This document shows positions 1 to 64,000 of a stretch of 64,000 bases of DNA, piece by piece. The notes beneath the pieces are model-generated. The model worked only from the letters and a program-made list of their open reading frames with translations, was not told where the DNA came from and made no database searches. The translations under genes and the position numbers were made by a program. Numbering within the stretch: the first letter of the stretch is position 1; the number at the start of each line of letters is the position of its first letter. The DNA is taken from positions 62,001 through 126,000 of the forward strand of contig NZ_JRHO01000009.1 of the NCBI RefSeq assembly GCF_000765475.1. Reading direction: 5' to 3'. The stretch is from Methanococcoides methylutens. Lineage in GTDB: Archaea > Halobacteriota > Methanosarcinia > Methanosarcinales > Methanosarcinaceae.

Positions 1-831
1 GTTGCCGATCATCTCCGGGATTCCGGGTTTTTGGTGTTGCTTGCAACATATACCCTGATAGTATTTGCCTCTACATACATGTACGGCTCCATGAAGCATG
101 AGGCAGGTTCAGTACTTCTGAGCAGCATCAATGTTAAAATGATATCCCTGTTTTGTCCCTTGATCGGCATTGTGCTGGGGTTTGATGCGGTCGTCAGAGA
201 GCGGAAGTCGGGATCTTTGAATGTGCTATTGACCCATCCGCTATTCAGGGATAATGTAATCGCAGGGAAGTTACTTGGATCAATGATGGTTTTGGCTGGC
301 ATCATCGTGTTTTCGGTATTTGTATCCATTGGAACATTGCTGATCTTCTATGGAGCCGATGTCGGACAGACGGAACTGATTAGAATAGCTGTTTTCACCG
401 TTCTCACATTTCTCTATGTGTCGATATTTTTGGGAATTGCAGTTCTCATCTCAACGATGGTAAAGGATGGCACCGATTCACTGACCTATAACGTTGTTAT
501 ATGGCTTTTTATCGGCATCTTGTTTGGTGGAGTTCTCAAAGTTGCTGTTGTCATATTGACGGGTGATACATCGAACGAAAGTGTACTGATTACGCAGCTC
601 TTGAGCATGTCCCCACTACATCACTATGCTGAGGCGGTTTTGGGTGAATTGGATCTTAGTTTTGGTGGATTTAACAGTGAGCCGGTCATAGGAGGTATTT
701 TCGATACCGGATATAGCCTCACACAGTGCTTAAAAGAATTCTGGATGAATATTGCAGTGCTGATAGTGACCCCGATTGTATTGTTCATTGCAACGTTCAT
801 CACCTTTCTCAGAAAGGATATTACTTTGTAA
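1..831 (+). CDS. ABC-2 type transporter permease, 5' end outside window
   Basis: The frame is already open at base 1, so the N-terminus lies outside the window; 276 residues are visible. The protein has about six hydrophobic segments and the loop motif RERKSGSLNVLLTHPL near the visible N-terminus, which is typical of ABC-2 (NatB/NosY-like) permeases. It would form the membrane channel of an exporter. The stop lies 9 bases before a surface protein gene, which is followed by an ABC ATPase, so all three probably form one operon. The substrate cannot be read from the sequence. Confidence 0.85.
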   Translation, partial: VADHLRDSGFLVLLATYTLIVFASTYMYGSMKHEAGSVLLSSINVKMISLFCPLIGIVLGFDAVVRERKSGSLNVLLTHPLFRDNVIAGKLLGSMMVLAGIIVFSVFVSIGTLLIFYGADVGQTELIRIAVFTVLTFLYVSIFLGIAVLISTMVKDGTDSLTYNVVIWLFIGILFGGVLKVAVVILTGDTSNESVLITQLLSMSPLHHYAEAVLGELDLSFGGFNSEPVIGGIFDTGYSLTQCLKEFWMNIAVLIVTPIVLFIATFITFLRKDITL

Positions 832-840
832 AGTGATAAA

Positions 841-2049
841 ATGGTATACAAAATACAACATCTCAGGAAAACGGGGATTGTCCTCATGTTCATCATTTTA
901 CTGACAGTCCCCACTGCAAGTGCGGACTGGTCTTCAATTGCGGTAATGACAGGCATAACGGGCAAGGTTGTCCTGCCCGGGGATACAGTTGAATTTCCGA
1001 TTACAATTGAGAAGGGACACAACAATAGCGATGAAGCCTGGTGTTCTCTTTCCATCAAGGACAAAAACGATGGCTGGAGTGCAGGTTTCTATGATGACGG
1101 TGACCAGATTAGCTGTTTGACTTTCCCGGAGAACAAAAACAGTCCCGAAGAGGTCATACTGAGGGTCAGGCCGCCGATAGACACTCCAAATGGTGCATAT
1201 GCCATATGGGCGGATTTCAAGCCGGATGATGGTGATACCATATCACATGAATTTGTGGTCAACGTTGACAATGAGGCCATCCTGGACCTTGATATTTACT
1301 CGGACGTACCGGGTCTGGAGACCAGGCCAAATGATCCTGTGGAATTCTATGTAACGCTGGAGAATGATTATGATCATCGTGTGACTGCCAACATTAACGT
1401 TGTTGAGAAACCTGATGAATGGGATGTTGAATTTCTGGAAGAAGACAATGGTAAGTACAGGATCACAAAAACAAGTATAGCAGCGAATGAGGAACAGACT
1501 TTCATTGTCAAGGTCCGTCCCTGCCTGAATGCAACAGATGGGACTTATCCCATTGTTCTGAATGCAGTTCTGGAAAACAGCCGGCTTGGAGTTTCCCAGC
1601 AACTTGATCTCACTATCAACAGGGGAATAGAAGAGGACAAAATGCTAAGCATATTCCCGGGCACAAAAAGCATTGAGCTAAATCCCGGCTCCTCCGAAGA
1701 GGTCGTGGTAAATCTGCGGAATATGGGAGATAGGACCCTTAATAACGTCGAGTTAAAAGTGCAGGATGTTTCCGGGGTTACCACCTCGGTAAGAAGTTTT
1801 GGAGCCATAGATGAGCTGGAGCCGGGCGAGTCCCGGGGGATACCGGTTGAAATTAAAGCGCGAGCAGATGCCAGTCCTGACACAAAAGAGATACTGATGC
1901 GTGGTGTAAGCGATGAGGCGGAAAGTGAAGATGAACGGGTGGAAGTCTCTGTGATTAAATCAAACAGTAGTGGCTTTATTGGTATCGGAATGGTAATTGC
2001 AGCCCTGCTTTTGCTGATCTTTATTGTTTCAAAATTTGGGAGGAGGTAA
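841..2049 (+). CDS. Membrane-anchored surface protein with NEW3-like domains
   Basis: This is a 402-residue protein with an N-terminal signal sequence (hydrophobic residues 13-25, then TASADW) and one C-terminal membrane helix (about 378-397) followed by GRR. The extracellular part consists of repeated beta-sandwich units of the NEW3/CARDB kind: VLPGDTVEFPITIEKG near residue 40, a second unit near 150-240 and a third near 265-360, where LNPGSSEEVVVNLRNMGD is typical. Such proteins often lie inside ABC-2 exporter operons of Methanosarcinales. Here it sits between permease and ATPase with spacings of 9 and 6 bases. A role as accessory factor or substrate-binding partner is an inference. Confidence 0.75.
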   Translation: MVYKIQHLRKTGIVLMFIILLTVPTASADWSSIAVMTGITGKVVLPGDTVEFPITIEKGHNNSDEAWCSLSIKDKNDGWSAGFYDDGDQISCLTFPENKNSPEEVILRVRPPIDTPNGAYAIWADFKPDDGDTISHEFVVNVDNEAILDLDIYSDVPGLETRPNDPVEFYVTLENDYDHRVTANINVVEKPDEWDVEFLEEDNGKYRITKTSIAANEEQTFIVKVRPCLNATDGTYPIVLNAVLENSRLGVSQQLDLTINRGIEEDKMLSIFPGTKSIELNPGSSEEVVVNLRNMGDRTLNNVELKVQDVSGVTTSVRSFGAIDELEPGESRGIPVEIKARADASPDTKEILMRGVSDEAESEDERVEVSVIKSNSSGFIGIGMVIAALLLLIFIVSKFGRR

Positions 2050-2055
2050 GTACAT

Positions 2056-3039
2056 ATGGAAAATTTAAAGGATATATCCGATACCGGTCAAATTGGTACT
2101 GAAAATATAATAGATATTCAGGGGCTAACCAAGTGTTTTGGAAAGCAAAAAGAGATCGTGGCAGTGGATTCACTTACACTAAATGTTAAAAAAGGCGAGG
2201 TTTTTGGTTTTGTAGGCCCAAATGGTGCAGGCAAGACAACAACCATGAAGATGCTGATAGGCCTGCTGGAACCCACAAGCGGTACCGGCAGGGTTGGGGG
2301 GTTTGACATTGTCAGGGAAATTATCAATATCCGTGAAGTCACGGGTGTACTTCCGGAACCTGCCGGCTTTTATGATAATCTCACTGCCAGGCAGAATCTG
2401 AGGTTTTATGCAAAGTTGTATGATATTAAAGAAGATGTCAGGGAAAAACGAATAGTTGAACTGCTGGAGATGGTGGGACTTAACGGTGCCATAGACCAGA
2501 AAACAGGTGGCTTCTCAACAGGTATGCGTAAACGTTTCGGACTTGCCCAGGCCCTGATCAATGATCCGGATATCCTGTTTCTGGATGAACCGACCAGTGG
2601 TATCGATCCAAAGGGTGCACAGATGATGCGTGACCTGATAAAACAGCTTAGCAGGGAAAAGAATGTGACCATTTTCTTAAGTTCCCATGCAATGTCAGAG
2701 GTGGAAGAGATCTGCAACAGGATAGCAGTGATAGAGAAGGGAAACTTATTGGCAGTGGGATCTGTGGAAGAACTCCGGGATATGGTCAGGGAAAAGGAAG
2801 GAGTACAATACATACTTGAAATTTCGAATATCCCTCTTCAGGATGTTGCTGGTAAATTAAGTGATATCGATGGTGTCCATGAAACATATGCTAGGAATGG
2901 TATGTTATATGTGCATGCGGATGCGGGGATGCGTGCTGAAATTGCAAATAATGTCAAACTGATGGACGGGACAGTGTCCAGATTTGAGGAAGACAGGATG
3001 GATCTGCAGAAGGTATTCCTGAAACTGATCAAGTCCTGA
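2056..3039 (+). CDS. ABC transporter ATP-binding protein
   Basis: This 327-residue ATPase has Walker A GPNGAGKT (about residues 54-61), the signature STGMRKRFGLAQAL, Walker B ILFLDEPTSG, and an H-loop in LSSHAMSE. The C-terminal ~90 residues are the extra domain common to drug and Nat-type exporter ATPases. A clear ribosome binding site (GGGAGGAGG, overlapping the end of the preceding gene) precedes the ATG. It would energise the permease at the left edge. The N-terminal ~20 residues before the ABC fold are not conserved in character. Confidence 0.9.
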   Translation: MENLKDISDTGQIGTENIIDIQGLTKCFGKQKEIVAVDSLTLNVKKGEVFGFVGPNGAGKTTTMKMLIGLLEPTSGTGRVGGFDIVREIINIREVTGVLPEPAGFYDNLTARQNLRFYAKLYDIKEDVREKRIVELLEMVGLNGAIDQKTGGFSTGMRKRFGLAQALINDPDILFLDEPTSGIDPKGAQMMRDLIKQLSREKNVTIFLSSHAMSEVEEICNRIAVIEKGNLLAVGSVEELRDMVREKEGVQYILEISNIPLQDVAGKLSDIDGVHETYARNGMLYVHADAGMRAEIANNVKLMDGTVSRFEEDRMDLQKVFLKLIKS

Positions 3040-3132
3040 ATGCCAATTCTATGAACATTTCATCTGAAATCCTCTGGTGATTTTAAGTTCATGATGGCAA
3101 TCTTGAATTGCTTGTTGGTGGCTCAGTTTCAC

Positions 3133-3165
3133 TTCGATGAAATGGACAGAGAACATTTATAATGT
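3133..3165 (+). promoter_or_regulatory. Promoter module, copy 1 of 3
   Basis: TTCGATGAAATGGACA is followed by ACATTTATAATG. Copies at 4560 and 7213 share the same TTYGATGA box exactly 18 bases before the TATA segment; 26 of 33 positions match the 4560 copy by my hand alignment. The TATA part fits an archaeal promoter reading rightwards. The upstream box could be a BRE-distal operator. It precedes the small membrane ORF at 3301. Confidence 0.5.
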
Positions 3166-3300
3166 AGCGGATATCAGGACTAACAAACATCGTAAATATA
3201 TAAGTTGGTTCAGTCAGTTTTGAAGGAATAACTGAAGCCCCTACATGGAGGGTTCTATATCGATTATATCCTGGAAGAAGAATTATGGCGTTCAATAGCA

Positions 3301-3510
3301 GTGCTCCCTTTATCCTTTTTGGGAATTTGTGTACTCGATGAAGGCGGACTTATTTCAATAAGCGCTTTATCAATTTTCATTCTGGCTTTCTTTGTTACGT
3401 TTGTCCACGTTTCATTCATGGTCTGGTACAGGAGAAAAGAAGGGCTGGCATTCTCTAATATTACGGTGATACTGGACCATCTGTTAAGTTCAAGATCAAA
3501 CGACAAGTGA
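3301..3510 (+). CDS. Small membrane protein, start uncertain
   Basis: The frame is open from 3232 to the stop at 3510. A GTG at 3301 gives 69 residues with a hydrophobic stretch of about 25-35 residues that could span the membrane once or twice, and a charged C-terminus. GTG 3301 has no ribosome binding site. A GGAGGG at 3247-3252 lies before in-frame codons ATC 3259 and CTG 3271, so the true start may be further upstream at a non-standard codon, or the ORF may be the surviving 3' part of a longer gene. I do not recognise a family. Promoter module copy 1 lies 140 bases upstream of the GTG. Confidence 0.4.
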   Translation: MLPLSFLGICVLDEGGLISISALSIFILAFFVTFVHVSFMVWYRRKEGLAFSNITVILDHLLSSRSNDK

Positions 3511-3585
3511 ATTAAAATCCGGTTTAAGGTCAATCTGATCTTGCTTTTAGAAAGAATGTTTGGATAAACTTCAGGTTTTGATCAA

Positions 3586-4425
3586 ATGTATGAGGTATCT
3601 TCTAAAAAATTAATAATCATATCAATAAGCTTGATCCTGATCTTCAGTCTGATATCAGCTTTAGTAACTTTACCTGCGGAACCTTATCACTCAACTAATG
3701 AGTTCAGGTTTTCAGAACTATTTAACACTTCTTTCCATAAATTTCCGGTTCCTTTGAGTAGTTACTCTGTTTCAAGCGGTTATATCGATTCAGTCATTGA
3801 TTCCACATCCATTCATATTGATCCTCAAAATGTGATCGGTTTAAGCCATTTTGGAGCAGCAAATATTATACTTATTGAATCTGGGGGAAATATTACTGAA
3901 ATAATAGCTGATGACAGAGCCAATGTTCTGGAAATAAATACCCTTGCGATGAAATCACTTGGATCAAGAGAATTTTCGGCTACCGGAAAGCTAATGGAGA
4001 GCACAGTAATAGAATTATATGAACTTGAAATTCCCCTTCCCGATCCAGATAATTCTTCCTCTCTCACTGTAAGTGCCCTTAAGATATCCCATGAAAGCTG
4101 GGAAGACCAGATTGGTTGCAAAGGGGACAAGAATAAAGATGTTCACATTGAAGGACTGTTTTTCATTGATAGTTCTGACAATGTGCTTGTTACGGGAAAT
4201 TCAGATGTACTTACAAATTGCATCCTGTTGTCGGTTACTGAAAATAAAGATCACTCACAAAGTGGCAAGATTTTTGGAGAATTTTATAATTCAGTTAAGT
4301 GGAAAAGTAAAGGTATGTTCATAAGTTCTGAATCAGGAAGGGAACTACATATTGTAGTTGATAAATTTATCACCATCAAAACCTGGGTTGCAGAAGACTC
4401 ATGGATAAGCCTGAATCCATTCTGA
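3586..4425 (+). CDS. Secreted or membrane-anchored protein of unknown function (unit A)
   Basis: This is a 279-residue protein with an N-terminal hydrophobic helix (about residues 8-28) acting as signal or anchor; the rest is polar and probably outside the cell. No known domain is recognisable. Two cysteines near 173 and 203 could pair. The last 39 residues (SKGMFISSESGRELH to SWISLNPF) recur as an orphan fragment at 6371-6490. In the next gene block the order fragment then unit B is repeated, so the two genes look like an old cassette. Function unknown. Confidence 0.65.
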   Translation: MYEVSSKKLIIISISLILIFSLISALVTLPAEPYHSTNEFRFSELFNTSFHKFPVPLSSYSVSSGYIDSVIDSTSIHIDPQNVIGLSHFGAANIILIESGGNITEIIADDRANVLEINTLAMKSLGSREFSATGKLMESTVIELYELEIPLPDPDNSSSLTVSALKISHESWEDQIGCKGDKNKDVHIEGLFFIDSSDNVLVTGNSDVLTNCILLSVTENKDHSQSGKIFGEFYNSVKWKSKGMFISSESGRELHIVVDKFITIKTWVAEDSWISLNPF

Positions 4426-4752
4426 ATTGCACATCTTATGGACATGTTAATTCTGTTCTTAGGATACCCTATCCTTGTTTAAGCATGCTTTTTTGGCTAA
4501 CTAAAATTGAAAAGAATGTAATAATTTGGGATTAACACAAAAGCACCAATAAAGAACAATTTGATGAAATGGATATAAAATATTTATATTGCTTGGTACC
4601 TAGAACAGAATACGACATTGCAAAGACGTTGTGATATTTGGCAATCTTGACGGGACAACCAATCCAAATACCGGAGTATTCTCTCAGGTTTTACTTTTTA
4701 CTCCTATGGGTACGTCTTTGTTTTCGGATCAATGGGTTCAAGAGGATATTGC
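4426..4752. other. 327-base spacer between units A and B
   Basis: I find no convincing gene here. The spacer is A+T rich and holds promoter module copy 2 at 4560-4592, which would give a transcript with a leader of roughly 130-140 bases before the unit B start at 4753. In the second cassette the matching interval is only 54 bases (6491-6544). Confidence 0.5.
4560..4592 (+). promoter_or_regulatory. Promoter module, copy 2 of 3
   Basis: TTTGATGAAATGGATA is followed after the common spacing by AAATATTTATATTG. The TTTGATGA box starts 18 bases before the AAATATTTATA element, exactly as in the 7213 copy. It lies 160 bases upstream of the unit B gene. Confidence 0.55.
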
Positions 4753-5595
4753 ATGAAACTAAAGCTATTTCTGGGATTACTATTAGTGATCGGCATGATC
4801 GGGTCCGGGTTGGCAATTGAAGGAAATGCAGAACAAAGCAATGATTCTGTTGAAGGGCAGTTGCCAGGAAGTGTCCTGACACCGGATGAAGTAATGGAAA
4901 TTTTTGGCAATACTACATGGGATTATCAACTACCCGATGAAGCACAGGATGATGGGATTGTGCGTTTACATGAAGGCACAAAATATGTGTATATGGTACG
5001 TAATTTTTCAGACCCGATCTCGCTAACAGAACTAAATGAAGCAAGAAATGATGTTATCAATGGCTATTATGTGAATACTTCGGAGAAAGGAGCTTCATAT
5101 AGTTCTATAATGTATTCGGTACCTCAGATTCCGGAAGGTGGGCACATTGTAGCGTACTGTTTTAGAATTAATGATGAAGGGATAACAAGTGACTATGTGG
5201 GAATTGCGGGCGATGAAAGGTCCGTATCAAGGATCCACGAAAAGGCAGAAACATGGTACAACAATGAAGTTCTGGGGCTGGAAAATGCAGAAGCAAATAC
5301 AATTGCTGACGATGAACTCATTTCCAATAGCTCAGGCCAGTTTTCATCTGAAAGTTACACAATGTCCGAGGATAAGCTCGAGATTGCAAATAAGTTGTAT
5401 GGTACTGATATTACATATGGTGAATACATAAAACAGGTGTTTCCTGAAGCATACAAGGAATCTCCATCACCTTCTGAAGAAAAACTCTATAATATGGATA
5501 TGCTATGGCCGAAATCTCCCCGGGGAATCAAATTAGTTATCTGTGTTCTTGTTTTGGCGTTTTTCATGGTAAAAATACTGGAAAAACTGGATTGA
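4753..5595 (+). CDS. Secreted protein of unknown function, unit B (first copy)
   Basis: I start this at ATG 4753 (MKLKLFLGLLLVIG) because this gives a perfect signal peptide and matches the start of the paralogue at 6545; the upstream ATG at 4732 adds seven residues. The product is 280 residues: signal peptide 1-21, a conserved AEQSN..VE.QLPG.VLTPDEVM..FGN.TW module to residue 56, a polar middle part, and a C-terminal membrane helix near 260-275. The first 56 residues match the 6545 protein at 40 positions, after which the two diverge completely. No known family recognised. Confidence 0.65.
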   Translation: MKLKLFLGLLLVIGMIGSGLAIEGNAEQSNDSVEGQLPGSVLTPDEVMEIFGNTTWDYQLPDEAQDDGIVRLHEGTKYVYMVRNFSDPISLTELNEARNDVINGYYVNTSEKGASYSSIMYSVPQIPEGGHIVAYCFRINDEGITSDYVGIAGDERSVSRIHEKAETWYNNEVLGLENAEANTIADDELISNSSGQFSSESYTMSEDKLEIANKLYGTDITYGEYIKQVFPEAYKESPSPSEEKLYNMDMLWPKSPRGIKLVICVLVLAFFMVKILEKLD

Positions 5596-5784
5596 TTATG
5601 ATGAGTAACAGGGCTAAACAGGGAAAATACAATGAATTTAAGGCAAAAATGGGTGGGATTGTAAAGTTTAGGGTTTCAAGGGTTGGAGCCTATAAAAATG
5701 AAAGAATACTGGTATCCTCCGGTTGAAAGAAAGCAAACTTGGATGTGTTTTATAGTGACTTGAAAGACAAGGAAGTGCTAGAAA

Positions 5785-6375
5785 ATGAATAAGCTAATTG
5801 GCGTGGTAATTGCGATAATGTTGGTAATGTGTCTTACATCATCTGCAAGCGCAGCAGTTAGTGAGAATGAGACTTTTGTTGAGGATGCTGCCCAACTAAG
5901 ACTTGAAGAAACCAGGGAGAGATTGGGGGAAGATGCTGTTCAGGAAATGGAAGATTATCTTGAGTTGCAAAAGAACTTGCCTGCTGTGGTAAGAGCTATG
6001 CCGGGAGGTGGTAGTGCCTTAGCTTATGCTGGAACGAATAATGATAGCAGGGTTGTCTATCTAAACTATATTGATGGCATGGATCTTTCTGATGAGGAGA
6101 AGGTAGAGTATAAGAACAAACTTATTGATGTCTGGGATCGATATCCAGATGATATAATGGTTACTGATTATGCTTTCATGGCAAAGATGGCTGGTTTGAT
6201 GGAAGAGGAAGCTAAGAAAGTTAGGAATGAAGCCCATTTCGACGAAGATGGAAATCTTGTGATCATAGGCAATGAAACAACACAAGAAGAAACCGATACA
6301 AACAAGCAAACTCCAGGCTTTACCTCAATAATGCTCATTATCGGGCTGTTGTTATCGGCAAGGAATGGAAAGTAA
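5785..6375 (+). CDS. Secreted protein with PGF-type C-terminal anchor signal
   Basis: This 196-residue protein has a signal peptide (residues 1-24, ending SASAA) and an acidic, helical middle part. Its C-terminus is TPGFTSIMLIIGLLLSARNGK: a PGF motif, a hydrophobic stretch and a basic tail. That arrangement is the tripartite sorting signal handled by archaeosortases. The large protease at 18565 ends in a similar IPGFTML signal. The gene lies between the two unit B copies, and its stop codon falls in the short sequence where the unit A remnant begins (GGAAAGTAAAGG), suggesting it was inserted at, or fused next to, that cassette. Function unknown. Confidence 0.65.
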   Translation: MNKLIGVVIAIMLVMCLTSSASAAVSENETFVEDAAQLRLEETRERLGEDAVQEMEDYLELQKNLPAVVRAMPGGGSALAYAGTNNDSRVVYLNYIDGMDLSDEEKVEYKNKLIDVWDRYPDDIMVTDYAFMAKMAGLMEEEAKKVRNEAHFDEDGNLVIIGNETTQEETDTNKQTPGFTSIMLIIGLLLSARNGK

Positions 6376-6490
6376 AGGTTTGTTCATAAGTTCTGAATCA
6401 AGAAGGGAATCACATATTTTTTTTGATAACATTTTCACCATTACAACCTGGGTTACAGAAGATTCATGGCTCAGCTTGGGCCAATTTTGA
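6371..6490 (+). pseudogene. Remnant of the unit A gene (C-terminal 39 codons)
   Basis: Read in this frame the DNA encodes 39 residues and a stop. SKGLFISSESRREH-like sequence through TWVTEDSWLSLGQF aligns with the last 39 residues of the 3586-4425 protein at 26 positions without gaps. There is no start codon or ribosome binding site and the upstream part of the gene is missing. It starts 5 bases before the end of the preceding gene and lies just before the second unit B copy, as unit A does before the first. Confidence 0.7.
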
Positions 6491-6544
6491 ATTTAAAAAA
6501 TTGGCTTTATTTCTGGAGTAAAGTGAATAAAAGAGGCAAATAAT

Positions 6545-7108
6545 ATGAAATTAAAACTATTTTTAGCACTGTTAGTTGTGGTCGGCATGATGGGCCCCAC
6601 ATTGGCTGCAGGTGATGATGCAGAACAAAGCAATGAGTCTGTTGAAGAGCAGTTGCCAGGAAGAGTCCTGACACCGGACGAAGTAATGGTAGTTTTTGGC
6701 AACAGCACATGGGTACTTCCTGATGATATGCTTGCTGAATTTGAAAGAGAAACTCCAGAATCAATTGAAAGAAAAAAGGCACTTGAAGAAAAAATACAGA
6801 AAAATATGATTAAAAAGCCACTAACACCTGAGGAAATTGCTGACATAAATGCGAATGCTCCTGAAGGAATGTTCTTGGTTAGTGGAATTGAAGATGTTTC
6901 TATGAATGGGGCATCATCAGGAAATACGGAAATTGAAAATGCAAGAGTTAAAGGCGATGCAATCATCATAAGTTGGGCAATATCTACCCATTCGTTGAAT
7001 TCAAATTTGACTAACAATTCTGCAACGGCATTCGTACCTAATGTACTAGAGGTTTTACGTGAGACTGGAATCAGGATTGGAATGCAGGTGCAGACTACCA
7101 GATCCTAA
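6545..7108 (+). CDS. Secreted protein of unknown function, unit B (second copy)
   Basis: This 187-residue protein starts MKLKLFLALLVVVG, a signal peptide, preceded by AAAAGAGGCAAAT as ribosome binding site. Residues 1-56 form the same module as the 4753 protein (40 of 56 identical), also visible in the DNA. From residue 57 on the sequence differs: a charged helical stretch (residues 60-105) and then a beta-rich end. Unlike the first copy it lacks a C-terminal membrane helix and so would be released or bound otherwise. Conserved leader with unrelated tail suggests module shuffling. Confidence 0.65.
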   Translation: MKLKLFLALLVVVGMMGPTLAAGDDAEQSNESVEEQLPGRVLTPDEVMVVFGNSTWVLPDDMLAEFERETPESIERKKALEEKIQKNMIKKPLTPEEIADINANAPEGMFLVSGIEDVSMNGASSGNTEIENARVKGDAIIISWAISTHSLNSNLTNNSATAFVPNVLEVLRETGIRIGMQVQTTRS

Positions 7109-7212
7109 TTATATTTACAAAATACAACTAACTTCCGTTTATTTTTAGAGGCAATGGCATGATACAAACGAAGGTTCGAATCACCATTTTTCTCATTCAA
7201 GCGCCTTATATG

Positions 7213-7245
7213 TTTGATGATGTGGTCAGTAAATATTTATACTGT
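7213..7245 (+). promoter_or_regulatory. Promoter module, copy 3 of 3
   Basis: TTTGATGATGTGGTCA is followed by AAATATTTATACTGT, with box spacing identical to the 3133 and 4560 copies (18 bases). It precedes the two-helix protein gene at 7314 by 73 bases. Confidence 0.55.
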
Positions 7246-7313
7246 GTACCACTTATTACAAATTCAGTTTACAATATTGAATTAATTCGAAATGTATCTA
7301 AGTTGGAGCAAAT

Positions 7314-7574
7314 ATGATAAAAGAAGTTCAGGAGTTAGGAATCCATATCGCAAAATATATTTCTTGCACTTATGCAAGTCTGTTATTTGGCTTGCTATCA
7401 CTTGTTACAATTTTATACTATTATGTGGAGCACTCTTATCCAAATAAATATGACATGTCCTTTATGCTTACGGGACAGATCTTTGGTAGTGTCCTTTTTG
7501 GGTTGGTAATAATTGTTTTGATAGCTGTTATGATTTTATTCTTCAGAAAATCTCTTAAGTTTCTTAAATTCTAA
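7314..7574 (+). CDS. Two-helix small membrane protein
   Basis: This 86-residue protein has two clear membrane helices (about residues 19-38 and 55-78) and a basic C-terminus, RKSLKFLKF. TTGGAGCAAAT supplies a ribosome binding site. It heads a run of three tiny membrane protein genes and is driven by promoter module copy 3. No family recognised. Confidence 0.55.
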   Translation: MIKEVQELGIHIAKYISCTYASLLFGLLSLVTILYYYVEHSYPNKYDMSFMLTGQIFGSVLFGLVIIVLIAVMILFFRKSLKFLKF

Positions 7575-7640
7575 CCATTTAATATGGTCCAAAAGATAGG
7601 ACACATCATCATCTAACCTATAATTTTATTCGGTGATAGC

Positions 7641-7826
7641 ATGAAAAGAAACAAAGTAATAGCATCGCTAATTCAAGTCTCTCTTTTTTTTGTAGGAATA
7701 TATGTGGTGCCCCGCTATGTACTGGACGATTTTGCCGGATCGTTAGTTGTTTCAAGTTTTGCTTTTCTTTGTGGAGCACTTTATGAGTATGCAGGAATTT
7801 TTCGGAGAACGGGTAAAATACAATGA
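7641..7826 (+). CDS. Two-helix small membrane protein
   Basis: This 61-residue protein has a basic N-terminus (MKRNK) followed by two hydrophobic segments (about 8-25 and 33-51) and a basic end. It begins 66 bases after the preceding gene with GGTGAT as a weak ribosome binding site, and ends 21 bases before the next tiny gene. It may be translated from the same message. No family recognised. Confidence 0.5.
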   Translation: MKRNKVIASLIQVSLFFVGIYVVPRYVLDDFAGSLVVSSFAFLCGALYEYAGIFRRTGKIQ

Positions 7827-7847
7827 ATTAAACACATGGAGAATTAT

Positions 7848-8030
7848 ATGGATCTGAAAACAATGAACACTCTGTCACGTATTTTTGCTATCACCGCACT
7901 TGTTGCAGCGTTCTATAACGCTTACCTCACATGGGTAAAAGATGGGTTTAGTCCTCTCCTGTTGTGGACAACTTTAATCCTTGTTTTTCTCTCCTCGATC
8001 ATCCGGGAATTTGTCAAAAGGAAAAGTTGA
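7848..8030 (+). CDS. Two-helix small membrane protein
   Basis: I choose ATG 7848 because GGAG at 7838-7841 lies six bases upstream of it; ATG 7836 would put that site inside the gene. The product has 60 residues with two hydrophobic segments (about 9-29 and 36-53) separated by WVKDGFSP, and a basic tail REFVKRKS. It is the last of three tiny membrane proteins. No family recognised. Confidence 0.5.
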   Translation: MDLKTMNTLSRIFAITALVAAFYNAYLTWVKDGFSPLLLWTTLILVFLSSIIREFVKRKS

Positions 8031-8090
8031 ACCTGACCATCCCCACCATCGCGATGCATTTAAAAACCAGACCTACATATTTACCCCACG

Positions 8091-8972
8091 ATGCTATCAA
8101 CTTTCAACGATGCGCTCAATTCAGACCGCTTCATTGTGACCGCAGAGGTGGCACCTCCGAAGGGCATCGATATCTCGGCGGTACTTGAGGATGCAGACCT
8201 TATCAGGGGATGGGTGGATGCTATCAATATCACGGACAACCAGCGTGCGGTAATGCGCATGAGCCCGGTAGCCGTGGGCAAATTACTGATGGATGCCGGT
8301 CTTGAGGTGGTAGTACAGTTCACCTGCCGTGATCGGAACCGTCTGGCATTGCAGTCCGATATCCTGGCGGCATCGGCCCTTGGTATCAGTAATCTCTGTG
8401 TGATGACCGGGGATTATCCCACCAAAGGCGACCATGCGGGTGCAAAGCCGGTGTATGACCTTGATTCTGTCCAGCTTCTCTCAGTTATCACCAAAATGAT
8501 GGGTGGGCATGACATGGCAGGCAATGAGCTTGCAGGTGCTCCGTCTTTTACTGTAGGTGCGGTCTCCAACACGGATGCAGCACGCAGGATGCAGATGATA
8601 AAACTTCAGAAGAAGGTCGATGCAGGTGCACAGTTCATACAGACACAGGCGGTCTATGATGTGGAAGTTTTTGGCGAGTTCATGGATTCGTTCTCTCATC
8701 CGGATGTGCCGGTAATAGCAGGGATCATCCCGCTGCGTTCAGCAGGAATGGCACGTTTCATGAATGCTAATATTCCCGGAATAAGGGTTGGTGATGAGAT
8801 GATATCCCGCATGGAAGATGCTGAGGACCCTGTTCAGGAAGGGCTTGAGATCGCTGCAGAGAGCATCCGGGAGTTGCGTAAGATGTGTAGGGGTGTCCAT
8901 CTGATGCCTATTGGTGGCAATTCCAATACATCCAAATTGCTTGAAATGGCAGGAATTTCCGCTTTACAATAA
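8091..8972 (+). CDS. Methylenetetrahydrofolate reductase-like protein
   Basis: This 293-residue protein has the MetF TIM-barrel pattern: FIVTAEVAPPKG at the N-terminus with the catalytic-type glutamate, VVQFTCRDRNRLALQSDILAA in the middle, the flavin region CVMTGDYP, and FIQTQAVYD. MetF reduces methylene-tetrahydrofolate to methyl-tetrahydrofolate using FAD. In methanogens the homologue may serve a folate or a pterin branch, so the exact substrate is open. A TATA-like GCATTTAAAA at about 8053-8062 would give a nearly leaderless message. Confidence 0.8.
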   Translation: MLSTFNDALNSDRFIVTAEVAPPKGIDISAVLEDADLIRGWVDAINITDNQRAVMRMSPVAVGKLLMDAGLEVVVQFTCRDRNRLALQSDILAASALGISNLCVMTGDYPTKGDHAGAKPVYDLDSVQLLSVITKMMGGHDMAGNELAGAPSFTVGAVSNTDAARRMQMIKLQKKVDAGAQFIQTQAVYDVEVFGEFMDSFSHPDVPVIAGIIPLRSAGMARFMNANIPGIRVGDEMISRMEDAEDPVQEGLEIAAESIRELRKMCRGVHLMPIGGNSNTSKLLEMAGISALQ

Positions 8973-8980
8973 TTTATAAA
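8973..8980 (+). promoter_or_regulatory. TATA box of thiC
   Basis: TTTATAAA is centred about 28 bases upstream of the thiC ATG at 9005, which predicts a leaderless or almost leaderless message. The spacer is therefore too short for a thiamine pyrophosphate riboswitch, which is the usual thiC control in bacteria. Confidence 0.5.
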
Positions 8981-9004
8981 AACGACATTTAAGAGTAGAA
9001 TAAC

Positions 9005-10252
9005 ATGAGATCCACACAGGTAGAATACGCAAAGAACGGCACGCTGACTCCGGAAATGGAACATGTGGCCAAAGTTGAGTCCATTGATGAGGAAACTGTA
9101 CTGGCACGGGTTGCTGATGGAAGTCTTGTTGTGATGGTTCGCGAAGGCTGTCCGCCTGTTGCGATCGGAAAAGGGGCGACCACGAAGATCAACGTTAATC
9201 TCGGAACATCTTCAGCAAGCATTGATCCCGAAGCAGAGCTGGAAAAAGTAAAGATCGCAGAGAAATACGGTGCAGACACTATCACAGATCTCTCAATGGG
9301 CGGCGATATCTCTGCCATCAGGAAGATGGTATTTGACAACACAACTCTGCCAATTACCACTGTCCCTGTCTACCAGGCAGTGGTTGAATGCGGTATGAAG
9401 GAAGCTACCGGCGATGACATGATCTCCTATCTCAGGAAGCAGGTGGATGAAGGTGTAAGTTCTGTCGTTCTTCACTCTGTGGAAAAGCAGATGCTTGAGA
9501 AATTGAAAGGCACAGGGCGTATAATGGGAATGGTCTCAAAGGGCGGTTCCTTTACCAGCGTGCTTATGCTCAAGGAAAACTGCGAGAACCCGTATCTTGA
9601 GAACTTCGATGAGGTTCTTTCAATACTGAAAAAGAACGATGTTGTTCTCTCCCTGGGGAACACCATGCGAAGTGGCTGTGTCCATGACCTTTGCGACAGT
9701 CCTCAGATGATGGAGATCAAGACGAACGCAAAGCTTGCAAAACAGGCAAATGAAGCAGGTGTGCAGGTAATAATCGAAGGCATGGGAGGCCATGTGCAGG
9801 CAAATGACATTCCTGAGCACATCAAAGCGCACCGTTCACTTTCTGAATTCCCGCTTTTCGTGGCAGGTCCGCTGCCAACGGATGTCGGTATGGGGTATGA
9901 CCACATCTCCGGTGCCGTGGGTGCAAGTATCGCCAGCGGCAACGGTGCAGATTATCTTTGCTACATCACTCCTGCTGAACATCTTTCTCTTCCAACACCT
10001 GAACAGGTCAGGGAAGGGCTCATTGCTTTCAGAATCGCAGCGCACATTGGCGATTCAATGAAATACGGTCTGGACGAGAGGGACAAGCTCCTTGCTGACA
10101 GGCGTGCGAAGTTCGACTGGGACGGGCAGATGGAGCTTGCACTTGACCCTGATAAGCCAAAGGGAATGTGCCCGCAGACAGGTCCCTGTTCCATGTGCGG
10201 TGAATACTGCGCTATCAAGATAATGTCCGATTATTTATCCGGCGGTGTATGA
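9005..10252 (+). CDS. thiC: Phosphomethylpyrimidine synthase ThiC
   Basis: This 415-residue protein carries ThiC landmarks: NVNLGTSS, DLSMGGDI, the LSLGNTMRSGC segment, VIIEGMGGHV, FVAGPLPTDV, and the C-terminal iron-sulfur motif CSMCGEYC (CxxCxxxxC, starting one Cys earlier at CPQTGPC). It converts aminoimidazole ribotide to the HMP phosphate moiety of thiamine by a radical SAM reaction. The length is that of the archaeal form, without the long bacterial N-terminal domain. The stop codon overlaps the start of the following CofE-like gene. Confidence 0.95.
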   Translation: MRSTQVEYAKNGTLTPEMEHVAKVESIDEETVLARVADGSLVVMVREGCPPVAIGKGATTKINVNLGTSSASIDPEAELEKVKIAEKYGADTITDLSMGGDISAIRKMVFDNTTLPITTVPVYQAVVECGMKEATGDDMISYLRKQVDEGVSSVVLHSVEKQMLEKLKGTGRIMGMVSKGGSFTSVLMLKENCENPYLENFDEVLSILKKNDVVLSLGNTMRSGCVHDLCDSPQMMEIKTNAKLAKQANEAGVQVIIEGMGGHVQANDIPEHIKAHRSLSEFPLFVAGPLPTDVGMGYDHISGAVGASIASGNGADYLCYITPAEHLSLPTPEQVREGLIAFRIAAHIGDSMKYGLDERDKLLADRRAKFDWDGQMELALDPDKPKGMCPQTGPCSMCGEYCAIKIMSDYLSGGV

Positions 10253-11030
10253 ATTGAGCTTTGACCTTCCTTCTATGCAGATCATTGGTGTACGCACTCC
10301 CCTGATCAAGCCCGGCGATGACATTGTGAATATGCTATGTGGATCACTCAACGAAAATGAGATCTTCCTGCGAGACGGGGATGTACTGGTGCTTGCAGAG
10401 TCTGCGGTAGCCACAGCGGAAGGAAGGATGGTGGACCTTTCCACGGTCATTCCCAGCAAAGAGGCAGAAGAACTTGCAGGCAAGTACTGTGTTGATTCCC
10501 GGGAAATGGAACTTGTTCTGTGTGAATGCGATGATATCATCGGCGGTGTTCCGGGAGCAGCCCTTACCATCACAAAGGGAACCCTCTCCCCGAATGCCGG
10601 CATCGACGGCTCCAACGCACCTGAGGGACATGTTGTGCTCCTGCCTGAGAACGCACAGAAAAGCGCAGCTAAGATCCGTGCCGGTATGGAGGAATTCTGC
10701 TGCTGTCATCTCGGAGTGATAATCGGGGACAGCCGTACACAGCCCCTGCGCCTTGGGTGCGTGGGTATGGCACTGGGCACATCAGGTATCGTTCCTGTGG
10801 AAGATGCAAGAGGTTCAAAGGACCTGTTCGGAAAACCCCTTAACATCACACGCAAGGCGGTCGCAGATAATCTGGTATCTGCTGCCCAGCTGTTGATGGG
10901 TGAAGCAGATGAATGTATTCCGTGCGTCCTGATACGTGGTGCACCTGTGAAGATGGTCAAGGGTTCTCAGGAAATGCCAATTTTCACTCCTGAGGAGTGT
11001 ATGTATTACAGCAATATAAAGCAGAAATAA
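10245..11030 (+). CDS. cofE: CofE-like coenzyme F420-0:L-glutamate ligase
   Basis: This 261-residue protein has the CofE pattern: IIGVRTPLIKPGDDI near the start, DGDVLVLAESAVATAEGR, a GVIIGDSRTQPLRLG segment and CVLIRGAPV near the end. CofE adds glutamates to F420-0 with GTP, and methanogens depend on F420. GTG 10245 overlaps thiC by 8 bases; ATG 10275 (MQIIGV) fits the usual N-terminus of the family as well. Co-location with thiC and the cysteine-rich segments (EFCCCH, ECIPC) leave room for a paralogue with a different acceptor. Confidence 0.7.
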   Translation: MYELSFDLPSMQIIGVRTPLIKPGDDIVNMLCGSLNENEIFLRDGDVLVLAESAVATAEGRMVDLSTVIPSKEAEELAGKYCVDSREMELVLCECDDIIGGVPGAALTITKGTLSPNAGIDGSNAPEGHVVLLPENAQKSAAKIRAGMEEFCCCHLGVIIGDSRTQPLRLGCVGMALGTSGIVPVEDARGSKDLFGKPLNITRKAVADNLVSAAQLLMGEADECIPCVLIRGAPVKMVKGSQEMPIFTPEECMYYSNIKQK

Positions 11031-11181
11031 GTCGCTTGGTATTAAATCTTTCATATGGGGCATTAATTAATATTCTCTTTATTTGTTGCCGTAGACCAAA
11101 ATTATTTATAGAATAACAACATGGTTTTGTGTGAAGCATACAATACCCTTTTTACTTTTACAAAACCAAAGGTGATTATCA

Positions 11182-11451
11182 ATGAGCAATGTAGTAGTAT
11201 TGGACTTTACCGCAACATGGTGCGGACCTTGCCAGATGCAGAAACCGATCCTTGAAGAGCTCGAAGGCGAGATGGGCGACAAGGTAGAATTCAAGATGGT
11301 GGATGTTGATCAGAACAATGCCCTTGCAGGCAAATACGGTATCAGTGCAGTTCCAACTCTTATCATTGAGAAGGATGGTGCTGAGGTCAAGCGTTTCACC
11401 GGTGTGACAAGCGCTGATGTACTTCGCTCAGAGCTTAACCAGCTCATCTGA
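11182..11451 (+). CDS. trxA: Thioredoxin
   Basis: This 89-residue protein has the complete thioredoxin core: TATWCGPCQMQKP with active-site Cys14 and Cys17, the cis-proline loop SAVPTLI, and the final helix. It acts as a cytoplasmic disulfide reductant. It is shorter than bacterial thioredoxin (about 105 residues), lacking the first strand, like other small archaeal thioredoxins or glutaredoxin-like proteins. TTATTTATAGAA near 11100 is a likely TATA element, giving a leader of about 55 bases. A pyrimidine-rich tract follows the stop. Confidence 0.9.
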   Translation: MSNVVVLDFTATWCGPCQMQKPILEELEGEMGDKVEFKMVDVDQNNALAGKYGISAVPTLIIEKDGAEVKRFTGVTSADVLRSELNQLI

Positions 11452-11515
11452 GCTTTTCCTTTTCTTTCATTATTTCCTCCCCCCATTTCCTTTATTTTTA
11501 TTCTTTTCAAGTTCT
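11452..11515 (+). terminator. Pyrimidine-rich termination tract after thioredoxin
   Basis: Directly after the stop codon are about 60 bases that are almost all T and C with several T runs and one CCCCCC run, and no strong hairpin. T-rich tracts of this kind end transcripts in archaea. Confidence 0.5.
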
Positions 11516-11570
11516 TCATTCTGACAACATGTAAATACCTTGATACATATCCCGTAAACTGAGGTATCAC

Positions 11571-12584
11571 TTGGACAGGCTGATAGATATGGGTGTTCTG
11601 GCATGTCGCCAGAAGAATTCGCGAGGAACTTTTAAGCCCCATCTTGCCGTAAGTTTCCGGTCAGAAGATGGGAAGGTTTGCACTTTTTCAGTTGATTCCA
11701 CACGTGTCCCGAAAAAACAACCTCAACCGGATGCTTATCTTATAACTCATGCTCATTCTGATCATCACGGGAAATCTGCCATGCTCTCTGAGCTTTCGGT
11801 CTGTGCCGATAAGACCGCCGTAGCGCTTGAGATCCGGCATGATCGTAAGTTCAAAGGCAGGACAGTTGACATGTGCGGATCCATAGAGGTCAATGGTACA
11901 ACTGTCCGGACATATCCCACAGGCCATACTGCAGGAGCGGTTGCATTTTACTGGGAAAATGATGTCGGAACGCGGATACTTGTCACAGGAGATGTGAAAG
12001 ATCCTTCCGCATTGCCCAAATGCGACCTGTTGATAACCGAAGCAAATTATGGTGACCATGATGATCCATCATGTCATTTTGAGGATGATCTGGAGGGCTT
12101 CAGGAGTGCTCTGGATTCCAGTCCACAGGTTGCCTTTGGAGCATATGCTTTTGGCAAGGCACAGCGTGCGGTGGAGCTTTTGCGTGAGATAGGGCATGAT
12201 GGTCCTATTGCCATGGAAGAAAAATCACTAATTCTTTCAAACAGGCTTCTGGATGAACCCGGAGAGCTTGTGGGATTGGGCGAGTTTGATGAGGATGTTG
12301 TTTGCATCGTCCCTCCGTGGGATCTGGGGAAGCTACCTCGTAGCATGGCTAAATATGTGATGACGGGCAGGCAGGACTATTATTACCCCTCCCTCCAGAT
12401 AAGTGACCATCTTGACGCGAACGGTCTTGTGGATATGGTCGAGAAGGTCGATCCCGAAATGACATTGGTGTACCATCCGGGCGGGGATCGCCCCGGAAAG
12501 TTTGCTTCTTACCTGAACAGTATTGGAAGGGGAGCTGTTTGCCTTGAGGATGTTGATAATATCCTTGGCAACGAAAACCTCTAA
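11571..12584 (+). CDS. Metallo-beta-lactamase fold nuclease-like protein
   Basis: This 337-residue protein has the MBL signature THAHSDHHGK (HxHxDH) near residue 60, later metal-ligand candidates PTGHTAG and VTGDVKD, and a C-terminal HPGGD. It resembles the archaeal proteins annotated as beta-lactamase-fold exonucleases involved in RNA processing, but is shorter than the KH-domain CPSF proteins. I use TTG 11571 because TGAGGT lies 7 bases upstream; ATG 11589 is the alternative. RNA or DNA could be the substrate. Confidence 0.75.
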   Translation: MDRLIDMGVLACRQKNSRGTFKPHLAVSFRSEDGKVCTFSVDSTRVPKKQPQPDAYLITHAHSDHHGKSAMLSELSVCADKTAVALEIRHDRKFKGRTVDMCGSIEVNGTTVRTYPTGHTAGAVAFYWENDVGTRILVTGDVKDPSALPKCDLLITEANYGDHDDPSCHFEDDLEGFRSALDSSPQVAFGAYAFGKAQRAVELLREIGHDGPIAMEEKSLILSNRLLDEPGELVGLGEFDEDVVCIVPPWDLGKLPRSMAKYVMTGRQDYYYPSLQISDHLDANGLVDMVEKVDPEMTLVYHPGGDRPGKFASYLNSIGRGAVCLEDVDNILGNENL

Positions 12585-12694
12585 TTTTGTGAAATTTATA
12601 AGTTGTTATGATTTTTGTGGTTCAGGAATAAACGTTTATATATGTTCTGATGTTTATAACACCCTATCATATTTATCCCAGGAGAAGAAGCCAA

Positions 12695-13084
12695 TTGAAA
12701 AAAGAAAGCAAAAAGAAGTCAGGTGGCACAAAGGATAATGCAGATCAGTCTGACGCTCCTGTCGTCTCAAAGCCTAAGATAATCAAGGAAAAGACACCTG
12801 AGGAACGTAAGGCAGCCCATGTAGAGGGTATAGTCAAGACAGCCATCGCTGCATTCATTGGTATGATCGCAGGATTTGGTGCCTTCTACAGGTTCGGTGC
12901 AGGCACTGAAACTCCCTGGTATGCGGCATTGGTCATCATTGCTGTACTGGCATATTATGCGCAGCGTGTTATCTATCCTGCTATCAAGATAGACACGAAG
13001 GAGTTCGGTCCCAAGGGCTGGTTCTACGTAGAATTCATCGTAATTGACTTCTGTCTTGTGACATGGACGCTGTTGTTGAACTGA
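12695..13084 (+). CDS. Three-helix membrane protein of unknown function
   Basis: I start this at TTG 12695 because CCAGGAGAAG ends a few bases before it; the longer frame from 12650 would include that site. The 129-residue product begins with a highly charged stretch (KKESKKKSGGTKDNADQ) and has three hydrophobic segments (about 47-65, 75-93 and 109-128). TTTATATATG at 12634-12643 is a good TATA box. It precedes abcE1 by 114 bases. I cannot assign a function. Confidence 0.7.
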   Translation: MKKESKKKSGGTKDNADQSDAPVVSKPKIIKEKTPEERKAAHVEGIVKTAIAAFIGMIAGFGAFYRFGAGTETPWYAALVIIAVLAYYAQRVIYPAIKIDTKEFGPKGWFYVEFIVIDFCLVTWTLLLN

Positions 13085-13198
13085 CACAGCCCATGATCCT
13101 GCTTTTTTTGTATTTACACAGTCATTTCAGCTCAGTTCAATTAGTTTGATTAATTTAATTAATTTATACACTTCATTAAATAAATTCAGTGATGTCCC

Positions 13199-14965
13199 AT
13201 GCGAATTGCAATATTGAACAAGGATAGATGCCAGCCAAGGCGATGCAGCCACGAATGTGAAAAATACTGTCCGAGGGTCAGGACCGGCGATGAGACCATT
13301 GTCTTTGGAGACGACGGCAAGGCCATCATCTCCGAGGAACTCTGTGTAGGTTGCGGTATCTGTATCAACAAATGTCCTTTTGATGCTATTATGATAATCG
13401 GTCTGCCTGAAGCATTGACCGAACCGACCCACAGGTATGGTCCCAATGGATTTGCCCTGTATGGACTCCCCACGCCTCAGGTAGGTAGGGTTACCGGTAT
13501 CCTCGGACCTAACGGTATCGGTAAAAGTACCTCCGTCCAGATACTTTCAGGAGCTGTTGTTCCTAATTTTGGTGGCGATAACAACGACTGGGATAAGGTT
13601 CTGGAGCACTATTCCGGGACTGCCATGCATGATTATTTCAAGGATGTCATCGATGGCAAGATCAAGGTATCCCAGAAACCACAGTATGTGGATATGATCC
13701 CGAAGGCTTTCAATGGGAAGACCCGTGATCTTCTGGAAGGTACTGATGAGCGTGGTGTACTGGATGAGCTTGTTGAAAGGCTTGATCTCGCTCCTATAAT
13801 CAACCGCAATATCGGAGACCTCAGTGGTGGTGAACTGCAGAGGGTTGCCATTGCAGCCTGTGCCGCAAGGGATGCTGACTTCTACTTCTTTGATGAGATC
13901 AGTCCATATCTGGATATCTATCAGCGTATAAATTCTTCAAAGCTTATACAGGAACTCTCAGCCGAAAAGGCAGTTCTTGTTGTGGAGCACGATCTTGCTA
14001 TACTGGATATGCTTTCGGATGTTGTTCAGGTAGCCTATGGTGTGCCTGGCGGGTACGGTGTAGTGACCCATCCGAAAGGCGTGCGTGTAGCTATCAATCA
14101 GTACCTTAAGGGTTTCCTTCCTGAAGAGAACGTCCGTATCCGTCCGGATGCTATTACTTTCGAGGTTCACCCTCCACGTGTGGAAACAGATATTGCCTCA
14201 CTTGTGGATTACAGTGCATTCTCCAAGAAATACGGTGATACTTTCTCACTGGAGACAGATGCCGGCTCCCTTAAACAGGGAGAAGTTATCGGTATCGTAG
14301 GTCCGAATGGTATTGGTAAATCCACCTTTGTCCAGATTCTTGCAGGGGAGATCGAGCCTGATGAGGGCGAGATGGACATTGATGTTTCCATCTCCTACAA
14401 GCCACAGTATATCAAAGGTGAAGACACGATGCAGGTACAGATGTTCCTGAGGAGCATTACCCGCAGGTTCGATACAAGTTACTATCAGGCAGAAGTTGTC
14501 AAGCCACTCCAGCTTGAACCTCTCTTCGAGAAAATGCTCAATGATCTCAGTGGCGGTGAGCTGCAGAGGGTAGCCATTGCTGCATGTCTCTCAAGGGATG
14601 CTGACCTGTACATCCTTGACGAGCCAAGTGCACACCTTGATGTGGAACAGCGTTCCCTTGCCACAAAGGCCATTAAGAGATTTGCTGAGAACAACGGTAA
14701 GACCGCTCTGGTTGTAGACCATGACATCTACATGATCGACATGCTCAGCGAAAGGCTGATCGTATTCGAAGGTGAGCCTGCTGTTTACGGTAAGGCACAT
14801 CGTCCATCGAGCATGCAGGATGGTATGAACAAGTTCCTTTCAGACCTTAATATTACATTCAGAAGGGATGAGGATACAGCACGTCCAAGGGTGAACAAAC
14901 AGGGTTCCCGTCTGGACAGGGAACAGAAAGCACAGGGTGAATATTACTACAGGTTGGATGAGTGA
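13199..14965 (+). CDS. abcE1: Ribosome recycling ATPase ABCE1 (Rli1)
   Basis: This 588-residue protein has the ABCE1 order: an N-terminal iron-sulfur region (MRIAILNKDRCQPRRC then CVGCGICINKCPFDAI), first ABC domain with GPNGIGKST and LSGGELQRVAIAA, a hinge, second ABC domain with another GPNGIGKST and LSGGELQRVAIAA, and the C-terminal hinge arm. It splits terminated ribosomes into subunits using ATP, together with aRF1/Pelota. The length is standard. The AT-rich repeat just upstream (TTAATTTAATTAATTTATA near 13150) likely contains its promoter. Confidence 0.97.
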   Translation: MRIAILNKDRCQPRRCSHECEKYCPRVRTGDETIVFGDDGKAIISEELCVGCGICINKCPFDAIMIIGLPEALTEPTHRYGPNGFALYGLPTPQVGRVTGILGPNGIGKSTSVQILSGAVVPNFGGDNNDWDKVLEHYSGTAMHDYFKDVIDGKIKVSQKPQYVDMIPKAFNGKTRDLLEGTDERGVLDELVERLDLAPIINRNIGDLSGGELQRVAIAACAARDADFYFFDEISPYLDIYQRINSSKLIQELSAEKAVLVVEHDLAILDMLSDVVQVAYGVPGGYGVVTHPKGVRVAINQYLKGFLPEENVRIRPDAITFEVHPPRVETDIASLVDYSAFSKKYGDTFSLETDAGSLKQGEVIGIVGPNGIGKSTFVQILAGEIEPDEGEMDIDVSISYKPQYIKGEDTMQVQMFLRSITRRFDTSYYQAEVVKPLQLEPLFEKMLNDLSGGELQRVAIAACLSRDADLYILDEPSAHLDVEQRSLATKAIKRFAENNGKTALVVDHDIYMIDMLSERLIVFEGEPAVYGKAHRPSSMQDGMNKFLSDLNITFRRDEDTARPRVNKQGSRLDREQKAQGEYYYRLDE

Positions 14966-14995
14966 AAGCTCATCCTCTTATTTTATTAAGTTTTT
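14956..14995 (+). terminator. Hairpin terminator after abcE1
   Basis: GGATGAG at 14956-14962 and CTCATCC at 14969-14975 form a perfect 7-bp stem with a 6-base loop spanning the stop codon, followed by a T-rich run. The gene on the right is on the other strand, so the region may end both transcripts. Confidence 0.55.
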
Positions 14996-15023
14996 ATTTG
15001 AGTCTTTTATTTTTATTAATTTC

Positions 15024-15308
15024 TTATTTTATCGGTCTCTTGTTCTTTGAAAGGTACCACGTAAGGAACTCTGTATAGAGTATGATCCCTATGATGGTGG
15101 ACCAGACGAACAGCAACAGGTGATAGTTGTTGATGGGCACAAGTCCTCCGGCAAGCCTTGCATGTTCATATGCCAGAAATGCGTTTGCTGTTTCAGGTAT
15201 GGCAACAATGGTGACTAAAGGAAGTAAAAGCAGGGAGATGGCTGCCATTAAAGAAGAGTAGTTGACAAGCAGATAAAGCACAATAGCGGCGAACAGTGCG
15301 AATACCAA
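15024..15308 (-). CDS. Small polytopic membrane protein, start uncertain
   Basis: The TTG start at 15308 gives 94 residues with three hydrophobic segments, but it falls inside the first helix. The frame stays open back to 15370 and reads in upstream TDIVGIGTAVL, completing that helix. GGAGGA at 15345-15350 suggests translation begins just after it, yet the only codons at a usual distance are ACG 15338 or ATT 15332. The true start may thus be non-standard. The gene follows the surface protein gene on the same strand. No family recognised. Confidence 0.55.
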   Translation of the reverse strand: MVFALFAAIVLYLLVNYSSLMAAISLLLLPLVTIVAIPETANAFLAYEHARLAGGLVPINNYHLLLFVWSTIIGIILYTEFLTWYLSKNKRPIK

Positions 15309-15404
15309 TACTGCTGTACCTATTCCAACAATGTCCGTTCCAGATCCTCCTTTAGTTTCTGATAATTTTTATGTTATGCGCTTACTGCAACCTTTTACAG
15401 CTAT

Positions 15405-17177
15405 TCAATGCGACCTGCGTATATAAAAATATGCAATAAGCGGGACTATGGAAAGTATACCTGCTATCGTGGCAAATGCGGATAACAGGAAGCTGGCATG
15501 TCCTCCTCTTGAGAGAGGTTCATTATCGTTTTTGATGTTCTCACTTTCCATGTTTATTTCAGCTGGTTCAAGTGAGTAAACATAAAGCTTCTCAACGTTC
15601 GATCTGAATGTGCCCTGAATATCATCTTCATCGGTGTAGGAAACCATTGTAGGTGGCAGGTCAATGATGCCTTCTTCCTGTGCAAGCACTTTATAGGTGA
15701 GACGTTTTTCATCTCCTGCTTCAAGTGGCCCTTCCCAGCCTTTCTCTCCGCTAATAAATTTGAATCCTGCGGGGATCTCCTCCGTAAAAGAGACTTCAAC
15801 ATCGATCAAGCCGATGTTTGTGATAGTTACTGTTACGTCGACTTCTTCTCCTGTGTAAATATCACTGAGGCTAACATCTTTTTCGACCTCGAGTAATGCT
15901 CCTTCAACATCGATGGTCACTGCAGCGCCATCCGATACAACGTCATAAGTTTCCCCTTGCGAGTACCAGCTTGCAACTGCAGGTCCCAGTTCATATGTCC
16001 CGGCGACTGTAGGCAATGCCTTGTATCGTATATTCTCTGATCTTCCGGCACCAATGAATACTGTCCAGTCCGCTGATTCAATTCCTATGGGCATGAAAGT
16101 TGAAGGTATCGGATCATGTATGTTAACTTCATGTCCAATACTTGCATTGTTGTAGACCACCATCTCGACGATGATCTTTCTTTTAGTTTTGTCCTCTTCT
16201 GTTAGAAGATGTGTATCAATTGTTTTTTCAATAGATATGTACGGTTCCACAATGGTTTGTGCTGTGGTGGAATTTTGGTAGTTGTTTCCCTTATAGGCAT
16301 AACCGTCAACGTTCACATCGATCACTATGTTCTCTTTTTCCGGTGTTTCGGGTAATGTGAGATTGACGGGTATCTTGTGAATTTTCAATGTATCAAGCAT
16401 TGCAAGCTCGTAGCTTACCGGATCAAGTTGTACGCTGCTGGAAGAGGCTGTGACGGTGATCCCCCTTGCAGGGATCGTTCCTGTGTTCTTCAGGTATATC
16501 TCAAAAGAAGCAGGCATGTTCGGGGAATATTGATCTCCAAGGGCGTTGATTTCTATTTTGAAGTCCGGTTCGCCAGGCTGGTATGGCTGTAAATTTATCT
16601 CCTTGCTGTCCCTGTCGATGTATCTGACCCTTAACAGTATTTCATCGGAATACTTTTTGTAGGCATTTGTTTCGTACTCATCAACATACGTTTTTCCATC
16701 AATTGTAACTTTTATTGTGGCAATGGTATCGCTCACATTGAGCAATTTGATGATGGCATTGTCTACCTGTGTCGTGTCTTCGACTGCGAGCTTCCGGCTC
16801 TCAGATGGTATCCAGACAAGTTCGTATTCGTGAAGGTACAGTTCGAGAGTAACCTTTGTTCTGTCAATTGAAAGTGTTCTTACCGTGAGGTCCTTGTCAT
16901 GGACGAACTCATTATTAAGCGAATCATCTGCAAAGAAGCTCTTTTGGAATTCCCCGTCAACGTATAGAAGTAATGTGGCGGAAAAACCGTCTTCCTCTTC
17001 ATTGATCTCATGGAGCTTGACGGTGTATTTCTCTGCGGATGCCCTGTCTCCTGTTGCAAGATCAAAGACCCCCTGATGCACCCAGATCTCCTCATACTGG
17101 AATTCATCTGCAGCGGAGGATATGCCTGTTAAAAAAAGGACCATCAGGATTGCAAGAGCAATACGCTTTAAATACAT
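15405..17177 (-). CDS. Large membrane-anchored surface protein with CARDB/DUF11-like domains
   Basis: I choose ATG 17177 (MYLKRIALAILMVLFLTGISSAA), a clean signal peptide; a longer frame from 17276 adds 33 residues that lie upstream of the likely transcription start. The 590-residue product has an N-terminal mixed beta region (residues 25-230), CARDB-like units (from ALGDQYSPNMPASFEIYLKNTG on), a DUF11-like unit (YTGEEVDVTVTITNIGLIDVEV), and a C-terminal membrane helix followed by RRSH. It is probably held in the cytoplasmic membrane with the bulk outside. Role unknown; BatD-like or S-layer-associated proteins share this architecture. Confidence 0.7.
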   Translation of the reverse strand: MYLKRIALAILMVLFLTGISSAADEFQYEEIWVHQGVFDLATGDRASAEKYTVKLHEINEEEDGFSATLLLYVDGEFQKSFFADDSLNNEFVHDKDLTVRTLSIDRTKVTLELYLHEYELVWIPSESRKLAVEDTTQVDNAIIKLLNVSDTIATIKVTIDGKTYVDEYETNAYKKYSDEILLRVRYIDRDSKEINLQPYQPGEPDFKIEINALGDQYSPNMPASFEIYLKNTGTIPARGITVTASSSSVQLDPVSYELAMLDTLKIHKIPVNLTLPETPEKENIVIDVNVDGYAYKGNNYQNSTTAQTIVEPYISIEKTIDTHLLTEEDKTKRKIIVEMVVYNNASIGHEVNIHDPIPSTFMPIGIESADWTVFIGAGRSENIRYKALPTVAGTYELGPAVASWYSQGETYDVVSDGAAVTIDVEGALLEVEKDVSLSDIYTGEEVDVTVTITNIGLIDVEVSFTEEIPAGFKFISGEKGWEGPLEAGDEKRLTYKVLAQEEGIIDLPPTMVSYTDEDDIQGTFRSNVEKLYVYSLEPAEINMESENIKNDNEPLSRGGHASFLLSAFATIAGILSIVPLIAYFYIRRSH

Positions 17178-17206
17178 TAGCCATTTTTTATGTGGCTCAT
17201 AGCGTT

Positions 17207-17218
17207 TAAATATACCGT
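17207..17218 (-). promoter_or_regulatory. TATA box for the surface protein gene
   Basis: On the minus strand GGTATATTTAAACG covers this position, about 35 bases before ATG 17177. It supports that start over the one at 17276, which would lie upstream of the promoter. Confidence 0.5.
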
Positions 17219-17305
17219 TCAGAGTGTCGATGGTTGCACGTCCTTTTGAGCATATACTCTCATCCTTCAACAACATTTAATTAGAGGACATTCATTACCT
17301 AAACT

Positions 17306-18127
17306 ATGCTTACAAAGAGGATTATACCGTGTCTTGATGTCACCCTTGATTCAGAAGGTGGCACCGTTGTCAAAGGTGTTGAGTTCGTAGATCTCAAAAA
17401 AGCAGGTGACCCTGTGGACCTTGCTAAACGCTACAATGAGCAGGGTGCGGATGAACTTGTTTTCCTTGACATTACAGCATCCCATGAAGGCCGCTCAACA
17501 ATGATAGATGTGATCGAGCGTACTGCTAACGAGGTCTTCATCCCCCTGACAGTCGGTGGAGGGATAAATTCTGTTGAGGATGTCAGGCAGATACTGCGTG
17601 CAGGTGCAGATAAGGTATCCATCAACACTTCTGCGGTAAAGAACCCTCAGCTTATCAAAGAGGCTTCCGATATATTTGGGTCCCAGTGCATTGTGACAGC
17701 TATCGACTGCAGACGCAATCCGGATGTTGAGAACAATCAGGACAAGACAATTCTCGAGCTTGAGGATGGAACTCCTGTATGGTATGAAGTTGTGATCTAT
17801 GGTGGTCGCAAACCCACAGGCCTGGATGCTGTCCAATGGGCGAAGAAGGTCGAGGAGCTTGGCTCCGGCGAGATTCTGCTGACAAGTATGGACCGTGACG
17901 GCACCTATGATGGTTTTGATATTCCTATCACAAGGAAGCTTTCAGAAGAGCTGGAGATCCCTATCATCGCCTCTGGTGGCGTCGGGAAACCTGAGCACAT
18001 GTATGGAGGTTTCATTGATGGTAAGGCCGATGCCGGACTTGCTGCAAGTATCTTCCACTTCGGGGAGTTCACTGTGCGTGATGTGAAAGAAGCACTGAAG
18101 AAAAAGGACATACCTGTCAGGCTTTGA
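17306..18127 (+). CDS. hisF: Imidazole glycerol phosphate synthase subunit HisF
   Basis: This 273-residue TIM barrel has the catalytic aspartates in IIPCLDVTL and VTAIDCRR, and phosphate-binding loops LTVGGGI and IASGGVG. HisF closes the imidazole ring in histidine synthesis and releases AICAR, using ammonia from HisH; hisH is not in the window. It is divergent from the surface protein gene. A MazG-like gene follows after 38 bases. Another histidine gene, hisE, lies at 45031, so the pathway is scattered. Confidence 0.97.
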
Positions 18128-18165
18128 TCGCATTTTATCCTGATAACATTTAAGGAGCTGACAAT

Positions 18166-18453
18166 ATGGAGATCTCAGAATTCCAGAAACTGATGTACGA
18201 TCTGTACGCACACAATGATAAACGTAGAGGAGCTGCTGCCACCACTCTCTGGCTGGTCGAAGAGATCGGGGAACTGGCAGAGGCAGTTCGCAGGGAGGAC
18301 ATGGAAAACCTGAGGGAAGAGCTTGCAGATTGTTTTGCCTGGATAGGCGCTTTGGCAAACCTCTTTGATATCGACCTCGAGGAAGCATTCCTGGAGAAGT
18401 ATCCGCTTGTCTGTCCTACATGCGGAAAGAACCCATGCATTTGTACTGACTGA
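18166..18453 (+). CDS. MazG-like nucleotide pyrophosphohydrolase with CxxC tail
   Basis: This 95-residue all-alpha protein has the MazG metal motif WLVEEIGELAEAVRRED with a second acidic helix EELADCFAWIGALAN (EExxE...ExxD pattern). It should hydrolyse non-canonical or house-cleaning NTPs. It ends in CPTCGKNPCICTD, a compact zinc-knuckle-like tail not essential to the MazG fold. GGAGCTGAC precedes the ATG. Its position behind hisF might point to a phosphoribosyl-ATP role, but HisE is encoded elsewhere in the window. Confidence 0.85.
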   Translation: MEISEFQKLMYDLYAHNDKRRGAAATTLWLVEEIGELAEAVRREDMENLREELADCFAWIGALANLFDIDLEEAFLEKYPLVCPTCGKNPCICTD

Positions 18454-18460
18454 TCTTTGA

Positions 18461-18497
18461 GATGGAGTCTTTTGGTTCCATCCATTTTTTATTTCTA
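18461..18497 (+). terminator. Hairpin terminator after the MazG-like gene
   Basis: GATGGA at 18461-18466 pairs with TCCATC at 18477-18482, followed by ATTTTTTATTTC. The large protease gene converges from the other side. Confidence 0.45.
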
Positions 18498-18564
18498 CGG
18501 ATTTGTTCAAAAAGTCTCATTATAGCTTAAAGATCTAAAAAATAAAGAAGATAAAGGAAGAATC

Positions 18565-21500
18565 TCAGTTCTTCCTTTTCCGGAACAGACAGACAAATTC
18601 CAAAATAAACACAGATGCGAGCATAGTAAATCCTGGGATACCTTTTGCTTCACTTGCAGGAAGCTCCTCTCCTGAGGATTCAGTATTATTAACAGTACTG
18701 AGCTTTCCATCTGCTGGATCCGTATTGTCTGTTAAAGGTTTATCATCCATATCCGCTGCAATAGCAAATGGTGAGAAGCCAGGGGTTTTAGCCTCAAAGT
18801 AAATATATCCCTCATCTTCATCGACCCTGGTTGTAGAAAGCCGGGTCCATTCTCCCTCACTATAATGGTATAATGAAATGGCAGATGTCTCAATTCCATT
18901 TTCTGAGAGCCATTGCTTACTTACCCTGAAGCCTATGACAGCATCTTCTATCTTATCATCACCAAATGCAGCATTACCGACCCAGATGTTCATGTTCTGA
19001 TACACGATGCCCGGAGCCTGTGAATCTACAAGCTTTGAAGTATCTTTTAAGACCTCAATAAGTGTGCTGATCTGACCTGCATTGGCTACTCCCTTAAACT
19101 GAACATAACCGATGTGGCATTTTTCTTCATTGAATTCGTATCTGGACAACTCTCCTGCAACAACATTAGAAGCTGCAGCATCTTTCACAAGAATGTTCTC
19201 AAAAGCTTCACCGGTAGCACCGCCACCACCGCCACCGCTACTAGTGGATTTGCTAGCAGGGGATTTATTATCACCAATATCAGTAATTTTCAACGCAGTT
19301 GACACTTCTTCAGACCATGCACCATCGTTATCCTGTACACTGAAGTAAATGGTGTGTGTACCGACTGAAAGACTGGATGTGCTGAAATTAGCAGAAGTGT
19401 TCAACTGACCGTCAAGACTGGATGTCCAGTTGTAGGCTACAATTGTACCATCTGAATCTGTTCCGGATCCATTGAATATTACTGTCACACCTTCAGGGCT
19501 TCCACCCATTGCAATCGGGCCAATTGTTGCAATAGGCGCTACGTTTGGTTTCACATAGATGGATTCTGTAAATGGATAAAATCTTAAATTTGAACTATTG
19601 TCTGCAATTCTCAATGCAATATTTTCTGTTAGATACAAGCTTTTGCCACTTGATAAGTATAGATATCCAGATAACTCCATTGTTATCGTTTGGTCATCAA
19701 CAGAAGAAACTGCTAACCTTCCAAATCTGTCATCCACATTAATTTCTATAACTTCTTCAGACAATTGCCAGACACCATCAATAATTATGAAATTGCCTGA
19801 CTGATTAACCTCATCTACATGGAGCATCAATGTAAGAATATCACTCTCATTTAGCATATCCTGCTCGTAATACCATGTCTTATCTGACGTAGTTGCATTA
19901 GTACTTGCATTAATAATTGTGTCATCAACGAACGTACCATTCCTGGTCAACTCGAGCCAGACCTTTTCACCATTAACATCGATTTCCTTTGGAGTGACCA
20001 CATACCCTTCTCCGAGATTTAGTGAATCACCAATTCCGATTATATTAATGCTATTATCATCGATTATAAGTTTGGTAAGGATAGATGCATTGGTGATTGG
20101 AATATACTGTTCACCCAAAAATCCAATCTTTTCATATGTAAAATCCATTAATGGATCAGATTCCATCCTGAAGTCGAATTGTGGTTGAATGCCCGGGACT
20201 ATGGTAGTATTATAGATAAGCTCTCCTGGATCAGCATCTAGCATTCTATCCATGTTATCTACTCCGTGAACAGTCAGCACTTCGGATGTAGCATTATTAT
20301 CAAGATCATACCAGAAGCCAGCAAATGAATTTGCATTCCAGATATAAGTTTTATCTGAAGACGGTGAATCAATGACTGTTCCACGTACTTCATAGATACC
20401 TGATTCAGTTGGCTTCTTCTTTAAGTAGAACCTCAATGATGGATCGTCTGCAACCCGAAATTCAAAGTTATCCATTAAATTATTAGTACTGCCGGCATCC
20501 AGAACTATATCCTCATCAAGTTCCATTGTGAGAGTAGTATCATTGACAGAAGACACGACCATCTGACCGTATTTATCATCTGCATTAATTTCTGTTACCT
20601 GGTCAGATATCTGCCAGATATCGCCCAAAATTACACAAGGATCATCCTGCCCATATACTGTACTCACATGGATCATCAAGGTAACAACATCCTCCTCACC
20701 AGACATGTCCTGCATGCAATACCAGGTCCTGTCTGACGTAGGTTGACTAAAGCTTGCATTAATAATAGTGTCATCCACGAACGTCCCATTCTTGGTCAAC
20801 TCGAGCCAGACCTTTTCACCATCAACATCAATCTGCCTTGGAGTGATTGCATATCCCTCTTGAAGTTCAAGTAACTGCCCGGTTCTTAAGGTATATGCAT
20901 CGTCGTTGTCCGCAAGCAGTTTTGCAAGCTTATCTGGTGTATTATTCAATGGGACATACTCTTCACCAAATAATATCAACAATGGATACTCACTAGAATA
21001 ACCCATGAATTCGACTTCTTGGATTGTTGTTGTATAGACAAGACCTCCTTGTCCAATTGTCCTGTCTGAGACAAATGATCCGCCGTAAATTCTCAAAGTT
21101 TCTGTTGATATATTATCATCAATATCATAGTAGAATCCAGGGAAATCTACTGCAGACAGTTCTAAGAAATCCGTATCTTGTTGACCAATAATATCATCAA
21201 GGTCAGTGCCGCTAAACACGGGGCTCCTGAGTTCATGCATTTCTTCAACGATTTGTCCATTTGAAATTAGATGATCTGATAAGGTATCAAAGAACACTGG
21301 GGTATAGATTCCGTGGTTTACATAAAAAGACTGGATTATCTCGTTGATATGTGGAGTTCCATCGCTCAAGTCTCCGTTGTTGTCATCGACTATCAATATA
21401 GCCTCAAGAAATTCCTGGAAGTTCTGAGGTTCGAGCTTCATGGCTCTGATTATCAGTTCGTCTGCAAGTTCAGCACCCAGAGCCTCCCTCATATCCCACA

Positions 21501-23616
21501 TGGCACCTGATACTATAAGGCCATCATAATGAACCTCTCCCATGATATCAGAAGGATATTTATTGTTGTTATTGAGATTTGTGATGCCTTCTGTATCGCC
21601 AACACAGAATTCTTCTGAGTTAATGGGATCATTGTTGATCGTAGACCCAAAATAATCCGCCCATCCTTCATTGAGGGCACCCGATTCATCCCTATAAGGC
21701 AGATATGTTGTATAGATATGATCGACAACGCAGTGTGTGTACTCATGGTATACAACATCGCTAAGGATGGCGAAAGACTCATAGTATTCGTTCCCTCCAT
21801 AGAAATATATGTCCGTCCCATCTGACATTGCATTCCCACTATATGACCCATACTCCACGGTTGCAATGGTCTGGTAGTCCATGGAATTTATGTCAAAGGG
21901 GCTGCCTTTTGTGAAGTAGTCGTGGATTACATTGACATGGTAGAAAACAGTTGACTCCTCTCTCTTGTCGGATGTATCCATATCAGCCCAGTTCCAGTTG
22001 TATGTTGGTGAGGTCAGGTTGAATTCCAGGTACGTATCTTCCTGATCCTCGTTGACAACCTTCACATAGGGACCACTAAGTTCTGAATATATGGTTGCGT
22101 TCTCTCTCAGGTTGGTGATGTTGTAATATCCATTTTTGTCGGTGGTTGTTAAGGGAGAGGATAATGTCTCAGCTTGAACACTGAATCCACTTAGGTTCCA
22201 GTTCCCATTTAAATCCTCAAGATCATCTGAGAACACCATTCCACTATCACTGGTCACTGTAATGTTGTCTGCATAAAATCCGTTTTTAGAAACACCAAGA
22301 TCAGTATCATACAAGAATCCGATCCATGCCTGTTTCCCATCCCAGTCTGATATGTCTATGGATTTATCTGTCCATGAGGTCTGATATCCTGTATAATTTG
22401 CAAGATTGGTGAAATTATTCCCATCTTCTGAAATGATCACATATGCATAATCATAATTGTATTCAATCTCATACTTTGTGCTGAAATTAAGTTTGGAATT
22501 GACTGCACCGGTAAGGTCAATGGGTTCAATTGTTATTGCAGAATTTTCCAGATAGTCTCCACGCCCTGAATAGAGCACCCTCTTCGGATCTCCAATGATT
22601 AATGATATTGTCTGGTTCCAGAAAGGCACATCAACTGGATCCTGCGAGGGGTATTCCTGATATATCCTTCCTGTTACGTTGCCTTCAATGCTGTATGAAA
22701 ATATCTTATCATATTTGTACAATACATTTCCGGTGGTTGCATCTACAAAATATGTCCATGAGCTTAAAGGCTCTTTAATGGTAGACAGATCGACCATATA
22801 CACAAGATGGTACTTATTGGCATCTTCTATCTCCACCGGATAGATCACCAGTGATATGTCCTTTGTTTTGATAGTTTTTGTCTGTGGGGTGGACTTTCCG
22901 GACATTTCACTGAGTGAGATCGAACTCAATGGTATGGAAGGACCTGTGACCTCGATCCCGAGATCATCACTTATTATGGAAAGTGCTTCTGCCTCGGTAA
23001 TTGTGGGTTTTGTTGGTGCTGTTATGTCCTGAAAGCTGTTTGAATCCACAGCTACGACCTTCCCATCATTAACTGTGATTCCTACCCTTGAGGAGTATAC
23101 AGGAATTCCCTCATATGACTGCTGATATACGATATTGCTAATTCCGTTCTTTCTTTCATATAGGGATGTGTCATGATCTTCTTTTACTAACTCGATCTCA
23201 GAAGGTTCAAGACCGAATATCTGTTCGTTTTCAAGAATAAAGTTCCTGACCAGAGATTCTGTTATCTGTTCAGTTTGAATAAAAGATGTAGATGAGAATT
23301 GATAATTTTCCTGATCTGATGGAAGAAGTTCTATGCTGCCTCCGATCATTCTATTTGGCAGGTTTGAGTCTTTGTCTGTTGAAACTAGCCAATTTTCACC
23401 GTATTTTGCAGTAAATAGTTCTTCCTTGCTGGAAGCAGATTGATCATTTATAAGATAATTAGTAACGACTTCATCCTGTGAAGTGTATAGTTTATCACCG
23501 TCAGTATCGTAATGGTATTGCTGCAGGGTATCAAATTCAGAATTGTTATTTTCATCAGCAATTGCATTTGTAGATAATATAACTATAAATAATAATACTA
23601 ATAATATTTTATTCAT
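18565..23616 (-). CDS. Giant secreted metalloprotease with S-layer domains and PGF anchor
   Basis: This 1683-residue protein starts at ATG 23616 (MNKILLVLLFIVIL, signal peptide); TTG 23631 adds five residues. Order: FTP/PepSY-type propeptide (about 110-310); a MAM or immune-inhibitor-like beta region (350-500); a gluzincin catalytic domain with H624-E-Y-T-H628 and NEGWADY (E650), as in M36/M4 peptidases; two repeats of a Methanosarcina-type S-layer duplication domain, GFYYDIDDN at 827 and GFWYDLDNN at 1100; a PKD-like domain (1360-1450); a Ser/Gly linker; a PGF-pre-PGF domain (1473-1621); and IPGFTML, a hydrophobic stretch and RKRKN at the end. It probably sits in or on the S-layer. Many Asn-X-Ser/Thr sites suggest glycosylation. 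Confidence 0.85.
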   Translation of the reverse strand: MNKILLVLLFIVILSTNAIADENNNSEFDTLQQYHYDTDGDKLYTSQDEVVTNYLINDQSASSKEELFTAKYGENWLVSTDKDSNLPNRMIGGSIELLPSDQENYQFSSTSFIQTEQITESLVRNFILENEQIFGLEPSEIELVKEDHDTSLYERKNGISNIVYQQSYEGIPVYSSRVGITVNDGKVVAVDSNSFQDITAPTKPTITEAEALSIISDDLGIEVTGPSIPLSSISLSEMSGKSTPQTKTIKTKDISLVIYPVEIEDANKYHLVYMVDLSTIKEPLSSWTYFVDATTGNVLYKYDKIFSYSIEGNVTGRIYQEYPSQDPVDVPFWNQTISLIIGDPKRVLYSGRGDYLENSAITIEPIDLTGAVNSKLNFSTKYEIEYNYDYAYVIISEDGNNFTNLANYTGYQTSWTDKSIDISDWDGKQAWIGFLYDTDLGVSKNGFYADNITVTSDSGMVFSDDLEDLNGNWNLSGFSVQAETLSSPLTTTDKNGYYNITNLRENATIYSELSGPYVKVVNEDQEDTYLEFNLTSPTYNWNWADMDTSDKREESTVFYHVNVIHDYFTKGSPFDINSMDYQTIATVEYGSYSGNAMSDGTDIYFYGGNEYYESFAILSDVVYHEYTHCVVDHIYTTYLPYRDESGALNEGWADYFGSTINNDPINSEEFCVGDTEGITNLNNNNKYPSDIMGEVHYDGLIVSGAMWDMREALGAELADELIIRAMKLEPQNFQEFLEAILIVDDNNGDLSDGTPHINEIIQSFYVNHGIYTPVFFDTLSDHLISNGQIVEEMHELRSPVFSGTDLDDIIGQQDTDFLELSAVDFPGFYYDIDDNISTETLRIYGGSFVSDRTIGQGGLVYTTTIQEVEFMGYSSEYPLLILFGEEYVPLNNTPDKLAKLLADNDDAYTLRTGQLLELQEGYAITPRQIDVDGEKVWLELTKNGTFVDDTIINASFSQPTSDRTWYCMQDMSGEEDVVTLMIHVSTVYGQDDPCVILGDIWQISDQVTEINADDKYGQMVVSSVNDTTLTMELDEDIVLDAGSTNNLMDNFEFRVADDPSLRFYLKKKPTESGIYEVRGTVIDSPSSDKTYIWNANSFAGFWYDLDNNATSEVLTVHGVDNMDRMLDADPGELIYNTTIVPGIQPQFDFRMESDPLMDFTYEKIGFLGEQYIPITNASILTKLIIDDNSINIIGIGDSLNLGEGYVVTPKEIDVNGEKVWLELTRNGTFVDDTIINASTNATTSDKTWYYEQDMLNESDILTLMLHVDEVNQSGNFIIIDGVWQLSEEVIEINVDDRFGRLAVSSVDDQTITMELSGYLYLSSGKSLYLTENIALRIADNSSNLRFYPFTESIYVKPNVAPIATIGPIAMGGSPEGVTVIFNGSGTDSDGTIVAYNWTSSLDGQLNTSANFSTSSLSVGTHTIYFSVQDNDGAWSEEVSTALKITDIGDNKSPASKSTSSGGGGGGATGEAFENILVKDAAASNVVAGELSRYEFNEEKCHIGYVQFKGVANAGQISTLIEVLKDTSKLVDSQAPGIVYQNMNIWVGNAAFGDDKIEDAVIGFRVSKQWLSENGIETSAISLYHYSEGEWTRLSTTRVDEDEGYIYFEAKTPGFSPFAIAADMDDKPLTDNTDPADGKLSTVNNTESSGEELPASEAKGIPGFTMLASVFILEFVCLFRKRKN
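19944..19973. repeat. Repeat inside the S-layer domains, copy A
   Basis: These 30 bases are identical to 20793-20822, 849 bases away. The flanks are also similar: both encode GEKVWLELT(K/R)NGTFVDDTI in the two S-layer domains. The identity at DNA level indicates a recent duplication or gene conversion within the protease gene. Confidence 0.8.
20793..20822. repeat. Repeat inside the S-layer domains, copy B
   Basis: This is the second copy of the 30-base identical block (see 19944-19973), in the first S-layer domain of the protease. Confidence 0.8.
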
Positions 23617-23880
23617 GTCCTGAAATTTCAAGTTATATTATTTAACTATATACATAATTGCAGGAACATGTTAATTTTTGACAAAGTATATGATTGTTGG
23701 ATAACCCTTTGAGCATTTATCTGTATTTTTCAGTAATTCCCTGATTCTGCAGAAATTGTTGTGAATAAATGAGTGAGATTTTCTCACTTTTTCTTCTTTT
23801 GCCACGTTGAATCATGCTTATATATGTTCAGCTGTTTGATAGCAATTATATAGGTCACTATTATTGGAACTTCATCAGAC

Positions 23881-26334
23881 ATGACTGCTAATACAATGAT
23901 TAAAAAACCTGAACTTCTGGCTCCTGCAGGCAACTGGGAATCTTTCGTAGCTGCTGTGGAAAACGGCGCAGATGCTGTCTATCTTGGTGCGAAGACCCTG
24001 GGTGCAAGGGCTTATGCCGGTAATTTCACCCTTGAAGAGATACAGGAAGCTATCGATATTGCACATCTTCGCGGTGTCAGAGTCTTTGTTACGGTAAATA
24101 CTCTGGTTAAGGATGAAGAGATCGGAAGAGCTGCGAAAATGCTGTGTTCCCTGAGCGAATACGGTGCAGATGCTGTCATTGTCCAGGATATCGGTTTGCT
24201 TTCCCTTGCAAAAGAGCTCGTTCCTGAACTTCCGATACACGCAAGCACCCAGATGACCATTCATAATAGTGAAGGCGTACGTTTTCTCGAAGAACTGGGT
24301 GTCAAAAGGGTCGTGCTTGCAAGGGAAATGTCCCTTGAGGAGATAAAGACAGTAAAGCAGGCTAGCAACATCGAGATCGAAACCTTTGTTCATGGAGCAC
24401 TTTGCATCTCCTATTCAGGCCAATGTCTTCTTAGCAGTATGATCGGAGGCAGGAGTGGTAATCGTGGGCATTGTGCCCAGCCCTGCAGGAAGATGTACGA
24501 ACTGGAAAAGGACGGTGAGCTGATCGATACCGATGGGCCTTATCTATTGAGTCCCAAAGACCTCAACACAACAGAAATGCTGCCACAGCTGATCGAAGCA
24601 GGTGTGGATTCCTTCAAGATAGAAGGCAGGATGAAAAGGCCTGAATATGTGGCAGGTGTCGTGAGCACATACAGGCGTCTGATCGATCGCTACATGGCTG
24701 ATCCGGATTCGTATTTTGTATCTCCTGAGGAGTCCCTTGTACTTGAACAGCTTTTCAACAGGGAATTCACTGACGTTTATCTTGAAGGTACATCAAGGAC
24801 AGGCATGATGAGCCGCGAACAACCATACAATCGTGGTGTGGTCGCAGGTACTGTTGTGGGCTACAACAGCGATGACAGGCGTATCATAGTAGAGCTTTCC
24901 ACCGAACTGGAATTAGGTGACGGTATCGGTGCTGAGGGGCTGGAAAATGCAGGCGAGAACATCACGCGCATGGTTCTGGACGGCAAAGAAGTTGATTCCG
25001 GTACAAAAGGTGATGTTGTTGAGATCCCGTTCTTTGAAAAGGTTCGTTCAGGGTGTTTTATCTACAGGACCATGGACCGGTCCTTAATGGACTCGCTGAA
25101 AAAGACATTCACATCTCCAAAGCCTATTCGGAAAGTGCCTGTTAGTCTCCGGTCAGAGGTCGCTGCAGGTTCAGTATTGCATCTGGAAATGGTGGATGCT
25201 GATGGCAATGCGGTGTCTGTGGATTCTGATTATGTCGTTGAGGTCGCCCAGAAGAAACCGACAACCCAAGAGCAGGTCATCCAGCAGCTCTCAAAATTAG
25301 GCAATTCTGTTTTTGAGCCACTTGACATGGATGTGAATGTTACGGGAGATGTGTTCATCCCCATAAGGGCACTTAACGATATCAGGAACCTGGCAGTTTC
25401 ACAGCTGGAATCTGCAAGGATAGAAAAAGGGCGACGTAACCCAAAAGACAGCTGTAAAGCTCCTGATGTTGCCTGTGAGGAAGTGCATCCGGATAAGACC
25501 TTGCTGGTTGTAAGTGTTGATGATTCCCGGAGACTTGAGGGCGCTATTGCTGGTGGTGCTGATGTCATCTATGTCGGAGGGGAAGTTTTCAGGGGTCGCG
25601 AACCTATGGACATGAAGGAAGCCTTCGAGAAGTGCAGAAGTGAGGGTCGAAAGATCTACGTGAACACCCCGAAGATCGTATCGGATGAAGATATGGGGCA
25701 TGTGCAGGAAACACTCAAATTTGCAAAGGAGATTGGTTTTGATGGTGCAGTGGTCTCTAACTACGGTACATTCAGGCTTGCAAAAGAAGCAGGTATGAAT
25801 GTGGTCGCTGATAGTCCGATGAATGTGTTCAATATGAATTCATATGCATCCATGAAGCAGCTTGGTGCAGGTTCGGTGGTATTGTCCCCGGAAATGTCAT
25901 TGTCCCAGGTAGAGGATGTCGCACAATGTGGCTCTGTGGAGTGCATTGTTCACGGAAGGCAGGAGGTCATGGAATCACGTTACTGTATGCTCGGTGACCT
26001 GTTCAGCACAGGGGCAGGATGTTCCCGCATGTGCGAGGATGGAAAGTTCGAGCTTTATGATGAGAAAGAGTATTGTTTCCCGATTATCATGGACAACGAC
26101 TGCAGGATGCATGTGCTGAACTCAAAAGAGCTGTGCATGATCGAGAGCATTGGTAAACTTGTCAAAGCAGGTGTGGCAGCGGTGAGGATCGAGGCAAGGA
26201 CAATGGATGCCTTGAAGGTGAAAAAGGTCACACAACGCTATCGTGTTGCTCTGGACGGTAAAAAGAAGGCTGGCAAATGCAAGGATATTACTGATGGCTA
26301 TACTTCAGGCCATTACATGAGGGGAGTTCTATGA
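23881..26334 (+). CDS. Peptidase U32 family protein, double-length
   Basis: This 817-residue protein begins MTANTMIKKPELLAPAGNWESF. The U32 signature is FVHGALCISYSGQCLLSSMIGGRSGNRG, split here over residues 176-203, with cysteines CAQPC. The second half repeats the barrel (LLVVSVDDSRRLEGAIAGGADVIYVGG) and a degenerate signature ECIVHGRQEVMESRYCMLGD. U32 relatives (RlhA, TrhP) hydroxylate RNA using prephenate-derived chemistry and iron-sulfur clusters, so an RNA-modification role is as likely as proteolysis. It overlaps the next gene by 4 bases (ATGA). Confidence 0.85.
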   Translation: MTANTMIKKPELLAPAGNWESFVAAVENGADAVYLGAKTLGARAYAGNFTLEEIQEAIDIAHLRGVRVFVTVNTLVKDEEIGRAAKMLCSLSEYGADAVIVQDIGLLSLAKELVPELPIHASTQMTIHNSEGVRFLEELGVKRVVLAREMSLEEIKTVKQASNIEIETFVHGALCISYSGQCLLSSMIGGRSGNRGHCAQPCRKMYELEKDGELIDTDGPYLLSPKDLNTTEMLPQLIEAGVDSFKIEGRMKRPEYVAGVVSTYRRLIDRYMADPDSYFVSPEESLVLEQLFNREFTDVYLEGTSRTGMMSREQPYNRGVVAGTVVGYNSDDRRIIVELSTELELGDGIGAEGLENAGENITRMVLDGKEVDSGTKGDVVEIPFFEKVRSGCFIYRTMDRSLMDSLKKTFTSPKPIRKVPVSLRSEVAAGSVLHLEMVDADGNAVSVDSDYVVEVAQKKPTTQEQVIQQLSKLGNSVFEPLDMDVNVTGDVFIPIRALNDIRNLAVSQLESARIEKGRRNPKDSCKAPDVACEEVHPDKTLLVVSVDDSRRLEGAIAGGADVIYVGGEVFRGREPMDMKEAFEKCRSEGRKIYVNTPKIVSDEDMGHVQETLKFAKEIGFDGAVVSNYGTFRLAKEAGMNVVADSPMNVFNMNSYASMKQLGAGSVVLSPEMSLSQVEDVAQCGSVECIVHGRQEVMESRYCMLGDLFSTGAGCSRMCEDGKFELYDEKEYCFPIIMDNDCRMHVLNSKELCMIESIGKLVKAGVAAVRIEARTMDALKVKKVTQRYRVALDGKKKAGKCKDITDGYTSGHYMRGVL

Positions 26335-26747
26335 AGATCTTCCTTTCCGGCTCCATTCGTGGGGGCAGGCAGATGCTTCCCACATACCAGTTCATTTGCG
26401 GGTATCTTCGCAGTAACGGTCACGAGGTGTTGAGTTGGCATGTGGCTCACGACGGGGTCGAGGCGACGGAGTCCCTCATGAGCGAGAGCCAGATCTACGA
26501 ACGTGACATGGGCTTTCTCAGGGAAAGTGAATGCATGATCGCAGAGGTAAGTCTTGCTTCTACTGGAGTTGGCTATGAGGTATGCTCGGCGATAAAAAAG
26601 GGTATTCCGATACTTTGTGTCCATAAACCGGATGCCAACGTCTCTGCCATGATACTGGGGAATACCAATTGCAACGTCATTGTGAAAGATTATTCTGGTA
26701 ATGAGGATCTCGAAGTTATCCTTCGGGAATTCCTTGCATCTTTTTGA
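26331..26747 (+). CDS. Deoxynucleoside 5'-monophosphate N-hydrolase-like protein
   Basis: This 138-residue Rossmann-like protein starts KIFLSGSIRGGRQ, with ERDMGFLRESECMIAEVSLASTGVGYEV in the middle: the pattern of the nucleoside 2-deoxyribosyltransferase/DNPH1 (Rcl) family. It would cleave the glycosidic bond of deoxynucleoside monophosphates as nucleotide house-cleaning. The ATGA overlap with the U32 gene means translational coupling. A true transferase function cannot be excluded. Confidence 0.75.
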   Translation: MKIFLSGSIRGGRQMLPTYQFICGYLRSNGHEVLSWHVAHDGVEATESLMSESQIYERDMGFLRESECMIAEVSLASTGVGYEVCSAIKKGIPILCVHKPDANVSAMILGNTNCNVIVKDYSGNEDLEVILREFLASF

Positions 26748-26791
26748 AGTAAGGATTAAATATCTTTGACATCTATTTTTAGTAGATAAAC

Positions 26792-27037
26792 ATGGTAATG
26801 GAAATTATAGTAGTACTGGTGGCTATCATCATAGCTCTTCTTCTGTACAAGGTGCTGAAGACTGTCAAGAACATGGTAGTGAACACCGTATTGGGTGTGA
26901 TTCTCCTTCTGATCGCTAACTTTGCACTGGGTCTGAATATTGCTTTTTCATGGGTTGTGATACTGGTCTGTGCATTCACAGGAGTAGTCGGAGCAGTTCT
27001 GATAGTGCTTTTAGCATATCTCGGTATCTTCTTCTGA
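26792..27037 (+). CDS. BofA-like small membrane protein
   Basis: This 81-residue protein has three hydrophobic segments; the part VVNTVLGVILLLIANFALG to the end matches the pattern of the BofA family (pro-sigma-K processing regulator). Archaea have no sigma-K, so the function is open. Its last 27 bases overlap the 3' end of the methyltransferase gene on the other strand. A TATA-like TATTTTTAGTAG about 20 bases before the ATG suggests a short leader. Confidence 0.7.
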   Translation: MVMEIIVVLVAIIIALLLYKVLKTVKNMVVNTVLGVILLLIANFALGLNIAFSWVVILVCAFTGVVGAVLIVLLAYLGIFF

Positions 27038-27676
27038 TACCAGCTGGATAGTTCCGTTGACCATATGGCGGGTGTGTGACTCGCCCTTGAACTTTTTTTC
27101 CGTAATTACATCATTGATGTCCAGCATCCCGAAGTCCCGGAATAGGTGCTCAACTTCTTCTTTTGTAAAATAGTGGTAGATTATCCCACTCTGGCGTACA
27201 AACGTGTGATCTTCAATGGCATCCCCTCCGTATCGCATATCCCTTGTCCCGAAAACCTCCAGGAAGATCGTCCCTCCGGGTTTCAGCACTCGCCTGAATT
27301 CTGAGACTGCCCTTTCACGTTCTCTTTCCAGGAGATGCTGTAATACTCCGAAACAAACGATCCCCTCAAAACTGTTGTCTGCAAAAGGAAGGTCTGTTAT
27401 TGAGGATACGACATGGTGGGCTTCACGTTCTCGTTTTGCAAGATATTCCCTTGAAGCTTTTAGTGCTGTGGGAGATACATCGATGCCTGTGCAATCGTAA
27501 AAATTAGATAAGGGGAGAAGGTGGCGACCTTTCCCCGAGCCTGCATCAAGGATACGGCATCCGTCAGGGATACGGGAACGGATCGGTTCGATCGGTGCTG
27601 CCCCTCCCCATCTGACATGGGAATATTCCCTGTCCCATGCTGAGAAATGAGTGTGGGATGCCGTCCCTTGTGTCAT
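27011..27676 (-). CDS. Class I SAM-dependent methyltransferase
   Basis: I start this at ATG 27676 (MTQGTASHTHFSAWDREY), 4 bases after the lysS stop; the longer frame runs back into lysS. The 221-residue product has motif I ILDAGSGKGRHLLPL, motif II TGIDVSP, motif IV GIVCFGVLQHL and LKPGGTIFLEVFG. The substrate is unknown. The last part (KKFKGESHTRHMVNGTIQLV) resembles tellurite-resistance/UbiE-like methyltransferases. It is probably co-transcribed with lysS. Confidence 0.8.
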   Translation of the reverse strand: MTQGTASHTHFSAWDREYSHVRWGGAAPIEPIRSRIPDGCRILDAGSGKGRHLLPLSNFYDCTGIDVSPTALKASREYLAKREREAHHVVSSITDLPFADNSFEGIVCFGVLQHLLERERERAVSEFRRVLKPGGTIFLEVFGTRDMRYGGDAIEDHTFVRQSGIIYHYFTKEEVEHLFRDFGMLDINDVITEKKFKGESHTRHMVNGTIQLVSEEDTEIC

Positions 27677-27680
27677 GCTC

Positions 27681-29273
27681 TTATGGTCTGTATGTTGATG
27701 CTTCACTGAAGCGTTTTGCAAGGAAGTCCTGGTCGATGGATGAGAGGAACCATCCTGCTTTAGGTCCTGACTGCTGGCCGAGCACTGAAGTGTAGATCGC
27801 CTTGAACATCTCCTTAGGATTGATCTCCAGCTCATCTTCGGCTACGCCAAGCTTTTCAACGATCTTAAGGTGGAGGTCAGAACCTGCTTCCTTTGAGGAA
27901 TAGACAAGGTTGTGATAATCCTCACCTGTAAGTTCGCCGCTGGCCTCAATGATCTCAGATAATGCTCCGAGGAATGCCTGCTGCACATCAGTGAGCGTTG
28001 CGGTCTGCTCAGGAAGTTCATCCTTTACGCTGAACTTTGCGAATGGCGGTGCATACATCTCAAGCCAGTTGGAGACATTGTTTGTCAGTTCCCTGATACA
28101 TTTCTCGTTGGTTGTGTCGTATCCTGCACGTTCCACGATCTTCATGATCTTCTCAAAGTCGCCATGTGCTACCTGGGAGATGGTGGTCATGTGCTTGAAC
28201 GGGATGTCGGTGTGGCAGATGCCCTTTGCATGTGAAAGTTCCAGCACACGCTTGTCGAGACCTTCCAGATCTTCCTTTGCGTTGAGACGTTCGTACTCGT
28301 CCACAAGTGTCAGCAGTGGCTGTGCGGGGTCGAACTTGATGTGTTTTTCAGGCTTTGTGCGCATGATCAGGTAGCGCAGTACCTCAGGTGGCACGACCTT
28401 GAGCATGTCGGAAATTGAGACGACTACACCGGTTGATGATGACATTGCACCCTTCTGTCCCAGCATGATCCACTCATAGACGATAGGCTGTGGTGGCTCG
28501 TGGTCGAATATCTCCCGAACGATCCTCTTTCCTGTGTCATAGGAACCGCCTCTTGAAGCATGGTCCTTTCCGAATGGTTCGACTGTCACGTCCAGCATCT
28601 TCCATTTTGCAGGCCAGTCCACACGCCAGGTGAGCTTTCCGCCACCGGCCATTGGTACTGTTCCCTTGTGACCACATGAACAATCGTAGTCAACGGTCTC
28701 TGCATCCGCATCGAATCCGGTGACGATAGCTGTGTTGATCTTTTTACATTCCTGGCAGATCGGGTTGAACGGGCTCCACTCAGGCAGAACATCCTTTCCT
28801 GATACTTCCTTGAGGATCTTTGCGATATCATCCCTTTTGATAAGTGCTGTCTTGATGGCTTCAACAAACCTGCCGCTCTTGTAAAGCTGGTCTGCACGGT
28901 AGACCTTAGGGTGGATGCCAAGTTTCTCAAGTCCTTCAAGGAAAGGTTTGAGGAAGTGCTCTGCGTAGCTTTCACATTCCCCGCATGGGCAGGGGATCTC
29001 GGAAATTGGTTTTCCGACATGTTCTGCATAGCTTTCAGGAAGGAATGGATAGACTTTTCGAAGTGGGTCGAAGTTGTCGGCCATGTATATGAAATCGGTC
29101 TCAGCACCTTTTTCCACAAGCGTCCTGTATGCTGCATCTGCGGTAACGACCTCTCTCATGTTTCCGATATGTATGTGGCCGGAAGGTGTGATCCCTGTGG
29201 ATATCCTGTGTTTTGTCCCATTTTCCAGGGCTTCGTCAGCAACGACTTCTGCCCAGTGTTTGATCTCTGCCAT
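27681..29273 (-). CDS. lysS: Lysyl-tRNA synthetase, class I
   Basis: This 530-residue protein is a class I LysRS: HIGN at residues 35-38, the KMSKS-equivalent loop GAMSSSTG (Met277), and two zinc-type cysteine sets (CPCGEC near 98 and CQEC...CSCG near 175-200). It charges tRNA-Lys. Class I LysRS is typical of most methanogens and absent from most bacteria. The first residue of the KMSKS loop is Ala instead of Lys. The gene has its own spacer of 236 bases upstream, which contains a hairpin cluster. Confidence 0.95.
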
Positions 29274-29360
29274 TGATTATCACCATGTGTATTATCTGAT
29301 CAGTATAAGTGTTGAAATCTCATGATCTATCTTTGGATCTGAGGAATATCTGCATGTTCT

Positions 29361-29377
29361 CTTTTATATATAACATG
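29361..29377 (+). promoter_or_regulatory. TATA-like element before the hairpin cluster
   Basis: CTTTTATATATAACATG reads as a good TATA box on the plus strand, about 25 bases before the first hairpin. The element is nearly symmetrical, so it could also serve the minus strand (lysS), although a second candidate for lysS lies nearer at about 29303-29309. Confidence 0.35.
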
Positions 29378-29392
29378 TTTCCTTTTGCCGAA

Positions 29393-29509
29393 GATCTTGC
29401 TGCCACGATGCAGCAAGCTGGTGTAAAAAAGGATAGTAGACCACCGCAGTGGTCACAATTGTATTCGTAGATGATCATTTGAGCAAGTAAGGTTCTGAAA
29501 AGCTGATCA
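29393..29509. ncRNA. Candidate structured RNA: three hairpins in a row
   Basis: In the spacer between the decarboxylase and lysS I see three perfect inverted repeats. CTTGCTGC/GCAGCAAG has an 8-bp stem and 6-base loop (about 29397-29418). GACCAC/GTGGTC has a 6-bp stem and 4-base loop (about 29440-29455), followed directly by ACA on the plus strand. GATGATCA/TGATCATC has 8-bp arms (29472-29479 and 29502-29509). It could be a plus-strand small RNA driven from 29361, a lysS leader, or a processing or terminator region. I do not recognise a known family. Confidence 0.35.
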
Positions 29510-30562
29510 TCATTCTATTATTTCTGTAGGGATCTCTTCAAGGTCGCAGAAGTTCGAAGTAAAATTGTAAGCTCCTGCATTGATGAACACGATCTCATCA
29601 CCGATCTTCGGCTCATCCTTCAGGTACACACGATACCTGAAAAGGTCCATTGAACATGGTGTGCATCCCTTGATGACATAAGGTTTGCCTGCATTGTTGC
29701 CAACCTCGCCTTCAACTCTCAGTTTCACAGGTACGAGGATCGCATCCATGTCACTGTTGTAGACGGAAGCGTTCACAATGATGTTGTTGTCATAGACGCC
29801 TGTGATATAGGTGATGAGCTTCCCGGCAGGTGCTGAAATGAACCTTCCCGGCTCTATCATAAGCTGAATATCTTTTTCATGAAGCCATTCCCGAAGCTCG
29901 GTAAGGCGCCTGAAAATTCCTCCGATGACATCGACGTTGGTATTGGCATATTCTGATGGCAGCCCTCCTCCGATATTGAGGATGTCGATGGCCTCAAGGG
30001 TTTGTTCTGTCAGCACGTCCTCGATGTCCTGCTGGATCTTCCATTCGTTGACGTTCTGGGTCTTCCTGTGGAAATGTACTCCGAGCTGTTCGATGTGGTG
30101 ATCGTCCTTAAGCTGTGTCACCCTTTCATTGATGACATCGGATGTCATCCCGAAAACGAAATATCTCTCGGTCCTCAGGGAATGTTCCTTGAGCTTCAGG
30201 CGGAGCAGAAGTGTGATCTTCCAGTCGGTGGGTTCGATGGTCGAGAGCAGGACGTCCAGGTCGAACTCATTGTCAACTGCAAAGGAGCGAATGCCTTTCT
30301 CATAGAGGTCTTCTACGATCTCGGAGGTCCAGCCTTGTGCAAGGAAAAGTACTCTTGACATGTCCCTTACGTGCTTGAGTTCGTTGATCATGTGTACGCT
30401 AAGGAACCCGTCGGTGTTCTCCTCGATCATCGGGCTGACCCTTGGGTTTGTCTTAGAGCTGAAGGCGGGGATGTCCACGACTTCCCGGACCTTGTTGTAT
30501 TGCTCAAGAACTACTTTTTTTGATAATGTGAATTTCGGGGACGGGACGGTCGAGCTGCTCAT
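29510..30562 (-). CDS. PLP-dependent decarboxylase, fold type III, linked to hypusine synthesis
   Basis: This 350-residue alanine-racemase-fold decarboxylase has the PLP-lysine segment PAFSSKTNPRVS (near residue 38), HFHRKTQN, INIGGGLPSEY, IEPGRF and the active-site CTPCSMD in place of the usual CDS.D motif. It belongs to the ornithine/lysine/diaminopimelate/carboxynorspermidine decarboxylase group; the substrate is not fixed by these motifs. It overlaps the deoxyhypusine synthase gene by 4 bases, so the two are surely co-expressed, which favours a polyamine substrate. Confidence 0.75.
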   Translation of the reverse strand: MSSSTVPSPKFTLSKKVVLEQYNKVREVVDIPAFSSKTNPRVSPMIEENTDGFLSVHMINELKHVRDMSRVLFLAQGWTSEIVEDLYEKGIRSFAVDNEFDLDVLLSTIEPTDWKITLLLRLKLKEHSLRTERYFVFGMTSDVINERVTQLKDDHHIEQLGVHFHRKTQNVNEWKIQQDIEDVLTEQTLEAIDILNIGGGLPSEYANTNVDVIGGIFRRLTELREWLHEKDIQLMIEPGRFISAPAGKLITYITGVYDNNIIVNASVYNSDMDAILVPVKLRVEGEVGNNAGKPYVIKGCTPCSMDLFRYRVYLKDEPKIGDEIVFINAGAYNFTSNFCDLEEIPTEIIE

Positions 30563-31536
30563 TTGCTTACTCCGCTGTCCTCATTGTTCTTTTTCAGGCT
30601 TTCCAGCAGACCGTCCTCTGCAAGCTCATCAAGTGCATGTATCATGGCAAGCGGGAATGTGATGCTCACATCTCCAATAACGGTGGCAACATCGCTTTCG
30701 TCCTTGACCTTTCCCCATGACTTTGCTTCGTTGGTGTTGGCACCGGACATGCTTCCCGAGGTGCGGTGGGCAGTTGTCATATATACTGCGTACTCGGCAC
30801 CTCCGTTTAAGAGTGTGCTCAGGATGGCGTGATGTTTTGATATGGATCCACCCAGTGCGATGACGCCCTTGCGGTCGTCGAAGCTGCTTGCGAATAAAAT
30901 GTTGCCGAAATCCTTCACGACATCCACCATGAAATCAGGGTGGTCCTGCTGGAACAGGTATAAGTGGAAACCGAATGCTCCGTCGGTGATGGCCGGACAG
31001 AATATCGGTACGTTGTTCTTTGCTGCCTGGTAGAGGATCGAGTTCTCGTCATCGAGCATCAGCCCGATCTCACGCAGCATCTCGGAAACCGCCCAGTGCT
31101 TTTGTTTTTCGTAAAGTTGTTTGAGTATCCTCTCGATGAGGCTCTCGAAGTTCATGTAGCTCTCGTTTTTGATAAGCAGGTTTCCCACACGGTTGATGCC
31201 TTTCTCATGCAGTTCCACATCATCTGTCTGGAACGAGCCTATCTGGAAATCCTCTCCGGTGGCCTTCATTATGTCCTCTTCAAGACCGCCGACAGTGGTA
31301 ACGATGACATCGGCAATTCCAAGCTCGATAAGCTGGGCAAAGAACCCTCTCAGACCGGAGGTGACCATGTTGGATGTAAATGTCAGGAATACCTTTGCAG
31401 AATCCTTTTTCATCTTAACTATTACTTCGGATGCCCGCTGGAGCTCAACGCTCTGGAATCCGATGTGTTCGTAGGAATCGACAAGCTCTGACACTCGCAT
31501 ATCCTGCTTCCATTTCAGGTCTTTGACTTTTACCAT
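30559..31536 (-). CDS. dys: Deoxyhypusine synthase
   Basis: This 325-residue protein has the catalytic stretch SGANTNEAKSWGKVK, with active-site lysine K276, and the NAD-binding pattern around FCPAITDGAFG. It transfers a butylamine (or an agmatine-derived) group to a lysine of aIF5A. The target, aIF5A with K35 in PGKHG, is encoded at 54106. In archaea lacking spermidine the donor may be agmatine. It is co-transcribed with the PLP decarboxylase and divergent from the arginine decarboxylase gene. Confidence 0.92.
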   Translation of the reverse strand: MVKVKDLKWKQDMRVSELVDSYEHIGFQSVELQRASEVIVKMKKDSAKVFLTFTSNMVTSGLRGFFAQLIELGIADVIVTTVGGLEEDIMKATGEDFQIGSFQTDDVELHEKGINRVGNLLIKNESYMNFESLIERILKQLYEKQKHWAVSEMLREIGLMLDDENSILYQAAKNNVPIFCPAITDGAFGFHLYLFQQDHPDFMVDVVKDFGNILFASSFDDRKGVIALGGSISKHHAILSTLLNGGAEYAVYMTTAHRTSGSMSGANTNEAKSWGKVKDESDVATVIGDVSITFPLAMIHALDELAEDGLLESLKKNNEDSGVSK

Positions 31537-31576
31537 TAAAGATCACCGTTAAGTATGGGGTGATGGAATCCCGAAA

Positions 31577-31631
31577 TCATATATAAATGTTGGTCTGCTT
31601 TCTTGCAGTCTGTCTATCGAAACATATTTAT
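31577..31631. promoter_or_regulatory. Divergent promoters for dys and arginine decarboxylase
   Basis: ATATATAAATG around 31580-31589 reads as a TATA box for dys on the minus strand (about 45 bases to its ATG). ACATATTTATC at 31622-31632 lies 27 bases before the arginine decarboxylase ATG 31654, which predicts a leaderless message. Shared control of both polyamine steps is plausible. Confidence 0.5.
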
Positions 31632-31653
31632 CTTTCTCTTTAATAGGCTCTCT

Positions 31654-32196
31654 ATGATCCCTAAAAAAGCGTTTGTGGTAAAAGGTACCGGTGTCCATAA
31701 GGACAAGCTTGCTTCATTTGAGCTTGCATTACGGGACGGTGGGATCGAGAAGTTCAATCTGGTGACGGTATCCAGCATATTGCCTCCAAATTGTTCTGTG
31801 GTCTCACAGGAAGATGGTCTTGCTGATCTCAAGCCAGGTCAGATCGTTTACTGCGTCATGGCGAAGAACCAGACGAATGAACCAAGGCGCCAGATAGCAG
31901 CAGCCATCGGGAATGCTGTTCCTGTCAAGAGCAAGGACTACGGTTACATCTCCGAGCATCACTCCTTCGGTGAGGATGAAAGGACCGCAGGGATGTATGC
32001 CGAGGATCTGGCAGCAACCATGCTTGCTACAACACTGGGAGTTGAGTTCGATGCAGATTCTGCATGGGAAGAGCGCGAGCAGGTCTATAAGGCAAGTGGT
32101 CACATATTTGATACCACGCACTATTGTCAGTGTGCCCAGGGGGACGAGAATGGGCTCTGGACTACTGTTGTTGTTGCAATGGTCTTTGTTATCTGA
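31654..32196 (+). CDS. pdaD: Pyruvoyl-dependent arginine decarboxylase
   Basis: I start this at ATG 31654 (MIPKKAFVVKGTGVHKDKLA) since the promoter lies inside the longer frame from 31603. The 180-residue proenzyme has the self-cleavage site VSSILPPNC; cleavage between S40 and S41 creates the pyruvoyl group. The sequence GYISEHHSFGEDERTAGMYAE and the end match the family. It makes agmatine from arginine, the first step to putrescine, and possibly the precursor for hypusine. It is divergent from dys. Confidence 0.95.
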   Translation: MIPKKAFVVKGTGVHKDKLASFELALRDGGIEKFNLVTVSSILPPNCSVVSQEDGLADLKPGQIVYCVMAKNQTNEPRRQIAAAIGNAVPVKSKDYGYISEHHSFGEDERTAGMYAEDLAATMLATTLGVEFDADSAWEEREQVYKASGHIFDTTHYCQCAQGDENGLWTTVVVAMVFVI

Positions 32197-32210
32197 GATG
32201 GTTGCAAAAT

Positions 32211-32250
32211 CCGAATAATTTTCGGCATGCCGAACCAAAATTTATATATC
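32211..32250 (+). promoter_or_regulatory. Palindromic operator and TATA box of the iron regulator gene
   Basis: TTCGGCATGCCGAA (32221-32234) is a perfect 14-bp palindrome immediately before AAAATTTATATATCC. Its left half also pairs with an upstream CCGAA (32211-32215) as CCGAA-TAATT-TTCGG. Three alternating half-sites thus sit at the BRE/TATA region of a DtxR-family gene. Autoregulation by the metal-bound regulator is the natural guess. Confidence 0.55.
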
Positions 32251-32296
32251 CAAATCATGGATTATAGCCACTCATTACATTATTGTGTGAACGAAA

Positions 32297-32977
32297 ATGA
32301 CTGCAGATCGCATTGAAGAATATCTTGAAACGATACTCTCACTTAGTAATAACGGCGAACTTTCTGTTAAGAACAAGGATATAGCTGATGAGCTTGGCGT
32401 ATCGCAGGCCGCAGTTTCCGAAATGGTGCAAAAACTTAACGATGAAGGCGTTGTTGATCACCAACCCTATCATGGTGTCCGGCTGACAAATGCCGGTCTA
32501 TCGCAGGCAAAAAACTTAAAGCGCAAGCATCATGTGATCGAGAAGTTCCTCTCGGAGGTCCTGGAAGTAGACCCTGAGGTCTCACATAACGAGGCATGCG
32601 GTCTTGAACATGCAGTATCGGACATTGTTGTGGAAAGCATGTGCAGGTTCATGGGAAGCAATAACATTGACTGCAATCCTGTTGATGAGGATGAGTGCTG
32701 TCTTTTCAAAGAGAGTTATGTTGCATTGTCCGATCTCAAGGAAGGGGACAGTGGTACTGTGGTCATGATGACCTTGCCTGATTCTTCTAAAGAGAGGCTG
32801 ACATGCCTTGGGCTTATAGCCGGGGAAAATGTAGATGTCAAGCGCAAGCAGAAGCAGGGCTCGACCTCTATACTGACACGCGGAACCGAGATAGCCCTTG
32901 GAAATGAGATCGCCAAGAAGATCTTTGTACGTCTGGGTGCAAGAAAGAGGTATCCACGCGGAAGTGGTAGAAATTAA
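32297..32977 (+). CDS. DtxR-family metal-dependent regulator with FeoA domain
   Basis: This 226-residue protein has an N-terminal winged helix (VKNKDIADELGVSQAAVSEMVQKL), a dimerisation and metal-binding region with histidines and cysteines (HNEACGLEHAV, DEDECCLF), and a C-terminal FeoA/SH3-like domain (ALSDLKEGDSGTVVMMTLPD to the end). It should repress iron uptake when Fe or Mn is plentiful. The feoB gene overlaps or directly follows it, and a palindrome lies at its promoter. FeoA activity may be provided by the fused domain, as there is no separate feoA here. Confidence 0.9.
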   Translation: MTADRIEEYLETILSLSNNGELSVKNKDIADELGVSQAAVSEMVQKLNDEGVVDHQPYHGVRLTNAGLSQAKNLKRKHHVIEKFLSEVLEVDPEVSHNEACGLEHAVSDIVVESMCRFMGSNNIDCNPVDEDECCLFKESYVALSDLKEGDSGTVVMMTLPDSSKERLTCLGLIAGENVDVKRKQKQGSTSILTRGTEIALGNEIAKKIFVRLGARKRYPRGSGRN

Positions 32978-34934
32978 ATCCGGTTCTGAGGCTGTTGCTG
33001 AAAGGTCTATTTCTTCCAAATATGATGTGACCATGGCCTTTGTGGGCAATCCGAGCGTGGGCAAAAGTGCCTTCTTTTCACGCCTTACGGGCATTGGTGT
33101 GGTCGTTGCAAATTATCCGGGAACCACGGTGGAACTTACACATGGAAGCATCAATGCAGGTTCCAAGAAAGTGGACGTCGTGGATCTGCCTGGAATATAC
33201 TCTCTGGGAGCTTCCACGGAAGATGAGAAGGTCTCAAAAAGATATCTTCTGAGGGAATATCCTGATGTTATCATCAATGTGGTAGATGCTACCCGACTTG
33301 AAAGGAACCTCTACCTTACATTACAGCTTCTGGAACTGGATATCCCAATGGTAGTGGCTTTAAACCAGATGGATTCTGCAAAAGAGATGGGCATCGAGAT
33401 AGATGTTGAGAAGCTTTCAGATTATCTGGGAGTTCCTGTGATCCCAACAGTTGCTACCAAAGGCCTTGGACTTGATGATGTTGTTCTTTCAGCTCTTGAC
33501 GAGGACATTTCAACTGGGAAAAGACGCAGGGTACATTATGACAATCACATTCTTCGTGCTATTGAAAGACTGGACACAGATTTCCCTGAGATCGGTTATG
33601 GGATCAAGGTCAGGGCGCTTGAAAGGGATGAAGAGTTCGTTAAACTGAGTTGCCGTCCCCATGATGCCGACCTTTTGCTTGCTACTTCCGGATCCATTAC
33701 TGAAGATATCGAAAAAGCTCACGGGATGCAGATCTCGGATACCATTGCACGTGACCTGTATGGAGAAGCAGGATACATTGTTGACCGGGTTACGACGCAG
33801 GTCGAGCACAAGATCACGTTCAAGGAAAAGATCGATTCTATCCTGACCTCTGAGTATGTGGGGATAACAGGTCTTATAATTGCTATTTTAATTACGTTCT
33901 TTGTTGTTTTTACACTGGGTGGTTTCCTTGAGGAGGGGATCGTTTCCCTGTTCGAAACCTACCTTATCTTCCCTGTTGAGGGGATGCTTACAGGTTCATC
34001 TCCTATTTTCAGGAACGTTATTATCTATTCCCTTCTGGGAATTGAGGCCGGGTTTGCCATCGCAATTCCGTATATTGCAGTGTTCTACATCATCCTCTCA
34101 TTGTTCGAGGATTCGGGATACCTGACAAGAGCTTCCTTCCTTCTGGATAACTGGACTCACAAAGTGGGTCTCCATGGCAGGGCTGTCATTCCATTGATCC
34201 TTGGCTTAGGATGTAATGTGCCTGCGATCATGTCCACAAGGGCTCTCAATACCATGCGTGAGAGAAGGATTGCATCGGTACTGATAGCACTGACGCCATG
34301 TTCTGCAAGGACCGTGATCATCCTGGGACTTGTGGGAACCTTCGTGGGTTACTGGGCAGCAATTTCAATATATGTACTCGAACTTGTGATAATCTTCGGT
34401 ACTGGCTGGGTCCTTGGCAAAGGGCTTTCAGGTGAAAAGACCGGCCTGATAATGGAGATGGCACCATTACGCAGACCTGATCAGAGGGCTACTTTGCAGA
34501 AGACCTGGTTGCGTGTACGCGAGTTCGTTTATGTGGCGTTCCCATTGCTGGTGGCAGGCAGTGCCTTGCTGGGGTTGCTTGATGCGGTAGGTGTACTTGA
34601 CACATTCCAGAATGCGGTCGAGCCGGTATCTGTGGGCGTATTTGGATTGCCTGCATTTGCAGCAACTGCTCTTATCTTTGGTATACTCCGAAAGGAAATG
34701 GCATTGCAAATACTGGCGGTGCTTGCTGGTACTGCAAACTTTGCCCAGGTGCTGACTCCGCTGCAGATGTACTCCTTCGCGGTCATAACAACGATCTACA
34801 TCCCATGTGTTGCAACCATTGCAATACTAAAACATGAACTTGGCTGGAAAGATACCGCTGTTATCTCAATGTTCACTATTTCCCTGGCACTGCTGGCAGG
34901 TTTCCTGATCAATGTGGCAGGTATGATGCTTTGA
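32964..34934 (+). CDS. feoB: Ferrous iron transporter FeoB
   Basis: This large membrane GTPase has an N-terminal G domain (GNPSVGKS, DLPGIYSLG, NQMD) followed by the FeoB core with Gate motifs (GCNVPAIMSTRAL, LTPCSARTVIILG) and eight or so membrane helices. It imports Fe(II). The start is unclear: GTG 32964 overlaps the regulator gene by 14 bases, GTG 33027 and ATG 33033 (MAFVGNPSVGKS) are alternatives, and 32898 is too far inside the regulator. Expression with the DtxR-FeoA gene is expected. Confidence 0.93.
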   Translation: MVEIKSGSEAVAERSISSKYDVTMAFVGNPSVGKSAFFSRLTGIGVVVANYPGTTVELTHGSINAGSKKVDVVDLPGIYSLGASTEDEKVSKRYLLREYPDVIINVVDATRLERNLYLTLQLLELDIPMVVALNQMDSAKEMGIEIDVEKLSDYLGVPVIPTVATKGLGLDDVVLSALDEDISTGKRRRVHYDNHILRAIERLDTDFPEIGYGIKVRALERDEEFVKLSCRPHDADLLLATSGSITEDIEKAHGMQISDTIARDLYGEAGYIVDRVTTQVEHKITFKEKIDSILTSEYVGITGLIIAILITFFVVFTLGGFLEEGIVSLFETYLIFPVEGMLTGSSPIFRNVIIYSLLGIEAGFAIAIPYIAVFYIILSLFEDSGYLTRASFLLDNWTHKVGLHGRAVIPLILGLGCNVPAIMSTRALNTMRERRIASVLIALTPCSARTVIILGLVGTFVGYWAAISIYVLELVIIFGTGWVLGKGLSGEKTGLIMEMAPLRRPDQRATLQKTWLRVREFVYVAFPLLVAGSALLGLLDAVGVLDTFQNAVEPVSVGVFGLPAFAATALIFGILRKEMALQILAVLAGTANFAQVLTPLQMYSFAVITTIYIPCVATIAILKHELGWKDTAVISMFTISLALLAGFLINVAGMML

Positions 34935-35010
34935 AAGGATGTTTTTGTAAAAATGTCCTCAATTTCCTATTTCGGCAGATATTAATAGTACCTAAACAAA
35001 GTTTACTATA

Positions 35011-35232
35011 ATGACCCGTATTACAGCTACACCACAAAAGAACTCTATAAGTGCTCTGATCGATATCTTTGAAATGAGCAATATGCGCGAACCTTTCCTT
35101 GATGAGGTAGGTAGCATGCTTGAGGTGATGGGTACCCATGGTTCAATTACAGAAGGAGCTGTGGCTTATGAAGATGAAGAGATCTACCATGTTCACACAA
35201 TGAGCATCATAGCACCTCTGAAGAAAAAATGA
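35011..35232 (+). CDS. Small soluble protein of unknown function
   Basis: This 73-residue, mildly acidic protein has a predicted helix around SALIDIFEMSNMREPFLDEVGSMLEVMG and an end in APLKKK. No known domain recognised. AGTTTACTATAATG directly precedes the gene; the TATTAATAGTA about 25-30 bases upstream may be its TATA box, giving a leaderless message. It follows feoB by 76 bases, so an iron link is possible but unproven. Confidence 0.5.
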   Translation: MTRITATPQKNSISALIDIFEMSNMREPFLDEVGSMLEVMGTHGSITEGAVAYEDEEIYHVHTMSIIAPLKKK

Positions 35233-35251
35233 GTTTTGAAAATAATATGGC

Positions 35252-36037
35252 TTAAATGCTCGAATTTAAGAGTTCTTCAATGTCCATATTGATCTCAGGG
35301 GTAGAATCCCTGTAAAAACTGTGGTCACGTATGATATTCCCATCCATTGTGATGCTATCAAGGTGGCCATACCAATATATTACCATTCCTGTACCATAAT
35401 CCCTTTCGTAGTACTGGAACTGTTTTTTAAGATAATGGGCATGTTCTCTTTCATCCCCGAACATCGCCTTGCTCTCGATCCAGAGAATTTCCACATCACC
35501 AACGTAGATCGGCTCATCCAGCAGGAAATCCGGGGTCTTTTGCATTCCCATTTCCCTCAGGTCCTCTTCGGTGCTGAAACCAAGTTCCTTGTATTTGAGC
35601 CATTTTTCAATAATTTCTTCTCCCATTTGGCCCCGGATAGACTGGGCTTTATGTGCTTCAGGAGAAAAGAAATGGTCCTCATTTATCGCTTCGGTTATCT
35701 CTCTTGCCAGGCGCTTATCTTCAAGTGAATCGAGATGTTTCAGAACATACTTCTTAGAGTAGCCAAGCTCCTTGATGATCACTGAAGCCATGAGAGTAGC
35801 CGGAACTTCGTTGTCTTTTGCCAGTACAATGATGCTTATGCCTTTGTTCCATAAGTAGAGGTAGTTCCTGCTCTTGCTCTGGAGACTGTGCATCTTCCTC
35901 TTGACCTTAGATACTATCTTTTGATTGAGTATTGCAGCAATAACTCCTGCAGGCTCATTGAACTTCAGCGCCAGATCATCGATGTTTTCCGGATCATTCA
36001 CATTTTCATATATCTGGAGGTATGTTCTTTTATCCAT
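35252..36037 (-). CDS. TPD-motif nuclease, PD-(D/E)xK fold (CDIN1/C15orf41-like)
   Basis: This 261-residue protein has helix-turn-helix-like segments in the first ~130 residues (DDLALKFNEPAGVIAAIL; LMASVIIKELGYSKKYVLKHL) and a C-terminal nuclease-type domain with T168-P169-D170 and E188-S-K190, the D...ExK core of the PD-(D/E)xK superfamily. The TPD motif and domain order resemble human C15orf41 (CDIN1) and its archaeal relatives. DNA would be the expected substrate. The start overlaps the glycosylase gene by 8 bases, so a joint role in DNA repair is likely. Confidence 0.75.
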   Translation of the reverse strand: MDKRTYLQIYENVNDPENIDDLALKFNEPAGVIAAILNQKIVSKVKRKMHSLQSKSRNYLYLWNKGISIIVLAKDNEVPATLMASVIIKELGYSKKYVLKHLDSLEDKRLAREITEAINEDHFFSPEAHKAQSIRGQMGEEIIEKWLKYKELGFSTEEDLREMGMQKTPDFLLDEPIYVGDVEILWIESKAMFGDEREHAHYLKKQFQYYERDYGTGMVIYWYGHLDSITMDGNIIRDHSFYRDSTPEINMDIEELLNSSI

Positions 36038-36674
36038 TCTTTACCTCTTTGTCTTTGAAGCTGTGCAAGAGAACGCAATCATCACATTGTTTCTTACCAC
36101 AGTAGTTCTTGGCATATTCTACTATCAAAGCATGGTATTCCTTGTATAGTGGTACATCTGATGGAAGTTCTGTCTCGAACAGCTTTTGAAGTTGCATATA
36201 GTTGCCTTCGATCCCGATACATTTCATGATGCGGGTGGTGTAGGCATCGATAACGAACTTTGGCTTATCTGCAGCATAAAGCACAATACTATCTGCAGTT
36301 TCGTTTCCCACTCCATTTAAGGAAAGCATAAGTTCCCTCAGCTCATCCGTAGGTAACTGGAATATGTTATTCATTCCTTCTGTAGTAAAGAACTGTGCAA
36401 TGTCTTTCAGCCGTTTTGCTTTCTGGCGATAGAAACCGCAACATCGGACAAGCTCTTCGATATATTCCACATCTGCATTTGCCAGTTTCTCAGGCTCTAT
36501 GAGGTCGGACCTTTTGAGAGCATCTATTGCTTTCTCAACATTTGTCCATTTTGTCTGTTGTGTCAGTATTGTTCCGATAACAACCTCAAAAGGCGTGTCA
36601 GCCGGCCACCATTGAAGATGCCCGATCATCCCGAGAAGTGTCTCGTAGATGTCACTGACCAATTCGTTTTGCAT
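36030..36674 (-). CDS. EndoIII-superfamily DNA glycosylase, Lys-to-Glu type
   Basis: This 214-residue HhH-GPD protein has LNGVGNETADSI, the helix-hairpin-helix, and VIDAYTTRI with catalytic Asp143. The lysine of bifunctional endonuclease III is Glu125 here, exactly 18 residues before the Asp as in the family, which fits a monofunctional glycosylase such as MagIII-type 3-methyladenine enzymes. The C-terminus has CGKKQCDDC but no fourth cysteine of the usual 4Fe-4S loop, so the cluster is probably absent or altered. It is translationally coupled to the TPD nuclease. Confidence 0.82.
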   Translation of the reverse strand: MQNELVSDIYETLLGMIGHLQWWPADTPFEVVIGTILTQQTKWTNVEKAIDALKRSDLIEPEKLANADVEYIEELVRCCGFYRQKAKRLKDIAQFFTTEGMNNIFQLPTDELRELMLSLNGVGNETADSIVLYAADKPKFVIDAYTTRIMKCIGIEGNYMQLQKLFETELPSDVPLYKEYHALIVEYAKNYCGKKQCDDCVLLHSFKDKEVKNG

Positions 36675-36811
36675 CTACCTTAAAAGATGTTTTCTTATTA
36701 TATAATATGGGCGTTTGGTTAAAACAATATTAAAAAGTAGAAAGAAGCTGAGAGTAAATTAAAATATTTACTTCTCTGCTATACGATGTGAGTTTAATTT
36801 ATTCGCAAACT

Positions 36812-37306
36812 TCAATTCCAGAATTCCTTCTCATAATCTTCAGGAAGGTTATCAAGCTTCATCATTTTGTCAAGCTTGCTTTTTGCTGCATTATCTTCCT
36901 TTTCAAAAGTATCATTAAGAACTTCAGTTTCCTGCTCTTCTAGAATTGTTTCATGTGAGTGGATCACCGTTGTATGTTCGGTTTCCATCACAACTTCTTC
37001 CTCGATCACAGGTTTGAAAGGGATAACTTCTTTCTCTTCTTCTTTTTCAGCTCTGACAACGGGCTGTACAGGTTCCCTTTCATATTTCCTTTCCGGAGAT
37101 GGTCCCGGTTTATATCCAAGGCGCATGCGGGTTTCTTCGGCATAGGTGTCGGACACGATGTCTGAATGGTTGCCTTGTTTGTGAGTTGAACTGTATCCGA
37201 TGGTGCAGTTCTCCTCGCCTGTCCTCCAATCCACATGGAATAGGTGGCAGTTCTTTCCCTTGCATTCTAATTCGTTGTCCAATGGGCATATTTCGGGTAA
37301 CACCAT
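36812..37306 (-). CDS. Cys-rich N-terminus with acidic tail, unknown function
   Basis: This 164-residue protein starts MVLPEICPLDNELECKGKNC and has a further NCTIGY, giving four cysteines and two histidines in the first 36 residues, a possible metal or cluster site. The rest is low-complexity and acidic (many E and V), likely disordered or coiled. No known family recognised. It lies 29 bases after prs on the same strand. Confidence 0.6.
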   Translation of the reverse strand: MVLPEICPLDNELECKGKNCHLFHVDWRTGEENCTIGYSSTHKQGNHSDIVSDTYAEETRMRLGYKPGPSPERKYEREPVQPVVRAEKEEEKEVIPFKPVIEEEVVMETEHTTVIHSHETILEEQETEVLNDTFEKEDNAAKSKLDKMMKLDNLPEDYEKEFWN

Positions 37307-37335
37307 GTAAAAACCACTCCGGGTCTGTTGTCTTT

Positions 37336-38184
37336 TTATAATTTCTTCAGGAAATCTGCAATAAGGGGTGCAACACTGATGTGACTTTGTGCTTTTTCCA
37401 GCGTGTCGGTCGCAATGACCTCATGTACGCCTGCATTGTAAAGTCTCAGGACACCGTTTTTGGTGAGCACCGGGTGTACGCATGCGATGTACACGTCCTT
37501 TGCACCCTGGCTACGTAACAGTTTGATTGATTCTGCCATGGTCCCACCGGTTGCGATCATATCATCTATCAGTATTACATCTCTGCCTGTAACATCGATG
37601 TTTTTTGTCTTGATGGTAACCGTATCTCCGGAAAGCCTTGTCTTCTCAAGATAGTCGTACTCGATGCCAACATCTTCGGATGCACTTTCTGCAAGTGCAA
37701 TAGCACCGGCATCAGGGGAAACGATCAATGGATTTTCAAGATTCAGTGATCTGATGTAGTTACCCAGAAGGTGGGATGCATCAAGATCGAAAGAATCAGC
37801 ACTGAAATGTTCAAGTACGCTCTTTTCGTGAATATTTACGGTGATGACCCTGTCCGCTTTGATGGTGCGGGCAATGGCACGTGCGCTGATGGCCTCTCCG
37901 GATTTGAATATCCTGTCCTGTCTGGCATAGCCCATGTAGGGTATTACCACCGTGATGGTAGGTGCGTCTTCGCATGCATCTATCAACTGCAACAGGGAAA
38001 TAAGGTCCGAATCAGTTGGTGTGCTCTGGATGATCGTGACATCATCGGTTATGTCTTCAAGTACTCTTGTGTAAACCTCTCCATCGGGGAAACGGTTGAA
38101 CTCACAAAGTGACGGTTCCATATTTAGTTCTCTTGCAACCCGTGATGCGAGCAACTGTGATGCAGGTCCTGCTATGATTTTCAA
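37336..38184 (-). CDS. prs: Ribose-phosphate pyrophosphokinase
   Basis: This 282-residue protein has VVIPYMGYARQDR, the flexible-loop region and the PRPP-binding motif VILIDDMIATGGTM. It makes PRPP for nucleotide, histidine and cofactor synthesis. It is shorter than bacterial enzymes (about 315), as in other archaea. It is preceded by moaC on the same strand after a gap of 87 bases. Confidence 0.95.
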   Translation of the reverse strand: MKIIAGPASQLLASRVARELNMEPSLCEFNRFPDGEVYTRVLEDITDDVTIIQSTPTDSDLISLLQLIDACEDAPTITVVIPYMGYARQDRIFKSGEAISARAIARTIKADRVITVNIHEKSVLEHFSADSFDLDASHLLGNYIRSLNLENPLIVSPDAGAIALAESASEDVGIEYDYLEKTRLSGDTVTIKTKNIDVTGRDVILIDDMIATGGTMAESIKLLRSQGAKDVYIACVHPVLTKNGVLRLYNAGVHEVIATDTLEKAQSHISVAPLIADFLKKL

Positions 38185-38271
38185 AGAATGTGCCTCTCCA
38201 GTATAATTTTATTGATAGTGATAAAGTGGTATTAACAATAATTCCCCTTTATTACATTGAACCATTAAAAG

Positions 38272-38751
38272 TCATTGGTTTGTCAGTTGTTCCTTGACTT
38301 TCTTTACAACATGTATGTCTTTGATAGCAGTAGAAGGATAGTTCCCTGTATCATCCTTTTCAGCGGATTTGACCATATCCCATATCGTAAGAAGTGCTAT
38401 GGAAACTCCTGTAAGGGCTTCCATTTCAACTCCGGTCTTTCCCACAGACCTGACCTCAACATTAGCTGTAACGTCCGAATTTCCAACCTCGAATTCCACA
38501 TCAACTGATGTGATGGGTATCTGGTGGCACATGGGTATCATTTCAGGTACTCTCTTTACCGCTAATATGGCAGCAGTCCTTGCAGTTGCAAGGACATTTC
38601 CCTTCTCAACGGTTCCACTTCTGATGCTCTCGATGGTCGGGCCTGTAAGACTGATGCTTCCGGAAGCAGTTGCATACCTGCTCACAATATCCTTGTTGCT
38701 GATGTCGACCATGTATGCACGGTCGTTCTTTATATGGCTAAATTCCTGCAT
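38272..38751 (-). CDS. moaC: Cyclic pyranopterin monophosphate synthase MoaC
   Basis: This 159-residue protein has MCHQIPI, VEMEALTGVSIALLTIWDM and a final IHVVKK lysine pattern: the MoaC signature. It acts with MoaA in molybdenum (or tungsten) cofactor synthesis, needed for formylmethanofuran dehydrogenase. It sits downstream of a 59-residue gene and nnrDE. Confidence 0.95.
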   Translation of the reverse strand: MQEFSHIKNDRAYMVDISNKDIVSRYATASGSISLTGPTIESIRSGTVEKGNVLATARTAAILAVKRVPEMIPMCHQIPITSVDVEFEVGNSDVTANVEVRSVGKTGVEMEALTGVSIALLTIWDMVKSAEKDDTGNYPSTAIKDIHVVKKVKEQLTNQ

Positions 38752-38768
38752 TTGATACTTCTCTCCAC

Positions 38769-38948
38769 TTAGTCGATACGCACCTGCTTTCTCTGATCAT
38801 AGTCCTCGACAGCATCTCCCACCTTTGTAAGCAGATCCTTTGCCTCGGCGATTGAAAGTTTCACGATCTCTTCGTCCTCTCCATGGCTGACAACTATGCG
38901 TACCCTGTTCCTTTCAATATCTACTGTTATATTTCTGCTTTTATCCAT
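38769..38948 (-). CDS. 59-residue conserved-looking protein between moaC and nnrDE
   Basis: This small gene is easily missed because of its length. ATG 38948 is preceded by AAAGGGAGTGG, a strong ribosome binding site, and the frame runs 59 codons to TAA. The product MDKSRNITVDIERNRVRIVV... has a beta-strand pattern followed by an amphipathic helix (SIAEAKDLLTKVGDAVEDY). Spacings of 13 bases to nnrDE and 17 to moaC place it in the operon. I do not recognise a family. Confidence 0.65.
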   Translation of the reverse strand: MDKSRNITVDIERNRVRIVVSHGEDEEIVKLSIAEAKDLLTKVGDAVEDYDQRKQVRID

Positions 38949-38961
38949 TTTACCACTCCCT

Positions 38962-40407
38962 TTATTTCATAACATCTGTAATCCTGTCTATAATATCAGT
39001 AGCAAGTAGTCCATTGCCCTTTTCTTCAAATGCGAGGTCCCCTGCTACACCATTGATAAAAGCTGCACAACATGCTGCTTCTATTGGAGAACTTATCGCA
39101 AAGAGCGCTCCTGTAATTCCTGCGAGCACATCGCCAGTGCCACCTACCGTCATTCCTGCATTTCCGGTGCTGTTGATGGCAACCCTTTCTCCGTTGCTGA
39201 TGGTGTCTTCCTTACCCTTAAGAAGCACGGTCAGCCCATTCTCTTTGGAGAATGCCTGTACATCATCTGGCCCGTTACCTCCAAGTGATCTGAATTCCCC
39301 GGCATGCGGCGTGATGATCATTGTTGTATCTTTGGGGACAGGCAGTTCGATGCCGTAAAGTCCATCAGCATCCACAATCACTTTCTTACAGAAAGGTATT
39401 ATCTTTGCGATCGCTGATTTTGTCCTGTCTGCTCTTCCAAGGCCCATTCCAATGACCACTACATCATGTGATGTTATCAGTTCGGCTATCTTTTCAACAT
39501 CCTCTTCACAAAGGATGTCTGATGAAAGTGGTCTTACTATTATATTAGGGGAATATGACGCAATAGTTTCTGCAACATTGGCAGGAGCAGCGACTGTAAC
39601 AATATCGGCACCTGTTCGCAACGCTGCCATGGCTGCAAGTGCTGGTGCACCTGAATAAGGTCCTCCTCCAACGATAAGTATCCTGCCGGAATTGCCTTTG
39701 TGACTATCTGCACGGCGCCTTAGAAGGACTTTCAGGTCCCCTGCTCCGACGCATTTTTCTGCATCTTCACATACTCCGATATTCACGACTTTAACCTCGG
39801 AAGTATATTCACCGGCAAGGGATGTCGTAAGTCCTGCCTTCATTTCATGAAAAGTGAGGGTAATATCTGCGATCACCGCTTTGTCAATCTCTCCGCCATC
39901 GGGGTCAAAGCCTGATGGCACATCAACTGCGATCACCGGTTTACCTGATCCGTTGATCAGATCGATCATGGTGGATTCTGTTTCTCTCAGTTTTCCGCTG
40001 ATCCCGGTTCCAAGCAGTGCATCTATAATAATATCGGAATCTTCGATCCATCCTGTCTTCTGAAGTTGTGATGCATCAGTGAGTTCAAGGGTCCCTTTAA
40101 TACTGCAGTGTTTGAGGATATTGAAGTTATGTCTTGCATCATCTGTCCTTATGCGGGTTGAATGTCCTGCAAGTACGACATAAACCATTATTCTCGGATC
40201 TGATGCCAGATGTCTCGCAGCAACGAACGCATCTCCTCCGTTGTTCCCCCTGCCTGCAATGAAGAGGACCTTTCCACTGCCGATACGCTCCTTTACTTCG
40301 CATGCAATGGCAGCTCCTGCATTTTCCATCAGTTGCAGTCCTTTGAGCCCAAGATATTCACAGTTGGCATCGATTGCCCGCATTCGCGAAGATGTTATCG
40401 ACCTCAT
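38962..40407 (-). CDS. nnr: Bifunctional NAD(P)H-hydrate epimerase and dehydratase
   Basis: This 481-residue protein joins a YjeF_N epimerase domain (FIAGRGNNGGDAFVAARHL, DVPSGFDPDGG) and a C-terminal ribokinase-like ADP/ATP-dependent dehydratase domain (VVIGMGLGR, VIVDADGLYGIE, TPHAGEF, GGTGDVLAGITGAL). It repairs hydrated NADH and NADPH. Fusion of the two is the usual prokaryotic form. It heads the minus-strand group with the 59-residue gene and moaC. Confidence 0.95.
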   Translation of the reverse strand: MRSITSSRMRAIDANCEYLGLKGLQLMENAGAAIACEVKERIGSGKVLFIAGRGNNGGDAFVAARHLASDPRIMVYVVLAGHSTRIRTDDARHNFNILKHCSIKGTLELTDASQLQKTGWIEDSDIIIDALLGTGISGKLRETESTMIDLINGSGKPVIAVDVPSGFDPDGGEIDKAVIADITLTFHEMKAGLTTSLAGEYTSEVKVVNIGVCEDAEKCVGAGDLKVLLRRRADSHKGNSGRILIVGGGPYSGAPALAAMAALRTGADIVTVAAPANVAETIASYSPNIIVRPLSSDILCEEDVEKIAELITSHDVVVIGMGLGRADRTKSAIAKIIPFCKKVIVDADGLYGIELPVPKDTTMIITPHAGEFRSLGGNGPDDVQAFSKENGLTVLLKGKEDTISNGERVAINSTGNAGMTVGGTGDVLAGITGALFAISSPIEAACCAAFINGVAGDLAFEEKGNGLLATDIIDRITDVMK

Positions 40408-40572
40408 GTTCCTCTATTATTCTTTAGTTTGCATTGTATTTAGATGTATCAATAATGTTACTGATTTTGGATGAGATCAGGGATAAGTTCGATCTTGTTC
40501 CCGATGACCTTTTATTCCTGTACATTTATTCACCGAAAGAACCTTAATACTGGATAAAGAATTATAGCTTAC

Positions 40573-40580
40573 AAGGAGGT
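40573..40580 (+). promoter_or_regulatory. Strong ribosome binding site misplaced for the ATG
   Basis: AAGGAGGT ends 24 bases before ATG 40605, which is too far. In frame, ATA 40587 lies 6 bases after it and would add six residues. Thus ATA may be the real start of the TrkA-N/DHH gene. Confidence 0.45.
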
Positions 40581-40604
40581 ATAACAATACCCGCTTTAAA
40601 AGAA

Positions 40605-42053
40605 ATGGATGCTCCGGTCAAGAAATGGTTGAATCCAACATATCTGATACTTGGAAGTGGAAGTATCGGTTTTGCTGTTGCAAAGGAGCTTCGTGAGCTC
40701 GATAAAGACCTTATAATCATTGACAGGGACACACAAAAGGTAGAAACGCTGCGTGAAGAGGCATATGAGGCCTTCGCAGGTGATATTTCAGATCCTGATA
40801 TTTTTCAGCATGTAAATCCAAAGGAACTTTCCGGAATACTTGTTCTGAGTTCTGATAATGAGGCCAACAAAAAGGCACTTGAAAATATAGCCAGTCTGGA
40901 ACTGGATGATACTTACTGCGTTGCCAGGGCATCTGATGTCATAAGTATGCAGGAGATGGACGGACTCGGTGCAGATCTTGTTGTAATGCCTTCAAGACTG
41001 GTTGCAAGATCGGTCGCAAGGTCTCTGGGTCGTGCAGAATCCCTGCGTCGTGGGAATAAATTGTCCCAGTGGTTCAAAGGAATTTCCGGCAAAGACCTTG
41101 CTATTGTAGTTCATGATAATCCTGATCCGGATGCAATTGCCAGTGCTCTTGCACTGCAAAAGATCGCGGATTCATTTGATGTGAGATCATCTATCCTGTA
41201 CCATGGTGAGATAGGTCATCAGGAGAACAAAGCATTCGTAAACCTCCTTGGTATTGACCTTAACAGGATGGAAGAACACAATATCTCTGAATTTGATGAT
41301 ATTGCAATGGTGGATTGCGCTGTGCCTGGTGCTAATAACATACTCTCTTCGGGTACGCATCTTGGCATCGTCCTTGACCACCACCCTCTGGGTGAGCTTG
41401 AGCTTGATGCTGATTTTGTGGACATTCGCCCGAACGTGGGAGCATCTGCCACAATACTTACCAAGTACCTTCAGGAGCTCAATATTGAAATTGAAAGTGA
41501 GCTTGCAACGGCGCTGCTTTATGGTATCAGGACCGACACACTGGACTTCAGGAGGAATACGGACTCTGCCGACCTTTCTGCAGCAGCATTCCTTTATCCT
41601 CTGGCTGACCATGAGATACTGGACCAGCTTGAAAGGCCATCTATGTCTCTTGAGACACTTGATATTCTTGGTGAAGCCATTATTAACAGGCAGGTGATAG
41701 GCAGTTATCTCCTGAGCAATGTTGGCGTGGTTCGTGACCGTGATACACTTCCGCAGGCATCTGATTATCTGCTTAATCTTGAAGGTGTTTCAACGTCCAT
41801 CGTTTTCGGGGTTTCCGAAGACAGGATCTTCCTTTCAGGCAGAAGCAATGATATCAGGGTCAACCTCGGTGAAGTACTCAGGAAGGCATTTGGGGATGAA
41901 GCTGCAGGCGGTCATTCAAATGCTGCAGGAGCACAGATCCCACTCGGTGTGTTCAGCGATATAAAGGACCGTCAAACACTTTTGAGGCTTGTCAACGAAG
42001 CAGTTGTTAAGAAATTCCTCAACGCGATAGGTGTTGATGAGACCGTAGAATAA
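40605..42053 (+). CDS. TrkA-N domain fused to DHH/DHHA1 phosphoesterase
   Basis: This 482-residue protein has an N-terminal Rossmann/RCK-type domain (YLILGSGSIGFAVAKEL, IIDRD), a DHH domain (VVHDNPDPDAIASALAL, LDHHPLGE) and DHHA1 with GGHSNAAGAQIP at the C-terminus. DHH/DHHA1 enzymes degrade nanoRNA, pAp or cyclic dinucleotides; the TrkA-N part binds a nucleotide, perhaps as sensor. The coordinates use the first ATG; see the ribosome binding site entry for an ATA start at 40587. It is divergent from nnr. Confidence 0.88.
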   Translation: MDAPVKKWLNPTYLILGSGSIGFAVAKELRELDKDLIIIDRDTQKVETLREEAYEAFAGDISDPDIFQHVNPKELSGILVLSSDNEANKKALENIASLELDDTYCVARASDVISMQEMDGLGADLVVMPSRLVARSVARSLGRAESLRRGNKLSQWFKGISGKDLAIVVHDNPDPDAIASALALQKIADSFDVRSSILYHGEIGHQENKAFVNLLGIDLNRMEEHNISEFDDIAMVDCAVPGANNILSSGTHLGIVLDHHPLGELELDADFVDIRPNVGASATILTKYLQELNIEIESELATALLYGIRTDTLDFRRNTDSADLSAAAFLYPLADHEILDQLERPSMSLETLDILGEAIINRQVIGSYLLSNVGVVRDRDTLPQASDYLLNLEGVSTSIVFGVSEDRIFLSGRSNDIRVNLGEVLRKAFGDEAAGGHSNAAGAQIPLGVFSDIKDRQTLLRLVNEAVVKKFLNAIGVDETVE

Positions 42054-42084
42054 GTCTTCTGATAACTACTACAAATAACAGACC

Positions 42085-42855
42085 ATGTTCTCTAATTACC
42101 GGCAGTCTTTGATCAAAGGCCTTCAGGAAGAGCTTGAAGCTGCCGGCTCAATTTTAATTGAAGATATTGCATCACAGATACGTGAGATCGGTTTCTCATG
42201 TCGGATGTGTGGAACCTGTTGTAAAAGATCCGGCGGTGACAACCGTGTTTTTCTTACATCTGTGGATATGGAAATGCTGGAAGGGTGTTCGACATGTCCT
42301 AAAGATGCTGCTATTCCAATGCTTCCGGATGGGATGGATATGTACTCTTCATCTTCCGTTCGTGAACATCTTCATGAGTTCGAGCTCGATTCGAAAGGAC
42401 GGCTGAACACTTTTGGCTGGATGCTTAAAAGGAAGGAGTCGGGAGACTGCCTTTTTCTTGGATATGACGGAGAGGTCAGGGGTGAAGATGACCTGTGCAA
42501 AGATGACTTGTGCGAAGGTGACGTTCACAACCGATGCAGTATTTATGCCAACAGGTCGATGCTTTGCAGGACCTATCCTTTCTATATCGACAATGGGGAG
42601 TTGAATACCTCTGAGTGTGAGGGACTGGGGGAAGATATCTCTTATGAGGATTCCATTATTCTTGCAAGGGATCTGATCGACAGGTATGTCACAGAAATAA
42701 AAGATACGATCCTGCTCTATGAAAATTTTGAGGAAATACAAACCTCTTCTGGCTCGCTCGATATTTTCAATAATATCCTTTCAGGTGGGGATCTCGTCTT
42801 TGTTGTTCATGATTGTACTGGAATGTCCATCTTTTCACTTAAATTATATAAGTGA
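42085..42855 (+). CDS. YkgJ-type cysteine cluster protein
   Basis: This 256-residue protein has CRMCGTCCKRSGG near residue 38 and later CSIYANRSMLCRTYPFYID: the CxxCxxCC...C pattern of the zinc/iron-chelating YkgJ family (PF03692). The middle contains a repeat CKDDLCEGD. Function unknown, perhaps a metal-cluster-dependent modifying enzyme. It follows the DHH gene by 31 bases and may be co-transcribed. Confidence 0.8.
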   Translation: MFSNYRQSLIKGLQEELEAAGSILIEDIASQIREIGFSCRMCGTCCKRSGGDNRVFLTSVDMEMLEGCSTCPKDAAIPMLPDGMDMYSSSSVREHLHEFELDSKGRLNTFGWMLKRKESGDCLFLGYDGEVRGEDDLCKDDLCEGDVHNRCSIYANRSMLCRTYPFYIDNGELNTSECEGLGEDISYEDSIILARDLIDRYVTEIKDTILLYENFEEIQTSSGSLDIFNNILSGGDLVFVVHDCTGMSIFSLKLYK

Positions 42856-42871
42856 CCATGTTCATCGATTG

Positions 42872-42883
42872 TTTTATTTATAA
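42872..42883 (+). promoter_or_regulatory. TATA box of the aconitase-family gene
   Basis: TTTTATTTATAA lies about 32 bases upstream of ATG 42910, so the message would have little or no leader. Confidence 0.5.
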
Positions 42884-42909
42884 GATATGCCTTAATTGCA
42901 CTGATTACC

Positions 42910-44196
42910 ATGGCCAATAGTAATGATCATCCAATGACGATCTCAGAGAAGATCTTCTCCAAAGCTTCAGGAAAACCGGTGAAAGCAGGAGAGTTTGTAC
43001 TTGCGAACATCGATCGTGCAATGACCCACGACATCACAGGACCACTCGCAGTAGAGGGTTTCTACGACATCATGCGTGACAAGGAAGAGAAAAAGGTCTG
43101 GGACCCAAGCAAGATCGTGATCGTTTTTGACCATCAGGTCCCTGCTGATTCTCTCCATGCATCTGCAAACCACATTATGCTCCGAAAATTTGCAAAGGAG
43201 CAGGACATACTGAACTATGACGTTTATGAAGGTGTATGCCATCAGGTCATGCCTGAGATGGGGCATGTAAGACCCGGTGATCTTATCGTGGGTTCTGACT
43301 CACACACATGTGCATATGGTTCCCTTGGTGCTTTCTCTACCGGTGTCGGATCGACCGATATGGCAGCAGTTTTCGCATCCGGAAAGCTCTGGTTCAAGGT
43401 TCCTGACACGATCAGGTTCGAGGTTAACGGAAAGCTTCCAAAAAACGTCTATTCCAAGGATCTCATCCTTCACCTGATCGGCGATGTCGGTGCAGAGGGT
43501 GCCAGGTACATGGCAGCTGAATATGCCGGTTCCGCCATCGAGGATCTTTCGATCTCAGAACGTATGACAGTTTCCAATATGGCAATTGAGATGGGTGGAA
43601 AAGCAGGCATCATCGAACCGGACAAGGTAACAGAGGCATACCTCCAGGAACGTATCCCTGATTACAAGCTGGACCCATACTGGAAATCTGATGATGAGGC
43701 AGAATATGCAGAGTTCCATGACTACGATGTATCTGACCTTGAACCACAGGTCGCCTGTCCTCACAATGTTGACAATGTGAAGCCGGTAACCGAAGTTGAA
43801 GGTACCAAGCTCGATCAGATCTTTGTTGGTTCCTGTACCAACGGTCGCTTTGAGGATATCAAGATCGTGGCTGAGATGATGGGTGATGAACCAGTTGCAA
43901 AAGGCGTACGTCTGCTCATTATTCCTGCATCAAGGACGGAATACATGAAGGTACTGCGTGCAGGATATGTGGAGCAGTTCATGGAAGCCGGTGCAATGGT
44001 CGAGTCTCCATGCTGTGGACCATGCATGGGTGGATCCTTTGGTCTGCTCGGTGATGGCGAGGTCGGTCTGGCTACTTCCAACCGTAATTTCAAGGGACGA
44101 GAAGGCAGTCCGGAATCATTCGTATATCTTAGTTCACCTGCAACAGCTGCAGCATCTGCACTTACAGGCGAGATAACTGATCCAAGAAAGATCTGA
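42910..44196 (+). CDS. 3-isopropylmalate or homoaconitate dehydratase large subunit
   Basis: This 428-residue aconitase-family protein has cluster ligands C309 (FVGSCTNGR), C369 and C372 (CCGPCMGG), and [21 protein letters not shown]. It is either LeuC (leucine) or AksD/HacA (2-oxosuberate for coenzyme B, and lysine-like chain elongation). The small subunit, which decides substrate length, is not in the window, so I leave the choice open. A hairpin terminator spans the stop codon. Confidence 0.93.
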
Positions 44197-44224
44197 GAGC
44201 TATCTCTCAGTTCTTATTTTTTTT
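44193..44224 (+). terminator. Hairpin and T-run after the aconitase-family gene
   Basis: CTGAGAG (44193-44199), loop CTAT and CTCTCAG (44204-44210) form a perfect 7-bp stem containing the stop codon, followed by TTCTTATTTTTTTT. It looks like a bacterial-type intrinsic terminator. Confidence 0.65.
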
Positions 44225-44271
44225 AATTGGTGACCAAAACAGCTATATTTGAATATTGATTACTGAGTCAA

Positions 44272-44336
44272 GACGTTGGATTATAAACCAACATGATTCC
44301 GTCATATTTTGTAGGATTACAAGCCAACGTCATATT
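44272..44336. repeat. Nested direct and inverted repeats between convergent genes
   Basis: GACGTTGG (44272-44279) pairs with CCAACGTC (44324-44331). Inside, GGATTATAAACCAAC (44278-44292) recurs as GGATTACAAGCCAAC (44314-44328), each followed by GTCATATT (44301 and 44329). The region lies between the aconitase-family gene and a CBS gene that converge on it. Confidence 0.5.
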
Positions 44337-44385
44337 GCTTCTTATCCCTTGAATCATTATTTTCTTAAAAAAGAAAGCTGATCCG

Positions 44386-44790
44386 TTATTTCTGGAACAG
44401 CTGTTTGATTATGTCTCTTGCACTGAGTATTCCTATCGGTCGGTAGGAAGCACCTACGGTCTCTTCGGACATGACGATCAGGCGGTGTACTTTTTTGTCC
44501 ACCATCAGGTCTGCAGCATCATGAACGGTAGAGGATGGGCTTATCGTTTCTACTGAGTCGGACATAATGTCTTCAACTGAAGATATCTCCCAGTTCTTGT
44601 CCTTCATTTTGCGTAGGATATCTACATCAGATATGACGCCAAAGGTTTCACCGTTCTCTTCTATAGCCACTATGGCAGAGACATTATTATCTGCCATTGT
44701 CCTGGCTATTTCAACAGCATTTGATTCCATCGGTACCGTTACTACTCCTCTTGTCATAACGTCTTTGACCTGCATGTTTTCTGCTATCAA
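44386..44790 (-). CDS. CBS-pair protein
   Basis: This 134-residue protein consists of two CBS motifs: VKDVMTRGVVTVPMESNAVEIARTM and VEDIMSDSVETISPSSTVHDAADLM, with ILSARDIIKQL at the end. Such Bateman modules bind adenosyl ligands and regulate partners. TTG 44790 lies a few bases after AGGAGGAAGG, a strong site, so TTG is the start. No partner domain is attached. Confidence 0.85.
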   Translation of the reverse strand: MIAENMQVKDVMTRGVVTVPMESNAVEIARTMADNNVSAIVAIEENGETFGVISDVDILRKMKDKNWEISSVEDIMSDSVETISPSSTVHDAADLMVDKKVHRLIVMSEETVGASYRPIGILSARDIIKQLFQK

Positions 44791-44954
44791 TTCCCTTCCT
44801 CCTTATTATCTCCAGAATATTCAGTGTTTAGTATTCAGCGTTCGATACCTACAGCATATAGTTACTGTTACAATATTTATTTTTGAGGAACTAGGTATAA
44901 ATAAGCATCGGGTAATTGAAATCCTTTTTAAAGGAGTAGCACAATAGCTAAGTT

Positions 44955-44974
44955 ATCCGGTCCTAGGTTCCGGA
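44955..44974. promoter_or_regulatory. Inverted repeat upstream of hisE
   Basis: TCCGG and CCGGA flank TCCTAGGTT, whose centre CCTAGG is itself a palindrome. It sits just upstream of an A+T-rich TATA region (about 44980-44995) for hisE. It may be an operator; no known regulator fits by eye. Confidence 0.3.
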
Positions 44975-45030
44975 AAAATGTTTAATAATTAAATTTACGA
45001 CAAAAAAATGTTTATAATGGAGTTTTCCCA

Positions 45031-45330
45031 ATGGCTGATGCAGATATGTCTGTTCTGAACGAAGTATTTGACGTTATAATGGATCGCAAGAACAATCCTG
45101 TTGAGGGATCATACGTTTGTTCTCTTCTTGAACACAGGAAAGGGATCAATAAGATCCTTGAGAAAGTGGGTGAAGAGACTGCAGAAACGATCCTTGCTGT
45201 AAAGGACAATGACAAAAAAGAGATCATCTACGAGACTTCTGACCTTTTGTTCCATCTTCTTGTCATGCTGGCGGCAACAGGTGTAAGCCTTGAAGATATC
45301 TCTGAAGAAATGAAAAAGAGAAGGCATTAA
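45031..45330 (+). CDS. hisE: Phosphoribosyl-ATP pyrophosphatase HisE
   Basis: This 99-residue MazG-fold protein has [36 protein letters not shown], the HisE metal motif (EExxE and ExxD). It performs the second step of histidine synthesis. TGGAG about 8 bases upstream supports the ATG. hisF lies at 17306. Confidence 0.95.
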
Positions 45331-45337
45331 GGTCGTA

Positions 45338-46213
45338 TCAGTATACGACCAGTTCATGCAATACGTCTGTTTTTGAGATCATTCCTTTTGGAACTCCCTC
45401 AACTGTGACAATTAGTCTGCCGATGTTGTGATCATCGAACATTTTCACAGCATCACTAAGGGACGATTCGCCATCTATCGTGATGATGCTCTTCGTCATG
45501 ATATCCTTTACTTTGAGGTTGATCTTGCCACTTGCAAGAGTTTCCCCGATATCCATGAAAGTTGCTATGCCTACTATCTTTCCATGCTCTTCTACTGGAG
45601 CGCCATGTATCTTATTTTTGATAAATACGCGTGCAGCTTCCTGAATAGTTGCGTTTGCATCGACCGAGATCGTATCTTTCTTTATATAATGCTTAACTGA
45701 CTTCTTTGGCAGTGAAACCATTTCGGTTATCTTGAACAGTAACAGATTTTCTGTATCATCTCGTCCAACTACCTCTCCTCTTACTATCAGGCGGTTTACC
45801 GGGGTAGGTCCTACCTGAACAAGGTCTCCTCCGGTGAATTCCTTTATATTTCCTAGCACTTTTAGTCTGCCGCTGCACATTTCAGGATGTCTTACCGTTG
45901 TAAAACTGATCTCTGCAACAGTAGCTCCCTTGACCATATCCTCATTTCTGTATAATGGAACTTCGGCTTCCTTGTCCATGGATGTAACATTCAGTGCTTC
46001 ATATGCTGCACCTGTGGCGCGATAACCGCCTTTTGGACCGGGTACACCTTCGACGAGTCCCAGCATCTTGAGTGATTGCATCTGGTTCCTTACGGTACCG
46101 GGATTCCTGTCTATAAGCTCTGCGATCTCTTCGCCTTTTACTGCTGAATCCTTCTGACGTTGAAGGTTGATCAATTCGATAATTATCTCTTTTTGAATAG
46201 GTGTAAGTTCCAT
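45338..46213 (-). CDS. Transcription regulator: winged helix, ligand region and CBS pair
   Basis: This 291-residue protein has an N-terminal HTH (VKGEEIAELIDRNPGTVRNQMQSLKMLGLV), a middle beta region (residues 75-165) and a C-terminal CBS pair (KKDTISVDANATIQEAARVF; VKDIMTKSIITIDGESSLSDAVKMF). The architecture is that of archaeal CBS-HTH regulators. Ligand and targets unknown. It is divergent from the NOG1-like gene, with paired TATA boxes in between. Confidence 0.85.
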   Translation of the reverse strand: MELTPIQKEIIIELINLQRQKDSAVKGEEIAELIDRNPGTVRNQMQSLKMLGLVEGVPGPKGGYRATGAAYEALNVTSMDKEAEVPLYRNEDMVKGATVAEISFTTVRHPEMCSGRLKVLGNIKEFTGGDLVQVGPTPVNRLIVRGEVVGRDDTENLLLFKITEMVSLPKKSVKHYIKKDTISVDANATIQEAARVFIKNKIHGAPVEEHGKIVGIATFMDIGETLASGKINLKVKDIMTKSIITIDGESSLSDAVKMFDDHNIGRLIVTVEGVPKGMISKTDVLHELVVY

Positions 46214-46251
46214 GAGATCACCGTTTTCTTTCGATAAACTTACTCAAAAGA

Positions 46252-46324
46252 ACTATATATACATGTTGTAGGATTTGAAATGGATGATAATGAAAAATAC
46301 CTCTCAAGGAACAAAACTATATAG
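46252..46324. promoter_or_regulatory. Divergent promoters of the CBS regulator and NOG1-like genes
   Basis: ACTATATATAC (about 46252-46262) serves the minus-strand regulator and AACTATATAG (46315-46324) the plus-strand GTPase, each about 40-45 bases from its ATG. Both are preceded by CTCAA(A/G)G-like sequence, so the two promoters could share a regulator, possibly the CBS protein itself. Confidence 0.45.
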
Positions 46325-46362
46325 CTTACGAGAGTTTCAGCCTGAATATAAAGGTAAAAATT

Positions 46363-47355
46363 ATGATATTTGAGAAGATTCACACTGTCCCTACTTCTGA
46401 TGAACTTATAGACAAGGCATTTCGAAGAGCTACGCGTGCAAAAGCAGGCAAGACCGTAAGGGACAAGGATAGTGCCATGAGGGCGCATGAATCAATGATC
46501 ATGACCTCCGGTAACATTCTTTCTGATAACCTGTCGAACATTGTCAGGCGTTTCCCGAATTTTGATGACCTCCCTGAATTCTATTATGAGCTCGCTGACA
46601 TAGTGGTCGGTGTTGATGATCTTCGTCAGGCCCTTGGTGGGGTTGACTGGGCAAGTAACAAGCTCCATGAGATATCCAGGGAGTATGTTGGTAAGATCCG
46701 TAGTAGCAAAGATCCTGTTTCAACACGTAAAGAGGCGTTTGGACGTATGGGATCTATAATGTCAACTGTCAGCAAACACCTCGTTTTCCTGAACGAGGCC
46801 CGCAATCTGCTGAGGACGCTTCCTGATGTGCGTGATGAGCCTACCATTGTTGTGGCTGGCTATCCGAACGTGGGAAAATCCAGCTTTGTTTCAATGATCA
46901 CTGGTGCAAGTCCTGAAGTTGCATCCTATCCTTTCACAACTAAAGGTGTTCTGATCGGTCATTTCATGCGAGGTCTTGAACGTTATCAGGTGATTGATAC
47001 TCCTGGTCTTCTGGACAGGCCGATGGCTGAACGAAATGATGTTGAAAGGCAGGCAGTAACTGCTATAAAATACCTGGATGCTGTTGTGCTCTTTATCCTC
47101 GATGCAAGTGAGACCTGTGGGTATGAGATAGAAGACCAGAAGCGCTTGCTTGATGAAGTTGTCCAGAACTTTGAACTGCCGGTCTACGTGGTGGCAAACA
47201 AATCTGACCACCCAAGGTTTGAAATGCCTGAATTTGTGGATGTAAAAATGTCTACTGCTACGGGTGAGAACATTGATTCCATTGTAGACAAGCTTGTCGA
47301 AATGATCGACGAGAACAAAAAAGAAATTGAAGATGATCAGTCTCTCTTTGACTGA
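46363..47355 (+). CDS. NOG1-like GTPase
   Basis: This 330-residue protein has an N-terminal helical domain (residues 1-160, with IHTVPTSDELIDKAFRRA as in NOG1) and a G domain with AGYPNVGKSSF, DTPGLLDRP and VANKSDH. Archaeal NOG1 proteins take part in large-subunit ribosome assembly. The usual basic C-terminal extension of eukaryotic NOG1 is absent, as expected. It ends directly at the aminotransferase gene stop on the other strand (no spacer). Confidence 0.9.
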   Translation: MIFEKIHTVPTSDELIDKAFRRATRAKAGKTVRDKDSAMRAHESMIMTSGNILSDNLSNIVRRFPNFDDLPEFYYELADIVVGVDDLRQALGGVDWASNKLHEISREYVGKIRSSKDPVSTRKEAFGRMGSIMSTVSKHLVFLNEARNLLRTLPDVRDEPTIVVAGYPNVGKSSFVSMITGASPEVASYPFTTKGVLIGHFMRGLERYQVIDTPGLLDRPMAERNDVERQAVTAIKYLDAVVLFILDASETCGYEIEDQKRLLDEVVQNFELPVYVVANKSDHPRFEMPEFVDVKMSTATGENIDSIVDKLVEMIDENKKEIEDDQSLFD

Positions 47356-48468
47356 TCAAAGCACTTTTTTCATGATCTCAAGTGCCCTGTTGATATCCTC
47401 CATGGATGTCGCATAAGAGATCCTTATATATCCGTCTCCGTTCTGTCCAAAGGCAGTTCCGGGTACTACTACAACACCGTTTGATATCAATTTTGTAGCA
47501 ACTTCTGCACTGTCATCCACCTTTGGGAACATGTAAAATGCACCTTTTGGTGTTTCACATTCCATTCCAAGCTCATTGAGACCTTTAACAAGTACATCCC
47601 TGCGTCTTTTGAACTCGTCACGCATTTCAAATACTGATTCCTGTGGTCCGGTAATGGCTGCAAGTGCAGCTTTTTGTGCAATTGAGTTGGCACAGGCCTG
47701 TACGTACTGGTGAACTTTCAGCATCTGTTCCGTGTATTCCTGATTGGCAGCAGTATACCCTACACGCCATCCGGTCATGGAGTATGTTTTGGAAACTGCA
47801 TTGATGGTGATCACATTATCCGTGAACTGTGCAGGGCTTACGTGTTCTCCTTCATAGATGAAGTACTCATAGACCTCGTCAGAAATGAGAGTTACATTAT
47901 GGTCGTCTGCAATATCTGCATAAGCCTTCATATCGGCCTTTGAAAGTACTCCGCCGGTGGGGTTACATGGGGAGTTAACGATAATTGCTTTTGTTTTCGG
48001 AGTGAGTCTCTCAAGAACATCTTCCGGTCTCATTGTCAGGTCTTCCCCGAGCGGAACTCCGACAACTTTTCCTCCCATAAATCCCGTTAGTGCATTGTAT
48101 GATACAAATCCGGGATCTGCGATCATGACCTCGTCACCGGGGTCGACAAGTGTTGCAAGAGCTATCTCGAGTGCCTCGGATGCTCCGGATGTAACTATGA
48201 TGCCGTCCGGGCTGACCTCGAATCCATTGTCCCGTTCGAACTTGCGGCTCAATGCCTCTCTTAATTCTACAATGCCTGATCCGTAGGTATATCCTGTAAA
48301 CCCCTCGTTAATGGCATCGATGGCTGCCTGCCTTATGTGTGAAGGCGTATCAAAATCGGGCTGGCCAAGGCCAAGGTTGATAGCATCTGATCCGGCAGCT
48401 TCGAACATCTTCCTGATGCCGGATATATCTACATTGAGAACCCTTTGTGCAAATTCTTTGGAACTCAT
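47356..48468 (-). CDS. PLP-dependent aminotransferase, class I (aspartate aminotransferase-like)
   Basis: This 370-residue fold-type I enzyme has SKTYSMTGWRVGY with PLP lysine K227, the substrate-binding NSPCNPTGGVLS and a final ISYATS. Aspartate, aromatic or alanine-type substrates are possible; archaeal genomes carry several paralogues. It is followed upstream by a hexuloisomerase gene on the same strand 12 bases away, suggesting an operon. Confidence 0.9.
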   Translation of the reverse strand: MSSKEFAQRVLNVDISGIRKMFEAAGSDAINLGLGQPDFDTPSHIRQAAIDAINEGFTGYTYGSGIVELREALSRKFERDNGFEVSPDGIIVTSGASEALEIALATLVDPGDEVMIADPGFVSYNALTGFMGGKVVGVPLGEDLTMRPEDVLERLTPKTKAIIVNSPCNPTGGVLSKADMKAYADIADDHNVTLISDEVYEYFIYEGEHVSPAQFTDNVITINAVSKTYSMTGWRVGYTAANQEYTEQMLKVHQYVQACANSIAQKAALAAITGPQESVFEMRDEFKRRRDVLVKGLNELGMECETPKGAFYMFPKVDDSAEVATKLISNGVVVVPGTAFGQNGDGYIRISYATSMEDINRALEIMKKVL

Positions 48469-48480
48469 GTTAGGTCCTCT

Positions 48481-49092
48481 TCACTCAAGTTTAGCGTGAC
48501 GTGATTTCAGATCGTCCTCGGAAGCTCCGGTAATGGAGATAAGTTCTGCTACCATTGCATCCAGGAAAACGAGTGAAGATATCTCAAAGGATGTTCCAAG
48601 TGGCGTGAGGTGTGAATATTCTCCTCGCATATGCCTTTCGAGGTAGCCTCCGGTATCGTCCTTTGTTCTTCCTTTGATCTCCATGGCGATGTCAGAAAGA
48701 TTGCCAAGGGTTGACTCCTTGTTTGATGTTACTGTGATAAGGGTTGCACCGATATCTTTTGTGATCCTGCCAAGGTCTGAGATAGATCTTGTTTCTCCTG
48801 ATCCGGATATTGCAATTACTGCATCTCCTTTACGGACTGCAGGAGTAGTTGATTCTCCGACGACATAGGATCGCAGGCCAAGGTGCATCAGGCGCATTGC
48901 AAATGCTTTTCCCACGAGACCGGAACGACCTGCTCCCATGACAAAGATGCTGTCAGCTTCCATGATTTGTGTTAACATCTGTCGGATGTCTTCTTTGTCA
49001 ATGCTTTCGGCTACACTTTCGAGATGATGTGCCATAAGCTCGATGGATGAGATCAAATGTTCGCACTCTGTTGAAGATATTATATCTTTCAT
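48481..49092 (-). CDS. hxlB: 6-phospho-3-hexuloisomerase-like SIS protein
   Basis: This 203-residue SIS-domain protein has FVMGAGRSGLVGKAFAMRL, AISGSGETRSISDL and EISSLVFLDAMVAEL: the HxlB/MJ1247 pattern. It isomerises hexulose 6-phosphate and fructose 6-phosphate in the ribulose monophosphate route, which methanogens use in reverse for pentose formation. The partner synthase is not adjacent. Confidence 0.88.
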   Translation of the reverse strand: MKDIISSTECEHLISSIELMAHHLESVAESIDKEDIRQMLTQIMEADSIFVMGAGRSGLVGKAFAMRLMHLGLRSYVVGESTTPAVRKGDAVIAISGSGETRSISDLGRITKDIGATLITVTSNKESTLGNLSDIAMEIKGRTKDDTGGYLERHMRGEYSHLTPLGTSFEISSLVFLDAMVAELISITGASEDDLKSRHAKLE

Positions 49093-49137
49093 TAACTATA
49101 TTCCTCCTGCATTTAAGGGCAAGTATCAGCGCTTACC

Positions 49138-49623
49138 TTACTCTTTGTATATAATCTCTTTTATGCTCCAGCCTTTTATCTTCCTGAATTCATCTGAAAG
49201 CTTGGTAATATCCGAATCGTCGCCGTTCCAGTAGATGTCCAGATTAGCATCATCGGTCTTCAGTTCTTCGATAATATTCTCTGCCAGGTGGAACAGTGCT
49301 TTGTTGCTATGGAATGGCACATTGAACATGGCGCGATATCCATTATCTGCTTTAGCATATGATACCAGCACATATCCATTGCTTTCATAGTTGGTTATGG
49401 AATCAAAATCACAAATAAGCTCGGTTTCGTAGACTGCTGATTTATCTACTTTTGAGATGGCAATAAGGGTCTGGCCTACTACGACATCAGGTGTCTGGCG
49501 GCCAAACCATACCGATATCTTACCATAAGTGCAGACCACATTCACGTCGTCACTTCCCATCTCATAGGATGAAAGGGAATGGACCGGGACGTTGGCCCTG
49601 GATCTATCGTAAGAGTTTTTCAT
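49138..49623 (-). CDS. Conserved protein of unknown function
   Basis: This 161-residue soluble protein has a predominantly beta pattern in the middle (VVCTYGKISVWFGRQTPDVVVGQTLIAIS is split here over residues 29-57), and a mixed end. No known family recognised. It lies 15 bases downstream of the DUF2073 gene and seems to belong to the GTPase operon. Confidence 0.65.
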   Translation of the reverse strand: MKNSYDRSRANVPVHSLSSYEMGSDDVNVVCTYGKISVWFGRQTPDVVVGQTLIAISKVDKSAVYETELICDFDSITNYESNGYVLVSYAKADNGYRAMFNVPFHSNKALFHLAENIIEELKTDDANLDIYWNGDDSDITKLSDEFRKIKGWSIKEIIYKE

Positions 49624-49638
49624 TAATTTACCACGCGG

Positions 49639-50007
49639 TTATTTGTTTGACACAAGTGCACTTATCATGTCACGATCCTTTTTCAGTGTTTTTAACTTAT
49701 TTGCAGGACCAATCACAGTAAGCCGGGTACGTACTACATTCTTCTTGAACAGCTTTCCGATCAATGAGCTATCTGGTTGTGAAGGGTAACTTTCCATTTC
49801 AATGCCTGCAAAGTCATCCGGCTGGATCTGTGTCATGGTCATTTCGATAAGAGTTGCTTCCTCTTCGGGAGTAAGTCCTTTCTCAAGAACAAGGATCTTG
49901 CCACTCTTTACCTCGTCTATAATAAATCTGATTTTCTCAACAGGTGGCATCTTTGCAAGTCTGTCCTCTGAGACCAAATCCATTTGAATACCCTGCATTG
50001 CGATCAC
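49639..50007 (-). CDS. DUF2073 family protein
   Basis: This 122-residue protein has IQMDLVSEDRLAKMPPVEKI at the start, GKILVLEKGLTPEEEATLIEMTM and VVRTRLTVIGPANKLKTLKKD: the DUF2073 pattern found in archaea next to an Era-like GTPase. GTG 50007 overlaps the GTPase stop by 4 bases; ATG 49998 is the alternative. A joint function with the GTPase is implied by this fixed pairing. Confidence 0.85.
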   Translation of the reverse strand: MIAMQGIQMDLVSEDRLAKMPPVEKIRFIIDEVKSGKILVLEKGLTPEEEATLIEMTMTQIQPDDFAGIEMESYPSQPDSSLIGKLFKKNVVRTRLTVIGPANKLKTLKKDRDMISALVSNK

Positions 50008-50639
50008 CCAAACCTCTTAGCGATCTCGTCATAGAAAGTTTCTATGTTCTTTCCTTCAAGGGCTGATATTGCTACCATTGGGTGCTGTGGGAATGCTTCC
50101 CTTATTGTGGATGGGGATGACTCCGGCAGGTCTACCTTGTTCGCAACGATCAGCAGAGGTAGGCTTCGTGCTTCCATGTTGCCTATGACCGTTACATTGA
50201 CCTGTGTGTAAGGGTCTTCCGTAGCATCCATCACTAAGATAACTCCGTCAAGGTTTTCCAGCCATTTCACAGCTTCAATAACACCTTCGGTAGCTTCCTT
50301 TGCTCTTCTCTTGGATTCTGCTTCATTCATTCCCTGTTCCATGAACTCATGGAAATCGATCTTGGTAGCAAGACCCGGGGTGTCAATGATATCCAGGCTG
50401 ATGGAACCGCCGTTGGACTGTATGGTCACACCTTCTCTACGCCTTGCACGGCGTGTTTCGTGAGCAATGTGTGAAACAGAACCCATTGCATCACCGGTCC
50501 AGTCCCTGACTATCCTGTTTGCAAGAGTTGTCTTCCCGGCATTAGGCGGGCCATAGATTCCTATCCTTGCATTCTTTTTGTTAAACAACTTCTTGAAGAA
50601 GTTTGAAAAATTTTTCTTAAAAGATCTTATTACGCCCAT
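50004..50639 (-). CDS. Era-like GTP-binding protein
   Basis: This 211-residue GTPase has a basic N-terminus (KKNFSNFFKKLFNKKNARIG), P-loop GPPNAGKTT, switch II DTPGLATK and VANKVD. It belongs to the archaeal Era-like group that pairs with DUF2073. Role probably in ribosome or RNA biology; no KH domain is present, unlike bacterial Era. Three genes downstream overlap or lie close. Confidence 0.88.
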   Translation of the reverse strand: MGVIRSFKKNFSNFFKKLFNKKNARIGIYGPPNAGKTTLANRIVRDWTGDAMGSVSHIAHETRRARRREGVTIQSNGGSISLDIIDTPGLATKIDFHEFMEQGMNEAESKRRAKEATEGVIEAVKWLENLDGVILVMDATEDPYTQVNVTVIGNMEARSLPLLIVANKVDLPESSPSTIREAFPQHPMVAISALEGKNIETFYDEIAKRFG

Positions 50640-50763
50640 CCATTTCCTCCGAGTTAGATCGTGATATCTACTAAAATCTATGATGATTTGATATTACTCA
50701 TACCTTATAAATAATCGCTTAAATTTTCATTTGGTCCTGTTCCTTCCTGACCTCATTGGACCA

Positions 50764-51771
50764 TTATTTGCTCTGGACAATTGCCATTGACAGATTGATC
50801 GCAAATTCTGCAATATTTGCTCCGTACTCTCCTATTCTGTCGATACTGTCTGCCACGGTCCCCAGCGCCACAATCGCTTCAGGGGAATCAAGGTCAAGAA
50901 GTGATGCGTTCAGTTCATTTATCCTTGCTTTCGTACCATCGACCTTTGATATCACCTGGTTGGCAAGATCAGTGTTCTGGTTGTATAATGCATCTATGGC
51001 ATCTTCCACCATATCCCTTGAAGTGGTGCTGGAGCTTTCGATGAGTGCCATGGTATCTGCCGGTATCGGGCTGTCAAGTGTGGCTGCTATCTTTGCTATC
51101 TTGAATGCGTGGTCTGCTATACGTTCCAGTGAACTTGCAGAAAGACGCAGGTCGTGGTACTCATCAATTGTGGTCTCTGATGTATCGGGAAGGCGGCTTC
51201 CCCGAAGTACTGTCCTGAACTGTTTTGAAATAAGCAGGAAAAGCCTGTCCACTTCGTCATCACGTTCGATAACATCAAGAGCAAGGTCATGGTCCTGGGT
51301 TTTCAGCGCCTGCATTGCATCCTTTAACATTGAATTTGATATCAGGAACATTCTCCTGACACTTTTTTTAATTGAAACCTCGTTGGGATTCAAAAGGTCC
51401 TGGATCAGCACAGAGTTTGCGGTCTCTTCGATGATCTCCGGCCCAATGAGCTTGTAACAGATGTTCCTTATGATCTTCTTCTGCTCAGCCTGTATTCGGT
51501 TGGCTCTGATCTCGATCATGTCAGGACCCGATAGGTATGCTGCTATCAGCAGTCTTACAAGTTCGTCTCCAAAGCATGCGTTAACATCAATAATATTCTT
51601 TTTTTTAGGGTTCCTGGAACTTCCCTCAGCTGCAATGTTAAGGGTTCCGTCTTGCTGTGGCTGGAGCGTTACCTGTGAACCAGTTGTAATTCCGGCACGT
51701 TCAGCCCACTTCTTTGGAAGGGATACAATATATGTGGATCCGCCGGTCTGCTGTATTTTTCTAGTTTCCAT
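50764..51771 (-). CDS. Phosphate-uptake regulator-like: AbrB domain and PhoU repeats
   Basis: This 335-residue protein begins METRKIQQTGGSTYIVSLPKKWA, a SpoVT/AbrB-type DNA-binding domain, followed by two PhoU-type helical repeats (residues 110-210 and 225-330) with metal-binding acidic motifs. In archaea such fusions may control phosphate transport. No pst genes are in the window. TATA candidates are GTGTATATATG and TATATAGT in the spacer upstream (51805-51840). Confidence 0.88.
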   Translation of the reverse strand: METRKIQQTGGSTYIVSLPKKWAERAGITTGSQVTLQPQQDGTLNIAAEGSSRNPKKKNIIDVNACFGDELVRLLIAAYLSGPDMIEIRANRIQAEQKKIIRNICYKLIGPEIIEETANSVLIQDLLNPNEVSIKKSVRRMFLISNSMLKDAMQALKTQDHDLALDVIERDDEVDRLFLLISKQFRTVLRGSRLPDTSETTIDEYHDLRLSASSLERIADHAFKIAKIAATLDSPIPADTMALIESSSTTSRDMVEDAIDALYNQNTDLANQVISKVDGTKARINELNASLLDLDSPEAIVALGTVADSIDRIGEYGANIAEFAINLSMAIVQSK

Positions 51772-51901
51772 ATAATCCGCCTATCTCAGGTCATAAATCT
51801 ATGTATGGGTATATAGTTTGGCGTGTGTATATATGTTTAGGAAAAGTTAGGTTAGATTAATAAAAAATATTGTCAAAAAGCATGGTTTGTCTATATGATC
51901 T

Positions 51902-52561
51902 TCAATATCCATACTTCCCAATAAGTGGTACAAAAATAACAGCTCCCCAAGACTTGTAGCTGACCTTGCCTTTCATATCTTTTTTCACAACGACAAGTTG
52001 CTGCTCACCATTGCCTACAGGGATCGCCATTATGCCTTCAGGTGCCAGCTGATCAATAAGTGGTCGTGGAACTTCCGGTGCTGCAGAGGTCACACTGATA
52101 CGTTCATAGGGTGCATGTTTGGCCAGGCCACAGGACCCGTCATCCTGAAGAACGGTGACATTCCTGTATCCTGCTCTTTTGAGGTTCTTCTCTGCAAAAT
52201 AAGCCAGCTCGGGTATGCGTTCCACTGTATATATGTGACCTTCATCTCCTACAAGTTCTGCCATAATAGCAGCATTGTAGCCCGAACCACTTCCAACTTC
52301 CAGGATCTTCATTCCACTGGAAATATCCAGCAGTTCACACATGATCGCGACCATGTGTGGTGCCGAGATCGTCTGGTCATGCCCTATGGGGAGGGGCATG
52401 TCCATATATGCGGTCTCCTGTAGTCTCTCGGGTATAAAAAGGTGCCTTGGGACGCGCATCATCGCGTCAAGGACTCTGTCACTGATCCCGTTTATCTTCA
52501 GGGAATCTATCAGTATCTTTCTTCTCTCTTCGAACTCCATGAAGTCTTTGCCTCTCCCCAT
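51902..52561 (-). CDS. pcm: Protein-L-isoaspartate O-methyltransferase
   Basis: This 219-residue protein has [11 protein letters not shown], the [13 protein letters not shown] substrate loop, SAM motif [17 protein letters not shown], and [13 protein letters not shown]: all Pcm landmarks. It repairs isoaspartyl residues in aged proteins. The start overlaps the upstream zinc-finger gene by 52 bases (ATG 52561) or 31 (ATG 52540), in a different frame. Confidence 0.96.
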
Positions 52562-53160
52562 CCTCTTTTATGTGCTTCGGTAGCAAAGATACGTTTGATA
52601 TACTTAGCAGGAACCCGATCTCCTTTACGGGACTGGAATCCTCCATCCCTTATCTTGATCTTGGTTATGTGGAAATCCTTCCTTTCAGCATTGTAGTTCT
52701 GGCCTACAACGAACTCGAATTCTCCCGGCACTCTTTTTTCCACAGATGTTGATCCGTTGCGGACCTTTATTGATATTTTTGTGGTAACTTCATCTGTGGC
52801 ACGTCCCCAGATGACATCGATGTTCTCTATCTCTTCCCGGTCTAACCGGCGACCGCCTGATTCGATAGCAGTGACGATGATCGGGTATACCTCATCTGCT
52901 TCTTCATCATCTACCACAAGTTCGTCATCGATATATATCATTTCTCCGGCGTCGATGTCTGTGTGAAGTGTGAATGAAACGTCATCCTTGCTGACGATAA
53001 CCTTAACTTTAACGGGCTTTTTTTCTTCGATTGTAGCGGGATGCACTGCTCCGCATTCGTGGCATTGGACTACAGGGTTCTGTCCTGGTCTTAAAACATC
53101 ATGTCCCACTGCATCCTTTGGTGAACACATTGGGCAAACTACTATTATTTCCTCTGTCAT
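52510..53160 (-). CDS. Archaeal zinc-finger protein (HVO_0476 type)
   Basis: This 216-residue protein has an N-terminal zinc ribbon: [15 protein letters not shown]...[10 protein letters not shown]. The rest is beta-rich with two OB- or TRAM-like segments (residues 45-190) and a basic, helical end ([17 protein letters not shown]). The family is archaeal with no established function, perhaps nucleic-acid binding. It overlaps pcm by 52 bases. Confidence 0.8.
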
Positions 53161-53215
53161 GGTCTCTGTCCATATGATTGTTGGGGGTGTGTATAAACTT
53201 AACCATGAAGAAATA

Positions 53216-54085
53216 TCACTTCATTGAAGCAGCTTGTGCAGCAATGAATTCGCGGATAAGTTTTGTACCAAGGATGGCAGTTTGGCCGCTGTCATATTCG
53301 GGTGCGATCTCCACCACATCGAAACCCACTGACATGGGGGCCAGTCCTCTTACGATATCCCGTACTTCCACAGAACTAAGGCCGAATGGTTCCGGTGTTC
53401 CCAGTGCAGGTGCATATGCAGGATCGAGGGCATCCATGTCCAGTGACAGGTAGATGCTGTCGCAGTTAAGGTATTCCTTTATTTCCTGAACAAGTAATTC
53501 GGGTCCCTTGGTAGCGACATCCTCAGGTGTATAATAACAGATATCGTTATCTTTTGCAAAATCCCATTCTTCCTTTGGGCCACTTCGTACCCCTATGGTC
53601 ACATAATTATCAGTGACCTCGTCACGTATATGTCTTGACACGCAGGCATGGTTGTACTTCACACCTTCAAATTCATCACGAAGGTCAAAATGTGCATCCA
53701 GTACGACAACTCCAAACTCCCCATCTGCGTTTTTCGCACAGGCTTTAACACATGGAAGGGTAAGGGAGTGTTCTCCGCCCATCATTATGGGTATTTTTCC
53801 TTCATCAGTAATTCCGATGACATCCAGATAGAGCTCACTAAGCACATCTTCGACCAGAACTCCTGCTTCGAAGTTCCCTGCATCATATATGGGAAGTTCA
53901 GCAAGATCAATATCAAAAAAAGAGTTATAACTTTCAAAATTTGCAGAGGCACTCCGCATAGCATCCGGAGCCCATCTGCTCCCGGCACGGAATGAGGATG
54001 TACGATCAAATGGTACTCCAAAAAGGACATACTCGGCAGATCCGTGATCTGCCAGTGCATCCATCATGCCAGGCCGGTAGAACAT
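53216..54085 (-). CDS. speB: Agmatinase
   Basis: This 289-residue arginase-family protein has GGEHSLT, VVLDAHFDLRDEF and SLDMDALDPAYAP, the manganese ligands. It splits agmatine into putrescine and urea, using the product of the arginine decarboxylase at 31654. It lies 20 bases after aif5A on the same strand, a typical archaeal pairing that links polyamines to hypusine formation. Confidence 0.93.
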   Translation of the reverse strand: MFYRPGMMDALADHGSAEYVLFGVPFDRTSSFRAGSRWAPDAMRSASANFESYNSFFDIDLAELPIYDAGNFEAGVLVEDVLSELYLDVIGITDEGKIPIMMGGEHSLTLPCVKACAKNADGEFGVVVLDAHFDLRDEFEGVKYNHACVSRHIRDEVTDNYVTIGVRSGPKEEWDFAKDNDICYYTPEDVATKGPELLVQEIKEYLNCDSIYLSLDMDALDPAYAPALGTPEPFGLSSVEVRDIVRGLAPMSVGFDVVEIAPEYDSGQTAILGTKLIREFIAAQAASMK

Positions 54086-54105
54086 ATTATCCCTTAAAAG
54101 GGTGT

Positions 54106-54489
54106 TTATCTAAGGTCGATCTTCATTTTGCCCATGGATGTAAGGTATGTGATATCTCCGCCTTCAGCAACTCTATCCTTGAACTGTTCAGGGATGGATA
54201 GTTCGAATGTGGAGTAATCTTCCATGTCCATGAGTTGAGCAACATCTCCTGAAATGGACAATACCTGTGCTGTCTTACGTTCTACGATTGGAACGTATGT
54301 CTTGGCGGAAACTGAGCTTATAATGGAACGCTTCTGACCGTCGAAGATACCAATTGCTTCGATTCTTGCCTTTGCGGAACCATGCTTACCTGGTTTTGAT
54401 TTTGTGATGCTCTTGATCACACATGGTTCATCACCTTCAAGTACGTACTTACCTTCTTTAAGTTCTTTAACCTCTACCTGCTGTTTCAT
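54106..54489 (-). CDS. eif5A: Translation initiation factor aIF5A
   Basis: This 127-residue protein has SKPGKHGSAKAR with the hypusination lysine K35 in the PGKHG loop, then an OB domain. It relieves ribosome stalling and needs hypusine or deoxyhypusine, formed by the enzyme at 30559. AGGAGGATC precedes the ATG. Co-transcription with agmatinase is likely. Confidence 0.97.
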   Translation of the reverse strand: MKQQVEVKELKEGKYVLEGDEPCVIKSITKSKPGKHGSAKARIEAIGIFDGQKRSIISSVSAKTYVPIVERKTAQVLSISGDVAQLMDMEDYSTFELSIPEQFKDRVAEGGDITYLTSMGKMKIDLR

Positions 54490-54814
54490 TTATGATCCTC
54501 CTGTCACTCGTAAAAAAGCGTCAAGTTTTTTATTAATGGATAAATCTGTGCTTATAATTCTACGTTCTGTATAAGAAGTTAACGTATAAAGCCTTTCAAA
54601 TGAGTGGAGGTTTCTAAACTATTTAAATTAATGTCCTTCTGAACGTTCTTTTCAGCTATCATTTAAAAGCCCAAGTTGTTCAAGCTTTCTTTTTGAAGGC
54701 TTTCCATTTTGATGCCAGTCCCGGAAGTGGAATAATCAGACAGAACGACCTCAAACGCTTTCCTTTCATTTTTATCTCCGGGTAATTGTTCTGCTCAATT
54801 TTACAACGAAACGA
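54490..54814. other. 325-base spacer between aif5A and the matrixin gene
   Basis: It holds the aif5A ribosome binding site and promoter region (TATA-like TATTAATGG near 54530 and AAATTAATG near 54626) and a possible 29-residue reading frame (next entry). I see no tRNA or repeat. Confidence 0.4.
54680..54769 (-). CDS. Possible 29-residue basic micro-protein
   Basis: CCGGAGATAAAA precedes an ATG, followed by 29 codons and TGA. The product begins MKGKRLRSFCLIIPL and ends KAFKKKA: a short hydrophobic core with basic ends. It lies 45 bases after the matrixin stop. Only the good ribosome binding site speaks for it. Confidence 0.25.
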   Translation of the reverse strand: MKGKRLRSFCLIIPLPGLASKWKAFKKKA

Positions 54815-55516
54815 TCACTTCATCTCTTTGAGAAGTTCGTTCTCAAGTCGCTTCCTTCTTTTATGATATCGTAACCAGCCTACTCCAAGATATCCGGAGA
54901 TCCCAATGGCTATCAATATGCTTATGACTATAAGTGGATATGTTGTTTGTACAAGAAGTGGGTTCAGATTCTCCCTTTGCTCATAGGTGGGGTACATAAT
55001 GTCCCTTATGTCATTGCTGTGGCCAAGTCCAAGGGCATGACCAAGTTCATGAGTGACAAGTTGTTCCATATTGTCATCACCGTATTGTTGCCAGGAATAA
55101 CCTTTGTAATCACCTACTTCCAGTACGATGTCTGCGTGGACGTATCGGCCATTAGCGATCATCGGTCTGCAAAAACCGGCAACTCCCTCCTCTGCACCGG
55201 TGACCTCTTCCATATTCTCCACCCACATTATGTAGATGTCTGCATCAGAAGTATTAGCAAGTTCAAAAACAGGGTTGTAACTAAGCTTTCCGTTTCCACC
55301 CTTTTCCCAGTATTGCAGGGCCCTGATCACCGTGGGTTGATATGAGGGGCTGTAATGCGGGGGTGTGTTCTGCTCATCTATATATACTGTAATTGGTGAA
55401 TGGTCCCATGGTTCTTCTAAGAATTTGGGATATTCCTTTTCACCTAACAGGCTGGAACCCGGAATTACAAGTGCAATTATAAGCAGTGCTATGATTATTA
55501 TTTGCCTGGTGTTCAT
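54815..55516 (-). CDS. Matrixin-like membrane metalloprotease
   Basis: This 233-residue protein has an N-terminal hydrophobic signal or anchor (MNTRQIIIIALLIIALVIPG), the metzincin zinc site H156-E-L-G-H160-A-L-G-L-G-H166 and the Met-turn IRDIMYP shortly after, and a second membrane helix near 203-222 with a basic tail. The catalytic part would lie outside the cell. Two surface proteases occur in this window, the other being the giant one at 18565. Confidence 0.88.
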   Translation of the reverse strand: MNTRQIIIIALLIIALVIPGSSLLGEKEYPKFLEEPWDHSPITVYIDEQNTPPHYSPSYQPTVIRALQYWEKGGNGKLSYNPVFELANTSDADIYIMWVENMEEVTGAEEGVAGFCRPMIANGRYVHADIVLEVGDYKGYSWQQYGDDNMEQLVTHELGHALGLGHSNDIRDIMYPTYEQRENLNPLLVQTTYPLIVISILIAIGISGYLGVGWLRYHKRRKRLENELLKEMK

Positions 55517-55549
55517 AATCTCTCATTCGTTGCAAAGTTGCTTGCTACA

Positions 55550-56974
55550 TTAGAGTTTATTTTCAAAGGATAAGTCTTTTTTGGAAGGGACTAAATTCCG
55601 GAAGTTGATCGTATACTTTGAGCCTGAACTTCCATCAATATGGATCTCGCCCTGGATCTGTTCTACAAGTTCATTTACAAGTTTCAGCCCAAGGGTATCT
55701 GTTGCTAATATTTCCTTTACAGGGAATCCAGTGCCATCATCTTCTACTATAAGGGTGAAACGATCATCAATTTGCTGGAAACGAATTGAGATGGTGCCAC
55801 TTCCATCCGGGAATGCATATTTGAAACTGTTTATGATAAGCTCATTTAATATCAACCCCAGATGCGTTGCGGTATCAAAGTTCATGAAAATGTCCTTTGA
55901 TTCGATATTTATGTCTATTAACTCGATCTGGTGTTCGTTCATGTGCTACAGGTAGTTTACGACATCCTGCACATAATTGGAAAAATTGACTTTTCCCATC
56001 TCTTTTGAACGGTAAATTCTCTCATTGGCAATTGCGATTGAATGGACTCTATCCCTGCTTTTCTCGAAAGCACTGACAATATTGGGGTCACTGAACTTGG
56101 ATGATTCAAGGTCAAGAAGACTGGAAATTACCTGAAGATTGTTCTTGATCCGATGATGTATCTCCTTCTCGTGTATCTCATCTGCTTTGATAAGTGCCTC
56201 TTCAGCCCTTTTCCTGTCGGTTATGTCTTCACCTGAGCACAAGACTCCGATGATCTCTCCCTCTCTGCCATGCAGGAGTGAGTTATGCCACTGTATTTGT
56301 CTCTCCTTGCCATCCAATCTCAGAATTGGGGTTTCGAAGCTTTCTAAGCCTCCTGTCTTCCCTCCGATAAACCGGTAGAATTGTTCAATTCCCTCTTTTC
56401 TGTATCTTTCGGGCACCAGTGTTTCGTAAAAGTCTTCTCCGATCAAAGAACCATCTCTGCAACCGATTATCTCGCATCCTTTTTTATTCATGAGCTGGAT
56501 CTTTCGGTCAGTACCAAAAACCGTGATCATAACTCCGGCAATGTCCAGGTAATTGCGTGCAAGGTTGCGTTCAGATTCGTTCTTCTCGTTAAGTTCCTTT
56601 ATTTTCAGAAGTGATCGGATCCGTGTTTTAAGTTCCAGCTGATCAACAGGTTTTGTCAGGAACTCATCAGCACCGGCTTCAAATCCTTTTATGCGATCTT
56701 TCCTGTTTGAAAGGGCGGATACTATTATTACAGGTATAAATCGGGTGTGTGGATCATTTTTCAATATGTTACAAACTTCGTATCCTTCTATATCAGGCAT
56801 CATAATGTCTATCAGGGCAAGGTCGATATCTTCTTTTTTAATGATGTCAAGACCTTCTTTTCCATTGTAGGCAGTTAGTACTTCGTAGTCAGAGGCCAGG
56901 TATGCCTCCATCAGTTCTAAGATCTTCTGATTATCATCGACAACCAGTATTTTTGGTAAAGCGTGGTTCTGCAA
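55550..56974 (-). CDS. Response regulator-PAS-histidine kinase with in-frame amber codon
   Basis: Read through one TAG this is a 474-residue protein: receiver domain (D13, D14, phospho-Asp D56), PAS domain (about 140-255), HisKA_2 dimerisation domain with EIHHRIKNNL (H273), then the amber at codon 343 (positions 55946-55948), then the ATPase domain (NELIINSFKYAF, DDGTGFP, TLGLKLVNELVEQI). TAG CAC ATG keeps the same frame on both sides with no missing sequence: NYL-TAG-HMNEHQIEL. Homologues usually have a residue such as F here. In Methanosarcinaceae TAG may be read as pyrrolysine. Alternatives are two separate proteins, a nonsense mutation, or a sequencing error. Confidence 0.7.
55946..55948 (-). 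other. In-frame amber codon (pyrrolysine or readthrough candidate)
   Basis: The codon TAG lies between CTG and CAC-ATG in one uninterrupted kinase frame, at the junction of the HisKA_2 and ATPase domains. The ATG after it has no ribosome binding site, and neither half alone makes a complete kinase. Confidence 0.6.
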
Positions 56975-57177
56975 TCTGGTTACCTTCCTGTGGATAAAAT
57001 TGTTCTATTGAAGGACACTTACTAACGTAACAAGTTTCCTTTGCTAACCTTGTATATATAGTAAACTATTATCTTTCGGTATGCATATATTTCTGAAAAG
57101 TATCATCTCTTTTTTTCTATTTTTGACACGTTGGTATTTGCAGGAAACTTGAAATATCTTGATGAAAACCTCTTCCT

Positions 57178-57960
57178 ATGCGTAAGATCATTTTGAGTCT
57201 GTTCCTCTTAAGTTCCATCCTTTCAGTATCAGGATGTGTTGGTCCTGATGAGGCAGCTCCAGGGCTAACTGTTACTTTTGCAAATGTGACAGAGGTGATC
57301 GATGGCGATACCTTTGTCATATCTACTGGTGAGAAGGTCCGTCTTATAGGGGTGGACACTCCTGAAAGAGGGGAGCCATATTATGATGAAGCAAAACAGT
57401 ATATGATCGACAATCTTCCTGGGAGGACGGTCAGACTCGAAGCAGATGTGAGCGATACGGATCGATACGGACGTCTGTTAAGATATGTCTGGCTTGATGG
57501 TAGTATGGTGAACAATGATCTGGTGCTTTCGGGATTGGCGGTTTCAAAAACGTATGAGCCTGATACATATTATCAGGATCAACTGGAGGGATCTGAATCC
57601 TATGCAAGGGAAAGGGGTGTAGGATTATGGTCTGAGGCAGCCTCTCAGGAAGTAGGAAAGACTATTATCTCTTATCTTGATGCAGGAAGATATGTGGGGC
57701 AGACGGTAACTGTCGAGGGCACTGTGGTCCGCACAACAAAACATGATGGGAATGGTATTATTTACCTCAATTTCCATGATCCTTATGAAGGTTATTTTAC
57801 TGTCGTGATCTGGTCGGAAGATTGGGACAGGTTCCTGCAGAGTCCTGAGGTTTACTATGATGGCAAGCATGTGCTGGTGACCGGGAAGGTTATTGAATAC
57901 AAAGGCAGTCCTGAGATAATTGTTGAGAACCCTTCTGAAATTGTTATCGTAAGTGATTGA
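57178..57960 (+). CDS. Secreted thermonuclease-like lipoprotein with OB domain
   Basis: This 260-residue protein starts with a lipoprotein-type signal (LSVSGC, Cys20). The staphylococcal nuclease domain shows VIDGDTFV, RLIGVDTPE and DRYGRLLRY, holding the two catalytic arginines and the glutamate. After about residue 155 an OB-like domain follows (GQTVTVEGTVVRTT... HVLVTGKVIEYKGSPEI). It would degrade extracellular DNA or RNA for nutrients or matrix. TTGTATATATAG near 57050 is a TATA candidate. Confidence 0.88.
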   Translation: MRKIILSLFLLSSILSVSGCVGPDEAAPGLTVTFANVTEVIDGDTFVISTGEKVRLIGVDTPERGEPYYDEAKQYMIDNLPGRTVRLEADVSDTDRYGRLLRYVWLDGSMVNNDLVLSGLAVSKTYEPDTYYQDQLEGSESYARERGVGLWSEAASQEVGKTIISYLDAGRYVGQTVTVEGTVVRTTKHDGNGIIYLNFHDPYEGYFTVVIWSEDWDRFLQSPEVYYDGKHVLVTGKVIEYKGSPEIIVENPSEIVIVSD

Positions 57961-58022
57961 AAAGATCACTTCTCTTTTTGAGAACATAAAATTAATAATT
58001 GGTTATGTCGAATCATATCAAC

Positions 58023-58823
58023 ATGAAAAAAAGCATAGCTGTAGTTTTCGATAGTGCAGGAACCCTGTTACACATGTATCGTGTGGCAAAGGATATTAAC
58101 AGCGGGAAAACTATCACAGGTGTGGAAAGTACTGCTCTTGTAGCTCAGCGCAAGGGTCGTGCACTGATAGTGCTCCATACAGAGCCGGCTGTGATCCTTA
58201 GTGTTGACCGCAACATGCGCGTTATTGATTTTATTGAAGGTCATGGGGTAGCTATCGATATAAGTTGTGCAAGTATTCCTTTTTCTTTGGACGAGGCTTA
58301 TGATATAATTAAGGATAGCCATATTAAGATAGGTGATATCCTTCAGGTGGTCGATGCGGTGAAGGTTCATTGCCCTAAAATATTCTATGTGGCAGCAGGC
58401 ATAATCGTTGACAGCAATGATCACTCTATTCCATATGTACTGAGTACAGGAGGTCGCATGTTCCATGATACTAAGGATACCATCGATCAATTGAAAGCAC
58501 GCGGGGTGGATGTCTATATTGCATCAGGTGACAGCAGACGAAATCTCAAGCAGCTTGCAGGATGCATCGATATACCTATGGAAAGGGTGTACGATATTGC
58601 CACTACTCGTGAAAAGGCACGTATAGTCCTTGACCTGAAAGAGAAATATGACCGTGTTTTGATGGTTGGTGATGGTCTTAATGATATTCTTGCCTTGAGG
58701 GCTGCTGACATTGGCGTTGTAACCCTTCAACAGGGGGATGAACGCCCCGAAAAACTGGAGAGATCTGCAGATGTGGTGATCAGGGATATCAGGGAAGTTC
58801 TGGGTATAGTTGATTCTCTTTAA
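58023..58823 (+). CDS. HAD-family soluble phosphatase, P-type ATPase-like
   Basis: This 266-residue protein (ATG 58023, MKKSIAVVFDSAGTLLHMY; ATG 58005 possible) has HAD motif I with DSAGTL, motif II SG in YIASGDSRR and motif IV MVGDGLNDILAL. It resembles the soluble phosphatase and P-domain relatives of heavy-metal ATPases found in methanogens. The motif I second Asp of DxDx is replaced by Ala (DSAG), which may change the acid-base step. Substrate unknown. It precedes the atwA operon but has a separate spacer. Confidence 0.72.
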   Translation: MKKSIAVVFDSAGTLLHMYRVAKDINSGKTITGVESTALVAQRKGRALIVLHTEPAVILSVDRNMRVIDFIEGHGVAIDISCASIPFSLDEAYDIIKDSHIKIGDILQVVDAVKVHCPKIFYVAAGIIVDSNDHSIPYVLSTGGRMFHDTKDTIDQLKARGVDVYIASGDSRRNLKQLAGCIDIPMERVYDIATTREKARIVLDLKEKYDRVLMVGDGLNDILALRAADIGVVTLQQGDERPEKLERSADVVIRDIREVLGIVDSL

Positions 58824-58918
58824 TGCAATTTTTACTGTTGTCTGAATGTGGTATTGCTTCGTTAGTCATTGCTTTTGAATGTTAACGGCGATATGGCAAT
58901 GCGTTATGTTTATGTACT

Positions 58919-58952
58919 GCATTATGTAATGCTGATATGTCCACAGTGGACA
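58919..58952 (+). promoter_or_regulatory. Two palindromes upstream of atwA
   Basis: GCATTATGTAATGC (58919-58932) has 6-bp arms around TG. TGTCCACAGTGGACA (58938-58952) has perfect 7-bp arms around one base. A further half-site TGTCCA lies at 59010-59015, nearer the TATA region TAATATAATAATT (about 59039-59051). They sit in the 263-base spacer before the MCR-activation genes and are good operator candidates. Confidence 0.5.
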
Positions 58953-59086
58953 AAATCTTAATAATTTCTAGTCAGAAACGAAACGATAATTTGGTGGGTT
59001 ATATCACACTGTCCAAATTTGTTAAGTAACATAATATGTAATATAATAATTAGGTACTTACTCTCAACCATATCGGAGGAAATCAA

Positions 59087-60703
59087 ATGTCATTGTTCAT
59101 TGAGGTCAAAGACCTGACTATATCTTATGATGGTGTAAATGTTCTGAAAAACATCAATCTTAACATCAATGAAGGTGAGGTCATTGGAATTTTGGGTCGA
59201 AGCGGCGCAGGAAAGACCATCCTGATGCACGCTTTGAGGGGAGCCGAGGAATATGAGAATATCTCTGGTTCGATCATCTATCATCTGGCAAGATGTGATA
59301 AATGTGATCATATCGATCCGCCAAGCAAGGTAGGTGAAACATGCCGTCACTGTAAGGGTGACGTGATGAAAGCATTTGATGCGGACTTTGTTGCATTGTC
59401 CCTTCATGCTCACGAACGCAAAAACGTTTCCAAAAGGATCGCAATCATGCTCCAGCGTACGTTCGCACTGTATGGTGATGACCAGGTAGTTGCAAACGTC
59501 ATGAATTCTCTTACTGAAATCGGTTACACTGGTAATGATGCTATGTCAAGGGCAATGGAGCTTCTTGAGGATGTACGATTGTCCCATCGTATGATGCATG
59601 TTGCACGTGACTTAAGCGGTGGGGAAAAACAGAGGGTAGTCCTTGCAAGACAACTTGTAAGAAACCCAATGCTGCTTCTTGCTGATGAACCTACAGGTAC
59701 CCTTGACCCAAGAACTGCAGATGTAGTCCACGATGTCATCGAAAGGGCTGTTAAAGCTTACAACATGACCATGGTAATTACATCTCACTGGTCAGATGTT
59801 ATCGAGGAGCTTGCAGACAAGGCCATCATCCTCGACGATGGTGAGGTCGTCATGGAGGGTGATCCTCATGAGGTTGCAACTGAGTTTATGAAGATGGTGT
59901 CACACATTGAAAAGAGCGAAAATATCGTTCTTGGTGAACCTATTATCGATGTAAAGAACCTTGTTAAGAAATACATCTCTGTTACCAGGGGTGTCGTACA
60001 TGCTGTCAATGATGTTTCCTTTGAAGTAAAGGAAGGAGAGATCTTTGGTCTTGCAGGTACCAGTGGTGCAGGGAAGACAACAACCTCTGAGATCCTCATG
60101 GGTATCGTGCAACCCACAAAAGGAGATATTCGCGTGCGTGTGGGGGATGAATGGATCGATATGACAACTCCGGGTCCTGACAACAGGGGTCGGGCTACCA
60201 AATACATGGGTATCCTGCATCAGGAATACGGACTTTACACTCACAGAAGCATTATTGATAACCTGACAGAGTCTATAGGCATCGATCTTCCTTACGAGCT
60301 TGCAGTTCGCAAGGCAATAAAGACATTGATTGCTACTGGTTTCTCTGAAGAGAAGGCAAAGTCTATCCTGCCAAAGATGGCTGATGACATAAGTGAGGGT
60401 GAGAGGCACAGGGTTGCTCTTGCACAGATCCTTATGAAAGAGCCAAACATCATTGTGATGGACGAACCTACTGGTACAATGGACCCGATCACTAAGATCG
60501 AGGTTACAAGGTCCATTCTTAAGGCACGTGATGAGATGGGTGATACATTTGTTATCGTTTCACACGACATGGATTTCCTGCAGGAAGCATGTGACCGCGT
60601 TGCCCTAATGAGGGATGCTAAGATAGTAGCTGTTGGCGAACCTAATGATGTTCTTTCCCAGCTTACCGAGGAAGAACGTTTACTTGTTGCTCAGGAAGCA
60701 TAA
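59087..60703 (+). CDS. atwA: Methyl-coenzyme M reductase activation component A2
   Basis: This 538-residue protein has two ABC domains: GRSGAGKT (37-44) with [15 protein letters not shown], and GTSGAGKTT with [15 protein letters not shown]. The first contains a cysteine insertion CDKCDHI...CRHCKGD, a zinc-type knuckle. This is the A2/AtwA architecture. A2 is an ATPase needed to reduce the Ni of F430 in MCR to Ni(I). GGAGGAAATCAA precedes the ATG. It starts an operon with mmp3, 6, 5 and 15. Confidence 0.96.
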
Positions 60704-60747
60704 GTTTAAAATTGAGCTCCCTATATTATGTAGTGGAGGCGATAATC

Positions 60748-62298
60748 CTGAGCGGTAAGATTAGTGTTGAGGTCAATAATAATCAGGTAGCATTGCCCCC
60801 GGGTTCTACTCTGGGGGATGCTATTAAAGCATCGCAGGCTCCTTACAGGAAAGGTACTGCTATAGGTATTCTTAAGAAGGACGAAGGTCGCAAAAGCGGT
60901 GCTATAATAGATTATGTCGTGAAGACCTCGAAAGGGGACTTCAGGATAGAACTGGAAGGCGATTCAGCATCTGCCGATGTATGGGCAGAGCATTTTAATG
61001 AATATGAAGGTACAAAGGTTCGTTGGGATTCCAGGGATGCATTGGCATTTGGTCCCTTCAAAGCTGATATTGTGCCGACTCATTCTTTATTATCACTAAA
61101 CAAATATGATGTTGTTTTCGGTGCAGGTGGCCTTGATCCGGATAACTCTCATATGATAATTGCACTGGAGGACCATTCTTCGGAATATGGTACTCCGGAA
61201 GATGGCATTTTTGGTAAGGTCGTAAGCGGGATTAATATCCTGTCCGAGCTTGGTAGCGGTGACAGCATAATTGACATTGAGCCGGTTCTGGAATGGGAAG
61301 AGACCGGAGAGCATTTGTGTACCACTGACCTGAGTACGGTCATCGAGGAAGGTTCCAGGATATTCACCTACATAGGGGTCGAGATCGATCCTGAAGCACC
61401 TGAGGGTGCAGAACATTTCTTTGCATTGACGCGCGATGGTACCTTTGATGTGGAATTTGTTTCAAGTTCTTTTATTTCTGATCATTCACTGCATGGTGAG
61501 ATGTGCAAATTTGAGAATTTCGATCCCCGGACAAAAGGTTCAGTATGGGTCAGGACCGTGGGCTATGGAACCGGAAAGGTGTTCATCGCTAAGGATGACA
61601 GGCCTGCAAGTATAATGCATTCTATTGTAGGGCATCTTTCTCATGGAGTCGAGCTTGTCCAGATGGCAGAGTCCGACCAGAAGCTGATGGTGAAGACATC
61701 TCCTGAACCTATCTGGCTCTTAGGCCTGTCCTTTAAGGAAGCTGAAGGGAAGCTCACAGCTCTTGGCATTGAGCTTGTAAAGCAGGGTTATACTGAAGAT
61801 GATGCTGTTATCGTTGAGCAGAAACCTGCACATAGTATTGATGTTCTGAAGGAAGGAAAGGTGGAAGTTGTAGGTGTTCCGGACTCAAAGCTTGTGAGCG
61901 TTAAACTTTATGATGAACTTGCTCCCAAGACGCTTGATTTCTTCAGGCATGCTATCGATCTTCAGTTCAAACCGGTTGGTGCACTGCCCATCATGATGAC
62001 GTATGAGAATACTTACATCTTCAAGGCAGAGAAATCCGCTGAAAAATACAAGGAGATCCTGCCCGAGAACGTTCCTCAGGGAAAGGTAGCAGCAGGTGAA
62101 CTTGGTGTTACTAACCAGGCAGCAAAGAGGCATGGTATGGTCGGTGTGAAGCTTGAGGACGATGACGTGTTCGGTCCTACAGGTGAGAAGTTCACAAGTA
62201 CGAATATCATAGGCCGTATCCTTGAGCCTGAAAAACTTAAGGGCATGAAGGACGGGGATATAATGTATGTTATTGAAGCTACAGAGAGTGATCAATGA
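60748..62298 (+). CDS. mmp3: Methanogenesis marker protein 3 (UPF0288)
   Basis: A protein of about 516 residues with ISVEVNNNQVALPPGSTLGDAI near the start and a cyclophilin-like C-terminal part (VSVKLYDELAPKTLDFFRHA to the end). It matches UPF0288/Mmp3, part of the MCR activation and modification complex. The start is unusual: GGAGG at 60735-60739 places CTG 60748 at a normal distance, while TTG 60712 has only a distant AGGAAG. The end overlaps mmp6 by 4 bases. Confidence 0.9.
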   Translation: MSGKISVEVNNNQVALPPGSTLGDAIKASQAPYRKGTAIGILKKDEGRKSGAIIDYVVKTSKGDFRIELEGDSASADVWAEHFNEYEGTKVRWDSRDALAFGPFKADIVPTHSLLSLNKYDVVFGAGGLDPDNSHMIIALEDHSSEYGTPEDGIFGKVVSGINILSELGSGDSIIDIEPVLEWEETGEHLCTTDLSTVIEEGSRIFTYIGVEIDPEAPEGAEHFFALTRDGTFDVEFVSSSFISDHSLHGEMCKFENFDPRTKGSVWVRTVGYGTGKVFIAKDDRPASIMHSIVGHLSHGVELVQMAESDQKLMVKTSPEPIWLLGLSFKEAEGKLTALGIELVKQGYTEDDAVIVEQKPAHSIDVLKEGKVEVVGVPDSKLVSVKLYDELAPKTLDFFRHAIDLQFKPVGALPIMMTYENTYIFKAEKSAEKYKEILPENVPQGKVAAGELGVTNQAAKRHGMVGVKLEDDDVFGPTGEKFTSTNIIGRILEPEKLKGMKDGDIMYVIEATESDQ

Positions 62299-62732
62299 TG
62301 GCTGAAGATATTGATGATAATATCACCAAGATCGTTGTGATAAGTTCTGACAGCGTCCTGCCAATGGATGCAGCCATGAAGGTATATGAGTCAGAGGACG
62401 CCATCACTATCAAAGAGACCTGTTTCGGGACAATGGTGAATGGTCCCAGGGATGCTGTTAACAGGGTTGTGGAAACCCTCCGCTCCATGGACCGCAATCA
62501 TATATTTGTTAAGGAAAGGGGCTTTAAGCCAGGTGCGGAAGTAAGATGTCGTGCCGGAAGGGGTGGAGGCCCAAGGCCTGGTTTCCATTTCCTGAGGGAA
62601 GAGGTTAGCATGCTTCCAATGATAGGCAGGGCACTGGACGAGTATGATGCCGGTGAGCCGCTTGAAGAAAAGGAAGTTCCCCAAAAACTGGATGTATCGA
62701 AGTTGAAAAAGATCATTGATTCAGAATTATGA
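62295..62732 (+). CDS. mmp6: Methanogenesis marker protein 6
   Basis: This 145-residue protein has ETCFGTMVNGPRDAVNRVVE and the basic stretch RCRAGRGGGPRPGFHFL, as in Mmp6. It overlaps mmp3 (ATGATG at 62295/62298). Mmp6 is a member of the MCR activation group; its biochemical role is not established. Confidence 0.9.
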   Translation: MMAEDIDDNITKIVVISSDSVLPMDAAMKVYESEDAITIKETCFGTMVNGPRDAVNRVVETLRSMDRNHIFVKERGFKPGAEVRCRAGRGGGPRPGFHFLREEVSMLPMIGRALDEYDAGEPLEEKEVPQKLDVSKLKKIIDSEL

Positions 62733-62741
62733 GGTGTTATT

Positions 62742-63197
62742 TTGGCAAAAGTTATCATTTATCCAACAAACAGCCTTATCCTTTCCGACATGGTCGAGAG
62801 ATTCGGGCATGAGCCTCTTGCTATGATGGAGAAGATACGCGAGAAGATCACTACTGTAGGTGTGGATTCTCCTCCTTTGAACATAACTCCTGAGGGGCCA
62901 AAGCATGGTCTGAAATATGCAGCTGTGGAAGTTCCGGCAGGTGTTAGGGGCAGGATGTCTATCATTGGTCCGCTGATCGATATTGCGGAAGCTGCAATTA
63001 TTGTCGGTGATGCATCCATAAGCTTTGGCTGCATGGGATGTGCACGTACAAATGAGCTGACGAAGTTTCTCATAAGGGAGAAGGACATTCCTGTTCTTGA
63101 AATACAATATCCTCATACAGAAGAGGAAGGAAAGGCTTTCGTGTACAATATAGCAGAGTTTTTGAAAGCCCTGCCAACAGGAAGTGATGATGAATGA
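62742..63197 (+). CDS. mmp5: Methanogenesis marker protein 5
   Basis: This 151-residue protein starts at TTG 62742 (MAKVIIYPTNSLILSDMVERFGH) with GAGGTG upstream. It has GCMGCARTNELTKFLI, a two-cysteine pattern shared by Mmp5. Its position between mmp6 and mmp15 is the usual order in Methanosarcinales. The end overlaps the next gene by 4 bases. Confidence 0.9.
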   Translation: MAKVIIYPTNSLILSDMVERFGHEPLAMMEKIREKITTVGVDSPPLNITPEGPKHGLKYAAVEVPAGVRGRMSIIGPLIDIAEAAIIVGDASISFGCMGCARTNELTKFLIREKDIPVLEIQYPHTEEEGKAFVYNIAEFLKALPTGSDDE

Positions 63198-64000
63198 GTG
63201 AAAAAGATCAGGTATTGATAGCACTTGTTTCCTGTGGAAGCGAGTATGCAGGTGTTCAGAAAGAGCTGGAAAGTGCTGCAAGCAGACTGAATGCGAAGCT
63301 GGTCTACCCTGAGATGGATGTCGCATCACTTGACACGATAGGGATGGAGTTCGGCCTTGAGGTCGCAAGTCCTGACCTGAAACTTATGATGGCAAGGGCA
63401 AAAGCAGTGGTAGAAGGTGTTGCCAAGGTTGATGGTGTGTTCGTGACATCATGTTTCCGCTGTGCAGAAGCTGCTATTGTCAGGAATGAGATCCGCAGGT
63501 ATATCTTCCAGAACTCAGGGCTTCCTGTTATCAGTTATTCATTTACTGAACGTACTACGGCAGCAACTTTGCTGACCCGTCTTGAAGCACTTACTACCAT
63601 TGCAAGAAGGAAGCACTTACTTGCCAGGGAACATCAGGTAGGTATCACCGCAGGTATCGATTCCGGTTCGACCACAACTAAAGCAGTTGTAATGAAGGAT
63701 GATGAGATCATTGGTGAGGGCTGGGTCCCGACCATCAAGGTCCTTGAAAGTGCGGATACTGCTCTGCAGCAGGCACTGGACCAGGCAGGATTGAAGAGGG
63801 AAGACATCCAGGCAATAGGTACTACCGGGTACGGTCGTTTCCTGATAGGTGAGCATTTCAATGCTGATCTTGTGCAGGAAGAGATCACTGTGAACTCAAA
63901 AGGTGCCGTCTATCTTGCAGGCAAGCAACAGGGTAGTGCAACAGTTATCGATATTGGCGGAATGGACAACAAGGCTATATCCGTACAGGACGGTATTCCT
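63194..64000 (+). CDS. mmp15: Methanogenesis marker protein 15, 3' end outside window
   Basis: From ATG 63194 the frame is open to the window end (269 codons). The first part has VSCGSEYAGV and TSCFRCAEAAI with paired cysteines. Then comes a BadF/BcrA-type ASKHA ATPase start, GIDSGSTTTKAVVM, and TTGYGRFLIGEHF, VIDIGGMDNKAI. This is Mmp15, an ATPase-activator-like partner in MCR activation. The rest lies beyond the edge. Confidence 0.92.
   Translation, partial: MSEKDQVLIALVSCGSEYAGVQKELESAASRLNAKLVYPEMDVASLDTIGMEFGLEVASPDLKLMMARAKAVVEGVAKVDGVFVTSCFRCAEAAIVRNEIRRYIFQNSGLPVISYSFTERTTAATLLTRLEALTTIARRKHLLAREHQVGITAGIDSGSTTTKAVVMKDDEIIGEGWVPTIKVLESADTALQQALDQAGLKREDIQAIGTTGYGRFLIGEHFNADLVQEEITVNSKGAVYLAGKQQGSATVIDIGGMDNKAISVQDGIP

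Follow-up and report, generated by a model that had tools for sequence, protein, structure and literature searches.

The window, which was the whole 64,000-nucleotide stretch of Methanococcoides methylutens DNA analysed here, contained an uninterrupted minus-strand frame at 18565–23616. The frame encodes 1683 residues and, as the original prediction had stated, unites in one chain a protease and two S-layer domains, which follow it and are referred to as tiles R1 and R2. The features of the gene and its surroundings were as follows.

18456–23895, no strand: insertion of 5.44 kb that four sister species lack; their colinearity with the window ends at 18455 and resumes at 23896
18565–23616, minus: whole protease–tile gene, 1683 residues; single unbroken frame, ATG at 23616
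23557–23616, minus: putative signal peptide, about residues 1–20, read from the sequence as a hydrophobic N-terminus, MNKILLVLLFIVILSTNAIA
22714–23151, minus: thermolysin-type propeptide, FTP (residues 156–192) and PepSY-like (residues 263–301); profiles and fold match
22174–22578, minus: InhA-like MAM domain, residues 347–481, close to where the catalytic part begins; PF20773 and fold match
21292–22161, minus: M4-type catalytic domain, residues 486–775, with H624, E625, H628, E650, D654 and H696; profiles and alignment
20410–21168, minus: S-layer tile R1, residues 817–1069; profiles and match to 3u2g
19561–20334, minus: S-layer tile R2, residues 1095–1352; profiles and high-confidence model
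19297–19545, minus: PKD domain, residues 1358–1440; profile below cut-off, PKD folds at Z of about 11–12
18757–19206, minus: PGF-pre-PGF domain, residues 1471–1620; TIGR04213
18568–18651, minus: C-terminal PGF-like anchor, residues 1656–1683; PGF, hydrophobic stretch and RKRKN

The gap between hisF and a U32 peptidase gene was about 335 bp in the sister species G025, G024, G019 and G018, and 5.76 kb here. Besides the protease–tile gene and the region upstream of it, the inserted segment holds a new 5′ end for the U32 gene, whose first codons (23881–23895) are replaced relative to those of the sister species. The gene is a clean insertion within Methanococcoides. No near match was found in plasmids, and a plasmid origin was rejected. 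Beside hisF lay the gene for a 623-residue surface protein that contains CARDB and DUF11 domains (15405–17276, minus); it was kept in G020 and partly in other sisters.

Among 111 genomes of the family, the full protein was present elsewhere only in G020 of the same genus, with 96% identity, which ruled out a sequencing error as the source of the fusion. Because the domain order was kept at this identity with a dN/dS of 0.30, it is not a product of chance. By region, the dN/dS between the two genomes was 0.25 for the catalytic part, 0 for the MAM domain (no amino-acid change), and 0.37 and 0.62 for the two tiles, all based on few changes, and these values suggest that the gene is under purifying selection.

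The N-terminal part contained two elements that were absent from the original description, a propeptide and a MAM domain. The FTP profile matched at 27.7 bits (cut-off 21), the PepSY match was under its cut-off, and the modelled propeptide was aligned with that of vibriolysin MCP-02 (Z 11.2, 160 residues, r.m.s.d. 3.3). The MAM domain matched PF20773 at 87.2 bits (cut-off 26.9). Its nearest solved structure by sequence was immune inhibitor A, and its model was well matched to Bacillus InhA2 (PDB code 4yu6) with a Z of 18.4 and an r.m.s.d. of 2.1 over 139 residues. However, InhA2 is an M6 protease in which the MAM-type domain follows the catalytic domain, whereas here it lies where an M4-type domain begins.

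The predicted HEYTH motif was located at residues 624–628, and was followed by ESGALNEGWADYF, which contained the third-ligand residue Glu650. The M4 hallmarks were all present: HExxH, the Glu of ESGA(L/I)NE, an Asp four residues on, and the catalytic His. Residues H624, E625, H628, E650, D654, and H696 are taken to correspond to the zinc and catalytic residues of thermolysin. All six were kept across a ten-sequence alignment, with the sole exception of E650, which was Lys in G009. The relative concerned (L049, G009:C12) was otherwise intact, and is possibly inactive or affected by a sequencing error. Between the two families named in the original prediction, M4 and M36, the M4 profile PF01447 matched at 31.1 bits (cut-off 22.4) while PF02128 (M36, fungalysin) gave no match to the protein. 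A relative, L048, matched PF02128 weakly at 21.9 bits against a cut-off of 23.3. PF02868 reached 23.6 bits, slightly under its cut-off of 24.4, and bacillolysin and thermolysin were the nearest solved structures to the catalytic part by sequence. In the AlphaFold model of residues 23–790, built from 10 sequences, the catalytic domain was unpredicted (pLDDT of about 25), although the MAM and propeptide folds were still recognisable. Since the propeptide is kept and the active-site residues are conserved, the protein has the architecture of a functional zymogen. The protease is apparently intact, secreted, and membrane-anchored.

At the C-terminal end, the PGF-pre-PGF domain matched TIGR04213 at 178 bits (cut-off 28), in agreement with the original prediction. 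The proposed PKD-like domain was supported by its modelled fold while the Pfam profiles fell slightly below their cut-offs. Likewise, the PGF signal was visible as a PGF motif, a hydrophobic stretch, and RKRKN, but the formal PGF-CTERM model gave no match. An archaeosortase A gene was present elsewhere in the genome (TIGR04125, 282 bits, cut-off 75).

Both tiles were above the profile cut-offs, with two stretches each in PF07752 (422 bits, cut-off 30) and TIGR01567 (364 bits, cut-off 121.9); the two Methanosarcina-type repeats proposed for residues 827–1360 were thereby confirmed. The MA0829 structure (PDB code 3u2g) matched residues 821–1064 with an E value of 3e-51. The model of residues 787–1640 had a mean pLDDT of 83.5 and a pTM of 0.63, and its R1 tile adopted the MA0829 fold, with a Z of 24.5 and an r.m.s.d. 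of 2.7 over 263 aligned residues. The overall plan, two tandem tiles of the same fold with a signal peptide and a C-terminal membrane tail, was shared with MA0829 (SlmA1) of Methanosarcina. However, the protein studied here has a protease before the tiles and the PKD and PGF-pre-PGF domains after them.

The tiles were compared with those of canonical proteins, defined as short two-repeat proteins resembling MA0829; the status of major S-layer protein has been demonstrated only for MA0829 and its Methanosarcina counterparts (PMC3361143). The motif VFQGxVDS, found in 27 of the 27 canonical repeats compared, was absent from both tiles and was replaced by VYGQDDPC in R1 and V--NQSGN in R2. The identity between R1 and R2 was 46%, compared with 74–98% in canonical pairs (87% in MA0829), and in most canonical proteins R1 and R2 were each other's closest relative in a tree of single tiles. 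Acidic residues (Asp and Glu) made up 17–19% of the tiles here and 21–27% of canonical tiles. Nevertheless, of the 50 positions with a conservation of 90% or more among canonical repeats, 34–37 were kept. Canonical-type proteins had 677 residues in G017, as in Mbur_1690, and 671 residues in G074, as in MA0829.

Other tile genes were also observed. In this genome, a single-repeat S-layer gene of 384 residues (L043:3476–4627; G000:C14:911475–912626, minus) stood where the sister-species locus encodes two repeats in 662–679 residues, and reflects either a real deletion or an assembly collapse of near-identical repeats; a similar frame was present in G069 (L225). Giant surface proteins of about nine tiles were encoded at L055:143–7693 (2517 residues) and L118:3–8687 (2895 residues).

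The original prediction held that the protease may be built into the S-layer lattice as a structural subunit, so that the tile pair would replace one canonical protomer. The secreted, anchored protease with two lattice-fold tiles was borne out, and the fold, the tandem arrangement, and the retained conserved positions are all as expected of a lattice protein. In addition, the tile pair grouped with the canonical tiles of the genus with a support of 0.87. The loss of VFQGxVDS, the divergence of the two tiles, and their lower acidity speak against integration, as does the geometry: about 300 residues with two folded domains separate tile 2 from the membrane tail, in place of the ~60-residue linker of canonical proteins (PMC3361143). 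Incorporation as a true subunit is possible but appears rather unlikely, and on these sequence comparisons a minor docked component seems to fit better. Since the tiles lack VFQGxVDS, are mutually diverged, and are less acidic, any docking may not be the same as integration into the lattice, and there may be no docking at all.

The protease without tiles, about 60% identical, was found in five Methanosarcina or related genomes, where an Ig/Glucodextran_B spacer follows the protease and precedes the same PGF-pre-PGF domain and tail. In two of these proteins, from KYL-1 (L062) and 2.H.T.1A.6 (L066), this identity extended across the propeptide, MAM, and catalytic domains, and the spacer of ~250 residues stood where the tile pair and PKD domain stand here. 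No tiles were found in more distant homologues from three genomes of family f5 (L114–L116); the more distant homologues carry beta-helix or Ig segments instead.

In the single-tile tree, R1 grouped at a support of 0.97 with its R1 counterparts in two proteins, one with a beta-helix (G025) and one with a beta-propeller (G021), and R2 with the R2 tiles of the same two proteins at a support of 1.0. This separate pairing of R1 with R1 tiles and R2 with R2 tiles shows that the tile pair travelled as a unit between unrelated passengers, its nearest relatives being in the beta-propeller and beta-helix proteins. The loss of VFQGxVDS in R2 was common to these relatives, and the sister proteins of the cassette also had several hundred residues after the tiles, a further difference from lattice-type proteins.

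Tiles were also joined to a protease of an unrelated class. A protein of 1416 residues in G155 (L154:121–4368) was composed of an S8 subtilisin domain, an Ig domain, one S-layer tile above the TIGR01567 cut-off, a PGF-pre-PGF domain, and a PGF tail, and an ortholog was present in G163 (L166:1501–5841). These subtilisin–tile–PGF-pre-PGF proteins, newly described here, are from another family, which is probably Methanoperedenaceae as judged indirectly. The tile was found in at least two genomes, a lower bound from about 30 long subtilisin frames examined among the matches listed; none was found in related proteins of eight sister genomes, where several stretches were incomplete at one end. No S-layer tiles were found among the long papain-type (C1) frames scanned. 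Because two unrelated protease classes bear tiles between the catalytic domain and the PGF-pre-PGF domain, tiles were joined to proteases at least twice.

S-layer domains are also carried by the multihaem cytochromes of ANME archaea, one type of which, MHC-B, has been described with an N-terminal ‘peptidase M6-like’ region (Chadwick et al., PMC9012536). As in the protein studied here, a functional domain is fused to an MA0829-type S-layer domain in MHC-A and MHC-B (PMC9012536), but these proteins serve electron transfer, lack a catalytic HExxH, and have a partial and more divergent S-layer domain. The MHC-B type frames L122–L127 (~2150 residues) contained 34–35 CxxCH motifs, an S-layer stretch, and an N-terminal region without HExxH. 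One scanned frame among them gave a weak InhA-like MAM match under the cut-off. MHC-B was therefore rejected as a protease–tile protein, the sole HExxH being at residue 1852 of L125 and the MAM match being below cut-off. The published ‘M6-like’ label may be explained by a MAM domain and not by a peptidase.

Since the relatives have a spacer at exactly the position of the tiles, the tiles may be a mere spacer, a rigid stalk that raises the protease off the membrane without specific contact with the S-layer. Their divergence and the beta-helix or Ig segments of the more distant homologues are consistent with such a role. However, a second protease gained a tile at the same place and the multihaem cytochromes of relatives bear S-layer domains, so that on this reading it would be mere coincidence that S-layer tiles, and not generic spacers, were used repeatedly; a pure spacer is accordingly viewed as improbable, to about the same degree as a lattice subunit. 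That the protease is inactive, and that the protein instead has a structural or adhesive role at the surface through its MAM domain and tiles, is very unlikely: the unchanged MAM domain of the two species, the MHC-B type proteins that combine a weak MAM match and an S-layer stretch without a catalytic HExxH, and the Lys at the third zinc ligand in G009 would fit it, but six of six catalytic and zinc residues are present here and the propeptide is retained.

The best reading is that the protein is a protease which is anchored in the membrane and docks at the S-layer, where it would serve nutrition or the maturation of surface proteins; its probable location is thus the cell surface, within or upon the protein coat. 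The same arrangement in a second, unrelated protease class speaks for a benefit of keeping a protease at the S-layer. The gene product would be exported as a zymogen, in which the FTP/PepSY propeptide would fold and inhibit the M4-type protease until its removal by cleavage, after which the mature chain would begin with the catalytic domain and its MAM insert. At the other end, the tail would anchor the protein to the membrane, probably once processed by archaeosortase A. The MA0829-type tile pair may dock the enzyme within or upon the S-layer, so that a few protease molecules would be kept at a constant height in the cell wall. In origin, a protease that elsewhere has an Ig spacer would have gained an accessory tile-pair cassette that further surface proteins in the genus already carried, and the fused gene would have entered the site that separates the U32 gene from the genes on the hisF side. 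The protein is presumed to be proteolytic, with nutrition and surface-protein processing both as candidate roles. Taken as a whole, this account of an exported zymogen, docked by its tiles and born by domain swapping, is held with modest confidence, slightly above an even chance.

Searches of open-licence papers turned up no description of a fusion between a protease and MA0829-type tiles. The only archaeal S-layer enzyme reported in a 2017 review is STABLE of Staphylothermus marinus (PMC5744192). STABLE is likewise a protease located at an archaeal S-layer, but it is a subtilisin bound as a separate protein on the tetrabrachion stalk of an unrelated S-layer (PMC5744192).

The passengers joined to tiles were two unrelated protease classes, beta-propellers, beta-helices, and multihaem cytochromes. 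It is a tentative and somewhat doubtful proposal that the S-layer tile is a general display chassis in Methanosarcinales, with catalytic and binding modules shuffled between species and the wall acting as an enzyme-bearing lattice. A natural cassette with unrelated passengers offers a lead for enzyme display on archaeal cells. Covalent protease–tile proteins with two or more origins would mean that the archaeal wall serves as a support for enzymes. They would also allow a direct test of the way in which extracellular protein is handled, or the cell surface matured, by methanogens and methane oxidisers.

Follow-up and report, generated by a model that had tools for sequence, protein, structure and literature searches.

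Human CDIN1 is a disease gene that is named a nuclease without a known substrate, and its archaeal (Euryarchaeota) orthologues have been reported previously, with the human–archaeal match printed as E 1e-34 (PMC7092493). Can the gene neighbourhood of such an orthologue tell what the protein does? The question is raised by a stretch of 64,000 nucleotides from Methanococcoides methylutens (contig NZ_JRHO01000009.1; hereafter, the window), in which the gene of a TPD/CDIN1-family protein (35252..36037, minus strand) and the gene of a DNA glycosylase (36030..36674, minus strand) have 8 bases in common (36030..36037, minus strand). The first-pass annotation of the window, made from the sequence alone, took this overlap as a sign of a two-enzyme base-excision pathway that, were the pairing conserved, could supply a function for the eukaryotic protein. 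We found the two overlapping reading frames just as they had been described. For the human protein, nuclease activity on DNA or RNA was absent in the assays of CDIN1 complexes reported in PMC7261414, and a 2026 paper states that no nuclease activity of CDIN1 has been published (PMC13370696).

Products of the two overlapping genes

From its ORF, a Pfam match, an alignment and an AlphaFold2 model, the TPD protein (261 aa) was identified as a member of the TPD/CDIN1 family and a predicted PD-(D/E)XK-type nuclease. It matches PF14811 with E 3.8e-48 (163.3 bits against a cut-off of 27); its closest named match is to M. vulcani (95%). An alignment of 28 archaeal TPD proteins shows T168-P169-D170, E188-S189-K190, E140 and Q206 unchanged in all 28. 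Membership of this family, as assigned earlier, was borne out, and the active site of PD-(D/E)XK type is intact. A predicted helical N-terminus (residues 1-120) is followed by the nuclease domain (about 125-261), and the AlphaFold2 model of the protein is confident (pLDDT 95.2). Considering the model of the nuclease domain (residues 125-261), we saw that its top fold matches were AF1548 (Z 7.5), BsaWI (7.4) and the small subunit of BspD6I (7.2), both the best Z (7.5, over 106 residues) and the best Foldseek E-value (0.029) lying under the tool's firm level; Cdn1 and EndoMS are further neighbours, and the leading rows are PD-(D/E)XK nucleases. Most of the fold neighbours act on DNA; RNA enzymes (viral PA endonucleases) are among them as well, and the substrate therefore cannot be read from the fold. 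When the PDB was searched to E 10 with a profile of the TPD family, unrelated chains alone came back (best E 0.11), which ruled out a solved CDIN1 chain as a comparison. Judging by motif and predicted fold, the protein would be a metal-dependent nuclease of the PD-(D/E)XK type, with cleavage as its presumed activity.

The glycosylase (214 aa) carries an HhH-GPD domain (PF00730, E 4.9e-20). Its best solved relative by sequence is H. pylori MagIII (6.5e-24), which is also its best fold match (1pu7; Z 22.8, rmsd 1.8 over 188 residues); endonuclease III follows with Z 20.8. Since the protein scored below the NCBIfam cut-offs for both the MagIII type (NF010494, 115.9 against 192) and Nth (68 bits against 212), we name it MagIII-like only.

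The 4Fe-4S loop had been described as incomplete. It reads C192-X4-C197-X2-C200, and its last cysteine is indeed missing; however, C152 is conserved in every orthologue (47 of 47), so that a modified site with four cysteines may persist. This cysteine, missing from the two Nth rows of the alignment, aligns with the conserved Arg of the EndoIII 'KRLG' and would be located near the Fe-S cluster; the enzyme may retain a cluster, or a metal site, whose geometry has changed. In the Pfam scan the glycosylase did not match PF10576; the Nth protein of locus L071 does. The displaced fourth cysteine is a new observation. To our knowledge, MagIII itself has no Fe-S cluster.

The Glu125 that the first reading had noticed at the position of the EndoIII lysine is found in 47 of 47 orthologue rows, with Lys in the two rows of this alignment that are genuine Nth; the catalytic Asp, D143, is present in 49 of 49 rows. 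As a novelty Glu125 was ruled out, the same residue being published for MagIII, MpgII, Mja-UDG and Sis-HhH-GPD (PMC11754123). In the account given there, Mja-UDG is monofunctional and Sis-HhH-GPD bifunctional, and Glu125 therefore leaves nicking unsettled; what stands of the proposed non-nicking glycosylase is that enzymes of this type include monofunctional ones (PMC11754123).

Phage and plasmid collections gave no match, and a mobile or phage origin was rejected on that account; a scan for bacterial-type promoters found no excess.

Reach of the pairing across genomes

The local block of genes (PRS, MoaC, YjeF) is conserved in the family; adjacency by itself is therefore weak evidence. Upstream of the pair are the gene of a 164-aa acidic protein that has cysteines clustered at its N-terminus and no Pfam match (36812..37306, minus strand) and that of ribose-phosphate diphosphokinase (37336..38184, minus strand), a conserved synteny marker; on the other side, a convergent 73-aa ORF (35011..35232, plus strand) is conserved in several genera. 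The 164-aa protein adjoins TPD or the glycosylase in most Methanosarcinaceae, and it is kept beside TPD also in Methanosarcina, where the adjoining glycosylase is missing.

Close coupling of the two genes is conserved in most Methanosarcinaceae genera, and the overlap persists across diverged genera of the family. In six ANME-3-type loci the pair is retained despite a changed upstream block; there YhbY precedes it (for L119, over the cut-off of PF01985 and below that of the NCBIfam YhbY model). In one genome, glycosylase and TPD form a single 487-aa frame (L105:4323-5786). Compared with close relatives, this frame is due to a deletion of 8 bases, and it was seen in one MAG, for which reason we rejected it as strong support for the pairing.

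Among 392 genomes of the phylum, TPD was present in 115: 60 in family f1, 4 in f2 and 51 in f9, which from its gene content we take to be Archaeoglobaceae; the genera of f1 were assigned through contig matches and the taxon names of loci, and the family name of f2 is likewise putative. The glycosylase model was present in 134 of the 392 at a threshold of E<=1e-35. Both genes were found in 63 genomes, TPD alone in 52, the glycosylase alone in 71 and neither in 206 (p 5.6e-8); as all 63 genomes with both genes fall into two families of one order, the co-occurrence reflects phylogeny and not repeated association, and despite its p-value we rejected it as support for a pathway. Adjacency on one strand was observed in 41 of the 64 TPD genomes of f1 and f2, i.e. 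in 41 of 115 in the phylum, all of them from one family; in f9 the count was 0 of 51. A tree of 87 TPD rows, made by a quick method, showed adjacency as one change, with 40 rows on one side and a support of 88. (Left out of the tree were L163, which has a frame shift, and L174, truncated where its contig ends; ORF calling gave no TPD frame in L135; repeated loci were L084=L172, L086=L161, L088=L157 and L090=L143.)

Furthermore, each gene persists alone. TPD occurs without an orthologous glycosylase in Methanosarcina, in Methanimicrococcus and in 51 of 51 TPD genomes of f9; a search with the family also gave a match in Methanosarcina acetivorans. In 19 Methanosarcina-type genomes (g6 and g7) TPD is in place and the glycosylase is missing there; such genomes have, as read in 5 of the 19, another MagIII-type paralogue elsewhere, which has ∼45% identity and no cysteine loop. 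In f2 the two genes lie on different contigs in three of four genomes, the fourth being without a glycosylase match; in G061 (locus L091), of the family in which the pair occurs, the glycosylase is retained and TPD was not found.

The pairing is thus a lineage-specific arrangement of one origin. The survey of archaeal neighbourhoods showed that outside one family the two genes are rarely neighbours; with 41 of 115 adjacent, in one family and by a single change on the tree, the pair was rejected as a general pathway, and neither the coupling as shared base excision nor its promise as a key to the eukaryotic protein was supported by the survey. We regard this outcome as a caution against deducing function from the one operon seen in the window.

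Neighbours of TPD in other lineages

Other lineages have other genes in front of TPD. All 14 of the ANME-2 loci that were read, on 12 distinct contigs, have the gene of aRF1 immediately in front of TPD; its identity is clear from the L083 protein, with 596 bits against a cut-off of 234.7. In f9, where all 51 TPD loci were read, an NMD3-like gene was found <=200 bp upstream in 28 and at 351 bp in a 29th; KEOPS Pcc1 was close upstream in 8 of 51 and archaeosine synthase in 3 of 51 (L081 over the cut-off, L264 at 411 against 440, L082 by clustering), while no close co-directional upstream partner was called in 11 of 51, one of these at a contig end. The short NMD3-like match covers the C-terminal part of the NMD3 model only, and in G183, G217 and G225 (f9 genomes with both at the site) the short protein accompanies a complete NMD3 as an additional copy. 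As a stand-alone protein of ∼90 aa it is seen at L071:4456-4737, L070:5706-5975 and L073:4376-4669. In the phylum Hydrothermarchaeota, with TPD in 13 of 23 genomes, HemK2/Mtq2 (with RsmA and DUF655 before it) is upstream in 2 of the 13 and an aminotransferase in another 2; the remaining 9 are without a close upstream partner or unreadable. Altogether, five of the seven close-partner families of TPD belong to translation or tRNA, and each partner is confined to one lineage.

Some loci hold further genes of note. In L071 and L079, Nth is one gene away from TPD. In L253 (3681-5173), a RecJ-family nuclease and Pcc1 are directly upstream of TPD, with RsmA and HemK2/Mtq2 ∼2 kb away on the other strand. 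In Pyrohabitans (L181:2547-4595), a MutS-like gene precedes TPD by 300-400 bp with an antisense 117-aa gene between them, and a DUF488 gene comes after TPD.

How unusual are such partners? As a random control we took 40 close upstream neighbours, drawn in pairs from 20 stretches of two genomes; 7 of the 40 had no family match, and the set contained 2 PIN proteins, 0 translation or tRNA genes and nothing that was clearly a repair gene. For 5 of 7 families against 0 of 40 controls Fisher's test gave p 1.4e-5, or 2.6e-4 with the two PIN proteins counted, for a category that was chosen post hoc and with translation and repair classes assigned by reading family names. If only conserved genes are eligible as lasting partners, with an assumed translational background of 35%, p becomes 0.056; given this value and the post hoc category, the theme is a good lead and not a proof. 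A glycosylase control covered 20 loci from lineages without TPD, 3 of them without a BLAST match; 12 had a close upstream gene, and the 9 that were scanned comprised five of the F420 reductase type, two thioredoxins, an NAD synthase and a pyridine-nucleotide oxidoreductase, with translation genes in 0 of 9. In L098, L268, L275, L276 and L280, from five families, an F420-dependent reductase of the npdG type immediately precedes the glycosylase. These F420 reductase and thioredoxin neighbours make a redox link of the MagIII-like glycosylase possible.

In the open-licence PMC literature, which does not extend to subscription papers, we found no study of archaeal TPD gene neighbourhoods; the repeated occurrence of TPD next to translation genes, most of all aRF1, HemK2/Mtq2 and NMD3-like ones, is new here.

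We prefer, tentatively and short of calling it probable, a reading in which TPD is an ancient nuclease linked to RNA or ribosomes, the MagIII-like glycosylase acts alone, and the pairing, lineage-specific and with one origin, is not key to the function of the nuclease. As the gene neighbourhoods suggest, TPD would be a metal-dependent nuclease with its main job on RNA or ribosomes rather than in base excision, and its site of action might be near translation termination, large-subunit maturation or tRNA. In Methanosarcinaceae it would have come into an overlapping gene pair with the glycosylase, which on its own would remove damaged bases and presumably pass the abasic site to the usual AP endonucleases of the cell. 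In yeast, Mtq2 methylates eRF1 and belongs to the pre-60S factors, where it co-purifies with Nmd3 (PMC7708063); the counterparts of three archaeal partners of TPD therefore fall within a single module. CDIN1 has as its partner Codanin-1, a protein similar to CNOT1, and the authors who described this likeness had already proposed a role in RNA metabolism (PMC7092493, PMC11911400); we count the likeness as fitting an RNA- or ribosome-linked TPD. Counted against are the confinement of each partner to one lineage, the post hoc category, the DNA-type contexts (Nth, RecJ, MutS-like), the folds that are mostly those of DNA nucleases, and the inactivity of human CDIN1 on RNA or DNA in the assays of PMC7261414. 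With TPD directly downstream of aRF1, a HemK2/Mtq2-family methyltransferase gene, an NMD3-like gene, Pcc1 or archaeosine synthase in several archaeal lineages, a role on RNA or ribosomes becomes directly testable in archaea.

A bolder version, which we consider unlikely, would make TPD/CDIN1 an ancient ribosome-linked RNase that joins the aRF1/Mtq2/NMD3 module in proofreading the large subunit or in surveillance of stalled translation, Codanin-1 being a CNOT1-like scaffold added later in eukaryotes. If it were true, congenital dyserythropoietic anaemia type I would be in part a disorder of ribosome or RNA surveillance.

The same neighbourhoods could be coincidental, translation genes being abundant among conserved genes, and TPD could be a DNA-structure nuclease of the resolvase or repair type. 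NucS/EndoMS and restriction enzymes among the nearest folds, repair genes (MutS-like, Nth) near TPD in some loci and the description of CDIN1 as Hjc-like (PMC7261414) all fit such an enzyme; we nevertheless find it rather doubtful, since the 40 random controls contained 0 translation genes and the glycosylase, itself a genuine repair gene, showed 0 of that class among its 9 scanned partners.

Two-enzyme base excision, in which a monofunctional MagIII-like glycosylase would make the abasic site and the TPD nuclease would cut or process it, draws on the overlap conserved in most genera of the family, on the six ANME-3-type loci that kept the pair while upstream genes changed, on the single 487-aa frame and on the monofunctional Mja-UDG of the Glu group (PMC11754123). 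It became improbable once we saw that each gene persists without the other, that adjacency has one origin only, that elsewhere the partners of the glycosylase are F420 reductase and thioredoxin and not a nuclease, and that the fused frame came from an 8-base deletion in one MAG. Equally improbable is a shared transcript and nothing more, an operon for nucleic-acid upkeep in general whose two products are linked neither physically nor by pathway and where the task of TPD would be neither repair nor translation: conservation of the whole block in the family agrees with it and makes adjacency alone weak, but the overlap is kept in diverged genera, and in the ANME-3-type loci the pair has outlasted the block.

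Comparison with known systems

The window's TPD protein belongs, over the cut-off, to the Pfam family of CDIN1/C15orf41 (PF14811), with the conserved catalytic Asp and E-x-K in common; the operon setting differs, and there is no Codanin-1 here, the Codanin-1 search of PMC7092493 having been made in eukaryotic groups only. With the PD-(D/E)XK nucleases BsaWI, AF1548, NucS/EndoMS and Can2/Cdn1, TPD shares the E...D...E-x-K motif, and its nuclease domain resembles them in predicted fold at a level under the tool's firm one; it adds a helical N-terminus of ∼120 residues, with no meaningful sequence match in the PDB.

On the glycosylase side, endonuclease III (Nth) has the HhH-GPD fold in common with the window's protein, which lacks the catalytic Lys and departs from the Fe-S spacing C-X6-C-X2-C-X5-C. 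H. pylori MagIII, the closest in both sequence and fold, has the same Glu at the lysine position and the catalytic Asp (here D143); the window's glycosylase, in contrast, has four conserved cysteines and misses the NF010494 cut-off. Mja-UDG and Sis-HhH-GPD share with it the Glu in place of Lys. In Sis-HhH-GPD, all four cysteines are in the C-terminal loop, whereas in the glycosylase of the window the fourth is Cys152.

Follow-up and report, generated by a model that had tools for sequence, protein, structure and literature searches.

The locus considered here raises the question of whether a sensor kinase gene with a TAG codon in the middle of its frame encodes one protein or two, or has ceased to encode a functional protein. 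It lies in a window of 64,000 nucleotides from Methanococcoides methylutens. On the minus strand, a full reading frame of 474 codons (55550..56974) starts at a TTG and stops at a TAA, and its codon 343 is a TAG (55946..55948). ORF 1 (56974-55946, minus strand) covers the first 342 amino acids, from the TTG start to a terminal ...VVNYL that is followed by the TAG. Beyond this codon the same frame reads HMNEHQIEL... and closes with a TAA at 55550-55552.

Four Pfam domains, all with scores over the curated cut-offs, are found along this frame on the minus strand: a receiver domain (residues 9-120, PF00072; 56615..56950), a PAS domain (residues 147-256, PF08448; 56207..56536), a HisKA_2 phosphoacceptor region (residues 271-345, PF07568; 55940..56164), and an ATPase domain, HATPase_c (residues 369-458, PF02518; 55601..55870). 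The last two share one chain when the TAG is read through, and the phosphoacceptor histidine motif EIHHRIKNN is invariant in all 11 orthologues. The initial annotation had placed the TAG exactly between the phosphoacceptor and ATPase domains. The codon does precede the ATPase domain, but it falls near the end of a predicted helix (331-345) that comes after the phosphoacceptor hairpin and with which the ATP-binding module begins. The structure model of the full-length kinase is poor (mean pLDDT 54), and that of the kinase part, which is better (pLDDT 73), was used for helix placement only.

One way to read such a gene is as two. In that case, translation would terminate at the TAG and restart at the ATG three bases on, so that the ATPase would be a protein of its own, cooperating with one that consists of the receiver, PAS, and phosphoacceptor parts. 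The short distance would allow coupling, and selection persists downstream of the TAG. Nevertheless, this ATG (codon 345; 55940..55942, minus strand), the nearest candidate for re-initiation, shows no Shine-Dalgarno pairing with the 16S rRNA tail (+0.5 kcal/mol), in contrast to the TTG start, which is preceded by the Shine-Dalgarno sequence AGGAAGGT (56982..56989, minus strand; -7.6 kcal/mol). Both energies were computed against the tail as located in the genome, and they bear out the initial remark that the ATG lacks a ribosome binding site. In addition, the ATG is an old codon for a Met that is conserved in the continuous gene of all relatives; thus, nothing has been gained here that would serve as a start. 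As TAG also seldom terminates in this genome (see below), a split gene is very unlikely.

The gene is present in all 11 Methanococcoides genomes searched, where it is orthologous and syntenic, and the same flanking sequence is seen in Methanococcoides vulcani. Two of the 11 orthologues carry TAG at codon 343, with the frame intact in both and proteins that are 95% identical; in the other nine the codon is TCC, CAC, TAC, or TAT (Ser, His, or Tyr) and each gene is uninterrupted. The view that the kinase is interrupted by nothing other than an in-frame TAG is therefore upheld by a second species with the same codon and by nine with a sense codon. An error of sequencing or assembly at codon 343 is always a general possibility, and here a practically negligible one, because the assembly that shows the same TAG in the second species is a separate one. 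According to the gene tree, the TAG was gained once, on the branch to two sister species that stand beside species with Ser and His. Their DNA is about 95% alike over a comparison of 400 kb. Every variant at codon 343 is one step from TAC, and a Tyr codon is likely to be the ancestral state.

The TAG might instead be a recent nonsense mutation in a decaying gene, as these genomes hold many such kinases, of which one could be dispensable. Nevertheless, two species have the TAG in common, and a second disruption is not seen in the gene. Between the two species, there are 28 synonymous and 16 non-synonymous differences before the TAG (dN/dS 0.14) and 10 synonymous and 9 non-synonymous differences after it (dN/dS 0.22), with no significant difference between the two ratios. 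Barring a transfer of the codon from one species to the other, all these differences postdate the TAG. Although the test of the second part is based on 19 differences between little-diverged species, it rejects neutral evolution there (p 0.002 by the binomial test, 0.001 by simulation). Consequently, both species very probably produce the second half as protein, and a pseudogene is extremely improbable.

The means to translate the codon are encoded in the same genome (G000; 2.51 Mb in 15 contigs): a single cluster, at a distance of about 165 kb from the kinase, holds genes for tRNA-Pyl (pylT, anticodon CTA), PylS, PylB, PylC, and PylD. This complete set, together with the sense codon in the orthologues and the selection downstream of the TAG, makes pyrrolysine at residue 343 the best reading, in agreement with what had been proposed at the outset. 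The cluster itself holds another TAG, at the end of pylB (G000:C9:284456-285590, minus strand), which overlaps the start of pylC (TAGGATG) in G000 and in two further genomes (G002 and G052). The frame past this codon is open for 42 codons and, in a comparison of the three genomes, it is constrained as pylC and not as pylB. Since the frame beyond looks constrained only as pylC, TAG may still terminate here, possibly at the one such place in the genome, and the overlap might serve to make pyrrolysine synthesis self-limiting.

How far TAG acts as a terminator elsewhere was surveyed over 1.09 Mb, or about 44% of the genome, on three contigs (C9 as a whole and parts of C10 and C14). Among 810 non-overlapping ORFs of at least 150 amino acids, 436 terminate with TGA, 361 with TAA, and 13 with TAG. 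Two of these 13 look antisense, one is pylB, and about ten continue in frame, mostly through a Pfam domain or conserved sequence. The ten comprise MtbB (named from a reading of its sequence), an F420-hydrogenase-like subunit (FrhB-like), the receiver-PAS-HisKA_2 kinase, a fasciclin protein, a class II fumarase, a UvrD-type helicase, a CcmF_C protein, a TatD-like protein, a surface protein of 1856 residues, and a second sensor kinase; for the fasciclin and surface proteins, read-through was judged from the look of the sequence alone. Likewise, 329 conserved gene ends, compared with a third genome, consist of 196 TGA, 133 TAA, and no TAG codons.

Some apparent conserved TAGs were set aside in this comparison with the third genome. 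Those at C9:1-5000 lie in a near-identical stretch that is probably ribosomal RNA, and several others either belong to antisense frames or precede likely starts.

Two control stretches give a measure of these counts. In the first, from a related genus that we take to be Methanolobus, TAG ends 11 of 61 long ORFs, and four of these 11 are copies of one gene. In the second, presumably from Methanosarcina, TAG ends 4 of 141 long ORFs, which is not significantly more than the 13 of 810 in Methanococcoides. What follows the TAG differs, however: mostly short chance extensions in the control stretches as against a conserved continuation in Methanococcoides. TAG is hardly used as a terminator, and it sits inside conserved genes unconnected with methylamines (fumarase, UvrD helicase, CcmF_C, TatD, and the sensor kinases); thus, it appears to be close to a pure sense codon in this genome. 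If so, nothing out of the ordinary has to be invoked for a TAG where the residue is variable, and a special recoding signal would not be needed.

Several other TAG-bearing genes of the genus were compared individually. In the class II fumarase (G000:C10:51648-52278, minus strand, and beyond), the in-frame TAG lies within the Lyase_1 domain and is kept in six of the seven Methanococcoides genomes that hold the gene, with Trp in the seventh. The second sensor kinase, of the PAS-GAF-HisKA type (G000:C14:14099-14588, minus strand, and beyond), has two TAGs, and none is found in its five orthologues (six genomes compared). The genus has a third TAG-bearing sensor protein of the receiver-PAS kind (L141), which occurs in G037, presumably M. 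burtonii; its TAG falls in the PAS region, where the similar protein of G000 has a sense codon. In addition, a repeat protein with GGYILTGSYYAG motifs occurs in G002:C1 (about 2422600-2423583) and G052:C1 (about 361819-362791); its TAG has the same position in both genomes, and 119 further residues follow.

The initial annotation had gone beyond the presence of pyrrolysine, with the idea of a special regulator whose full length could follow the supply of methylamines. As a pyrrolysine-dependent switch, the full-length kinase would follow pyrrolysine supply and report methylamine metabolism, with the 342-residue form as an off state or decoy. A stop at the TAG would leave out the ATPase domain and thereby inactivate the kinase; the codon has been retained in two species; and in the bacterium Acetohalobium the reading of UAG as pyrrolysine is reported to depend on trimethylamine (PMC8211752). 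By contrast, nine of the 11 orthologues lack the TAG, whereas a switch controlled by pyrrolysine would be expected to show it conserved across them. TAG is general in the genome, fumarase and helicase included, and the codon site is variable. Likewise, no methylamine gene is found among the neighbouring genes, which encode a nuclease, a metalloprotease-like protein, IF-5A, and agmatinase and, farther away, methyl-coenzyme M reductase system component A2, and an Rfam search around the TAG gave no significant match to an RNA family. A switch, with the position of the TAG as the only point in its favour, is improbable, and the claim of a special regulator is not supported. A related idea is that the kinase senses the pyrrolysine economy: a shortage of charged tRNA-Pyl would halt translation at codon 343, so that a phosphoacceptor-only form would build up. 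Were this true, signalling would track methylamine use in the two species with the TAG, but we regard it as distinctly improbable.

The reading that we prefer, with a probability of about 0.83, is that of one soluble receiver-PAS-HisKA_2-ATPase kinase of 474 residues, in which the TAG is read as pyrrolysine and tolerated at a variable site. One base change in the ancestor shared by the two sisters, from TAC (Tyr) to TAG, is the most likely origin of the codon. The cell's own tRNA-Pyl and PylS would translate it as pyrrolysine to give the full-length kinase. Residue 343 is a freely varying, non-catalytic position, and tolerance of pyrrolysine there, close to where the first helix of the ATP-binding module ends, would explain why the codon was kept. 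Both the insertion of pyrrolysine and its neutrality are what we infer from these observations. The comparison at codon 343, which gave Ser, His, or Tyr within a single continuous gene in each of nine genomes, agrees with this preferred reading. According to reviews from 2010 and 2021, UAG serves as both sense and stop codon in archaea with pyl genes, and its decoding requires no signal in the mRNA (PMC2933860, PMC8211752). Nevertheless, most of the product of a UAG reporter in Methanosarcina was terminated, with 20-30% read-through (PMC2933860); the efficiency of decoding in Methanococcoides can therefore not be taken for granted.

Support for the kinase as a predicted pyrrolysine protein is good, and such a protein is ordinary for this genome. 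Gene callers that treat TAG as a stop fragment it and about nine more genes in the surveyed 44% of the genome; consequently, annotation of Methanococcoides should read TAG as pyrrolysine. In addition, the TAG gained at a variable site of the kinase, a gain that close relatives allow one to place, and the older one in the fumarase offer a small natural series for following the spread of a reassigned codon.

Known systems resemble this kinase in different respects. By sequence and fold, the nearest solved relative of its phosphoacceptor-ATPase part is the blue-light histidine kinase EL346, the N-terminal part of which is a light-sensing LOV domain. EL346 (PDB 4R39, 4R3A) differs from the kinase in that N-terminal part, has no TAG, and is about 20% identical. 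A sensory transduction histidine kinase with an in-frame UAG also appears as a pyrrolysine candidate in cluster 16 of the survey by Have et al. (2013), with members in M. acetivorans, M. barkeri, and M. mahii (PMC3639795). The methyltransferases MtmB, MtbB, and MttB of Methanosarcinaceae, like the kinase, combine an in-frame TAG and a conserved downstream frame with a genome that has pylTSBCD. In contrast to the kinase, in which the TAG is found in two of 11 orthologues and at a variable, non-catalytic position, theirs is fixed and catalytic. Finally, Kivenson et al. (Science, 2025) are said to have described an archaeal 'Pyl code', in which TAG is a general pyrrolysine codon, with proteomic proof for certain archaea. 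The proof for those archaea is reportedly proteomic, whereas the case for the present genome is drawn from sequence; nevertheless, the Methanococcoides genome is like them in that TAG hardly ever serves as a terminator and is found within conserved genes of unrelated kinds.
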